In this document: positions 1 through 27,123 of the stretch, in pieces
Layout of the letters: each line of letters opens with the position of its first letter
Numbering within the stretch: the stretch's first letter is position 1
Virus record (IMG/VR): IMGVR_UViG_3300043446_003391
Location: 1-27,123 of that record
Direction: 5' to 3' (one strand)
DNA length: 27,123 bases
From: a virus
Made by a program: the position numbers and the translations under genes
Notes under the pieces: model-generated
The model's input: only the letters and a program-made list of their open reading frames with translations
Database searches by the model: none
What the model was told of the DNA's origin: nothing

Positions 1-315
1 CGTCTTTATTGCCTTCACAAAGGTCGATTCATTGAACACCGTGCCGGTGTTTTTGTCGAAATTGGTGTTACCAATCAGAGAACTACGAGCATCTTGCGTA
101 GCACCCATGTTGAAATAGAAATACTGCTTATTGAGGATCTTGGAAAGAGTTTGTGCAACCAAAGTCTTGCCACACCCAGTGGGTCCAACCATCAAAATGT
201 TCTTACCACAGATAGCGGATCGAACAAGGTACTTCCACTTGGTATCGGAGATGATCAAATCCTTGGGTTTAAGGGAAATAGACTCTTTAAGAAGTTGAGT
301 GATAGAAGTATTCAT
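1..315 (-). CDS. AAA+ ATPase, MoxR/CobS-like (N-terminal part, cut by window edge)
   Basis: The reading frame is open from an ATG at 315 to the left edge, so only the first 105 residues are visible. Residues 44-51 read GPTGCGKT, a textbook Walker A (P-loop), preceded by hydrophobic ILMV and followed by a helix, as in AAA+ ATPases. The segment [16 protein letters not shown] resembles the region after Walker A in MoxR/CobS-type ATPases, where the text usually ends in 'LIG'. Such proteins couple ATP hydrolysis to remodelling of a partner and occur in many large phages with unknown partners. The gene lies downstream of a terminator and has its own promoter-like sequence. Walker B and sensor motifs would lie outside the window, so the subfamily is inferred. 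Confidence 0.85.
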
Positions 316-337
316 TTTGTTTTTTTATTACTCTACC

Positions 338-366
338 ACTTTATATCAAATCCAAATCCATGTCAA
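338..366 (-). promoter_or_regulatory. Candidate sigma70-type promoter for the AAA+ ATPase gene
   Basis: On the minus strand a perfect -35 box TTGACA (366-361) is followed by TATAAA at 345-340 (15-nt spacer) or TAAAGT at 343-338 (17-nt spacer). It sits just after the terminator at 370-400 and 23-25 bases before the ATG at 315, where a new transcript would need to start. The spacing is not ideal with the better -10 box. Confidence 0.45.
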
Positions 367-369
367 CAA

Positions 370-400
370 AAAACCGCCAGTTTTTTGAACTGGCGGTTTT
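370..400 (-). terminator. Rho-independent terminator after the secreted Pro/Val/His-rich gene
   Basis: An 11-bp perfect stem (AAAACCGCCAG at 370-380 paired with CTGGCGGTTTT at 390-400) encloses a 9-nt loop. Read on the minus strand, the stem runs into a T-rich tract (TTTTTTG). It begins 18 bases after the stop of the upstream gene. The stem is nearly symmetrical, so it could also act on plus-strand transcripts. Confidence 0.9.
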
Positions 401-417
401 GACTAAATCAAGAATTG

Positions 418-720
418 TTATCGGTGATGATGATGAAAATGTCTATAAACAGGTCTGTAGTGTGTCGGATAGACAACCACTAAAGGTTGTGGAGGATAAT
501 AAACAACCGGAACTGGTTGGGAAACGACTACAGGATGAGAAACAACCACTGGTTGTGGTGATACGTACACTACTGGAGGAGGAGGTGCAACGCATACAGG
601 TTGAGTATAAACGACTGGATATCCAAATCCAACTGAAATTCCAAAGTTAATTCCGCCTGCGGTGACAGGCGCAATCGATAACAATCCTGCAACTATTGAT
701 GTAAATAATGTTTTTTTCAT
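418..720 (-). CDS. Small exported Pro/Val-rich protein with His-rich C-terminus
   Basis: A 100-residue protein with a typical signal peptide: MKK, then a hydrophobic core (LFTSIVAGLLSIAPV), then a likely signal peptidase site near VTA-GG (residue ~21). The mature part is a run of Pro/Val/Tyr units (PPPPVVYV, QPVVV, HPVVV, QPVPVVYY, QPLVVVY) and ends in HFHHHHR. Such PxPV-like low-complexity exported proteins are usual in bacterial envelopes and rare among phage replication genes. It may therefore be host-derived and act at the cell surface during infection. The His cluster could bind metal. No function can be assigned. There is no clear Shine-Dalgarno site before the ATG. Confidence 0.7.
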   Translation of the reverse strand: MKKTLFTSIVAGLLSIAPVTAGGINFGISVGFGYPVVYTQPVCVAPPPPVVYVSPQPVVVSHPVVVSQPVPVVYYPPQPLVVVYPTHYRPVYRHFHHHHR

Positions 721-774
721 AGGTTTTATCCAACAGTGAATGGACTGTAGAATACAATTCCAAATTCAATCGAT

Positions 775-1446
775 TCACTTAAATTTGACGGTCAAATCGT
801 CATCAGTTTGCTTTGGATACTTGTACTTGGCTTTTTCACCCTTCAAAGAGTGATCAGATTGTTTTTCAACCTTTTTGAGATTAACGTCTTGCATTGGTTG
901 ATCTGGTAGATCTTCCTTCTTTTCAACAGCATCAACCACCTTTTCATCGGTTTCTTGTGGTTTGTCTCCTTGATTCTTTTTCTTTTCTTTATCAACGCTG
1001 TTTTCTGCGGACTTGTTGTAAGCTGAATCTACGTAGTTGTCTTTTTCTACAGTGAGTGTTTCCTTGATGAACTTTACCACATCTTTATATGAAATACCGA
1101 TTTTCTTTGTTCTGTCAGAATTGTCTTTGTATGCAAGAACTTCAAAATTGTTATTCCAACGTGGACGAACGAAAATATGATGTGGTTCACATCCACACAA
1201 TTCAAAGTTTCCAGCGTCGTTTTTGGTGACGTTGTAACTCTTGTTAATCTTTTTTGCCTCCTTGTCAAGATCCTCACATATCTCAACACATGTCATTTCA
1301 AACTCTCTGTGACGTTCTTCTAAAACCTCGGAAATAACTCGCTTCAAAACAGATTTAACTTTTTCTTTTTCAGCGTTTTTTTGACGTTCAGCCAAAGCTG
1401 TTTGTAGTCCTTCTTTTACAAGTGTGCGTAGATCATCAAGTTTCAT
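775..1446 (-). CDS. Hypothetical protein with KE-rich C-terminal half
   Basis: A 223-residue protein not recognised as a named family. The N-terminus (MKLDDLRTLVKEGLQTALAER) is a short amphipathic helix resembling the leading helix seen on many phage proteins and on the 119-residue protein at 25515-25874. A helical Glu/Lys-rich stretch continues to about residue 70. Residues ~75-135 form a compact part with a CGCEPHH cluster and aromatic residues. From ~145 to the end it is charged and probably disordered (KEKKKN, EKKEDLPDQ, KYKYPKQ). Cys52 and Cys57 and the CGC cluster could bind metal, but this is only suggestive. It could be a minor virion or scaffold-type protein. It starts downstream of a terminator, so it probably has its own promoter. 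Confidence 0.7.
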   Translation of the reverse strand: MKLDDLRTLVKEGLQTALAERQKNAEKEKVKSVLKRVISEVLEERHREFEMTCVEICEDLDKEAKKINKSYNVTKNDAGNFELCGCEPHHIFVRPRWNNNFEVLAYKDNSDRTKKIGISYKDVVKFIKETLTVEKDNYVDSAYNKSAENSVDKEKKKNQGDKPQETDEKVVDAVEKKEDLPDQPMQDVNLKKVEKQSDHSLKGEKAKYKYPKQTDDDLTVKFK

Positions 1447-1488
1447 ATGGTATCAATAAATATATGTGGGTTGAATATAACAACAAAA

Positions 1489-1518
1489 AAAGAACACCCC
1501 GGTTAAAGGGTGTTCTTT
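1489..1518 (-). terminator. Rho-independent terminator after the Thr/Pro-repeat gene
   Basis: An 11-bp perfect stem (AAAGAACACCC at 1489-1499 with GGGTGTTCTTT at 1508-1518) has an 8-nt loop. On the minus strand it is followed directly by a run of T. It closes the unit containing nrdA, nrdB and the 68-residue protein and separates it from the 223-residue gene. Confidence 0.92.
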
Positions 1519-1536
1519 TAAGTTTAACTGTGTTTA

Positions 1537-1743
1537 TTACTTCTTAGGCGTACCAGTAGGCTTAGGAGTAGACGTTGGGGTCACCGTAGGCTTTGGAGTA
1601 CCAGTAGGCTTAGGAGTTGCGGTTGGTGTAACCGTAGGCTTAGGAGTTGCGGTTGGTGTAACCGTAGGCTTCGGAGTAGAAGTAGGCTTAGGCGTACTGG
1701 TAGGCTTCGGAGTTGCGGTTGGAGTTGGAGTTGGTGTTGGCAT
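1537..1743 (-). CDS. Thr/Pro-repeat low-complexity protein
   Basis: A 68-residue protein built almost only of Thr, Pro, Lys, Ala, Ser and Val in a six-residue period, (K)PTxTP, from start to stop ([19 protein letters not shown]...). It has no hydrophobic segment or signal peptide. A good ribosome binding site (AAAGGA, 7 nt before ATG) and a terminator just after the stop argue that it is translated. Repeats of this kind form extended, protease-resistant linkers in secreted or surface proteins, and could serve as a flexible spacer or an O-linked modification target. No function is claimed. It lies between nrdB and a terminator. Confidence 0.65.
1604..1663 (-). repeat. Exact 30-bp tandem duplication within the Thr/Pro-repeat gene
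   Basis: Bases 1604-1633 and 1634-1663 are identical 30-mers (both begin gtaggcttag and end gtgtaacc). They encode ten residues each and keep the frame. Imperfect 12- to 18-base versions of the same unit continue on both sides (about 1549-1740). The array can expand or contract by slippage without breaking the gene. Confidence 0.9.
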
Positions 1744-1782
1744 ATATTTTCCTTTGTTTTGTATTTCTAATATATATCACTT

Positions 1783-1800
1783 ACGTATTGAAAAATACGT
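1783..1800 (-). other. Small hairpin between nrdB and the Thr/Pro-repeat gene
   Basis: A perfect 7-bp stem (ACGTATT 1783-1789 with AATACGT 1794-1800) closes a 4-base loop, 15 bases after the nrdB stop. No T-tract follows on the minus strand. It is therefore more likely an RNA-processing or mRNA-end-stabilising hairpin than a terminator. Confidence 0.4.
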
Positions 1801-1814
1801 GTTGTGTTATTATT

Positions 1815-2879
1815 TTATAGTTTGAAATCCTCAAAAGTGGCATCCGAAATTGTACTATCGACGCCTTTAACATAGCTACTTAGTTCTGTTTCTTGAGGAG
1901 CAACTTGCAGTTTTTTACTGTCATAATAACTATCCAACCAACCTGCCAATGGATTAACTTTTGCATCTGGATATAACTTTTTGTACCCGAGACTTGTAAG
2001 TCTATTATTGGCAAGCCATTCGATATAGTGTTTTAGACTGTCAGATGTCAATCCGACCAAATTTCCTTTGCTAAACAGGTAATCTGCCCAATCTTTTTCA
2101 GCTTCAACAGCGATTCGATATGCTTCATAAACCTTCTCTTCGTTGTTTTTGATGATGTCCTGAAATCCCTCTTCCGGATTGTTCATCCAGTTTTTGAAGA
2201 TATTCTGGGTGATGGCAACATGTAAGTTTTCATCACGGCTGATAAACTTAATAATCTTAGAGTTGCCTTCCATCTTTCCACGATATCCAAAGTAGAAACT
2301 ACATGCAAAGCTGACATAGAATATCAGACCCTCCGTAATCTGTGTTGAAAGAATAGCGTCAAACAACTGTTGCTTTGGATCTTTGGATCCATCATACCCA
2401 AGTAGCTTATCATACTTTTCACTGATAGCTTTGGCTCTCTTAACAATCTCTTTATCTTCAAGGACGCTATCAAAGAACTTGGTAGCATCTGGATATACGT
2501 TGTTTAGAATGTATGTATAACTGTTACTATGAATTGTTTCAAAGAAACTCCATGTATTCATACAAATTTCCAATTCGGGATTTGTACAATACTTCATAAG
2601 TTCATGAATACTACGACTCAACATACTGTCGGTCATGGTTTGAAACTTCAAGTTACTGTCGAACACAAATCTCTCTTCATCGGATAGATTCTTGTAGTCC
2701 GAAATGTCTTTGACCAACGAAACCTCTTGTGGTCGCCAAAAGAAGTTCAATTGTTGATCATATAGATCGTAAAACTTTTGATACTTGATTTGGTCGTATC
2801 GTTGTAACGATAGATCGTCTCCAAAAAACATTGGATTTTTTAACTGATCGATGTTTGTTTTGTTTAATACGGTTTTCAT
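1815..2879 (-). CDS. nrdB: Class Ia ribonucleotide reductase, small (radical) subunit
   Basis: A 354-residue R2 subunit. It holds the diiron-tyrosyl radical used by NrdA to reduce ribonucleotides to deoxyribonucleotides in the cytoplasm. All expected ligands are visible: Asp84 (TMTDSML), Glu114 and His117 with the radical Tyr121 (ETIHSNSY), Glu183 (EGLIFY), and Glu217/His220 (RDENLH). This matches E. coli NrdB almost residue for residue. The C-terminal tail (FEDFKL) fits the peptide that docks into NrdA. I chose the ATG at 2879 because it follows an AAGGA site that overlaps the nrdA stop codon (G-TAA-AGGA), 7 bases downstream of nrdA. An upstream in-frame ATG at 2927 lies inside nrdA and would add 16 unrelated residues. 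The gene is co-transcribed with nrdA. Confidence 0.98.
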
Positions 2880-2886
2880 AATTCCT

Positions 2887-5181
2887 TTACAAGGCGCAAG
2901 CACCACTTGCACATCCGGTTGGTTCATCTATCTTCTGCGTTGTAACCGTAGATTTTTCACTAGAATCCATAGCGGTTTGTTTATCTCCATCGTCAGTGTT
3001 GGCATAATACAGATTTTTCAATCCATACTTGTATGCCAATAGCATGTCCTTGATTACAATCTCTACAGGGACTTTATTTTTGTCATATCGTGACGGAATA
3101 TAGTATGTGTTTACACTGATACTCATATCGGTAAACTTTTGAATTGCTGCCGCTACCTTAAGATATCCTTCGTTATCTGGCATGTCAAATGCAAATGTAT
3201 AGTTCTCACTATATTTTTCAATGCCAGGTACTACTACAGGAAGAATGTTGCTCTTGCTTCCCTTGAAACTGATCAAACTGCGTGGAGGTTCAATACCATT
3301 GGTGCTGCTCTGAATAACACTGCTTGATTCCACAGGCATACATGCAGTCAACGTACTGTGTCTCATTCCATATTGTAGAATATCTTTTCTTAGACCCTCC
3401 CAGTCCATTTGTAATGGTTCGGTAACAAAGTCATCAACATCCTTTTTATAAGTGTCAATTGGCAAAATACCTTTGCTGAACTTGGTTCTGTCAAATTTCT
3501 CACACTTACCCACTTCTTTTGCCATTTCCATGCTGCTCTTGATCAAATAGTAGCTTTGCTTTTCCATCATCTTGGCAACCGCATTTGGTGCGTTTTTGTC
3601 CCAATACTTGTATCCCTCTCTAGCGAGATAAGCGGCCAAATTACTCACACCCACGCCCAAACTACGACGTTTCTTGGCAAAATTTTCAGCTGCTGGAACA
3701 AAGTAGTTCTGGTGTTCAATCAAAGAATCCAACATTCTAACAATGATATCACACACGTTTTCCATTTCGGTGTCGTCCTTGATCTCCATCCAATTGACGG
3801 CGGCCAATACGCAAACACCAATTTCTCCGTTCTTGTCATTGACATCATAAATTGGAATCAATGGATGATTCACTTCAAGACAAAGGTTACTGGTGTCTAC
3901 TTGATCCAACCAACTACCATGTTCATTGGCATGATCCACAAACATTGTGTAGATTCGACCAGTCTCAAGACGTTCTTTGGCCAAAAGTCCCATCAATTCA
4001 CGAGCAGAAACCTTCTTCTTGAACTTGATGTTTTTATTGGCTTCAGCCTTTTCATACAGTTCACGGAAATTAGGCAACCCGAAATTATTCCACAAGCTAG
4101 GACATTCATGATAACTAAACAATGTTACGTCCTTGTTTTGCAAAAACCGTTCAAAGATCAACTTGTCTAGTCCAATGCAATAGTCCAACTTACGAACACG
4201 GTTATCATCTGTACCAGCGTTGTTCTTCAATACCAAAATATCCATGATGTCGTAATGAAACCACGAAAAATTGACAGTGGCACTTCCACCACGAATACCG
4301 TTTTGATGACAGCTCTTTACAGTTGATTCAAATGACTTTGCAAATGGAATTGGACCGGTATGAAGAACTTCTCCATTACGAATAGGAGCGTTGGTAGCAC
4401 GCAAACGACTCAAATTTAGTCCGATACCATAACGACTTGCAGTAGCAAAACCTACAGCACTGTTGTTGTTAAAAATGCTACGAAGATCATCATCTACAGT
4501 GAACAGTGAACATGAAGCATAACTCTTCATAACAGATCGTACACCGGCCATGATTGGAGTCGGTAGATTGATCTTGTGTTTACTGAAGTAGTTATAAGCC
4601 TTCTTGACGTATTCAATTCGATTGTCACCGTAATTCTTGAAGAAAGTCATTGCAATTAGCATATAAGCGAATTGCGGAGTCTCATAGATCTCCTTGCTGC
4701 TACGGTTTTGAATCAAATATTTATCACACAACTGTTTGATTCCGGCATAAGCGAACTCAAAATCACGGTCATGCTTCAAATATTCATCCAACTTATCAAA
4801 GTCCTTCTTGGAATACCAATCCACAATGGCATCATCATATACCAACTTGTCAATATTGGTCTTGACAAGATCATACAACTTTGGAGGATTCTTTCCACCC
4901 CACACCTTTTTACGGAGTTGATAATTCAAAAGACGTGAAGCAACATATTGATAATTTGGTTTCTCAACGCTTATGAGATTTGCAGCAGCTTCAATCAACA
5001 TACTGTGTACATTTTCTGTGGTCATTCCGTCAAAGAATGACAAATGTGCGTTCATTGCGACTTCTTCAAAGCTAACACCCTTGATTCCTTCAGTGGCCCA
5101 TTGAAGGACTTTGTTGATTTTATCAGCGTTAAACTTTTCCTGTTTTCCGGTACGCTTCTTTATAAAGATTTCTTTGTTCAT
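2887..5181 (-). CDS. nrdA: Class Ia ribonucleotide reductase, large (catalytic) subunit
   Basis: A 764-residue R1 subunit, close to the E. coli length. Residues 1-90 form an ATP-cone (allosteric activity site). The active site is intact: Cys224 (ASCSLF) and Cys457 (GVCVLAA) form the redox pair, and Asn432, thiyl Cys434 and Glu436 appear in SNLCLEV. The loop ATNGIEPPR and the radical-transfer tyrosine pair (NLYYANT) are present. The tail CASGACAL carries the two cysteines that accept electrons from a thioredoxin or glutaredoxin. No such reductant is encoded in this window. It pairs with nrdB 7 bases downstream, supplying dNTPs for phage replication. No intein or intron interrupts it. There is no evident Shine-Dalgarno site before ATG 5181, and the leader carries a long inverted repeat. 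Confidence 0.98.
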   Translation of the reverse strand: MNKEIFIKKRTGKQEKFNADKINKVLQWATEGIKGVSFEEVAMNAHLSFFDGMTTENVHSMLIEAAANLISVEKPNYQYVASRLLNYQLRKKVWGGKNPPKLYDLVKTNIDKLVYDDAIVDWYSKKDFDKLDEYLKHDRDFEFAYAGIKQLCDKYLIQNRSSKEIYETPQFAYMLIAMTFFKNYGDNRIEYVKKAYNYFSKHKINLPTPIMAGVRSVMKSYASCSLFTVDDDLRSIFNNNSAVGFATASRYGIGLNLSRLRATNAPIRNGEVLHTGPIPFAKSFESTVKSCHQNGIRGGSATVNFSWFHYDIMDILVLKNNAGTDDNRVRKLDYCIGLDKLIFERFLQNKDVTLFSYHECPSLWNNFGLPNFRELYEKAEANKNIKFKKKVSARELMGLLAKERLETGRIYTMFVDHANEHGSWLDQVDTSNLCLEVNHPLIPIYDVNDKNGEIGVCVLAAVNWMEIKDDTEMENVCDIIVRMLDSLIEHQNYFVPAAENFAKKRRSLGVGVSNLAAYLAREGYKYWDKNAPNAVAKMMEKQSYYLIKSSMEMAKEVGKCEKFDRTKFSKGILPIDTYKKDVDDFVTEPLQMDWEGLRKDILQYGMRHSTLTACMPVESSSVIQSSTNGIEPPRSLISFKGSKSNILPVVVPGIEKYSENYTFAFDMPDNEGYLKVAAAIQKFTDMSISVNTYYIPSRYDKNKVPVEIVIKDMLLAYKYGLKNLYYANTDDGDKQTAMDSSEKSTVTTQKIDEPTGCASGACAL

Positions 5182-5228
5182 AGACTAAAAATTTGGTAAC
5201 ACATAACTATGGTGTTTATTGATCTGTT

Positions 5229-5278
5229 TATACAAAAAATGTTTGAAAATTTCATATATATTCAACGTTTTTTGTATA
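5229..5278 (-). promoter_or_regulatory. Long inverted repeat in the nrdA leader
   Basis: Perfect 11-bp arms (TATACAAAAAA at 5229-5239 and TTTTTTGTATA at 5268-5278) flank a 28-base AT-rich centre. The centre itself holds a shorter TTGAA/TTCAA pair. The element ends about 48 bases before the nrdA start. It could be a hairpin in the leader RNA or a binding site for a dimeric regulator. It does not match the NrdR-box sequence as I know it. Confidence 0.5.
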
Positions 5279-5280
5279 GT

Positions 5281-5299
5281 GACTGATATAGGATCAGTC
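5281..5299 (-). other. Hairpin across the helicase stop codon
   Basis: A perfect 7-bp stem (GACTGAT 5281-5287 with ATCAGTC 5293-5299) with a 5-base loop includes the helicase stop codon (5294-5296). Almost no T-tract follows, so it is a poor intrinsic terminator. It could mark an mRNA processing point between helicase and nrdA. Confidence 0.45.
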
Positions 5300-6688
5300 G
5301 CTGTCTGTGTCGCTAATATGAGCGTTCCATTTAGAAGCTAGTGCTTTTTTCACCATATTCTCGCTATCACCCATTTCATTTAGTATTGACATACCTTCTT
5401 TTGAGTTTTCTCCGTAGATTTGGATATCACCACATCCAGCGTTCATTCGGCTTGGGAATGTCAATCCGTCTGGTCCGAATCGGTTTTTAATAACATGGAA
5501 ACGTGCTGTATTGGCTGCCTTATCAGTGACCTTACGGCTGAGAGACATAACAAAGTCTGCCGTCATAATCTTACGATAACTGTCAGCAATACTGTTGGCC
5601 TGAATAATATCTTCATCCATAGCACTACGGTTGGATTGTGAAGCAGTCCAAACTGGAATTTGGAGTTCACCGGCGATACCACGTAGTTCTTCATAAATAC
5701 CACCAGCCTCATTATAACTGTTGCTGTTTCTCTCACTGTGAGACGGTCTGAGAATATCAGCATAATCAACAATGATCATGTCGATCTTGGTGCCAAGCAT
5801 TTGAACACGTTCAACGTGCAATTTCAAATGATGTGCAGATACCGTCTTGATAGGATAATACTTGATGATCAGTTTACCGGGAACCTTAGCAATCTTGTCA
5901 CGAACAACGTCAACATTGTTACGAATGTTTTGGAAATCAATTCCAGTAAAACATGCATCATAACGAAGACCCACATAGTTCTGGTTGAGTTCCAAAGTAT
6001 AATGAACCACGTTCTTACCTTGCTTCATCGCCTCTGCACCCAACTTACACAACACCCAACTCTTACCACTACCTGCACAAGCAGTTACAACACCAAGTTC
6101 ACCTGACGCAAGACCACCGTCCATGATTGTATCCAATTCATTCCAGTTTGTCTTGATGGTATTACGTGCCATAACACTCATACGGTCCTCAACTTCAATC
6201 ATATAGTCATGACCGATGTTTCGTTCCATACCTGCCTTCAAAGCAGAATCAACCACAGACTTGATACGTTCATATTGACCAGACTTAAGTAGATCGATAC
6301 TGTCAACAATAGCACTCTTCAGTTTTTGATTTTTACAAAACTCAAGATACTGTTCTTTGACAAACTTCAAATCGGTATCAGTGATCTTCTGATATACGTT
6401 ACGTAGTTGATCCTTTACAGATGTCTTCAACAGTTCGTTTTCAATGGTATCCAGCTTGATTCTGAATACATTCATTGTGGGCAAATCCTTGTATTCCATG
6501 AAGTACGCCAACGTTTCTTTTACGATCCATTGGTGTCCATCTGACTCAAATGAGTTGGGATCAATAATGTCAGACAACCGTTCCAAAAACGTTTTGTCGC
6601 TCAAGATACCCGAAATACATTTGATTTGAAATTCTGCCCCGTATTTCTTTAGATTATCAATAATTTGTGGTTGTTTAGTATTACTCAT
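5294..6688 (-). CDS. Replicative DNA helicase, DnaB/T4 gp41-like
   Basis: A 464-residue RecA-fold hexameric helicase that would unwind the phage fork ahead of the polymerase and work with a primase. Residues 1-110 look like the DnaB N-terminal helical domain, and the C-terminal half holds the motor. Walker A is at 203-210 (ACAGSGKS, with Ala in place of the usual first Gly). The H1a-type Glu follows in HYTLELNQ (Glu233), Walker B is IIVDYAD (Asp308), and a TASQSNRS segment matches the conserved Gln of motif H3. The tail is acidic (ISDTDSD), as in several phage helicases. The start has a good site (AAGGAAG, 7 nt from ATG). The neighbours (exonuclease upstream, nrdA downstream) support the replication role. 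Confidence 0.95.
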   Translation of the reverse strand: MSNTKQPQIIDNLKKYGAEFQIKCISGILSDKTFLERLSDIIDPNSFESDGHQWIVKETLAYFMEYKDLPTMNVFRIKLDTIENELLKTSVKDQLRNVYQKITDTDLKFVKEQYLEFCKNQKLKSAIVDSIDLLKSGQYERIKSVVDSALKAGMERNIGHDYMIEVEDRMSVMARNTIKTNWNELDTIMDGGLASGELGVVTACAGSGKSWVLCKLGAEAMKQGKNVVHYTLELNQNYVGLRYDACFTGIDFQNIRNNVDVVRDKIAKVPGKLIIKYYPIKTVSAHHLKLHVERVQMLGTKIDMIIVDYADILRPSHSERNSNSYNEAGGIYEELRGIAGELQIPVWTASQSNRSAMDEDIIQANSIADSYRKIMTADFVMSLSRKVTDKAANTARFHVIKNRFGPDGLTFPSRMNAGCGDIQIYGENSKEGMSILNEMGDSENMVKKALASKWNAHISDTDSD

Positions 6689-6704
6689 ATATTCACTTCC
6701 TTAG

Positions 6705-6731
6705 TATACACTACGCCCGTCGTAATGTATA
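6705..6731 (+). other. Hairpin between exonuclease and helicase genes
   Basis: TATACACTACG (6705-6715) pairs with CGTAATGTATA (6721-6731) in 10 of 11 positions around a 5-base loop. On the plus strand it is followed by agttttttt, the form of an intrinsic terminator, but no plus-strand gene reads into it. On the sense (minus) strand it sits just before the helicase ribosome binding site. It may block antisense transcription or shape the helicase leader. Confidence 0.45.
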
Positions 6732-6746
6732 GTTTTTTTGTTTCGG

Positions 6747-7770
6747 TTATCTCACGAACGTGTCCAAACGTCCAAACACTTCACTTAACCATACTTGATA
6801 ATTGGGAATATTGTTCCACATCTTGTCCTCGGTTATAAGTTTGGAAAAATTGAACCTGTCCAGCTTTTTGACTGGACCGTCTAGTATTTCGTTGATACGG
6901 AGTTGTGAGAAACTTTGAATCTCCGTATTTTTTAATTGCATCAATGTATGGTTTCTTTCAACTATACTCTTGTTGTCCAAAATTGTTCTATAAACCTTGT
7001 ACTTGCTGTGATTGTTTTCACAGTGGTTATAGATTTCGTTCAATGTAACTTCTCTGTCTTCTGACAAAAATGGAAATGCCTTTATGATGGTTTTCAAACC
7101 AGCGCCATAAATGCCGTCGATGTTGTCCGATTCATCGCCTTCAAGAACTCTGTACCATATGAAGTTTTTACAACTGATTCCATATTCGTTCAGAATTTCA
7201 GCACACCCATAAAGTTTTTTCTTGGTAGGACTCCACACTTGAATTCGTTCATTTGTCAACTGTAGAAAATCCTTGTCGGCACTCATTATGGTTACATTGG
7301 TGTCATCTTTATAGTATTGTTGTGCAATGTAAGCAATGGTGTCGTCTGCCTCAATATGATCGATTGCCATAGTAGTGATAGGCAAACAATCAAGATAGTG
7401 TATGGATCTCATCAACTGTGCCTTGAGATTCTTTTCTTCCAAGTCGGCAGTAGAAAGATCGCTGTATGCTCTATTGAGTCGGAGTTTTGTTTTCTTGCGA
7501 TCTTTGTATTCAGGATAAATCTTACGACGTTTCATACTTCCGCCGTTTCCATCGAATACAATTACGCATCGTGATGCGTTCAACAATTTCAACGCATATC
7601 CTACGCTTTTGAGAAATCCGGAGATGCCGCCGGTATGAAGACCATCGTCGTTCATCGACGGCACCACTGAGTATGCTCGGATAAAAGTATTGACGCTAGA
7701 GGCCGTCAACCAACAGAATATTACTATTTACGAGTCTATTCAATTCTGTTGTGACGGCCTCTCCTTTCAT
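6747..7770 (-). CDS. 5'-3' exonuclease (T4 RNase H / FEN family), split by a +1 frame change near codon 24
   Basis: The main body (6747-7697 in one frame) is a FEN-like 5'-3' exonuclease that removes RNA primers and flaps during lagging-strand synthesis. It shows VIVFDGNGGSMKRR, IEADDTIAYIA, MSADKDFLQ and EGDESDNIDGIYGAG, which carry the acidic metal ligands and the H3TH-like DNA-binding loop. The only start in this frame is a weak TTG at 7709, and that form would lack the first catalytic Asp. In the other frame, an ATG at 7770 gives MKGEAVTTELNRL...NILLVDGL and then TAG (7696-7698). VDGL is exactly the missing N-terminal motif, expected to continue as NTFIR, which is found just past the stop. 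A +1 shift or a 7-base bypass at CTC-TAG would restore the enzyme. Alternatively the gene is broken, or a sequencing error is present. Confidence 0.85.
7698..7762 (-). other. 20-bp hairpin ending at the in-frame TAG of the exonuclease gene
   Basis: Arms AGAGGCCGTCA (7698-7708) with TGACGGCCTCT (7752-7762), and CAACAGAAT (7711-7719) with ATTCTGTTG (7743-7751), pair perfectly, with only a 2-base bulge (7709-7710) and a 23-base loop. The hairpin spans codons 3-24 of the N-terminal frame. The TAG stop overlaps its 3' foot. See the recoding finding. Confidence 0.85.
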
Positions 7771-7777
7771 GTTTTCG

Positions 7778-7802
7778 AAAAGAGAAAATAGTCTTCTCTT
7801 TT
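7778..7802 (-). terminator. Hairpin at the end of the homing endonuclease gene (possible weak terminator)
   Basis: A perfect 9-bp stem, AAAAGAGAA (7778-7786) with TTCTCTTTT (7794-7802), and a 7-base loop begin at the endonuclease stop codon. They end 8 bases before the exonuclease ATG. The 3' arm is T-rich, but little U-tract follows, so termination would be weak. It may also control exonuclease translation. Confidence 0.45.
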
Positions 7803-8737
7803 CATTTTCGTTTATGTTTGTCATTTAATATATCTTCTATAAATTGTTTTTTATTATCGCATCTTTCCCAATCAAACTGCCAAATAGTTTCTGCACGATA
7901 TCCTTTTTGGATTGCTGTTTCAATTTTTAATTGATCTTTTTCCCAAATTTTAGATGATTCTTTGTCATTATAAAACCTTGGATCTCTATGCCAATATGTA
8001 CCATTGAATTCTATTATCAAATTTTTTTCAAATACATATACGTCATATGGTTTTCCATTGATGATATATTCATCTTTGACGGTATATCCAGCGTTTGTAA
8101 TAATATCGATTATCTCACTATGTCCTTTAGATTTATAAATTGGTTTATGAACGCCATTTATCCATTGTTGTTTTGTAATTTCAGAAAGTTTACTTTTTGT
8201 CTCATCTGAGTGAGTGAAATTGATTCTAGTTTTGGATTTCTTCTTCCTAAGTTTTAGTTTATGTGATTCACTTAACGGTTTATCTTTCAGTGACAATCGT
8301 ATTTTATTTATAGTTGTTTGAGAATGATGATATCCTCGTCTGCTTTCTTTGCGCTTTAATTTTGAGGCTTCTGATTGACTGTGCGGAAGACAGTATTTTA
8401 TCATCGATTCTCTAGATTTAGATTTTGCTAATTCATTGTTTTTCCAATAACGATTAACTCCATCTATCATTTTTTGTCTACGATCTTCCGATATGTAGTA
8501 ACTTTCTAATGATCTGTTTTTGTGAGCATTTTTTGCGGTCCTATGACGTGATATTGAGTTTATCACATCTTTTCCATAAATGTCATATAAAATTGACCTT
8601 ATTTTTTGTGCAGTTTTACTTCCGATACATTTAATTCTAAAAATAGAATTTAGCCCACAATACGTTTCATTTTTTATAAATTCTTCATAGATTTCATTTG
8701 CTAAAAGATTAAGCTTTTCCGCTTTGCTTGTATTCAT
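7802..8737 (-). CDS. Free-standing homing endonuclease, NUMOD3-like repeats plus Vsr/PD-(D/E)xK-type nuclease
   Basis: A 311-residue protein. Residues ~138-190 contain repeated NUMOD3-like DNA-binding motifs (HSQTTINKIRLSL, LSESHKLKL, HSDETKSKLSE), typical of phage homing endonucleases. Residues ~217-290 form a nuclease fold of the Vsr/DUF559-like type: PYDVYVF (Asp232), LIIEFNGTYWH (Glu243, His250), a Lys-rich helix, then GYRAETIWQFDWE. Related Vsr-like (EDxHD) enzymes include I-Bth0305I, which lies in a phage recA intron. Here too the gene directly follows the recA/uvsX gene. The N-terminal ~115 residues are basic and unassigned. The gene is visibly more AT-rich than its neighbours, lacks a Shine-Dalgarno site and is flanked by hairpins, all consistent with recent insertion. 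It probably cuts alleles lacking it and spreads by repair. Confidence 0.85.
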   Translation of the reverse strand: MNTSKAEKLNLLANEIYEEFIKNETYCGLNSIFRIKCIGSKTAQKIRSILYDIYGKDVINSISRHRTAKNAHKNRSLESYYISEDRRQKMIDGVNRYWKNNELAKSKSRESMIKYCLPHSQSEASKLKRKESRRGYHHSQTTINKIRLSLKDKPLSESHKLKLRKKKSKTRINFTHSDETKSKLSEITKQQWINGVHKPIYKSKGHSEIIDIITNAGYTVKDEYIINGKPYDVYVFEKNLIIEFNGTYWHRDPRFYNDKESSKIWEKDQLKIETAIQKGYRAETIWQFDWERCDNKKQFIEDILNDKHKRK

Positions 8738-8787
8738 GTCAATAAATATAAGACAAAGCGGAAAAGCATCTAATGAACCTAATTTTA

Positions 8788-9987
8788 TTATTCCTCGCCA
8801 CTTCCAGTATCACCTTCATCTTCCGATTCGTCAAGTTCTACATCTTCACGAATTTCACTGTCAGGTGATTTATATGCCATAACAGTTGATTCGACGATCT
8901 TCTGATACAGTTCCTCTCGGAGTTCTGCATCTGCCTTAACGTCTTTAGCAAATGTTTTAGCATCAATCTTAACAACTTCACCATTGTTTCGAGTGTAGTT
9001 GTATGGACTCTTTGCGCCAGAAATGTGTGAATATTTCTTCAACACTTCAATCCAGTTACCGTAGTTGTCTACGCCACTATCATAGTAAATGTTAAAGTCA
9101 GTATATCTCATAGGAGGTCCAAGACGATTTTTAACTACAACCGCTCTGGTCTTTACACCGATATGAACTGGATCACCATTTTGTGTGACCTTCAACGCAC
9201 CCATTCCCTTCAAACGAAGACGAACAGAAGCGTGGAATTGTAGAGCCTTACCTCCGCTAGTGATGTACTTGTCTCCAAACATTGCTGCTTGAAGATTGAC
9301 ACGTAGTTGGTTTGTGAAGATCAAAGCGATACGTTGTTTACCAATCATATCGTTAATCTTTCTCATAGCCTTGGAAATAATAATGGCCTTACCAGTAGCA
9401 AAACCATCCTTACCGTGATCGCTTTCCAATTCTGCCTTCGTAGATGCAGCTGCAACGCTGTCAACTACAATCGTAACAAGACGATCTTTATTTGATTTAC
9501 GAACGTGGGCGACGATTCCTTCGATCTTCTCAAAGATGTCTTCCACCGTTTGTGAAGCGATATACAACATTTGTTTGGTGTTAACACCAATTGCAGTCAA
9601 AAAGTCTTGAGATACGGACTGTTCAGTGTCAATAAACACTGCTACTCCGCCTTTCTTTTGTGTTTCTGCCAACAAGTGTGCCGACAACAAACTCTTACCG
9701 GATGCTTCCAATCCAGTGATTTCGGTGATACGTCCCACCGGAATTCCACCATGAGGACGATTTGATATTGCAAGATCAAGCAAGTCTGATCCTGTGCTAA
9801 TCCAGTCGGTGATTACCGATGGATCTTCTTTGTCATCCAAGAAAAATGCAGTCTTACCGCTGTCTTTGTTTGCTTTGTTAAGCATATCTGCCAAAGATTC
9901 GGTAAGTTCATCTCTCTTGGTTTCAACTTCATGAGTTACATGAGTCGATAGTTTCTTCTTTTTTGGTGTATCTTTATTTTCGGACAT
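8788..9987 (-). CDS. uvsX: UvsX/RecA-like recombinase
   Basis: A 399-residue strand-exchange ATPase that would coat ssDNA after gp32-like protein and drive recombination-dependent replication and repair. Walker A is at 92-99 (GLEASGKS), the catalytic-Glu segment is FIDTEQS, and Walker B is VTIVVDSVAA (Asp176). ALIFTNQLR and the L2 region SGGKALQFHASVRLRL resemble bacterial RecA closely. Residues 1-50 are a charged helical extension. The C-terminus is strongly acidic (DVELDESEDEGDTGSGEE), as in RecA and UvsX, where it tunes DNA binding. It is preceded by a terminator after the ssDNA-binding gene, so it may depend on read-through or its own promoter. The homing endonuclease follows 50 bases downstream. 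Confidence 0.95.
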   Translation of the reverse strand: MSENKDTPKKKKLSTHVTHEVETKRDELTESLADMLNKANKDSGKTAFFLDDKEDPSVITDWISTGSDLLDLAISNRPHGGIPVGRITEITGLEASGKSLLSAHLLAETQKKGGVAVFIDTEQSVSQDFLTAIGVNTKQMLYIASQTVEDIFEKIEGIVAHVRKSNKDRLVTIVVDSVAAASTKAELESDHGKDGFATGKAIIISKAMRKINDMIGKQRIALIFTNQLRVNLQAAMFGDKYITSGGKALQFHASVRLRLKGMGALKVTQNGDPVHIGVKTRAVVVKNRLGPPMRYTDFNIYYDSGVDNYGNWIEVLKKYSHISGAKSPYNYTRNNGEVVKIDAKTFAKDVKADAELREELYQKIVESTVMAYKSPDSEIREDVELDESEDEGDTGSGEE

Positions 9988-10002
9988 AACTTTTTAAATA
10001 GA

Positions 10003-10038
10003 AAGAGAGATGGCACACCTAAATGCGCCATCTCTCTT
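10003..10038 (-). terminator. Intrinsic terminator between the ssDNA-binding and uvsX genes
   Basis: A 12-bp perfect stem (AAGAGAGATGGC 10003-10014 with GCCATCTCTCTT 10027-10038) has a 12-base loop. On the minus strand the stem ends in TTTCTATTT, a moderate U-rich tract. It starts 11 bases after the gp32-like stop and ends 15 bases before uvsX. It may be partial, setting a higher level of the binding protein than of UvsX. Confidence 0.8.
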
Positions 10039-10049
10039 AAATAGGTTGA

Positions 10050-10934
10050 TTAACTGTTGAACAGATTATCAAATGCCTTGGTAAGGTCATCAGTGTTAGC
10101 CTGTGAAGCAACAGCAGATGGAGATTTACCACTGGTCTTTGGAGCTGCCGGAGCAGCGGCTGGAGCAGCGGCTGGAGCAGATGTTTGAACCGATGAGGCA
10201 ACAACTTCGTCCAATGGAGATGGATCACTGGTTTCAACAGCGGTTTCATCACCCGGATTAAGCCATGCAGTCATAGCGTTCTTGAGTTCCTCATAGGTAG
10301 GCTCTGGGAACAGATCCATAATATTGACCTGATTCTTGATCGCCTCAATGAGGGTAGAATTGGTAGGATCAACAGCAGGGGTGCTCTTAGGCTTCACACG
10401 AATTGTAGTTTCGGGGAAGTTCTTTCCGCTCTTTTCAGCGGTGGTAAAGATGACCGTAATGTCCTTACCATTAACAAGTTCCGTAATATCACCGTAGTCA
10501 GGGTCAGCCATGACGGACAGGATATCTTGATAGACTTGCTTGCCGAATCCCCAGAAACGAACACCGAGTTCCTCTTCACCACGGACGATGACAGGCACAA
10601 AGGTACGCATCTTGGGTTCCATGTCCTTACCACGTCGCCAATCTTCCTTGGAACCATTCTTCTTGAGTCTATTGCTAAATTCAACAATTGGATCGGGACG
10701 ATGAAACGTGTCAGGAGACAAATAAGTCTTGCTTACGGGATTGCCAGAAGAATCCTTACCACCGATTCCATAATGGAACTTGAGTTCAATAAATGGATTG
10801 TCAGGTTGGTACTTGTAGGGAACGATTCGAATAACTTGTTCACCAGCCTTAGGCTTCCAAAGAAGTTGAGTCTGGTTGTTTTTGCTTGTCAGAGAAGACA
10901 AACGATTCTTGAGTTTTGATAGATCTACTGCCAT
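10050..10934 (-). CDS. Single-stranded DNA-binding protein, T4 gp32-like
   Basis: A 294-residue protein with the gp32 layout. It has a short basic N-terminus for cooperative binding (MAVDLSKLKNRLSSLTSK), an OB-fold core (VIRIVPYKYQPDNPFIELKFHYGIGG ... VPVIVRGEEELGVRFWGFG ... DITELVNGKDITVIF), an Ala/Pro linker (about 243-270) and an acidic or aromatic end (NTDDLTKAFDNLF) that would bind replication partners. T4 gp32 has a His/Cys zinc site. Here the corresponding stretch has no cysteine at all, so zinc binding is absent. It protects ssDNA at forks and loads the recombinase. Its strong promoter upstream and terminator downstream suggest independent, abundant expression. The start context GAAAAATTATGGC lacks a Shine-Dalgarno site. 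Confidence 0.88.
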   Translation of the reverse strand: MAVDLSKLKNRLSSLTSKNNQTQLLWKPKAGEQVIRIVPYKYQPDNPFIELKFHYGIGGKDSSGNPVSKTYLSPDTFHRPDPIVEFSNRLKKNGSKEDWRRGKDMEPKMRTFVPVIVRGEEELGVRFWGFGKQVYQDILSVMADPDYGDITELVNGKDITVIFTTAEKSGKNFPETTIRVKPKSTPAVDPTNSTLIEAIKNQVNIMDLFPEPTYEELKNAMTAWLNPGDETAVETSDPSPLDEVVASSVQTSAPAAAPAAAPAAPKTSGKSPSAVASQANTDDLTKAFDNLFNS

Positions 10935-11018
10935 AATTTTTCATTTAGTAAGTGTTAAGTAGTAATTAGTTTATATCTCTTCCACTCGAAAGAGACGGTG
11001 TAACTTATTACTCTCATA

Positions 11019-11047
11019 ACTATAGTACGAGAGTATGAAAGCGTCAA
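11019..11047 (-). promoter_or_regulatory. Sigma70-like promoter for the ssDNA-binding gene, with overlapping inverted repeat
   Basis: On the minus strand, TTGACG (11047-11042) and TATAGT (11024-11019) are separated by exactly 17 bases, each 5/6 to the bacterial consensus. A 7-bp inverted repeat, TACTCTC/GAGAGTA (11009-11015 and 11029-11035), straddles the -10 box and could be an operator or a transcript hairpin. It lies in the 109-base gap before the gp32-like gene and would give a leader of about 80 bases. Confidence 0.75.
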
Positions 11048-11433
11048 CTTATTATAGTGAAGATTTTCAGTGGAATGATTTTGACTGAAATCTCATTTGT
11101 TATAATCAAAGAGTTCTTATATAGATCCCAATTTAGTTGAAAACTTTTATCAAAAACGCCATTGTTTTCCTCAGCAATCAATCGATTCATAGCGTTGAGA
11201 GTATACAAAGTGTTTGTCTGTTTCTTTCTATGAATAGAAATGGTACTTCCCAATTTGTTGGTATTGTAAGACAGTGTGATGTTATAAGTTATAAACAATT
11301 CATCTTCGTTCTTTTCGTTTGAAAATATGAACAGCCGATTGTTCGACAAAACATACAGTTGTTTGATAGAAGCAACAATGTTTCTATAATCGTTTTTTGT
11401 AGAAAAGGTACAAAGAAGTTGGGTGTCTTTCAT
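11044..11433 (-). CDS. Hypothetical protein, translationally coupled to the upstream gene
   Basis: About 129 residues from the ATG at 11433, which overlaps the upstream stop codon as ATGA. A longer frame reaching 11478 would overlap that gene further and adds 15 unlikely residues. The sequence (MKDTQLLCTFSTKNDY..., then alternating hydrophobic residues such as LFIFSNEK, LFITYNITL, SLIITNEISVKIIPL) predicts a compact beta-rich fold. No motifs identify an activity. Its position between a conserved unknown gene and the ssDNA-binding gene, with coupling, suggests it acts with the 221-residue partner. Its last codons overlap the -35 box of the ssDNA-binding gene promoter. Confidence 0.7.
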   Translation of the reverse strand: MKDTQLLCTFSTKNDYRNIVASIKQLYVLSNNRLFIFSNEKNEDELFITYNITLSYNTNKLGSTISIHRKKQTNTLYTLNAMNRLIAEENNGVFDKSFQLNWDLYKNSLIITNEISVKIIPLKIFTIIS

Positions 11434-12095
11434 TGGGATGATAATATTTTCTTCTGTTTGCTGTCGATGCAATACCATTCGTAACCTTTGAAATTTCCAT
11501 CACCGTCATACCACGCAGACTTTTCGGATTTGATCCATCCGTGTTTGTTTGCTTCTTCCAGTGTAAATTCCGTTGCAAGAATCTTTTGAACATCCACAGC
11601 ATCCTTTTTGATTTGTTCAGGTGGTCTTGTACGTAGATTATCAACCTTTGCTGGTTCAGTTGGTGTGGTTGGCGTGGATGGTGCTGTTGGTGTTTGTGTT
11701 GCAACCGACTGTGCAGATGCAGGTTCCACTTGTGGAACGGGTTCTGTTACAGGTTGAGCTGGATCTGGTTGATCTCCGAAATCCAAGTTGGATTGACCTT
11801 TTGTTGGATCTTCTTCAAAATGAGTTCCACGTTTGATTGCAGCTGCTTTGTATTCTGGGGTTGGAAATGTCACCAAAATACCCTTTCTGTTGTATGCTTG
11901 ACGTTCTGGGTATTTTCCTTCGATAACCTTGTTTGCCATCTCAATAGACTCTTCTCCGGAAAATCCAAACTCTTCAAGTTTTTCACGAAGAATGTGCAAG
12001 TGTTCGTTGTTGAACATATCGAAAATTCCATTTTCCACACGTTCGTCCAAGCAAATGTCTGATATCAAATCGGATACGTTTCTGTACATAATCAT
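11430..12095 (-). CDS. Conserved-looking hypothetical phage protein with Pro/Thr linker
   Basis: A 221-residue protein in three parts. Residues 1-90 form a helical domain ending in EGKYPERQAYN and LVTFPTPEYKAAAIKRGTH, a sequence style I associate with uncharacterised T4-like marine phage proteins. Residues ~105-150 are a Pro/Thr/Ala-rich linker (PQVEPASAQS, TPTAPSTPTTPTEP). Residues ~160-221 form a small domain rich in Trp, Tyr and Lys (KHGWIKSEKSAWYDGDG, YEWYCIDSKQKK). The two-domain shape with a flexible linker suggests a tether or adaptor. No catalytic motif is seen. It starts 10 bases after the 536-residue gene and overlaps the next gene by ATGA. Function unknown. Confidence 0.75.
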   Translation of the reverse strand: MIMYRNVSDLISDICLDERVENGIFDMFNNEHLHILREKLEEFGFSGEESIEMANKVIEGKYPERQAYNRKGILVTFPTPEYKAAAIKRGTHFEEDPTKGQSNLDFGDQPDPAQPVTEPVPQVEPASAQSVATQTPTAPSTPTTPTEPAKVDNLRTRPPEQIKKDAVDVQKILATEFTLEEANKHGWIKSEKSAWYDGDGNFKGYEWYCIDSKQKKILSSQ

Positions 12096-12105
12096 CTTTG
12101 TTAAA

Positions 12106-13716
12106 TTATTTTGATAAGTCTATTGACCCGTCTTTTATTTTTGATCGTGGAGTAATTGCAATTCGTGTAGTCAAAAACAAATAGTGTTCGTTTCCAACAT
12201 AGAAATCGTGTTTGTCACTTATAGACTTTGTTTTTACTTCAAATGTAGGAAGGTATCTGAAAATTGGATCGCCTTCACTTTCAGGCAATGGTAGAAATGG
12301 ATTTGGATATACATTTCCCAAAGCATCTGTCTTTATGAGAAGCGCAGGTTCTGGGGTATCAGTGACGTGTTTGTCCATCAACAATGGTGTTTTGGAAAAC
12401 ATGACCACACTGCAATTTTCTCTTCCAAATGGAGCGCCATCGATTTTGAAATCCAATCCGTAAATAGACTTACCAGCGATTTCTTTGGCCTGTTTTGAAC
12501 TTGTTGATTCTAACATCTGAAGATAACCAAAGAACGGATTAGATGGGTCCGGTACATAAAGATACTTCTTGGAAGTTTTGTTTTCAAAAAGTTTGCTAAT
12601 TGCTGCTGCCGAATTTTTGATGATTGTTAGTTGTCCTTCGTTGAACAATCTATTGATTGGTTGGTTATTCAATACAACCAAATTTCCTTGTTCGTCAAAC
12701 TTGGTGGTCTTTTCGTCGATCAAAACACCACTCATATGTTTCTTCAACCCAGCCAACAATCTGTCTTCCATCGATCTCCACGTTGGATCCTTGGCTAATT
12801 GTTGAGACAAAGTTGCAATGAGACCGTAGTGTCTAACTCCGACCTTGGCCAATTCAGAAGATCCTTCAGCAGCATAGTAATCAGCAGCTTTGAATGAGAT
12901 CCAAAACGTTTCTTTGCCTTTGTCTGACAAAGCAATGTCTGCTTTTTTGGTACCGGTGATGAACTCGGCACTATCAACCTTTACATTTGAATTAAATGAT
13001 TTACCAAGGTTCTTGAAAAACAACTTAAACGAAATCTTATCCGGATTGTGTTTGTCGAAGTATTCTTTTAGGTTTGAAGCACTGATCTTGGTTTTTTCAT
13101 TTGGATCAACTGCTTGACCTATATCAATCTTGTTTTTGTGTTGTTGGTAAAATCTAAGCCACAACAATACATTCTTGAAGTTCGTCGAAATCTTTTGTCT
13201 GTCGAAAATTGTAAGTCCTTGTGGAAGATTGATTCCTGAGACCGGAAGACGACTGTCGTCTCCATACATTTTGATTTGCTTGCCGGTTTGTGTGATCTTG
13301 AACTTACCGCTGGCAGAATTTATCTTTTCTACCATTTGTCCAACTGTTAATGCAGACACCGTTGGAGGACATTTTGCAATAGGAAACTTGTCAGGCAATT
13401 CAACATTGCTGATGTCTACACTTTTGAGTTCCTCGTCGGTTGGTTTTGGAATGTCTCCCAAAATTTCATCCATGTCATCTATGTCAGATGAAGACAGATA
13501 TTTTGGATTGCTGCTGGTTGCCTCTGGAAGGTGAGGAACTATCTTGTTGATGATATCAGATGATTCTTCTAGTTTATCAAACGAAAAATGATCTTGGTAC
13601 CCTAGATTTTCTATTGCTTTGAATAGAAGATCAGCATCTACTTTCGACGCACCGCCATCTGGTGCAAGTAGAGAATATTCCAATAGAATGGCCTTTATGA
13701 TTTTTTCGCGGTTCAT
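12106..13716 (-). CDS. Large hypothetical phage protein with a possible PD-(D/E)xK-like core
   Basis: A 536-residue protein not assignable to a named family. Around residues 255-280, GTKKADIALSDKGKETFWISFK places an Asp (260) on one strand and SFK (Lys276) on the next. This is the spacing and chemistry of the D...(D/E/S)xK motif of restriction-like nucleases, in the style KADI...ISxK. The flanking Phe/Lys-rich text (KISFKLFFKNLGKSFN) and a C-terminal beta-rich half (PSNPFFGYLQML, DFKIDGAPFG, FLTTRIAITPRSK) give no further clue. It could be a nuclease-like maturation protein or a structural protein. Its start follows an inverted repeat, and its transcript continues into two small coupled genes. 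Confidence 0.75.
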   Translation of the reverse strand: MNREKIIKAILLEYSLLAPDGGASKVDADLLFKAIENLGYQDHFSFDKLEESSDIINKIVPHLPEATSSNPKYLSSSDIDDMDEILGDIPKPTDEELKSVDISNVELPDKFPIAKCPPTVSALTVGQMVEKINSASGKFKITQTGKQIKMYGDDSRLPVSGINLPQGLTIFDRQKISTNFKNVLLWLRFYQQHKNKIDIGQAVDPNEKTKISASNLKEYFDKHNPDKISFKLFFKNLGKSFNSNVKVDSAEFITGTKKADIALSDKGKETFWISFKAADYYAAEGSSELAKVGVRHYGLIATLSQQLAKDPTWRSMEDRLLAGLKKHMSGVLIDEKTTKFDEQGNLVVLNNQPINRLFNEGQLTIIKNSAAAISKLFENKTSKKYLYVPDPSNPFFGYLQMLESTSSKQAKEIAGKSIYGLDFKIDGAPFGRENCSVVMFSKTPLLMDKHVTDTPEPALLIKTDALGNVYPNPFLPLPESEGDPIFRYLPTFEVKTKSISDKHDFYVGNEHYLFLTTRIAITPRSKIKDGSIDLSK

Positions 13717-13751
13717 GACAACACAATATGTTATAAATATTGCGTGTTGTC
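13717..13751 (-). promoter_or_regulatory. Inverted repeat abutting the start codon of the 536-residue gene
   Basis: GACAACAC (13717-13724) and GTGTTGTC (13744-13751) are perfect 8-bp arms around 19 AT-rich bases that include ATATTTATAAC on the minus strand. The inner arm touches the ATG directly. A transcript hairpin here could hide the start, or the arms could be an operator. No Shine-Dalgarno site is present. Confidence 0.5.
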
Positions 13752-13767
13752 TGAAAACCCCTGTTTT

Positions 13768-15126
13768 TCAAAGCGACATCAACTGCATGTTATTATAATT
13801 CTTACCTACATAACACTTTGTAGGAAATCCGGTGGATTCCATTATTCTTTTTATACCCAAAATAGTGTCTTTTCCATCGTCCTTGTGAACATCAAACAAC
13901 AAGGAATCGTAGGTGTACAATATACATTTTGTAAGCTTATCACTCAAGAATTTGTTCAATTCTATCAAGATTTCTACCGAATACTCTGTTTCAGATGCTT
14001 GTAGAATATAATTGAACAACTTGCTCGGAGAAGCATCTTTTATATGATTAGGAGATATGCTTCGTTTGAAAATAGGAGTTTCAACATACCCATATTCATT
14101 GAAATACATCCATCGATGTGTCATATATTCACGTATCTTGGAAAAATACGGAATAGACAGATATTCATCAGAAATGGACCCATACAACTGTTGAAATGTC
14201 AATACCTTAGACTTCTTGATTTCATCTTCGGAAAGATTTTCGGATTTGAAGTAATATTTGCCAAGATATTGATACACATTGGTGTTTGTGGGAAACGAAT
14301 AATTGATCAATTTTGCAATAATGTGTGGATGATATGCGCTATAATCCAACATCAAAAGCAGACCATCGTTTCCATATCGTGAAACAAAACTTTTTCTGCA
14401 TCCGTTCTCTTTGTTCAAAGCGGAATAATTGATACCACCGTATCTGTTACTTGGTCTACCAGTAGAAGTCAAAATATTGTACTCGGTATACACAGTATTG
14501 TTGTCTACCAAGTGTTGTTTTTCGGGAAAATGACTAGCAAATTCATCAATGTTAACTGATATACCGTTGGATTCGATCTTTTGAAATGTTTCGATGATAT
14601 CGTTGTTGATCCGTCTGTATGAATCGTCCATCGATACCCTGATACTCGGTTCGATATCTTTACAGATGTCTAAAAATCGTGAAATGTGACACGTGTACGG
14701 TACAATTTTGTTCAGTTCACGATGGTCCTTATACTCGTTTCTGAAAAACGTATGACAGGAAGAATCGTATTCAGTTTCATCTATGATCTCGCCTGTCTGA
14801 AGAAATGTCTTCAACGAAAGATCATACAGATTTTCAATTTTCAGATGATGTAGTATCTTCTTTTTTGAAAAACAGTAGACAGTACCGTTGTGTTGTTTGA
14901 AAAATTCTTCTGTTTGTTGAATCGTGACTCTTGTCGAAAAGTCATAACTGTCGATTGGAATTACAAAACACTCCTTTTCACCGACACACTTAATCAATAC
15001 CATCAATGTTCCAGAAACCGCAGGATGATGTGTATCAGACAAAGAAACAACGTCGATTATAACATCTTCGTTTTCGATTTTTGGTCGGATTTGTTCTAAA
15101 ACATGAGTCATCAATTGTATGTTCAT
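13768..15126 (-). CDS. Divergent family A DNA polymerase-like protein
   Basis: From ATG 15126 it has 452 residues (a TTG at 15147 would add 7). The C-terminal two-thirds follow the Pol I palm and fingers order: TSTGRPSNRYGGINYSAL, then motif A LDYSAYHPHI (Asp261, with the usual 'QIE' replaced), then an O-helix-like KVLTFQQLYGS (Lys307, Phe, Tyr-Gly), then LQASETE, and motif C as YTYDSLLF in place of HDE (Asp407). Both metal-binding Asp residues remain, so polymerase activity is possible. The N-terminal ~150 residues sit where a 3'-5' exonuclease would be, but no DxE motif is visible. The Pol I 5' nuclease is a separate gene here (6747-7770). Its place among virion genes is unusual for a main replicase; repair or specialised synthesis is possible. 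Confidence 0.75.
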   Translation of the reverse strand: MNIQLMTHVLEQIRPKIENEDVIIDVVSLSDTHHPAVSGTLMVLIKCVGEKECFVIPIDSYDFSTRVTIQQTEEFFKQHNGTVYCFSKKKILHHLKIENLYDLSLKTFLQTGEIIDETEYDSSCHTFFRNEYKDHRELNKIVPYTCHISRFLDICKDIEPSIRVSMDDSYRRINNDIIETFQKIESNGISVNIDEFASHFPEKQHLVDNNTVYTEYNILTSTGRPSNRYGGINYSALNKENGCRKSFVSRYGNDGLLLMLDYSAYHPHIIAKLINYSFPTNTNVYQYLGKYYFKSENLSEDEIKKSKVLTFQQLYGSISDEYLSIPYFSKIREYMTHRWMYFNEYGYVETPIFKRSISPNHIKDASPSKLFNYILQASETEYSVEILIELNKFLSDKLTKCILYTYDSLLFDVHKDDGKDTILGIKRIMESTGFPTKCYVGKNYNNMQLMSL

Positions 15127-15157
15127 ACATACAACCGTAGATGTCAACTATATTTTG

Positions 15158-15511
15158 TTAAAACTTCAACACCGATGATATCCCGGGCATTATTTTTTCA
15201 GCTTCAGCAACTTGTTTTTTATTGAATTCTACATAACCTTCCGTTTTCAACAAACCGTTTTCAAAAACTGACTGTGCTGGACCCGATAGTTTCCATTTTA
15301 CTGACGTTAAGATATAAACCGTAGGAGAAATGGTCTTGAAATTGTCTTTGTCAACTTCAACTATGTCCTGATCGTTTATCTTTTTTACAAAATATCTACG
15401 AACAAATGGTGCTTCAAAATCATCTCCTTCTGGTTTGAAAATATATGATTTCGGAAACTCAGTAGGCACCGGATTCGTCACTAATTTTGAATATTTTTCT
15501 AAACTTGTCAT
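15158..15511 (-). CDS. Small hypothetical virion-associated protein
   Basis: A 117-residue protein overlapping the upstream 815-residue gene by ATGA, so the two are translationally coupled. It opens with SLEKYSKLVTNPVPTEFPKSYIFKPEGDDFEAPFVRRYFVKK, reads as a beta-rich fold with a helical end (NKKQVAEAEKIMPGI), and contains TVYILTSVKWKLSG in the middle. There is no signal peptide, membrane segment or catalytic motif. Coupling to a large baseplate-like protein and position at the end of the tail operon suggest a minor tail or baseplate component. This is inferred from context only. Confidence 0.65.
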   Translation of the reverse strand: MTSLEKYSKLVTNPVPTEFPKSYIFKPEGDDFEAPFVRRYFVKKINDQDIVEVDKDNFKTISPTVYILTSVKWKLSGPAQSVFENGLLKTEGYVEFNKKQVAEAEKIMPGISSVLKF

Positions 15512-17955
15512 GTTGTTGGAGCAGCGGTATTTAGATCTTTGATTGGTCTTAGTCCCGCAGTAATTGTGGTTGTCCAGTTACCATTTTGTAAAGCGTGTTT
15601 TACGTCGATAACTTGAAACAAAATGTCTTTGTCATATGGCTTTGGCAAATTGTCTATGGCAAATATATGATTTGTCTTGAATCCGGCAATACCAAGCAAC
15701 GTAATTTCTGCTTTTATTCCCGGTTGCAATATACTATTGACAGATGCGTTTCGTGGATCCTTGTCATTGACCAAAAGAGTGAGCAAATCCAACTGCGTCA
15801 ATACCAACTTTCTAACATAGGTTGATCCGTCATCATATGTTTCACCAAAAATAAACGCTTCTGCTTTATTATCTTTTTCCTTTTTCAACAAATCTGATCG
15901 AATTTGGTCTTCACGTTTACGTTCAAGCTCAACGTTTTGTTCTTGTTGTTTGAGAGTTTCCAAATCATTTGGTGTCAAATAAGAATCACCGGTTGTCTTT
16001 TTATAAAGACGATCTGTTGGATTGAACTCAAATACGTTTTTGATCGGAACACTCACTTTATCATCGTTCTTGTAGTTTTGTAACACCTGTTGAGTCACTT
16101 TATCACTCAGTTTGACACTGAAACTCATTGTTTGAATGGTGTTTTTTACTGCTCGATTTTTGAATGAATACAAGTAAGGTGACTGATCCGCACTCAGTTC
16201 CTTTATTCGTTGTATGTTGATAGCATCCACATCAATAATGGTAACCAACGAATTGGATCCACCATATTGAATCACGTTGAACTTCCAAAATCCCTTGACA
16301 CATTCACTCATTTTGCTCAATACAAAATTGAGAATATCACCTACTGTTTCTGATTTATTTACCGCATCGATTACTACGTTTTTGTGAATGTACAGATTTT
16401 CCAGTTTACCCAAATAGTAGTCATACTGTTTTGATGGAAACTCTGTTTGAGCCTTGGTTTTCTGTCCGGTGTAGTGTCTGAAATAGTTTACAATTTCGTT
16501 CAAGTCCTGTCTGACATTCCCATTCATAACAGACTCAAGTGTTTTGTCTGCCTCTGATTTTGGATTAGCTGTATTACCCCGTTGATCATCAGGTGGATAC
16601 GAATAGTTTTTTGCCTTTCCACGCACTTCTGCGTCCGGAGAAATGTTTGGTGCTTGTGAATTTGGTATCAACAACACTTTTCCATTTGTGGACATAAGGT
16701 TTTTGTGACCACCTATCCATGAGGAAGTAATATCAATTTGATTGAAAGTTGCACCTGTTCTTGCAGATTCAAGTCTTACAAACTTGTTGATCAGGTCAAC
16801 AAACAATCCAAATGAAATCCAGAAGTCATCGGTTCCAGACTTGTCAAAACTATAAGAAGATGGTGTAGCAATTCGTGTTCTAGGATCCTTACCCGTATCA
16901 ATGTTTCTTGGTATGAACACCCGAGTTTCTGGTTCTGGCCAACCATCAATGTCGAACAATTTTTGTTTAGGGTCCAATCCATTCAATATGGATCTAGGAA
17001 TATTTTTGAACTGTGAATTGATGTAGGTCTTTAAATCCTGAACCGGCTCTGGTCGTTTGTTTCCCTTATCATCAGCTTTTGATGTTGCTGCCAATGCGGT
17101 AGACTTGGTTACAGCACCTTGATAAATTGAAGCATTGCTACTTACTACAGTTGTACAATCATATGATCCATCTGCTTCCACGCTATATTCAAACGATGTT
17201 ACAATTCCACATGTAAGTTCATACAGAGAACGTCCCTTTTCGATTTGTTCTTCTTGTTTCCATGGATCGGTGTACATTGCTAACAATCCGCTTCCTTCAT
17301 ATGTTCTAGGATCGGCGTTTTGTCTAGCCGGTGCATCGGTAGATAGATTAAACAATGATGGAGACCCCAAGTTTGTCAGGTCCAAAAGACAACTTGGATT
17401 GAAATGATTCCATCCCCATTCTATAAACATGCTCACACCCGGAGTCATGAAATATGGTGTCAAATAATTGAGATGATCTTTGGAATGACACTTCCATTTG
17501 ATGGTTACACTTCGATAAGAAGCAGGCGGATTTCCTTTTAGTATAGCATCAATAGATACAATACCCGGTGGTGGAACGTGTTTGTTGATTGCAGCACCAG
17601 TGGTTGCATATTCTCCATCAATTTTGTGTTCGTCGCCGGTTGGAGTAAAACCCAACACAGTTTGAGTACGAGCTTTTGTAATAGGATCAAATCCGTAATC
17701 CTTGTAGAAACCATTGACCCCGTGCAATACGAAACCTTCTTTTGATCCATATTTTGGATCTCCAATACCATTTGAACAAACACGAACCCAAGCACGCATT
17801 GGTCCTTTATAAGATGACCAATTTCCATCAATATCCCAACCAGCTTGATCCGATTTTAGAAAATTGAAACCGATGTCTTGTTCACGTCGTTCCAATTCCT
17901 TTCGTATAAACTGATTTATTGGTTGTATTTCAAACGGTGCCTTGATTGTTGTCAT
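15508..17955 (-). CDS. Large baseplate/tail structural protein (predicted)
   Basis: An 815-residue protein. The N-terminal third carries HVPPPGIVSIDAI, SVTIKWKCHSKDHLNYL and MTPGVSMFIEWGWN. This 'tPGvs.fvEWGW' block is one I associate with uncharacterised virion proteins of T4-like phages. The middle is rich in Asn, Asp, Lys and Pro, with a helical KQQEQNVELERKREDQIRS near residue 670. The C-terminal ~100 residues (SILQPGIKAEITLLGIAGFKTNHIFAIDNLPKPYD, FQVIDVKHALQNGNWTTTITAGLRP) resemble the beta-sandwich/OB-like ends of baseplate hub proteins. It starts 5 bases after the LysM/gp53-like gene and couples to a small partner. The exact T4 counterpart is not certain; a hub or wedge protein is most likely. 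Confidence 0.75.
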   Translation of the reverse strand: MTTIKAPFEIQPINQFIRKELERREQDIGFNFLKSDQAGWDIDGNWSSYKGPMRAWVRVCSNGIGDPKYGSKEGFVLHGVNGFYKDYGFDPITKARTQTVLGFTPTGDEHKIDGEYATTGAAINKHVPPPGIVSIDAILKGNPPASYRSVTIKWKCHSKDHLNYLTPYFMTPGVSMFIEWGWNHFNPSCLLDLTNLGSPSLFNLSTDAPARQNADPRTYEGSGLLAMYTDPWKQEEQIEKGRSLYELTCGIVTSFEYSVEADGSYDCTTVVSSNASIYQGAVTKSTALAATSKADDKGNKRPEPVQDLKTYINSQFKNIPRSILNGLDPKQKLFDIDGWPEPETRVFIPRNIDTGKDPRTRIATPSSYSFDKSGTDDFWISFGLFVDLINKFVRLESARTGATFNQIDITSSWIGGHKNLMSTNGKVLLIPNSQAPNISPDAEVRGKAKNYSYPPDDQRGNTANPKSEADKTLESVMNGNVRQDLNEIVNYFRHYTGQKTKAQTEFPSKQYDYYLGKLENLYIHKNVVIDAVNKSETVGDILNFVLSKMSECVKGFWKFNVIQYGGSNSLVTIIDVDAINIQRIKELSADQSPYLYSFKNRAVKNTIQTMSFSVKLSDKVTQQVLQNYKNDDKVSVPIKNVFEFNPTDRLYKKTTGDSYLTPNDLETLKQQEQNVELERKREDQIRSDLLKKEKDNKAEAFIFGETYDDGSTYVRKLVLTQLDLLTLLVNDKDPRNASVNSILQPGIKAEITLLGIAGFKTNHIFAIDNLPKPYDKDILFQVIDVKHALQNGNWTTTITAGLRPIKDLNTAAPTT

Positions 17956-17960
17956 AACAC

Positions 17961-18257
17961 TTACTTATTGTATGAATTATATGTATTGACAATTGAGTTT
18001 ACATTCGCAGGTATTCTCAATTGAGTTCCTGCTGGAATTGACATTTTCCCTTTTCCGATACTGTTTGCTTGTGCCAATATCCACCATAACGAAGGATCCT
18101 TGTAATACTTGAAAGCAAGATTGTCCAAGTAATCTGTTTCGTTGGTTACAACATATATGTCGTTGGGATTGACTGGTATTGGTGGATAGATTCTTGAACC
18201 GAAGTATCTTTTACCATCCCATCGTTTCTTTATGTTAACTGTTGTATCGTATCTCAT
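17961..18257 (-). CDS. LysM-domain baseplate wedge protein, gp53-like
   Basis: A 98-residue protein. Residues ~34-85 form one LysM-like domain: DIYVVTNETDYLDNLAFKYYKDPSLWWILAQAN, then IPAGTQLRIPAN. The arrangement (threshold Asp-Leu, Tyr-Tyr, Trp-Trp, AN, then 'G..L.IP') matches LysM proteins of contractile tails, including T4 gp53, which locks neighbouring baseplate wedges. The N-terminus (KKRWDGKRYFGSRIYPPIP) is the short strand that usually precedes it. It lacks a lytic domain, so a structural role is much likelier than peptidoglycan lysis. It is packed between two large tail proteins with gaps of 3 and 5 bases. Confidence 0.85.
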   Translation of the reverse strand: MRYDTTVNIKKRWDGKRYFGSRIYPPIPVNPNDIYVVTNETDYLDNLAFKYYKDPSLWWILAQANSIGKGKMSIPAGTQLRIPANVNSIVNTYNSYNK

Positions 18258-18260
18258 ATT

Positions 18261-21152
18261 TTATTGGACTGATGCTCCAGCGTTTGGTCTAGGAACCATC
18301 AATTGTGTTGAAAAGTAATTGTCGTTACCAGCAATTTGAGCTTCGTTGTTCAAGTCACGGACTGAGTGACCAAACAATGCGGATCCAACAATAGCACGTT
18401 CCTTGAATATTACTGATAGGTCGAGTGAGATTTCAACTTCTCTAGGAAACTGTGCAAACTTTCCTTTTGATCCCTCCCATGAAATGATCTTGTTTAAATA
18501 ACTCCAATCTTCTCCATATGTTTCATTTAAAGTTTCCCACGCTGCTCCTTCAGGTATGGTAAGTCCAACACGGTTGATTACAACTGGTTGTTCCTTATAC
18601 ATATCACCAATGGTCAACAACACAAACGACGGTACAATAAATTGATTTTGACTCAAATTGTCCTGACTAGTCGATTGTGTATAATCGGCTGGGAGTGTAA
18701 GACCGCACAGATAATTTACACGTTTCCACATTGGCAACAATTCTTTGATGCTATTAGCGATCACCTTGAAACTGAAACTAAGTGAACGTGTTACTCCTTT
18801 GTATGTGTACAATTTATCGGCACGACCAATGTACTCATAGTTGTTCCATTCTGATTGGAAACTGTCGTTTATACCCGTCACAGATGCTCTAAACGGTATA
18901 TGACGTTGATTGACCATATCGTAAAAATAAAATGCAACCAAGTCATCTTTGTATGGTTCGTATACCGTCCAGTTATCTACACTAGTTTCATCAGTAATAT
19001 TTCTGTCTTTATCCAAAATGGTAAGTCTGTTCAACTCATCGGCTTTGTGTGCTCCTGAGAACTTCTTGTTGTTTGTACTTCTTCTTCCGGATTTGTCAAA
19101 CCCATCCAACAGTTGATCGTTTTGGTCATAATCATCCTGATAGATTGTATGACCGTCTTGCAGTTGTTGAATTCCAAATGTAGTTGCGTCTGGACTAGAA
19201 AAGACTTTGGTATCGGCATTATCGAATGAAACTGAGTATCCACTCGACTTGATATTGTTTATCAAATCGACCAGATTTTGTTTTCTTTCAACGTTCAACC
19301 GATCACTTGCGTCAATCTGTAGAGTAGCATTGATCTTGTCTTCTTTGTTTCCCTTTAGGTCCGTTGTCTCGGTTGGAAGTTTTTGAAAATTCCCATCCAT
19401 TACAGCCGTCAATATGTCCGCTAGATTACCGTTTGGTTTACCGTCGTCTATAGCCGTTTTTCTGTTTTTGGAATAGGTACCATCGACGGTGTAAGCATCT
19501 TTTGTGGAATCGTTGCCACGTTCTGGTGTATTAGCGATGGTCTTGATTTTGGAAATCTCTGGTGTGTCTGACAGTCCCAAATTGGTGAACACCTTTTTAC
19601 GATCATCTGTTACTTGTTTGACAATTGGATCGTCTTGCTTCTGTTGAAGAGTAGCATTGATTTTGTCACCAATGTCGTTTATAGATGATGGAATATCCTT
19701 GAATTTTCCATCTTCAAGGTTGGTCTTGAAATTGGACAAATTGCCATTGCCACCATCATCTTTTCTCTGTTTGGAATATGTGTTATCAACCTGATATGCG
19801 GGACGCTTTAGATCACCACTGCCCATTCTAGTAGGAATGTCACTAAATGATTTTACACGTAGAATGATAGGAGTTTCGTCGAACCCATATTTCTTGTAGA
19901 AATCTGTCTGTGGTTGAATGATCGTTTTATCATCCGCATTGGTCACATCAACCGGAGGCCCATCCATCTTTGTAGGAAATGTATTGGTTTTGTCGATAAA
20001 CTTTTTATAGTTGATCAACATAATTGAATACTTGAACACATCGTCTGGATGAAGTCGAGAAACAGAAATACCGATTGACTTTCCATATTTTGTTACGTCA
20101 TCTGAATCTTTTTCGAAAGTAAAACCGGTTGGTGCATTGTTGATATTCGGACCAGTAATAGATGTCTTTGTTCCGATCTTCTCTTGAGTTCCATCGACAT
20201 ATGAAATTTGTCTGTCTTGTGGAAGTTCGTTCTTTTTGCGGATGTTCTGTGGACCCCCCGATGATTTACCCGCAATCCACAGTTGTGTCATTGGAATTTC
20301 AACGCCGGTAACCGGATTGTGTGACTTGAACTTACCACGCAAATCGTTGATCATCATTCCATATGCACCTTCGTCGGCTCTATATCCAGTTCCTTCTGGT
20401 TGCTTTGAACTGATTAGTGATGGAAACACCGATGCTGCCATCGACTTTAAAAAACTGCTTTTAGCAGCATTTCCACCCCATCGTGAAGCAAGTGATGTAT
20501 ATCCAGAAGATGCAGTTTTTCCTCTCAACAAACCTTTACCGCCACCAGCGGATTGCTTTGGCAAAGGTGAGTTATCCGCAGTATCCTGTATTCCCGATCC
20601 TACAGTCCCTTTTGGTGAACTTTTACCACCATCACCTACACTGAACCCCACAACACTTGCCAATGCGCCTAATAACCCACCTCCAAGGTCGATGTGTCTT
20701 TGTGGTCTAGGAATCAAACCCAAGCTGGCTGGACGAGCTGCACCGACAATAGGCATAACCGGATTGTACAGTGTAGTTTCGTTGTGCGGTTGTAGATTTT
20801 GCAACAACAACTGTTTGAGAGCAAAAATTACACCGGGACCAGATACACTATACTTGGATATACGCACCACATCTTGCAGTGCAGATCCAATTGGAAATGC
20901 TCTAGTGTCGTATTTTCTCAACGCATTGAGTCCACTGTTTCCTTCGTTTGGAGTATACCATACAAAAGGTTGACGTGGACCGAACTTCAACAAACTGTTG
21001 CTATAACCTGTTTTTGGACTATATCGATCAATTATTGATCGATTATTCGCAATATACAGGGTTTCAATTTTTCCCGGTTGAGGAATATTTGGAAAATCTT
21101 CCGGTACTTTATTGATCGGTGGAACTATGTTTGGTAAATCTACGTTTGCCAT
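18261..21152 (-). CDS. Large baseplate/tail structural protein with internal tandem repeat (predicted)
   Basis: A 963-residue protein. Residues 1-130 are Pro-rich and ordered-looking (PFVWYTPNEGNSGLNAL, GPGVIFALKQLLLQN). Residues 130-260 are Gly/Ser-rich and probably flexible. Two diverged ~95-residue repeats follow (about 414-510 and 520-617), each running G(F/L)..TPxI, AY.VD.TYSK.RK, GNL, DG.F..(I/L)P, DKINATLQ. The last ~200 residues (about 735-930) contain VAFYFYDMVNQRHIPFRASVTGI, YIGRADKLYTYKGVTRSLSFSFKV, LPMWKRVNYLCGLTLPADY and SFVLLTIGDMYKEQPVVI, a block I associate with uncharacterised baseplate proteins of large phages. It lies directly after the tape measure, so it probably forms part of the baseplate hub or wedge that plugs the tube. 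Confidence 0.75.
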   Translation of the reverse strand: MANVDLPNIVPPINKVPEDFPNIPQPGKIETLYIANNRSIIDRYSPKTGYSNSLLKFGPRQPFVWYTPNEGNSGLNALRKYDTRAFPIGSALQDVVRISKYSVSGPGVIFALKQLLLQNLQPHNETTLYNPVMPIVGAARPASLGLIPRPQRHIDLGGGLLGALASVVGFSVGDGGKSSPKGTVGSGIQDTADNSPLPKQSAGGGKGLLRGKTASSGYTSLASRWGGNAAKSSFLKSMAASVFPSLISSKQPEGTGYRADEGAYGMMINDLRGKFKSHNPVTGVEIPMTQLWIAGKSSGGPQNIRKKNELPQDRQISYVDGTQEKIGTKTSITGPNINNAPTGFTFEKDSDDVTKYGKSIGISVSRLHPDDVFKYSIMLINYKKFIDKTNTFPTKMDGPPVDVTNADDKTIIQPQTDFYKKYGFDETPIILRVKSFSDIPTRMGSGDLKRPAYQVDNTYSKQRKDDGGNGNLSNFKTNLEDGKFKDIPSSINDIGDKINATLQQKQDDPIVKQVTDDRKKVFTNLGLSDTPEISKIKTIANTPERGNDSTKDAYTVDGTYSKNRKTAIDDGKPNGNLADILTAVMDGNFQKLPTETTDLKGNKEDKINATLQIDASDRLNVERKQNLVDLINNIKSSGYSVSFDNADTKVFSSPDATTFGIQQLQDGHTIYQDDYDQNDQLLDGFDKSGRRSTNNKKFSGAHKADELNRLTILDKDRNITDETSVDNWTVYEPYKDDLVAFYFYDMVNQRHIPFRASVTGINDSFQSEWNNYEYIGRADKLYTYKGVTRSLSFSFKVIANSIKELLPMWKRVNYLCGLTLPADYTQSTSQDNLSQNQFIVPSFVLLTIGDMYKEQPVVINRVGLTIPEGAAWETLNETYGEDWSYLNKIISWEGSKGKFAQFPREVEISLDLSVIFKERAIVGSALFGHSVRDLNNEAQIAGNDNYFSTQLMVPRPNAGASVQ
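19300..19910 (-). repeat. Two diverged ~95-residue tandem repeats inside the 963-residue protein
   Basis: The coding units at about 19620-19910 and 19300-19595 give parallel protein text: ETPIILRVKSFSDIPTR versus DTPEISKIKTIANTPER, AYQVDNTYSKQRK versus AYTVDGTYSKNRK, KFKDIPSSI versus NFQKLPTET, and DKINATLQ in both. The DNA has diverged well beyond simple duplication, so the repeat is old. Confidence 0.8.
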
Positions 21153-21161
21153 ATTCTATAA

Positions 21162-24100
21162 TTATGAACTTGCATAAGCAAGTTGTTCACTTACTTTACG
21201 ACCGTCAAGATAAACACTGATTCCGCCATTGGACATCAATGTGATCAATGCATCCATTTTTCTGTTTGTTTCTTGAATTGCAGCGATAACATCACTGCTG
21301 GTTTCGGTTTTTGTGACCGTTGTATTAGGAGTTTCCTTTTCTGTTTCAGAAAACACCGATCCGACCACGTTTCCGATTGATGATATCTTATCAGTCACAC
21401 CACTTACCAATCCACCTCCGATAGAAGACAATCCTTTGAATATTCCACCAAAAACATCGAAGGTTGAAAGCCATTCTTTGATCTTGGAGAAAATACCAGT
21501 TACGGCGTCCCAAATCATCATTGGGACGGTTTTTATGTACCATATGAATCCCTGAATCATAAGCATTGGAACCATTGTTACAACCGAAAATACATTCTTT
21601 ACAGCGTTGATTATGAATTCGCCAATTCCGCCTCCACCGCTGAACAGTCCTTTTATTTTATCAACAACCCCGGAGAAAAACTCTTTGATTGCAGACCATG
21701 CTTTTGGGAAGATTTTAACAATCGCAGTCAATATTGTGACTGGGATAAAAAACATACTGGTAAAAATCATTTTACCAATAGACATAATACTATTGATAAC
21801 ATCTTTGCCTGTAAAAATGTTTTTGATCAGATTCCACCCAGACTGTAAAAAATTGAAAACGCTCGTTATTCCAGTTTTTATGACCGGGAAAATCTTTGAA
21901 ATTTGTTGAAATAATACACCAATAATAGGGATTTTTCCCAACAACGTAATTATCATTTCAAATGGTCCAACAAAAACATCATATAGTGTTTCTCCAAATG
22001 CCTCAAAAAATCCCATACCACTCTTAAGTCGTGTAAACATACCCCATATTCCCTGTAGAGCTGTTAGTATCCACCCGATTGGTCCAAAGAAAGTTTTTGC
22101 TGTGTTTAGTATACCAAAAATTCGTCCAATACTTCCAAACCCAGAAGCAAAACGGCCAACCATTCCAGTCGCAGATCCGAACAACGACGTAAATCCTGTG
22201 ATTCTTGTCAATAATCCGGTAGCAATGTTATTGACCATTGAAAATAGTCGAATAACAGTGTTGAATATCGGTTTCAAAATATCACCGGTCTTTCCAATTA
22301 CATTTATTTGTCTACCGATATATGAAATAATAGATCCTATAGGTCTAAAAATCGATCCTATGTTTGATATAGATTGACCAAGACTTCTGATGCTTACACC
22401 GATAATTCTTATTGTCCGTGATATGAATGAAAATCCATCGATTATCACTTTTATTGGAAATGATACTTTAATCAAAGCAACCCCAAGATCAATTGTGCCC
22501 TGTACGATTTTTTCAATATACACGTTTGTTCCATCCAACGCATCACTGATTTTTTGCACAACTGGTTCGATTGGTTCCCACAGTGCATCTAGAGCTTTTG
22601 CAAGAATTTTAACCGGAATCAACATTGCATTAAAAATAACAAGTCCAAGTTTCAAAGCCGGTATCAAAAGTTTAACCGCCACATTTACAACTGGAGTCAA
22701 TATGTCGGCCAAAATTTGTTTAAACGATTTGAAAGTGTTACTCAACTGATTCATAGCACTTTGCATTTGAGCCTGTTGAAGCAATTGTTCACCTGTCTCT
22801 TCGTTTTGTTCTTTCAAGGCTTTTGTTGCTTCTTCATATGCCTTTTTTTGTTTTGGTTTTAACTTGGAAAGTTTCTCTTCGTTCTTCAACATAGAAGTTA
22901 GGTCGGCAACACTATATCCTGTTGCTTTTGCCAACGCTTCTTGTTGGAATACGTTCATCTTGGTGAAATCACCCATAGAACGAACTTGATTCAAGATTTC
23001 TTTCTGCGATCCGGCTATGTCACCAGCAAACGAAAGTTGACGTGCATAGTTAAGGTTCAAACTACGACCCAATAGAACACTGGCTTCCATTTCCGCATCT
23101 ACACTGTCTTGGAAGTTCAACAATCCTCTTGCAGCAGCGGCAGATTTTTCAAGGTTTACACCCAATCGTTGTGCTTGAATTGCAGCTAATGTCATCTGGC
23201 GAACATTACCCTTCATCATCGTAAGAGTAGTGTCAGATGCGTTTGCTACATCATGCATCACTTTGTCCAATGGAACTCCAGCTGCTTTAGCGGCACCAGC
23301 AGCCAATCCGGCCATTCCTATAGCTTGTTTTGATGTCAATCCACCGACACTTTCCATTTTCTGTAGGAATCCTGCCGCATTTGATTCGGTCACCCCCAAA
23401 TTTGCGTTGAGTTGAGAAACAGCTCTAATTTGTTCTTGCGTTACGGCATACGAATTGGAGAATGAGATAAACAATGCCTCAGCTGATTTGTATGCTTTTT
23501 CAATAGTAACTCCCTGACTGATCAACTCTTGGTTGATATTAAGAGCTGCTTTTTCGATTTCAACCATCTGATCTCTCATCAAACGGGTGTTATTACGAAA
23601 CACTTCAGCTTCTCTGTCCAATTCCACAAATCTGTCAAACGCGTCTGTAAATATCTCAAGCATCTCTTTGGCGAGTTTTTTGATGGATTCCAACTTTGCC
23701 GCTTGATCTTGCAGGGCTTTAATTTTGTCTTTTTGTTGTTTTACACCATCACCTTCAATTTCGATGGTTTCTTTTGCTTTAGATACAGCATCATCTTTTT
23801 TCTTCAAAACATTTTCTTCGTTTTTGAGCTGATCTTTCAACGACGCGATAGCGCTATCATCACACAATGTACGTTTCTTACAATACTTCTCTTCTTGTGC
23901 AATTTTGTCTTTTAGACCTTTTATTGCGTCTTCGGATGTCTTCTTTTCTTTAACAGCGTCTTCCAATAGTTTGTTCTGGTTCTTGGAAAGATCATCCAAA
24001 ATTTTATTTTCCTTTATCAACTCCTCGTTGAGTTTTTTAACAGGTTCATCGAGAATCATTGATGCAATTGCAGCAAACATTGACTGAAGTTGGTATCCTT

Positions 24101-24350
24101 CAGTCAATCCAGTTTTGGTAAAACGTACCAATGTGCCGCTGGCATCATCGAACGCAGCTTGAATATTTTTAGCTACGTCGGTGATGTCTTTTCCTGCGGC
24201 CGCAGCGGATTCTTGCATTTGATTAAATGCTCTCGCAAGAAGTCTAATTTTATCAGCAGTCAATTCTACGGATTTTCCAGAGTTTCTGGAAGCATCTGAT
24301 AGTTGCTGTAAAACTTTTGCGGCGTCTCTTGGTAAATCGGTGTCTGCCAT
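21162..24350 (-). CDS. Tail tape measure protein
   Basis: A 1062-residue protein, the longest in the window. Residues ~100-235 form a charged coiled coil (KKLNEELIKENKILDDL, KDKIKALQDQAAKLE). Residues ~250-520 are Ala/Leu-rich helices (LAAGAAKAAGVPLDKVM, KSAAAARGLLNFQ). Residues ~560-960 alternate long hydrophobic segments with amphipathic helices (VVNVAVKLLIPALKLGLVIFNAML, GWILTALQGIWGMF, VVTMVPMLMIQGFIWYI). A small Ser/Thr-rich and coiled C-terminus follows. This is the usual tape-measure build. It sets tail length while the tube polymerises around it, and its hydrophobic part may enter the host membrane on ejection. At ~1.5 angstrom per residue the tail would be about 160 nm (inference). 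It follows the gp26/chaperone-like genes, as tape measures normally do. Confidence 0.9.
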   Translation of the reverse strand: MADTDLPRDAAKVLQQLSDASRNSGKSVELTADKIRLLARAFNQMQESAAAAGKDITDVAKNIQAAFDDASGTLVRFTKTGLTEGYQLQSMFAAIASMILDEPVKKLNEELIKENKILDDLSKNQNKLLEDAVKEKKTSEDAIKGLKDKIAQEEKYCKKRTLCDDSAIASLKDQLKNEENVLKKKDDAVSKAKETIEIEGDGVKQQKDKIKALQDQAAKLESIKKLAKEMLEIFTDAFDRFVELDREAEVFRNNTRLMRDQMVEIEKAALNINQELISQGVTIEKAYKSAEALFISFSNSYAVTQEQIRAVSQLNANLGVTESNAAGFLQKMESVGGLTSKQAIGMAGLAAGAAKAAGVPLDKVMHDVANASDTTLTMMKGNVRQMTLAAIQAQRLGVNLEKSAAAARGLLNFQDSVDAEMEASVLLGRSLNLNYARQLSFAGDIAGSQKEILNQVRSMGDFTKMNVFQQEALAKATGYSVADLTSMLKNEEKLSKLKPKQKKAYEEATKALKEQNEETGEQLLQQAQMQSAMNQLSNTFKSFKQILADILTPVVNVAVKLLIPALKLGLVIFNAMLIPVKILAKALDALWEPIEPVVQKISDALDGTNVYIEKIVQGTIDLGVALIKVSFPIKVIIDGFSFISRTIRIIGVSIRSLGQSISNIGSIFRPIGSIISYIGRQINVIGKTGDILKPIFNTVIRLFSMVNNIATGLLTRITGFTSLFGSATGMVGRFASGFGSIGRIFGILNTAKTFFGPIGWILTALQGIWGMFTRLKSGMGFFEAFGETLYDVFVGPFEMIITLLGKIPIIGVLFQQISKIFPVIKTGITSVFNFLQSGWNLIKNIFTGKDVINSIMSIGKMIFTSMFFIPVTILTAIVKIFPKAWSAIKEFFSGVVDKIKGLFSGGGGIGEFIINAVKNVFSVVTMVPMLMIQGFIWYIKTVPMMIWDAVTGIFSKIKEWLSTFDVFGGIFKGLSSIGGGLVSGVTDKISSIGNVVGSVFSETEKETPNTTVTKTETSSDVIAAIQETNRKMDALITLMSNGGISVYLDGRKVSEQLAYASS

Positions 24351-24411
24351 ATTCTGTTACGTCCATATAAATATAGAAATAACATGTTTATCAACACTTT
24401 TTAGGTTTTAT

Positions 24412-24597
24412 TTACCTCTTTGTGCCGCCCGATTCTTTCTGTGATTTTTCCATTTGTTCGTTTTCTTTTTTACGAACATCGGCTAGTTTTCGAAGGTAGA
24501 ATATACGCAAATGTGTTGGTAGGTTGTATGCTATTTCTTGATTAAAAGCACCCTGTGAATAATACGAAAGATCAAACACTTGCGTATGAATTGCCAA
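24412..24597 (-). CDS. Tail-assembly-chaperone-like frame, probably expressed as a +1 frameshift extension of the gp26-like protein
   Basis: The frame is open from about 24630 to the stop at 24412. Its only early start is a TTG at 24597, 1 base past the gp26-like stop. Read from the T7 tract it gives FFGLTPEDKLAIHTQVFDLS, continuing YYSQGAFNQEIAYNLP, THLRIFYLRKLADVRKKENEQ and MEKSQ. The part before the TTG (GLTPEDK) is sensible helix-start sequence, and there is no ribosome binding site. The place, between a tail gene and the tape measure, is where long-tailed phages encode the chaperone pair made by frameshifting (lambda G/GT). Small size, a charged C-terminus and an aromatic helix fit such a chaperone. 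Independent initiation at TTG by coupling is the alternative. The fusion product would be about 348 residues. Confidence 0.7.
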   Translation of the reverse strand: MAIHTQVFDLSYYSQGAFNQEIAYNLPTHLRIFYLRKLADVRKKENEQMEKSQKESGGTKR

Positions 24598-24598
24598 C

Positions 24599-25459
24599 TT
24601 ATCTTCCGGTGTCAGGCCAAAAAAACTGTGCCGTCAATGGCACCGTGACCCTTTCTTCGTTTCCACATTCATCACATGAAAATGCAAATGTCATGTCCAA
24701 ATCGGGTGTGTTTTCACGGACATGTGATCGAAGTGCCAGACTGTCTCTGGAAGGAAGTTCTTGTTCGACAAATCGTTTGATGTAATTTCGGTCGGTTTCA
24801 CCATCAATAGCGATGATCATCGCTCTCAATCGAACTGTCATTTCACTGCTAGAATTTTTATTGATCTTATTGAGACCCTTCAATTCTGCGTCAATCTGAT
24901 TCTCATCTCTATGAGTCAACAATTTGTATTTGATAGTTTTCTTTGTATATGGAAGAACAAACTCAAATTCATTCGTACCACGCACAAACTTCTCAAAATC
25001 AAATGGTTTTGACTTCATCTGTGACAAATCAATGCGTTTCTCGTTTTCCGACTGACATTTTGGACATGATACCTTTACAGGTCCATATGTGTCACCATAT
25101 GCCAAACGACGGGCGGCAAAGAAAACCGCATTCTTATCACCTACCAACAGGTCATCCAACTTAATTGGCGTAACAATCAAAGATTCCAACAGTTTATCCA
25201 GTACAATTCCCTTTTTGATCAAATTTTGGTTTGTAAGAATATCTTCTTCTTTAGCGGTCATCATCTTAATTTCGATCTGACCGTTGCTTAGTGGATGTTC
25301 CTCTGGATAAAAATAACCTTCACTGGGCAAATCAATGGTTTCAGTCGGATATGTTGTTTTAACAGCGACTGGATTTGGTTGTGAAATTGATGGTCTAGAA
25401 ATAGGTGGTCCGCCAACAATAGTGTTTGGTCGAGTAATAGGAATAGTCTGATCGTCCAT
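24599..25459 (-). CDS. Baseplate hub protein, T4 gp26-like (T4_baseplate family)
   Basis: A 286-residue protein in the zero frame. After a Pro-rich N-terminus (1-38), residues ~39-120 contain TIDLPSEGYFYPEEHPLSNG, IEIKMMTAKEEDILTN and LIVTPIKLDDLLVGDKNAVFFAARRLAYG. These are hallmarks of the T4 gp26 baseplate family as I know it, which takes part in assembly of the hub. Two CxxC knuckles, SCPKC (Cys132, Cys135) and SCDEC (Cys262, Cys265), would together bind one zinc. The last residues are TAQFFWPDTGR, ending just past the T7 tract where the +1 frame continues into the chaperone-like region. No Shine-Dalgarno site precedes ATG 25459. The tape measure follows, in keeping with a tail-initiation role. 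Confidence 0.88.
   Translation of the reverse strand: MDDQTIPITRPNTIVGGPPISRPSISQPNPVAVKTTYPTETIDLPSEGYFYPEEHPLSNGQIEIKMMTAKEEDILTNQNLIKKGIVLDKLLESLIVTPIKLDDLLVGDKNAVFFAARRLAYGDTYGPVKVSCPKCQSENEKRIDLSQMKSKPFDFEKFVRGTNEFEFVLPYTKKTIKYKLLTHRDENQIDAELKGLNKINKNSSSEMTVRLRAMIIAIDGETDRNYIKRFVEQELPSRDSLALRSHVRENTPDLDMTFAFSCDECGNEERVTVPLTAQFFWPDTGR
24619..24625 (-). promoter_or_regulatory. Putative programmed frameshift site (T7)
   Basis: The sense sequence CAG TTT TTT TGG contains seven T. A Phe-tRNA on the second TTT can move +1 (or -2) and still pair with UUU, after which GGC CTG ACA continues in the chaperone-like frame. The overlap of the two frames is only about 36 bases and this is the only slippery run in it. 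A -1 slip would meet TGA within three codons. Confidence 0.65.
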
Positions 25460-25514
25460 AAATTATAACATCGTTCTTTGAATATATAGTAACCGTTATT
25501 GTTTTTTAGATTTT

Positions 25515-25874
25515 TTAATTGGTCGATCCACCCTTTTGCACCGCTTTCAAATTGTTATTTGCAGCCGTTACACCATCTATTGCTTTTTGTTCAGCGTCAG
25601 TTGCTGCGTTTAACGATTCGTCTTCAGCCGATGTATCTCCTCCTCTACGTTCCTCGGCATCAAGTTTTTCCTCGGCAGATTTACGAACATCAGATGCTTG
25701 TGCCAACTTGATTTTTGCTTTCTGCAACTTCAATCGACCAACTTTGGTGTTCAAATCTGTTATTTGTTTGTCAATAACTTTTGTTGCATTTGTAAACTTA
25801 TCATCTTGTTCGTTGATTGTTTCATCAAGAACTTCATTGATCAAGGATACTAAATCGGCTTTGGAAATTTTCAT
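25515..25874 (-). CDS. Small coiled-coil protein
   Basis: A 119-residue, almost wholly helical and highly charged protein. The N-terminus MKISKADLVSLINEVLDETINEQ is an amphipathic leading helix like that of the 223-residue protein at 775-1446. Residues ~30-80 read as a coiled coil (VIDKQITDLNTKVGRLKLQKAKIKL, RKSAEEKLDAEERR), and the rest is Ala/Asp/Gly-rich and probably disordered. There is no membrane or catalytic motif. It lies between the tail tube terminator and the hub gene, so a role in tail assembly or as a minor virion protein is plausible but unproven. The ATG is only a few bases past a TATTTATA sequence, and no other Met is available. Confidence 0.65.
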   Translation of the reverse strand: MKISKADLVSLINEVLDETINEQDDKFTNATKVIDKQITDLNTKVGRLKLQKAKIKLAQASDVRKSAEEKLDAEERRGGDTSAEDESLNAATDAEQKAIDGVTAANNNLKAVQKGGSTN

Positions 25875-25896
25875 ATCTTATAAATAGACACCTGCA

Positions 25897-25928
25897 AGAA
25901 AAAACCCCGCCTTTTTAGGGGCGGGGTT
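25897..25928 (-). terminator. Strong rho-independent terminator after the tail tube gene
   Basis: A 9-bp GC-rich stem (AACCCCGCC 25903-25911 with GGCGGGGTT 25920-25928) and an 8-base loop are followed on the minus strand by a run of six T. It begins 23 bases after the tube stop. It would let the tube, needed in many copies, be expressed above the downstream tail genes. Confidence 0.95.
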
Positions 25929-25950
25929 AAGACCCGTGACCGTACCGAAA

Positions 25951-26442
25951 TTAGTATTGCAAAATTGCGTAATCGTATGCCAACGTTAGAGTGATGTTGA
26001 GAGGATCACCACCGTTGCTCCAATCACCGCTACCGAATTCTGCATTTGTGATGAAAGCGCCACGGATCAACCATTCTTCAACCTTGTCACCGACTGGGCC
26101 TAGAATGTTCATCGTGCAATCTTTCTTGTAGAAGTCTAGGTAACCATCACGTCCGGTTACACTTTCATGTCCCAAACGAATCCATTCCATGACTGCCTGA
26201 GCACCAGATGGAACGATTGGATCGTACAATTCAAGAGTGATATCATTCCAAACAGACTTGCCTTTGTAAGTACGTTGAATATTGATATAGTCAATCGTCT
26301 TCTTTTCTTGAACAAGCTTTGGTCTATCAGCCTTTTTGATTGAGAAGGCTGGAACGCCTTCGACTGAGAAGATAAAACGATTTTGAATTTTTGGTTCAAA
26401 AACCGTATAGAACATTTCGTTTGGATTTAGTAGGTCTGCCAT
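25951..26442 (-). CDS. Tail tube protein, T4 gp19-like
   Basis: A 163-residue protein, the same length as T4 gp19. It begins MADLLNPNEMFYTVFEPKIQNRFIFSVEGVPAFSIKKADRP, continues with a beta-rich core (YKGKSVWNDITLELYDPIVPSGAQAVMEWI) and ends GGDPLNITLTLAYDYAILQY. The pattern 'f.P...nRF.f...gip.f.ik...rP', then 'W..i...l.DPi....a.....W', then a closing beta strand is typical of the gp19 tube family. Hexameric rings stack around the tape measure to form the DNA conduit inside the contractile sheath. The sheath gene is not in the window. The start context is A-rich (GAAAAATTATGG) without a Shine-Dalgarno site, and the strong terminator after it points to high, separate expression. Confidence 0.93.
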   Translation of the reverse strand: MADLLNPNEMFYTVFEPKIQNRFIFSVEGVPAFSIKKADRPKLVQEKKTIDYINIQRTYKGKSVWNDITLELYDPIVPSGAQAVMEWIRLGHESVTGRDGYLDFYKKDCTMNILGPVGDKVEEWLIRGAFITNAEFGSGDWSNGGDPLNITLTLAYDYAILQY

Positions 26443-26504
26443 AATTTTTCTTGATTAGGTCTTGGATATAAATATAGTGACAATTTGCTTTTTTCTAAAA
26501 AAGA

Positions 26505-27123
26505 TTATGATTCTTTCAAAGAATGTTGTTGATCGTATGTTTTGGAAATTGTGTCTTTGATAGCATCGATGTGTTTTTTGGATCTCAACAGTTTAAACAC
26601 TATGTTTTCGGTGCTAAATTCACCACCTTTACTAAGTCCGGTTTCACGCATATTGTAGATCGATTTCAATATACGTTTCAATTCTTCAATGTTTTTGGTT
26701 TTAACGGCATTTCGTATTTGCAAAACAATGGCCGAATAAAGTTTCTGAATGTTTGATTTATCGAGGTTTAGAGATAGTTTTTGTGGTACTTTGATCCATT
26801 TATTGTTTAAAACACTGTATACACCCATTGCTCTATTTATCTCGTTGATATCCTGAATGTATGTTTCTACTTTGTATCCTTTTATGGTTATGTTGTGTTT
26901 TTTATTCCAGTTGGCTTTTATGTTGTCCGCCAACTTTTTGACCAGCTCTTTATCGGATCCAATTTTTGAAAAGTCTACAATCACATGAAGATCAATATCG
27001 CTATGTGGCCCCCAGTTATAATTAGCTACGCTTCCCAAAATATAAATGTCCTGAATTGGTGCTTTTAGTTCCGAATCAGTATAGAAATCCTGTGCAATTT
27101 TTATCAAAGCACTTCGAACTTCC
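26505..27123 (-). CDS. Nucleotidyltransferase-like protein (5' end cut by window edge)
   Basis: The frame is open to the right edge. A TTG at 27107 could serve as a start, but the codons before it (EVRSA) read on naturally, so the true start is probably outside. The first visible ~45 residues contain LGSVANYNWGPHSDIDLHVIVDF, the GS(x)nDxD signature of the polymerase beta-type nucleotidyltransferase fold, with both metal-binding Asp residues. The C-terminal ~100 residues are helical and Lys-rich (LQIRNAVKTKNIEELKRILKSIYNMRETGLSKGGEF), as in the helical domain of minimal nucleotidyltransferases. It could transfer a nucleotide to RNA, a protein or a small molecule; the substrate cannot be read from the sequence. 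Such genes occur in several T4-like phage genomes with unknown role. Confidence 0.8.
   Translation of the reverse strand, partial: EVRSALIKIAQDFYTDSELKAPIQDIYILGSVANYNWGPHSDIDLHVIVDFSKIGSDKELVKKLADNIKANWNKKHNITIKGYKVETYIQDINEINRAMGVYSVLNNKWIKVPQKLSLNLDKSNIQKLYSAIVLQIRNAVKTKNIEELKRILKSIYNMRETGLSKGGEFSTENIVFKLLRSKKHIDAIKDTISKTYDQQHSLKES

Follow-up and report, generated by a model that had tools for sequence, protein, structure and literature searches.

The 5'-3' exonuclease gene of the virus behind IMG/VR record IMGVR_UViG_3300043446_003391 carries a stop codon and a change of frame just after the codons of its N-terminal VDGL motif, and the same interruption recurs in many other viral loci. 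Very probably, programmed translational bypassing in the form of short "stop-hops" yields the exonuclease, and these hops have spread as an endonuclease cassette. With distinctly less confidence, we also favour a wider reading in which bacterial viruses contain widespread, unrecognised natural stop-hops over 5-11 nts that depend mainly on the re-pairing of a single hairpin at the mRNA exit and need no long nascent-peptide signal; these would be spread between phages by endonucleases and have become fixed in endonuclease-free form in other phage lineages. The window referred to below is the whole stretch analysed, i.e. positions 1 to 27,123 of the record.

Anatomy and recurrence of the interruption

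On the minus strand of the window, ORF, Pfam and PHROG analyses place the exonuclease after genes for a gp32-like ssDNA-binding protein, a recA-like recombinase and an endonuclease-like protein of 311 aa; the ORFs downstream, judged from their sequence, would encode a replicative helicase and subunits of ribonucleotide reductase. The exonuclease belongs to the 5'-3' exonuclease / FEN family (match to the Taq 5' nuclease, E 8.9e-16), its VDG being aligned with that of the Taq enzyme via the intact homologue L003. The Asp of the N-terminal VDG in the Taq 5' nuclease is a metal ligand, in agreement with the initial annotation, which had assigned the first metal-binding Asp to VDGL.

Table 1. Elements of the interrupted exonuclease locus, in window coordinates
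Feature	Position	Strand	Remarks
Exonuclease 3' half (body)	6747..7691	-	NTFIR to stop, 314 aa; Pfam 5_3_exonuc_N, E 1.4e-25
Cassette and co-converted flank relative to empty allele L003	7668..8784	-	approximate extent, from alignment with L003
Non-coding gap TAGCGTC, 7 nt	7692..7698	-	missing from the L003 and L005 alleles
Proposed landing codon GTC	7694-7692	-	last triplet of the gap; compare gap types
Exonuclease 5' half	7696..7824	-	42 codons and TAG; carries VDGL with the first metal-ligand Asp
20-bp hairpin	7698..7762	-	3' arm spans the codons for ILLVDGL up to the stop
Proposed take-off codon CTC (Leu)	7699..7701	-	assigned by the logic of T4 gene 60
Free-standing homing-endonuclease-like gene, 311 aa	7802..8737	-	between recA and exonuclease; PHROG matches; missing from L003
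Perfect 14-bp hairpin	8713..8767	-	inverted repeat; loop holds the endonuclease start codon

Translated from ATG 7824, the 5' half reads MTNINENEKRRLFSLFENMKGEAVTTELNRLVNSNILLVDGL and ends with ...NILLVDGL at TAG 7698-7696. It overlaps the 3' end of the endonuclease-like ORF and aligns with the start of the protein in uninterrupted relatives (MNNNINQDEKKRLFSLFENISNEEKG...NILLVDGLNTFIR in L003). The frame from ATG 7770 to this stop, with which the gene had been thought to open, is present, but ATG 7824 fits the N-terminus of the relatives and is probably the natural start. The body lies in another frame, which stays open between AAT 7691 and the stop at 6747, and its Pfam match supports the view that the exonuclease continues out of frame from NTFIR.

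Interrupted loci were gathered from IMG/VR by homology to the body or to the endonuclease and by pattern scans; the identical codon boundary is interrupted in at least 91 loci which, as some contigs were fetched more than once in repeated scans, comprise at least 35 unique sequence contexts. DG followed by L or T invariably precedes the break and N follows it. The stop is TAG, TGA or TAA, and the gap measures 5, 6, 7, 8 or 11 nts, which places the body in all three frames; skipping the gap yields the normal protein every time. Written as presumed take-off codon plus gap, the types include CTC TAGCGTC (window, L004, L008), CTC TAACGTC (L006), CTG TAGTG (L026), TTG TAGTG (many loci), ACT TAGCT (L102), ACG TAGCT (L241), CTA TAGAAAA (L100), CTC TAACGC (L239), CTT TGAAGAAGCTG (L105) and CTG TAGATACG (L388). 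The commonest class is a large set of in-frame 6-nt gaps, mostly without endonuclease, such as CTT TAG CTT, CTG TAG CTG, CTC TGA CTC and CTT TAA CTC. None of the papers that we found in the open-access literature described this set of interrupted exonucleases.

Most relatives of the body on viral contigs read uninterrupted ...NILLVDGL-NTFIR.... One of them, L003, is a near-isogenic empty allele (identity to the window 99.0 % in 3.9 kb on the upstream side and 98.6 % in 4.9 kb on the downstream side) that lacks the endonuclease gene, the gap and any such hairpin; its body differs from that of the window by 14 synonymous and 0 amino-acid changes. Further pairs of interrupted and uninterrupted alleles have bodies that are 97.7-99.8 % identical (L006/L005, L048/L037, L057/L040, L064/L066, L074/L079 and L193/L187). 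The gap was not found in the best cultured relatives, Microcystis phage Mel-JY01 and Flavobacterium phage immuto, which have a plain exonuclease gene between recA and a helicase.

A functional gene and the case for bypassing

The body is under purifying selection in interrupted copies, with 72.5 synonymous against 13.5 non-synonymous changes between L043 and L064 (dN/dS 0.034) and a dN/dS of 0.057 between L048 and L043. The 5' half is constrained as well (pS 0.50 versus pN 0.16 between the window and L004). The 12 records examined, ten of them interrupted, have a single exonuclease gene each, which excludes an additional intact copy in them. The existence of intact alleles (L003, L005) would fit a pseudogene, a mutation or an assembly error, and a 7-base insertion or a faulty assembly had indeed been listed as alternatives at the outset. 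However, the interruption recurs in dozens of independent assemblies in which the body is otherwise open, dN/dS is about 0.03-0.06 among interrupted copies, and there is one copy per record, which leaves this explanation a practically negligible probability. Taken together, the conservation of stop and hairpin across many independent contigs, the selection on both halves, the single copy and the near-isogenic intact alleles strongly support the view, already put forward in the initial annotation, that these sequences reflect recoding and not decay: relatives with a plain single frame do exist, and the interrupted copies alongside them are not decaying.

Homing endonucleases are documented to split genes (PMC2988022), and the 42-aa N-terminal peptide might likewise assemble with a separately initiated body, as with nrdA of phage Aeh1, split by mobE. 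Possible starts are at hand in the window, which has a TTG in the body frame (7709), and in the TAGTG types, in which a GTG overlaps the stop. In five lineages (L102, L104, L106, L239 and L241), however, a stop closes the body frame and no ATG, GTG or TTG precedes NTF, so that ordinary separate initiation of the body is unavailable there; reinitiation is ruled out by the same five lineages. A split would, moreover, part the metal-ligand Asp from the remainder of the enzyme and leave both the co-variation of the hairpin and the match between take-off and landing codons, described below, unexplained. We consider a split gene very unlikely.

The first reading of the window had left the choice between a +1 frameshift and a short ribosomal bypass. 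A pure +1 frameshift of the prfB kind is ruled out by the homologous gaps of 5, 6, 7, 8 and 11 nts, which fall in three frames, whereas bypassing would restore the protein for all of them. Several kinds of conventional recoding could still be combined, i.e. a +1 shift at the 7-nt gaps, readthrough at the 6-nt gaps and a -1 or +2 shift at those of 5, 8 and 11 nts, with extra residues added between DGL and NTF. The 6-nt class is in frame, and there readthrough alone would suffice to restore the body, with two additional residues, and may be what takes place. Such a mixture would nevertheless need different mechanisms at one homologous site with the same hairpin and with all three stop codons, and CTC-TAG offers a poor site for a +1 slip, since the Leu anticodon GAG pairs poorly with UCU according to established pairing rules. 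The added residues would also adjoin the first metal-ligand Asp, in a place where D-x-x-N is kept in 138 of 138 intact loci ("intact" being defined by that spacing, yet with zero loci falling outside the two classes). Mixed recoding of this sort is thus an unlikely explanation, if the least unlikely of the rivals. With gaps in every frame, the one event that would give an identical protein throughout is a skip to NTF; a short bypass is therefore preferred, and as a single mechanism it would account for all gap classes, that of 6 nts included.

In the stop-hop that we propose for the window, the ribosome would read up to the Leu codon CTC and meet TAG, whereupon the peptidyl-tRNA would release, the mRNA would slide by 7 nts and the tRNA would re-pair at GTC; decoding would restart at AAT and give an uninterrupted ...VDGL-NTFIR.... 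The anatomy, recurrence, co-variation, selection and presence/absence polymorphism are observed, whereas the hop itself, its efficiency, the motor role of the hairpin and the protection from cleavage discussed below are inferred. Over 22 types, 43 of 66 positions are identical between the take-off and the landing triplet (mean of 32.6 after shuffling, p 0.0005). Agreement reaches at least two of three positions in 18 of the 22 types, with CTC/GTC in the window and a full match in three, and drops to one of three in four types (landing triplets AAA in L100, ACG in L388, GCT in L241 and GTA in L304). The landing triplet follows changes of the take-off codon (CTC-GTC, CTG-GTG, ACT-GCT; also CTG-CTG and CTT-CTT), as predicted by re-pairing of the same tRNA.

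The same protein would also result from every gap length if the 5-11 nts were removed from the RNA by hairpin-guided splicing or processing. We know of no reaction that excises 5-11 nts from a phage mRNA, an Rfam search of the window gave no match, and the similarity between take-off and landing codons would be left unexplained; removal at the RNA level thus appears highly improbable. A group I intron or another known RNA element was likewise rejected, there being neither an Rfam match nor, given recA and the endonuclease, space for an upstream exon.

The hairpin at the boundary

Folding recovered the 20-bp hairpin that had been reported to end on the TAG. Its stem consists of 9 and 11 bp separated by a 2-nt bulge and encloses a 23-nt loop; the 111-nt fold has an MFE of -34.7 kcal/mol (z -5.6), which none of 200 shuffles equalled. 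Within one set of unique interrupted contexts, the stem is present in 19 of 19; an upstream arm pairs with the codons of (I/V)L(L/V)(V/I)DG, and z values range from -4 to -7 relative to mononucleotide shuffles, compared with an average of -2.5 in uninterrupted loci. The interrupted contexts retrieved by pattern scans also have strong structures, ending a few bases from the stop.

The hairpin is kept and its arms co-vary in interrupted lineages. Pair types change from lineage to lineage (e.g., G-C/A-T/T-A), with two to four types at positions -3, -4, -7, -13, -16 and -19. Co-variation was measured from the folded pairs and by arm swapping, as MAFFT misaligned the arms of divergent hairpins. Cognate pairing ranks best of 362,880 arrangements for nine lineages, and none of 100,000 shuffles equals the natural pairing for 12 more divergent representatives; these are not strict probabilities, because the lineages are homologous and permutation assumes independence.

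Some intact alleles also have a strong hairpin, so the presence of one is not by itself diagnostic. That of intact L037 and L066 is a different structure in another register, ending about 11 nts before the boundary, and the mark of interrupted alleles is a stem that reaches the take-off codon or its neighbour. In L066 (3458-3532), and also in L037 and L079, all uninterrupted alleles of one lineage, such a strong hairpin lies within coding sequence, in the 75 nts that precede the exonuclease body; in L066 and L079 it pairs AAGGAGG, a Shine-Dalgarno-like segment, with its complement CCTCCTT.

The hairpin is the likely motor of the proposed hop. Its 3' arm extends to the take-off codon or close to it, so that it would be inside the ribosome at take-off and could re-pair with the 5' arm only as the mRNA moves in the 5' direction; renewed pairing where the mRNA leaves the ribosome would draw the mRNA backwards and thereby move the ribosome forward. 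The N-terminal part comprises just 19 codons in L104 and 26 in L105, compared with 42 in the window. L104 and L105 are too short for a nascent-peptide signal at about 30 residues from the P site, as in gene 60 (a KKYK-like peptide at that distance is impossible in L104), whereas the 42 codons of the window might contain one; given such short N-terminal parts, we propose a hairpin-driven stop-hop of 5-11 nts.

The probable endonuclease cassette and known bypassing systems

The endonuclease-like gene matches the PHROG families "homing endonuclease" and "HNH endonuclease" (E 1.7e-10 and 2e-11). It has no Pfam match, a match with just 29 % coverage in the phage collection and weak matches only in bacterial and archaeal genomes. 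Its conserved pattern D...EFNGTYWHxDxR...WQxD is reminiscent of the Vsr-like catalytic core of EDxHD/Vsr-like homing endonucleases of the I-Bth0305I type. The gene is the probable driver of the cassette. The 14-bp hairpin around its start codon probably serves as an expression control; it resembles hairpins by which T4 homing endonucleases are kept from being translated early, and a similar one persists at that place where the endonuclease is deleted (L006, L045, L064).

Endonuclease and insertion show presence/absence polymorphism together, and several lineages have the insertion without the endonuclease. Among the 121 unique contexts counted before pattern scans added interrupted loci mostly without endonuclease, the gene order recA, endonuclease, exonuclease occurs in 18 of 25 interrupted and 3 of 96 intact contexts, leaving 7 with the interruption only and 93 with neither (Fisher 4e-13). 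Identity between the window and L004 is 91-92 % for recA and exonuclease but 61 % for the endonuclease, which points to transfer. Only endonuclease remnants are left in L006 and L007, and the gene is lost from L008, L045 and L064; gap, hairpin and intact body remain in all five. We read these loci as cassette invasion followed by endonuclease loss, which is the direction we infer. In the lineage of the window, stop, gap and hairpin would have come in as a mobile cassette together with the homing endonuclease; by destroying the target of the endonuclease, the gap would render the element immune to its own enzyme, while the hop would hide the damage. In the 6-nt lineages that lack the endonuclease, the gap may also have arisen without any such gene. 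Loci with an endonuclease and an intact exonuclease (L101, L103, L221) count against the combination of cassette and bypass.

Related endonuclease genes or remnants at the same place, next to an uninterrupted exonuclease, were seen in L101, L103, L108, L221 and L242-L249; boundary codons differ there (NLFIR, NQFIR, DGT-NTFLR), perhaps forming a cleavage-resistant site. More distant relatives of the endonuclease occur away from recA and the exonuclease (L109-L160, L251-L269).

Programmed bypassing is essentially represented by T4 gene 60 and yeast mitochondrial elements, and counterparts over shorter distances have long been expected (PMC5009743). In T4, a homing endonuclease, MobA (PMC2988022), is tied to gene 60; the topoisomerase gene was split by a homing endonuclease, and a possible role of the 50-nt insert that is bypassed in gene 60 is protection from cleavage (PMC5009743). 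In the published model, an upstream stem-loop completes its pairing at the mRNA exit and acts as a motor (PMC5009743, PMC11194080). The comparison with T4 gene 60 made in the initial annotation has turned out to be apt; what it had missed is the adjacent homing-endonuclease-like gene, which repeats the link between mobA and gene 60. Further shared features are a stop directly after the take-off codon, similar take-off and landing codons, disjoint halves and a 5' stem-loop proposed to pull the mRNA. However, the gap is 50 nts in a topoisomerase gene in T4 and 5-11 nts in the exonucleases, where the endonuclease is different, the stem is longer and extends with its 3' arm up to the stop.

Synthetic stop-hops in E. 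coli, in which matched codons flank a stop and 9 nts are read as one amino acid (PMC5009743), resemble CTT-TAG-CTT, CTG-TAG-CTG and CTC-TGA-CTC of the 6-nt class, but the exonuclease set is natural, conserved and equipped with a co-varying hairpin. The bypassed inserts (byps) of Magnusiomyces capitatus mitochondria, for which an imperfect match of take-off and landing is accepted (PMC5009743), are similar in that insertions are avoided by bypassing with such a match, and differ in that the present set is found in phages of bacteria, in one gene, with an upstream hairpin and a stop in the A site. A Leu codon followed by a stop is shared with the +1 frameshift of bacterial prfB; unlike in prfB, there is neither a fixed +1 relation nor a Shine-Dalgarno-like sequence just upstream of the codon, and a hairpin is present instead.

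The exonucleases provide dozens of natural variants with three frames, three stop codons and co-varying hairpins, together with near-isogenic interrupted and uninterrupted alleles and, in some cases, N-terminal parts that leave no room for the known peptide signal, so that the power source of the slide and the choice of the landing site become directly testable. They also suggest how a selfish gene may break a strongly selected gene and have the damage concealed by decoding. Gene callers will call such exonucleases truncated.

Two other ORFs on the minus strand of the window deserve mention: a short one at 1537-1743 that consists almost entirely of Thr-Pro repeats (PTPTPTP...), and one at 26505-27107 with a nucleotidyltransferase-like start (LGSVANYNWGPHSDIDLHVIVDF).

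Follow-up and report, generated by a model that had tools for sequence, protein, structure and literature searches.

A likely mobile cassette of a homing endonuclease gene and a recoded exonuclease gene start in a virus record

In the primary report on mobA and gene 60 of phage T4, the homing endonuclease gene (HEG) and the bypass insert were reportedly described as a mobile cassette. Knowledge of programmed bypass in phages and bacteria has come essentially from this one well-studied example, gene 60 of phage T4. There, the HEG lies beside a gene with a 50-nt bypassed insert that possibly protects against the nuclease, an arrangement that appears unique in the relevant passages of two reviews (PMC5009743, PMC3014915). 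One of these, from 2010, describes the gene 60 bypass, where it treats it, as apparently unique (PMC3014915), and the other, from 2016, records in the passages concerned no known natural in-frame stop-hop and bypass counterparts that have long been presumed but are rare (PMC5009743). A literature search by title and start of abstract, with subscription papers and preprints mostly outside its scope, returned no second HEG/bypass cassette or natural stop-hop. Here we describe a locus in a 27.1-kb virus record (IMGVR_UViG_3300043446_003391, analyzed over all of its 27,123 nt and called the window throughout), with its main genes on the minus strand. We consider it likely that a HEG and the recoded 5' end of an adjacent exonuclease gene make up one mobile cassette, in which short stop-hops would be driven by a 5' hairpin.

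An exonuclease gene in two frames and its endonuclease neighbor

In the window, the HEG sits between the genes for RecA and a 5'-3' exonuclease (Table 1). The exonuclease frame runs into a UAG stop after the segment encoding LLVDGL and resumes 7 nt farther on at NTFIR, i.e., the junction reads CTC / TAGCGTC / AAT and ORF2 opens at AAT (7691) with NTFIRAYSV; uninterrupted relatives carry the same residues continuously, as LLVDGLNTFIR. The gene begins at an ATG (7824-7822) that overlaps the end of the HEG and gives an N-terminus, MTNINENEKRRLFSLFEN..., that is common to relatives. The first-pass annotation had rightly recognized the stop, the hairpin and the frame change near the gene start, but it had placed the start at an internal ATG (7770) and had the HEG ending 31 bases before it, both of which the overlapping start replaces. 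The LLVDG motif is conserved in an alignment with Taq polymerase, and its Asp is a catalytic metal ligand, so neither half of the exonuclease should work alone.

Table 1 Features of the locus, with positions in the window
Feature	Position	Strand	Basis
RecA gene	9987-8788	minus	ORF list
14-bp perfect inverted repeat around HEG start codon	8713-8767 (arms 8754-8767, 8713-8726)	minus	sequence
HEG, 311 aa, Vsr/EDxHD-like catalytic domain (predicted fold)	7802-8737	minus	ORF; phrog_3339; AlphaFold model
Window/L003 difference tract, RecA stop to 24 nt past junction	7668-8785	minus	near-twin comparison
Exonuclease ORF1, 42 codons from ATG to take-off codon, end ...ILLVDGL	7699-7824	minus	sequence
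Hairpin 5' arm	7743-7762	minus	folds; covariation
Hairpin 3' arm (codons ILLVDGL and first base of stop)	7698-7719	minus	folds; covariation
Take-off codon CTC (Leu), putative role	7699-7701	minus	sequence
UAG stop directly 3' of take-off codon	7696-7698	minus	stop here in 26/26 interrupted alleles
7-nt insert TAGCGTC, without counterpart in uninterrupted alleles	7692-7698	minus	sequence comparison
Landing triplet GTC (putative), within the insert	7692-7694	minus	sequence comparison
Exonuclease ORF2, NTFIR... to stop	6747-7691	minus	Pfam 5_3_exonuc_N, E 1.1e-25
Helicase-like gene	6688-5294	minus	name via matching gene order in phage records

The HEG product matches phrog_3339 homing endonuclease (E 1.7e-10). 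Its AlphaFold model (pLDDT 79, pTM 0.38) has the catalytic domain of I-Bth0305I (3r3p; E 5.7e-4, prob 1.0) as the top PDB match, with Vsr endonuclease (1cw0, 1vsr) next, and by this predicted fold the nuclease domain is Vsr/EDxHD-like. In the earlier description of a NUMOD3-plus-nuclease enzyme, NUMOD3 amounts to a sub-threshold Pfam match (E 0.047). An E, a D, the string EFNGTYWH and a further D are invariant in the HEG alignment (11 rows) and may include counterparts of the catalytic residues of I-Bth0305I. No HNH model was among the Pfam matches; phrog_559, which is labelled HNH, also matches the HEG, and we infer that this match covers the Vsr-like region rather than an HNH domain. Matches to the HEG in the phage collection were partial and weak only, and a scan of the genome collection with the HEG alignment gave four weak, irrelevant ones. 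The inverted repeat around the HEG start codon likely serves translational control, and comparable stems occur at the HEG start in several other cassettes (e.g., L083, L085, L029). It resembles the hairpins that, according to the part of a review dealing with them, limit HEG translation in T4-type phages (PMC3014915).

As to the gene neighborhood, two isolates, Microcystis phage Mel-JY01 and Flavobacterium phage immuto, have the exonuclease gene directly after RecA, and their annotation places no HEG in the gap. The same gap holds other ORFs, with no detected similarity to the HEG, in four uninterrupted loci (L037, L282, L305, L306), and given these it may be an insertion hot spot. Elsewhere in the window, a short ORF (1537-1743) consists nearly entirely of Pro-Thr repeats.

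Junction types, landing triplets and the hairpin

Relatives were gathered by querying with the exonuclease, with the HEG and with alignments of each, keeping the best 80 loci per scan, so that the counts given here are not population frequencies. At least 318 loci had an exonuclease match; two whose match began beyond residue 25 were dropped, and the 316 readable junctions reduced to 188 distinct sequences, 26 interrupted and 162 uninterrupted (i.e., with an in-frame [VIL]D-x-x before Asn; the window copies L001 and L002 were excluded and L365, with CDGLN, was scored as uninterrupted). The interruptions all fall at one codon boundary and form nine junction types, their gaps measuring 5, 6, 7 or 11 nt and so covering all three frames (Table 2). 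Types T3 to T9, together with four HEG-bearing uninterrupted alleles, entered via the HEG searches, and not all types are independent, as T5, T7 and T9 may share one origin. With the same junction interrupted in 26 of 188 distinct sequences, the interruption in the window is not a chance event, and an assembly error was rejected as the interrupted state recurs in many contigs.

Table 2 Junction types (take-off codon / insert / Asn codon)
Type	Junction	Loci
T1	CTC / TAGCGTC or TAACGTC / AAT	window, L004, L005, L006, L008
T2	CTG or TTG / TAGTG / AAT	L026, L029 and kin
T3	ACT or ACG / TAGCT / AAT	L102, L180
T4 (junction type)	CTA / TAGAAAA / AAC	L100
T5	CTT / TGACTC / AAC	L104
T6	CTT / TGAAGAAGCTG / AAT	L105
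T7	CTT / TGACTA / AAT	L106
T8	CTC / TAACGC / AAC	L178
T9	CTT / TGACTT / AAT	L404

In 26 of 26 interrupted alleles, the insert begins with a stop codon (TAG, TAA or TGA) right after the take-off codon. The triplet before Asn in turn resembles that codon, matching it at 18 of 27 bases over the nine types, against 3-7 at five neighboring offsets (permutation P 0.001 for the nine types, 0.002 with T5, T7 and T9 collapsed and 0.011 with other representatives). At least two of three bases agree in eight of the nine types. The match is perfect only in L404 (CTT-TGA-CTT); in the window (GTC against CTC) the mismatch is at the first codon position, and the match is poor in L100 (CTA/AAA) and L178 (CTC/CGC). 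All types are compatible with a hop onto the Asn-adjacent triplet; judging from the sequences, such a hop would restore the ancestral protein exactly.

Since the gaps occur in every frame, the set is not explained by any one frameshift or by readthrough, and a simple 1-nt frameshift, first suggested by a TTG start at 7709, was rejected because other types need other frames. Ordinary recoding tailored to each type, with a +1 frameshift for gap 7, a -1 or +2 shift for gaps 5 and 11 and stop readthrough for gap 6, is in our view very improbable: readthrough alone would indeed suffice to connect the frames of the four gap-6 types (L104, L106, L178, L404), but the scheme would call on three unrelated mechanisms at a single site, no classical slippery heptamer is visible by eye in the junctions, each version leaves extra residues beside the catalytic Asp, and the codon matching at the Asn-adjacent triplet is not predicted. 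Two further explanations were rejected. Reassignment of the stop codon conflicts with the use of three different stops, the frame changes and large window genes that are open under the standard code (among the 20 main window ORFs checked, 14 end in TAA and 6 in TGA), and no tRNA genes were found in the four locus stretches scanned. A group I intron found no Rfam intron match in window positions 6600-9100 or in L047 2700-4500, where only sub-threshold microRNA models appeared.

Alternatively, the enzyme could be made in two pieces, with ORF1 ending at the stop, ORF2 reinitiated separately and the polypeptides assembling as in HEG-split phage genes. Precedents for split genes are, in the portions of the source that bear on them, Aeh1 nrdA, split by mobE, and phage T4 gene 39/60 (PMC2988022), and usable starts lie just upstream of Asn in four types (GTG in T2; TTG in T1, T4 and T6). 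However, in the five others (T3, T5, T7, T8, T9) there is no ATG, GTG or TTG upstream of Asn in the ORF2 frame, and downstream no start follows for 22 codons in L104 or within the 40 codons examined in L106. Two pieces would moreover leave unexplained the position of the hairpin, the stop fixed at one codon and the take-off/landing matching, and we regard this alternative as improbable.

The hairpin ahead of the junction folds in the window with -44.9 kcal/mol over 135 nt (z -6.2), and none of 200 shuffles was as good. A stem is present in 26 of 26 interrupted alleles, with its 3' end at -3 to +1 of the take-off codon. Among 15 representatives, 10 of 20 base pairs show double-sided changes, a number that 0 of 500 shuffles reached, and 88% of cells can pair, compared with 29-51% when the partner is slid by 1-3 columns. 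In the MAFFT alignment behind these counts (A3), the 5' arm of L104 is misplaced, and its cells are mostly gaps in the covariation count; stems were also checked per sequence. The hairpin as such is not specific to interrupted alleles, as a clade of uninterrupted ones also has strong hairpins (37 at -24 or below), all 37 of which end at least 5 nt upstream of the end of the corresponding codon. The uninterrupted L022-L036, L064-L082 and kin have a strong hairpin in the 75 nt preceding the Asn codon. It mostly stops about 7-12 nt short of the end of the DGL codon and is possibly a relic of an older cassette.

Linkage, near-identical pairs and decayed cassettes

The HEG and the interruption occur together. 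In an exonuclease-only search (best 80 loci, free of ascertainment by HEG searches and counted per locus rather than per distinct sequence), 20 of 27 interrupted loci have a full-length HEG upstream, versus 0 of 53 uninterrupted ones; in the distinct set, which carries an ascertainment bias from the HEG searches, the figures are 18 of 26 versus 4 of 162. An intact DGLNT site is found in none of 22 HEG carriers and in 107 of 166 non-carriers (107 of the 162 uninterrupted alleles), and the four uninterrupted alleles with an adjacent HEG have substituted sites (DGMNL, DGYNL, DGTNT, DGLNQ). Two variants of the motif were seen besides: L297 has a different, more distant nuclease-like ORF upstream of an uninterrupted exonuclease with the site DGNNL, and in 13 of 162 uninterrupted alleles (L242-L273 and kin) the motif is DFMNT, with Phe replacing Gly after the catalytic Asp.

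Near-identical pairs provide a view of the locus before and after. The HEG-free L003, with an uninterrupted VDGLNTFIR, is identical to the window over the 293 columns compared in the C-terminal part of the exonuclease, and the tract in which the two mainly differ (Table 1) would, from this comparison, be the homing/co-conversion tract. L047 (interrupted, with HEG) and L043 (uninterrupted) share 100% and 99.9% identity in their two flanks; their differences lie between the RecA stop and the junction and, beyond it, at five scattered bases within the first 60 nt. In L085/L067, L006/L007, L073/L075 and L029/L032, as in window/L003, the boundary is the same and the flanks are 95-99% identical, so that five pairs beyond window/L003 show the same boundary with flanks of 95-100% identity. 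Differences in these pairs are confined to the cassette (mainly so in window/L003) and end at the junction or no more than about 60 nt from it. The suggestion of the first-pass annotation that the hairpin and extra bases could be a recoded target carried along with the HEG is supported by these pairs and by the lack of DGLNT in all carriers. On the exonuclease tree (20 of the 26 interrupted and 75 of the 162 uninterrupted sequences, nearest uninterrupted partners deliberately included), the interrupted state changes 18 times, at least 14 of them on supported branches, and in 14 independent pairs the HEG goes with the interruption in about 10 and never the opposite way. Types T1, T2 and T3 each correspond to a supported clade of HEGs, indicating that HEG and junction travel together.

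Relatives with the hairpin and stop in the absence of the endonuclease had been named as evidence against the cassette. Taken literally they exist, as 8 of the 26 interrupted alleles (L005, L006, L008, L039, L072, L078, L270, L274) lack a full-length HEG, which appears to have decayed or vanished. However, a 22-aa remnant of the HEG survives in two of the eight, and in most others a spacer of 235-274 nt separates RecA from the exonuclease, by which these alleles look like decayed cassettes; in L008 no HEG trace was found at all. The same alleles bear on the idea of an interruption that inactivates the exonuclease and persists through nothing but the selfish drive of the HEG. Some interrupted alleles are recent, with flanks identical to those of uninterrupted phages, and selection on ORF2 could stem from a time when the gene was uninterrupted; likewise, the exonuclease dN/dS of 0.03-0.06 (with 6 of 10 pairs unused for saturated or misaligned values) may reflect time in that state rather than function when interrupted. 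Nevertheless, ORF1 and ORF2 are both open in all eight alleles despite the decayed or vanished HEG, no second exonuclease copy was found in any of 11 records searched (9 interrupted; several perhaps incomplete), and the covarying hairpin pairs, together with a stop that is kept while changing from TAG to TAA and TGA, point to selection in the interrupted state. We therefore give the idea of a destroyed exonuclease hardly any probability.

A proposed stop-hopping cassette and its known counterparts

We postulate that the HEG would cut uninterrupted exonuclease genes at the conserved DGL-NT boundary and that repair from the donor would copy the HEG together with the segment around it, which by sequence comparison runs from near the RecA stop up to that boundary. 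The donor allele would be resistant because its 5-11 extra nucleotides split the target site. During translation, the ribosome would pause with the last DGL codon in the P site and the stop codon in the A site, and the hairpin, refolding behind the stalled ribosome, may push it forward, by analogy with the 5' stem-loop 'motor' of phage T4. The ribosome would then hop 5-11 nt to the triplet resembling the take-off codon and resume at Asn, which would keep the gene readable and yield a normal ...VDGL-NTFIR... protein; in the window, such a hop would give the tryptic junction peptide LVNSNILLVDGLNTFIR. The cassette makes two things testable, i.e., a ribosome moved forward without decoding and a selfish endonuclease tolerating a target in a conserved coding region without intron or intein.

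Whether this extends further is a matter of slightly better than even chances: minimal bypass signals may be widespread, with a hairpin abutting the take-off codon as a spring, a stop leading to a short forward hop and a loose demand on the landing codon, and non-HNH HEGs may repeatedly disarm their own replication-gene target across distantly related phages. If so, 'stop-hops' would have a natural home, and phage T4 gene 60 would be one elaborate case of a general strategy.

I-Bth0305I, the closest solved fold to the window HEG, is intron-encoded; the window HEG, by contrast, is free-standing beside its presumed target, the exonuclease. I-Bth0305I and, by its predicted fold, the window HEG belong with what the relevant part of the source describes as a phage-encoded, elongated, multi-domain EDxHD family (PMC3943268). 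Mitochondrial bypass in Magnusiomyces capitatus likewise involves short inserts skipped in translation and imperfect take-off/landing matches, but is, in the passages on it, reportedly largely independent of mRNA context (PMC5009743), whereas the present inserts are phage-borne and linked to a HEG. Synthetic 'stop-hops' share their form with L404 (CTT-TGA-CTT), L104 (CTT-TGA-CTC) and L106 (CTT-TGA-CTA), which differ in being natural and linked to a hairpin and a HEG.

The closest likeness is to phage T4 mobA/gene 60, where, in the portions of the sources concerned, a HEG likewise neighbors a gene that carries a non-coding insert, positioned after codon 46 (in the window, after codon 42) and thought to protect against the nuclease (PMC5009743, PMC3014915, PMC11194080). 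Gene 60, as far as those accounts cover it, also has a stop directly after the take-off codon and a 5' stem-loop able to form behind the ribosome. The two systems differ in that the gap of gene 60 is 50 nt long and holds a take-off stem-loop, whereas gaps of 5-11 nt allow no in-gap stem-loop and here the hairpin abuts the take-off codon; gene 60 uses Gly codons, whereas the codons here are Leu or Thr, often matched at only two of three bases. Target gene and HEG family differ too (MobA is an HNH enzyme in the relevant part of PMC2988022), and here there are nine junction types. The best reading is that the exonuclease cassette is analogous but unrelated to that of phage T4, and what it adds to the single well-studied case are nine natural short-gap variants, near-isogenic pairs showing the locus before and after, and comparative signals for every part.

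Follow-up and report, generated by a model that had tools for sequence, protein, structure and literature searches.

Does the gp26-like gene of this T4-like virus encode one protein or two? An earlier note on the DNA had proposed that a programmed frameshift near the end of the gene joins its product to a domain read from an overlapping frame. We examined the window, meaning the whole stretch of 27,123 nucleotides (a 27 kb virus record with T4-like genes), together with its relatives. The comparison indicates that the +1 programmed frameshift of this T4-type tail assembly chaperone gene is genuine and deeply conserved, probably with a natural upstream hairpin as its stimulator.

Two overlapping frames upstream of the tape measure gene

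The tail module on the minus strand runs in the order tail tube, 119-aa ORF, gp26-like gene and tape measure (Table 1), so that the putative frameshifted gene pair is placed between the tail tube and tape measure genes, as for G/GT chaperones. The gp26-like ORF matches PF12322 (T4_baseplate) with an E-value of 5.9e-15 and 56 bits (curated cut-off 24.5) and phrog_150 (baseplate hub) with an E-value of 7.9e-20. For the 119-aa ORF, there is no family match above the cut-offs. Far from this module, at 1537-1743 of the window (minus strand), lies a 68-aa ORF built of repeats.

Table 1. Features of the frameshift locus and its surroundings (window coordinates)
Feature	Position	Strand	Remarks
gp26-like gene, putative short tail assembly chaperone (zero frame)	25459-24599	minus	286 aa, ends ...TAQFFWPDTGR*
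mRNA hairpin GUGCC AUUGAC GGCAC, 5 bp, proposed +1 stimulator	24628..24643	minus	direct from sequence
Slip site UUU UUU UGG	24617..24625	minus	conserved UUU/CUU_UGG_CCU, 122/122 distinct sites of class
P-site UUU of slip site	24622-24620	minus	predicted to slip +1 over U24619
Zero-frame tail WPDTGR-stop, predicted short-form C-terminus	24599..24619	minus	overlaps +1 frame
+1-frame extension, 68 codons + stop, T/gp51-like C-terminal domain	24412..24618	minus	codon-position differences; hhalign
Tape measure protein gene, 1062 aa, directly downstream	21162..24350	minus	E 2.6e-25 to phrog_58 (tail length tape measure)
Tail tube protein gene, upstream	25951..26442	minus	E 2.2e-21 to phrog_4542 (tail tube)
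119-aa ORF between tail tube and chaperone genes	25515-25874	minus	

The gene ends across a T7 run at 24619-24625 on the minus strand. The zero-frame codons are CAG (24628-24626), TTT (24625-24623), TTT (24622-24620) and TGG (24619-24617), followed by CCT, and the zero-frame mRNA closes with CAG UUU UUU UGG CCU GAC ACC GGA AGA UAA. When T24619 is skipped, the frame continues as ...QFF-GLTPEDKLAIHTQ... through 68 open codons to a stop at 24414-24412; the +1 codons after the second UUU are GGC CUG ACA CCG GAA GAU AAG, and the zero frame plus extension adds up to a fusion of 348 aa. The earlier note's coordinates and its reading of the open +1 frame near the zero-frame stop are thereby confirmed, as is its statement that a -1 slip closes at once: the -1 frame of the window reads ..FLA*, reaching UGA immediately, and a classical -1 site of the type X XXY YYZ was rejected for the window on this ground. 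The extension of the window contains only four start-like codons (TTG at codon 8, GTG at 14, TTG at 37 and ATG at 56). On its own, TTTTTTTGG is unremarkable in the window, with one occurrence seen versus 1.48 expected.

Conservation of the slip site and the extension

We confirmed relatives by tblastn and read each of them frame by frame. They comprise a first batch of 80 viral loci (50-94% identity), a second batch of 80 more loci from at least 594, 10 bacterial MAG contigs and nine phage records; at least four contigs are present in both batches. A search with a profile of the extension places it in the +1 frame for 176 of 180 loci (134 distinct extension sequences), so the anatomy of T-tract and two frames described for the window recurs across its homologs. 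One of the remaining loci carries the extension in the -1 frame and three lack a profile match; one of these three is truncated, and XacN1 and Atu_ph07 show the extension in -1 by eye.

Among 122 distinct 48-nt sites, 110 read TTT_TTT_TGG, six TTC_TTT_TGG and six TTT_CTT_TGG, with CCT next in all of them. Additional loci carry UUU UUU UAC or UUU UUU UUC. In the first 81 loci (947 kb), TTTTTTTGGCCT occurs 75 times at the slip site and nowhere else on the same strand. More distant relatives vary the site further, with a +1 extension at CUU UGG in Flavobacterium phage immuto and at UUU CAC in Bacillus phage SP-15, and a +1 site UUC UUU CGU in Streptococcus phage GXN1 (L085, near 4700). In locus L147, the motif is moved by one codon (CGA UUU UUA UGG CCU), and UUU UUA is the likely +1 site there.

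Among close relatives, the differences located past the zero-frame stop are distributed over +1-frame codon positions 1, 2 and 3 as 64/23/218, and 192 codon differences in this frame are synonymous versus 60 nonsynonymous. The extension is therefore a coding region under purifying selection in the +1 frame. A separate second gene with an ATG start, which would have spoken against the proposal, is not what most homologs show: 107 of the 134 distinct extensions have no ATG, GTG or TTG in their first 15 codons, and five have none at all. The zinc knuckle attributed to the protein in the earlier note fares less well, as the family can do without the zinc-binding cysteines (they are absent in immuto, Mel-JY01 and L112), and the zinc ribbon scores below Pfam cut-offs.

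A hairpin upstream of the slip codon

The earlier note recognized the frameshift, which stands, and overlooked an RNA hairpin upstream of it. The inverted repeat GUGCC AUUGAC GGCAC of the window ends 5 nt before the slip codon, and small mRNA hairpins that end 5-8 nt ahead of this codon are present at most sites. Examples from relatives are UGUACCG AUGA CGGUACA, ACGCC GAUG GGCGU, ACUCC GAUG GGAGU, ACCCC AAUG GGGGU, UACGGUU CCGAU AACCGUA and GUUGCGGUC CCUGU GACCGCAAC. We compared the 30 nt that precede the slip codon with synonymous recodings that keep the amino acids and local codon usage. In 120 distinct sites, the minimum free energy is -7.4 kcal/mol versus -3.8 kcal/mol in the recodings, which is about twice as stable (mean z -1.8; p<=0.05 in 56% of sites). 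Segments further upstream in the same genes give z between -0.04 and -0.7, and the first 45 sites gave z of -2.3 versus -0.15 in control segments.

The amino acids of the VPMTVQ/TPMGVS protein motif fix several paired bases, an upstream hairpin is lacking from 13 of 118 distinct sites, and the pairing register differs between clades. The hairpin might thus be a by-product of this motif with no role of its own next to a real frameshift, a reading that we consider unlikely. The null model already holds amino acids and codon usage constant, yet yields only half the stability. Moreover, Thr-type sites of the first batch use ACG for the Thr codon in 26 of 28 cases, although ACG makes up 13% of the Thr codons of those loci. 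In Gly-type sites, a stem pair in which both partners are wobble positions covaries, with pairing kept in 14 of 16 cases (permutation p 2e-5, kinship ignored); 97% of cells are paired, the covariation score was reached by none of 500 shuffles (kinship likewise ignored), and every slid register is far worse. Since 13 sites do without one, the hairpin is not obligatory.

In yeast, an upstream hairpin that refolds has been found to stimulate +1 frameshifting, and it attenuated -1 frameshifting both in human cells and in vitro (PMC3639245). Upstream hairpins likewise stimulated +1 and attenuated -1 shifts in E. coli 70S extracts; at the RF2 site, a stable hairpin reached about 60% of the stimulation by the SD duplex (PMC6321510). 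Because hairpins closing near the E site are known to affect the frame in this way, we assign the conserved hairpin the putative role of a stimulator. With only 5 bp, that of the window is weaker than the 12-bp hairpin tested in PMC6321510. The literature open to our search yielded neither a natural upstream-hairpin +1 stimulator from bacteria or phages nor a report of +1 sites in the gp26/gp51 family.

A weaker excess of stability (z about -1, 120 sites) lies about 4-80 nt downstream of the slip; it may reflect either a further element or the influence of dual coding and the null model.

Direction and nature of the shift

The earlier note had left the direction as +1 or -2, which lead into the same frame; the slip-site variants bear out +1 and speak against -2. 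In the T7 of the window, the Phe-tRNA could re-pair 2 nt upstream, so a -2 ribosomal slip as in Mu is conceivable here. In the six distinct TTC_TTT_TGG sites, however, it would place the Phe-tRNA on UCU, and in the six TTT_CTT_TGG sites, cognate re-pairing after a -2 slip is lost, yet that after a +1 slip is kept. As the UUC UUU UGG and UUU CUU UGG variants retain the extension, a -2 slip with cognate re-pairing is excluded, and a -2 slip of any kind appears very improbable; an upstream hairpin would also oppose backward movement (PMC6321510). Re-pairing in the +1 direction (UUU to UUU, or CUU to UUU as in RF2) is compatible with all UUU/CUU_UGG variants. The same variants bear on the other ways in which a homopolymer could mislead. 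Polymerases begin to slip around runs of 7 T, the length found in the window, and transcriptional slippage could give mRNAs with 6 or 8 U. The variants leave only 3-4 T and their carriers keep the extension, which argues against polymerase slippage, and a hairpin upstream suggests a translational event; we regard this route as even less probable than the -2 slip. Homopolymers are also error-prone in sequencing and assembly, and the earlier note had named reads with 6 or 8 T as evidence against its proposal. Of the 122 distinct sites, which come from independent assemblies, 110 have a run of the same length, as do cultured phages, and the variants that lack the homopolymer retain both frames, so the chance that the true run is 6 or 8 is negligible.

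The downstream frame might instead be a separate small gene expressed by re-initiation, for instance from the TTG at 24597 beside the zero-frame stop, where the window reads UAAGUUG. Small ORFs are indeed annotated at this place in immuto, Mel-JY01 and SP-15, and as gp51 in cyanophages. The starts are not conserved, as seen from the TTG missing in relatives L002, L004 and L005 and from the startless extensions described above, and re-initiation is therefore very unlikely. The conserved FFGL residues, moreover, come before any start, and the slip site itself is conserved. Site variants, conservation and missing starts thus led us to reject -2 slip, transcriptional slippage, assembly error and re-initiation alike, and by comparison of the sites the remaining route is +1 ribosomal frameshifting at UUU/CUU U.

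Relation to T4 gp26 and gp51

PF12322 matches T4 gp26 over the whole protein (8.8e-64) and T4 gp51 over residues 1-201 of 249 (3.9e-52). As the family covers both, T4 gp51 represents a gp26 domain with an extension. Each of ten relatives (records of 100-173 kb, which may be incomplete) has one PF12322 gene versus two in T4; separate genes for the short and the long form are thus absent from these ten records, in which both forms would come from one gene. P-SSM2, S-PM2, HTVC008M, KVP40, Desulfovibrio 7757, S-N03, RHph_I1_9 and ACG-2014j carry a gp51-like extension in the -1 frame, with slip sequences UUUUUUC, UUUUUUU or UUUUUUG; their annotation often lists it as an independent small 'gp51'. 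Records of this kind hold small genes named 'gp51 baseplate hub assembly catalyst' (NC_006883 7217-7390, NC_006820 151190-151363 and NC_005083 186612-186779, within L202-L205, and also L206-L211). Judged by sequence, these small gp51 genes, which belong to cyanophages, KVP40 and others, seem to be C-terminal halves of products made by -1 frameshifting in gp26 at a homopolymeric U slip site. P-SSM2 and S-PM2 also have a GGAGGG about 10 nt upstream of the -1 slip site, resembling dnaX-type stimulation.

The +1 extension aligns with a nine-sequence profile of -1 extensions that includes the T4 gp51 C-terminus (hhalign probability 90.7, E 1.2e-6). With T4 gp51 or gp26 as single sequences, direct hhalign aligned only a CxxC motif, and we hold a relation of the +1 extension to the gp51 C-terminus with moderate confidence. 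In an AlphaFold2 model of the zero-frame product alone (pLDDT 82), the structure is clearly related to those of SP-15 and other T4-like hub proteins; its best solved neighbors, the HK97 tail chaperone (2ob9) and YqbN (3klu), match weakly (Foldseek E 1.5-1.7, Z 4.9-5.5). Since the gp26/gp51 family is shared and the -1-frame extensions are homologous, the products would be a T4-type tail assembly chaperone pair.

The frameshift that the earlier note proposed, joining a gp26/T4_baseplate protein to an extension, thus receives strong support as a conserved event close upstream of the tape measure gene, and the note's link between the T4 hub assembly factor and G/GT finds independent support in the membership of gp26 and gp51 in PF12322 and in the alignment with the gp51-containing profile. 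This link is not new, as tail assembly chaperones in T4-like phages were reportedly identified by Vladimirov, Gautam and Davidson in 2022 (Virology 566:9-15). The chaperone identity and a -1 route were already known; our addition is the +1 route, together with its upstream hairpin. One chaperone family thus arrives at its short and long forms in three ways (two genes, a -1 shift and a +1 shift), and in current phage records, the extension is annotated as a separate small gene or is missing.

Proposed mechanism

We are confident that the locus encodes a +1-shifted T4-type tail assembly chaperone in two forms, with the hairpin probably favoring the slip. Sequence comparison establishes the conserved site, the coding +1 extension, the +1 direction, the hairpin in most relatives and the single family gene per genome; the chaperone function would follow from family and gene position. 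Most ribosomes would halt at the zero-frame UAA and release the short, gp26-like form, equivalent to lambda gpG. In a minority, with UGG waiting in the A site, the peptidyl-tRNA-Phe would move one base forward from UUU to UUU. Translation would then resume at GGC and add 68 codons, giving the long, gp51-like form equivalent to gpGT. On leaving the ribosome, the 5-bp hairpin would refold 5 nt upstream of the slip codon, where it probably favors the forward slip, opposes backward slips and takes the role that the Shine-Dalgarno:rRNA duplex has in RF2 frameshifting. We infer the actual slipping, the ratio of the two forms and the stimulation by the hairpin from these sequence features.

Hosts and Shine-Dalgarno use

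SD-like starts are few in loci of the clade of the window (13%), compared with 40-92% in the majority of other groups. The labels on the ten MAG contigs mostly read Flavobacteriales, Winogradskyella, Flavobacteriaceae, Saprospiraceae or Sphingobacteriales, and ribosomes of Bacteroidia occlude the anti-SD, although the SD-type prfB shift is retained there (PMC8710568). An SD-independent stimulator would suit such hosts. We offer this as a suggestion only, because strong hairpins are also present in several members of the second batch (e.g., L122 and L112), in which 40% of starts are SD-like.

A broader reading, which we judge evenly balanced, is that these sites represent a natural class of +1 stimulators in bacterial phages in which a refolding intramolecular hairpin replaces the SD-rRNA duplex, and that one T4-type chaperone family switches between -1 and +1 in evolution. 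The -1 shift would then combine homopolymeric U with an SD-like GGAGGG, as in cyanophages, and the +1 shift U UUU UGG with a hairpin; the latter may have been favored in hosts with ribosomes blind to SD sequences, such as Bacteroidota.

Comparison with known frameshift systems

The lambda G/GT tail assembly chaperone frameshift, reportedly described by Xu, Hendrix and Duda in 2004, likewise yields two chaperones, one short and one long, from a single locus immediately upstream of the tape measure gene, through a conserved shift near the end of the first frame. The shift is -1 in lambda, whereas here it is +1 with an upstream hairpin, and we know of no sequence relation between lambda G/GT and the chaperone of the window. 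G/T frameshifting has been described as conserved in long-tailed phages 'except T4', and as very likely +1 in the archaeal myovirus HSTV-2 (PMC5009743). T4 gp26 and gp51 belong to the same family, PF12322, as the gene of the window, and gp51 also consists of the domain and a related C-terminal extension; T4 has two paralogous genes, whereas the clade of the window has one gene and a +1 shift.

In RF2 (prfB), as here, a P-site XUU slips to UUU on the following U with a duplex close upstream of the P site. The A site of RF2 holds a stop codon, in contrast to UGG, UAC or UUC in the family of the window, and the RF2 duplex forms between SD and rRNA rather than as an intramolecular hairpin. The window shows nothing SD-like 3 nt ahead of the P codon (CACAG UUU UUU), and no autoregulation of its gene is evident, unlike in RF2. 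The +1 site of influenza A PA-X, UUU CGU, also has UUU followed by a pyrimidine, and its core is shared by the site of Streptococcus phage GXN1, although the protein is unrelated to that of the window. To our knowledge, PA-X has no known stimulator.

A further parallel is with engineered upstream hairpins, where a hairpin beside the E site stimulates +1 shifts in yeast and in E. coli 70S extract (PMC3639245, PMC6321510). Cho 2013 raised the question of whether hairpins of this kind might stand in for the SD duplex in 70S ribosomes, and proposed a genome search for them (PMC3639245). Those hairpins were synthetic or derived from the -1 attenuator of SARS coronavirus, whereas that of the window is natural and conserved. 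More than 100 natural, evolutionarily tuned +1 sites, most of them with a simple upstream hairpin, have the layout constructed artificially by Cho 2013 and Huang 2018.
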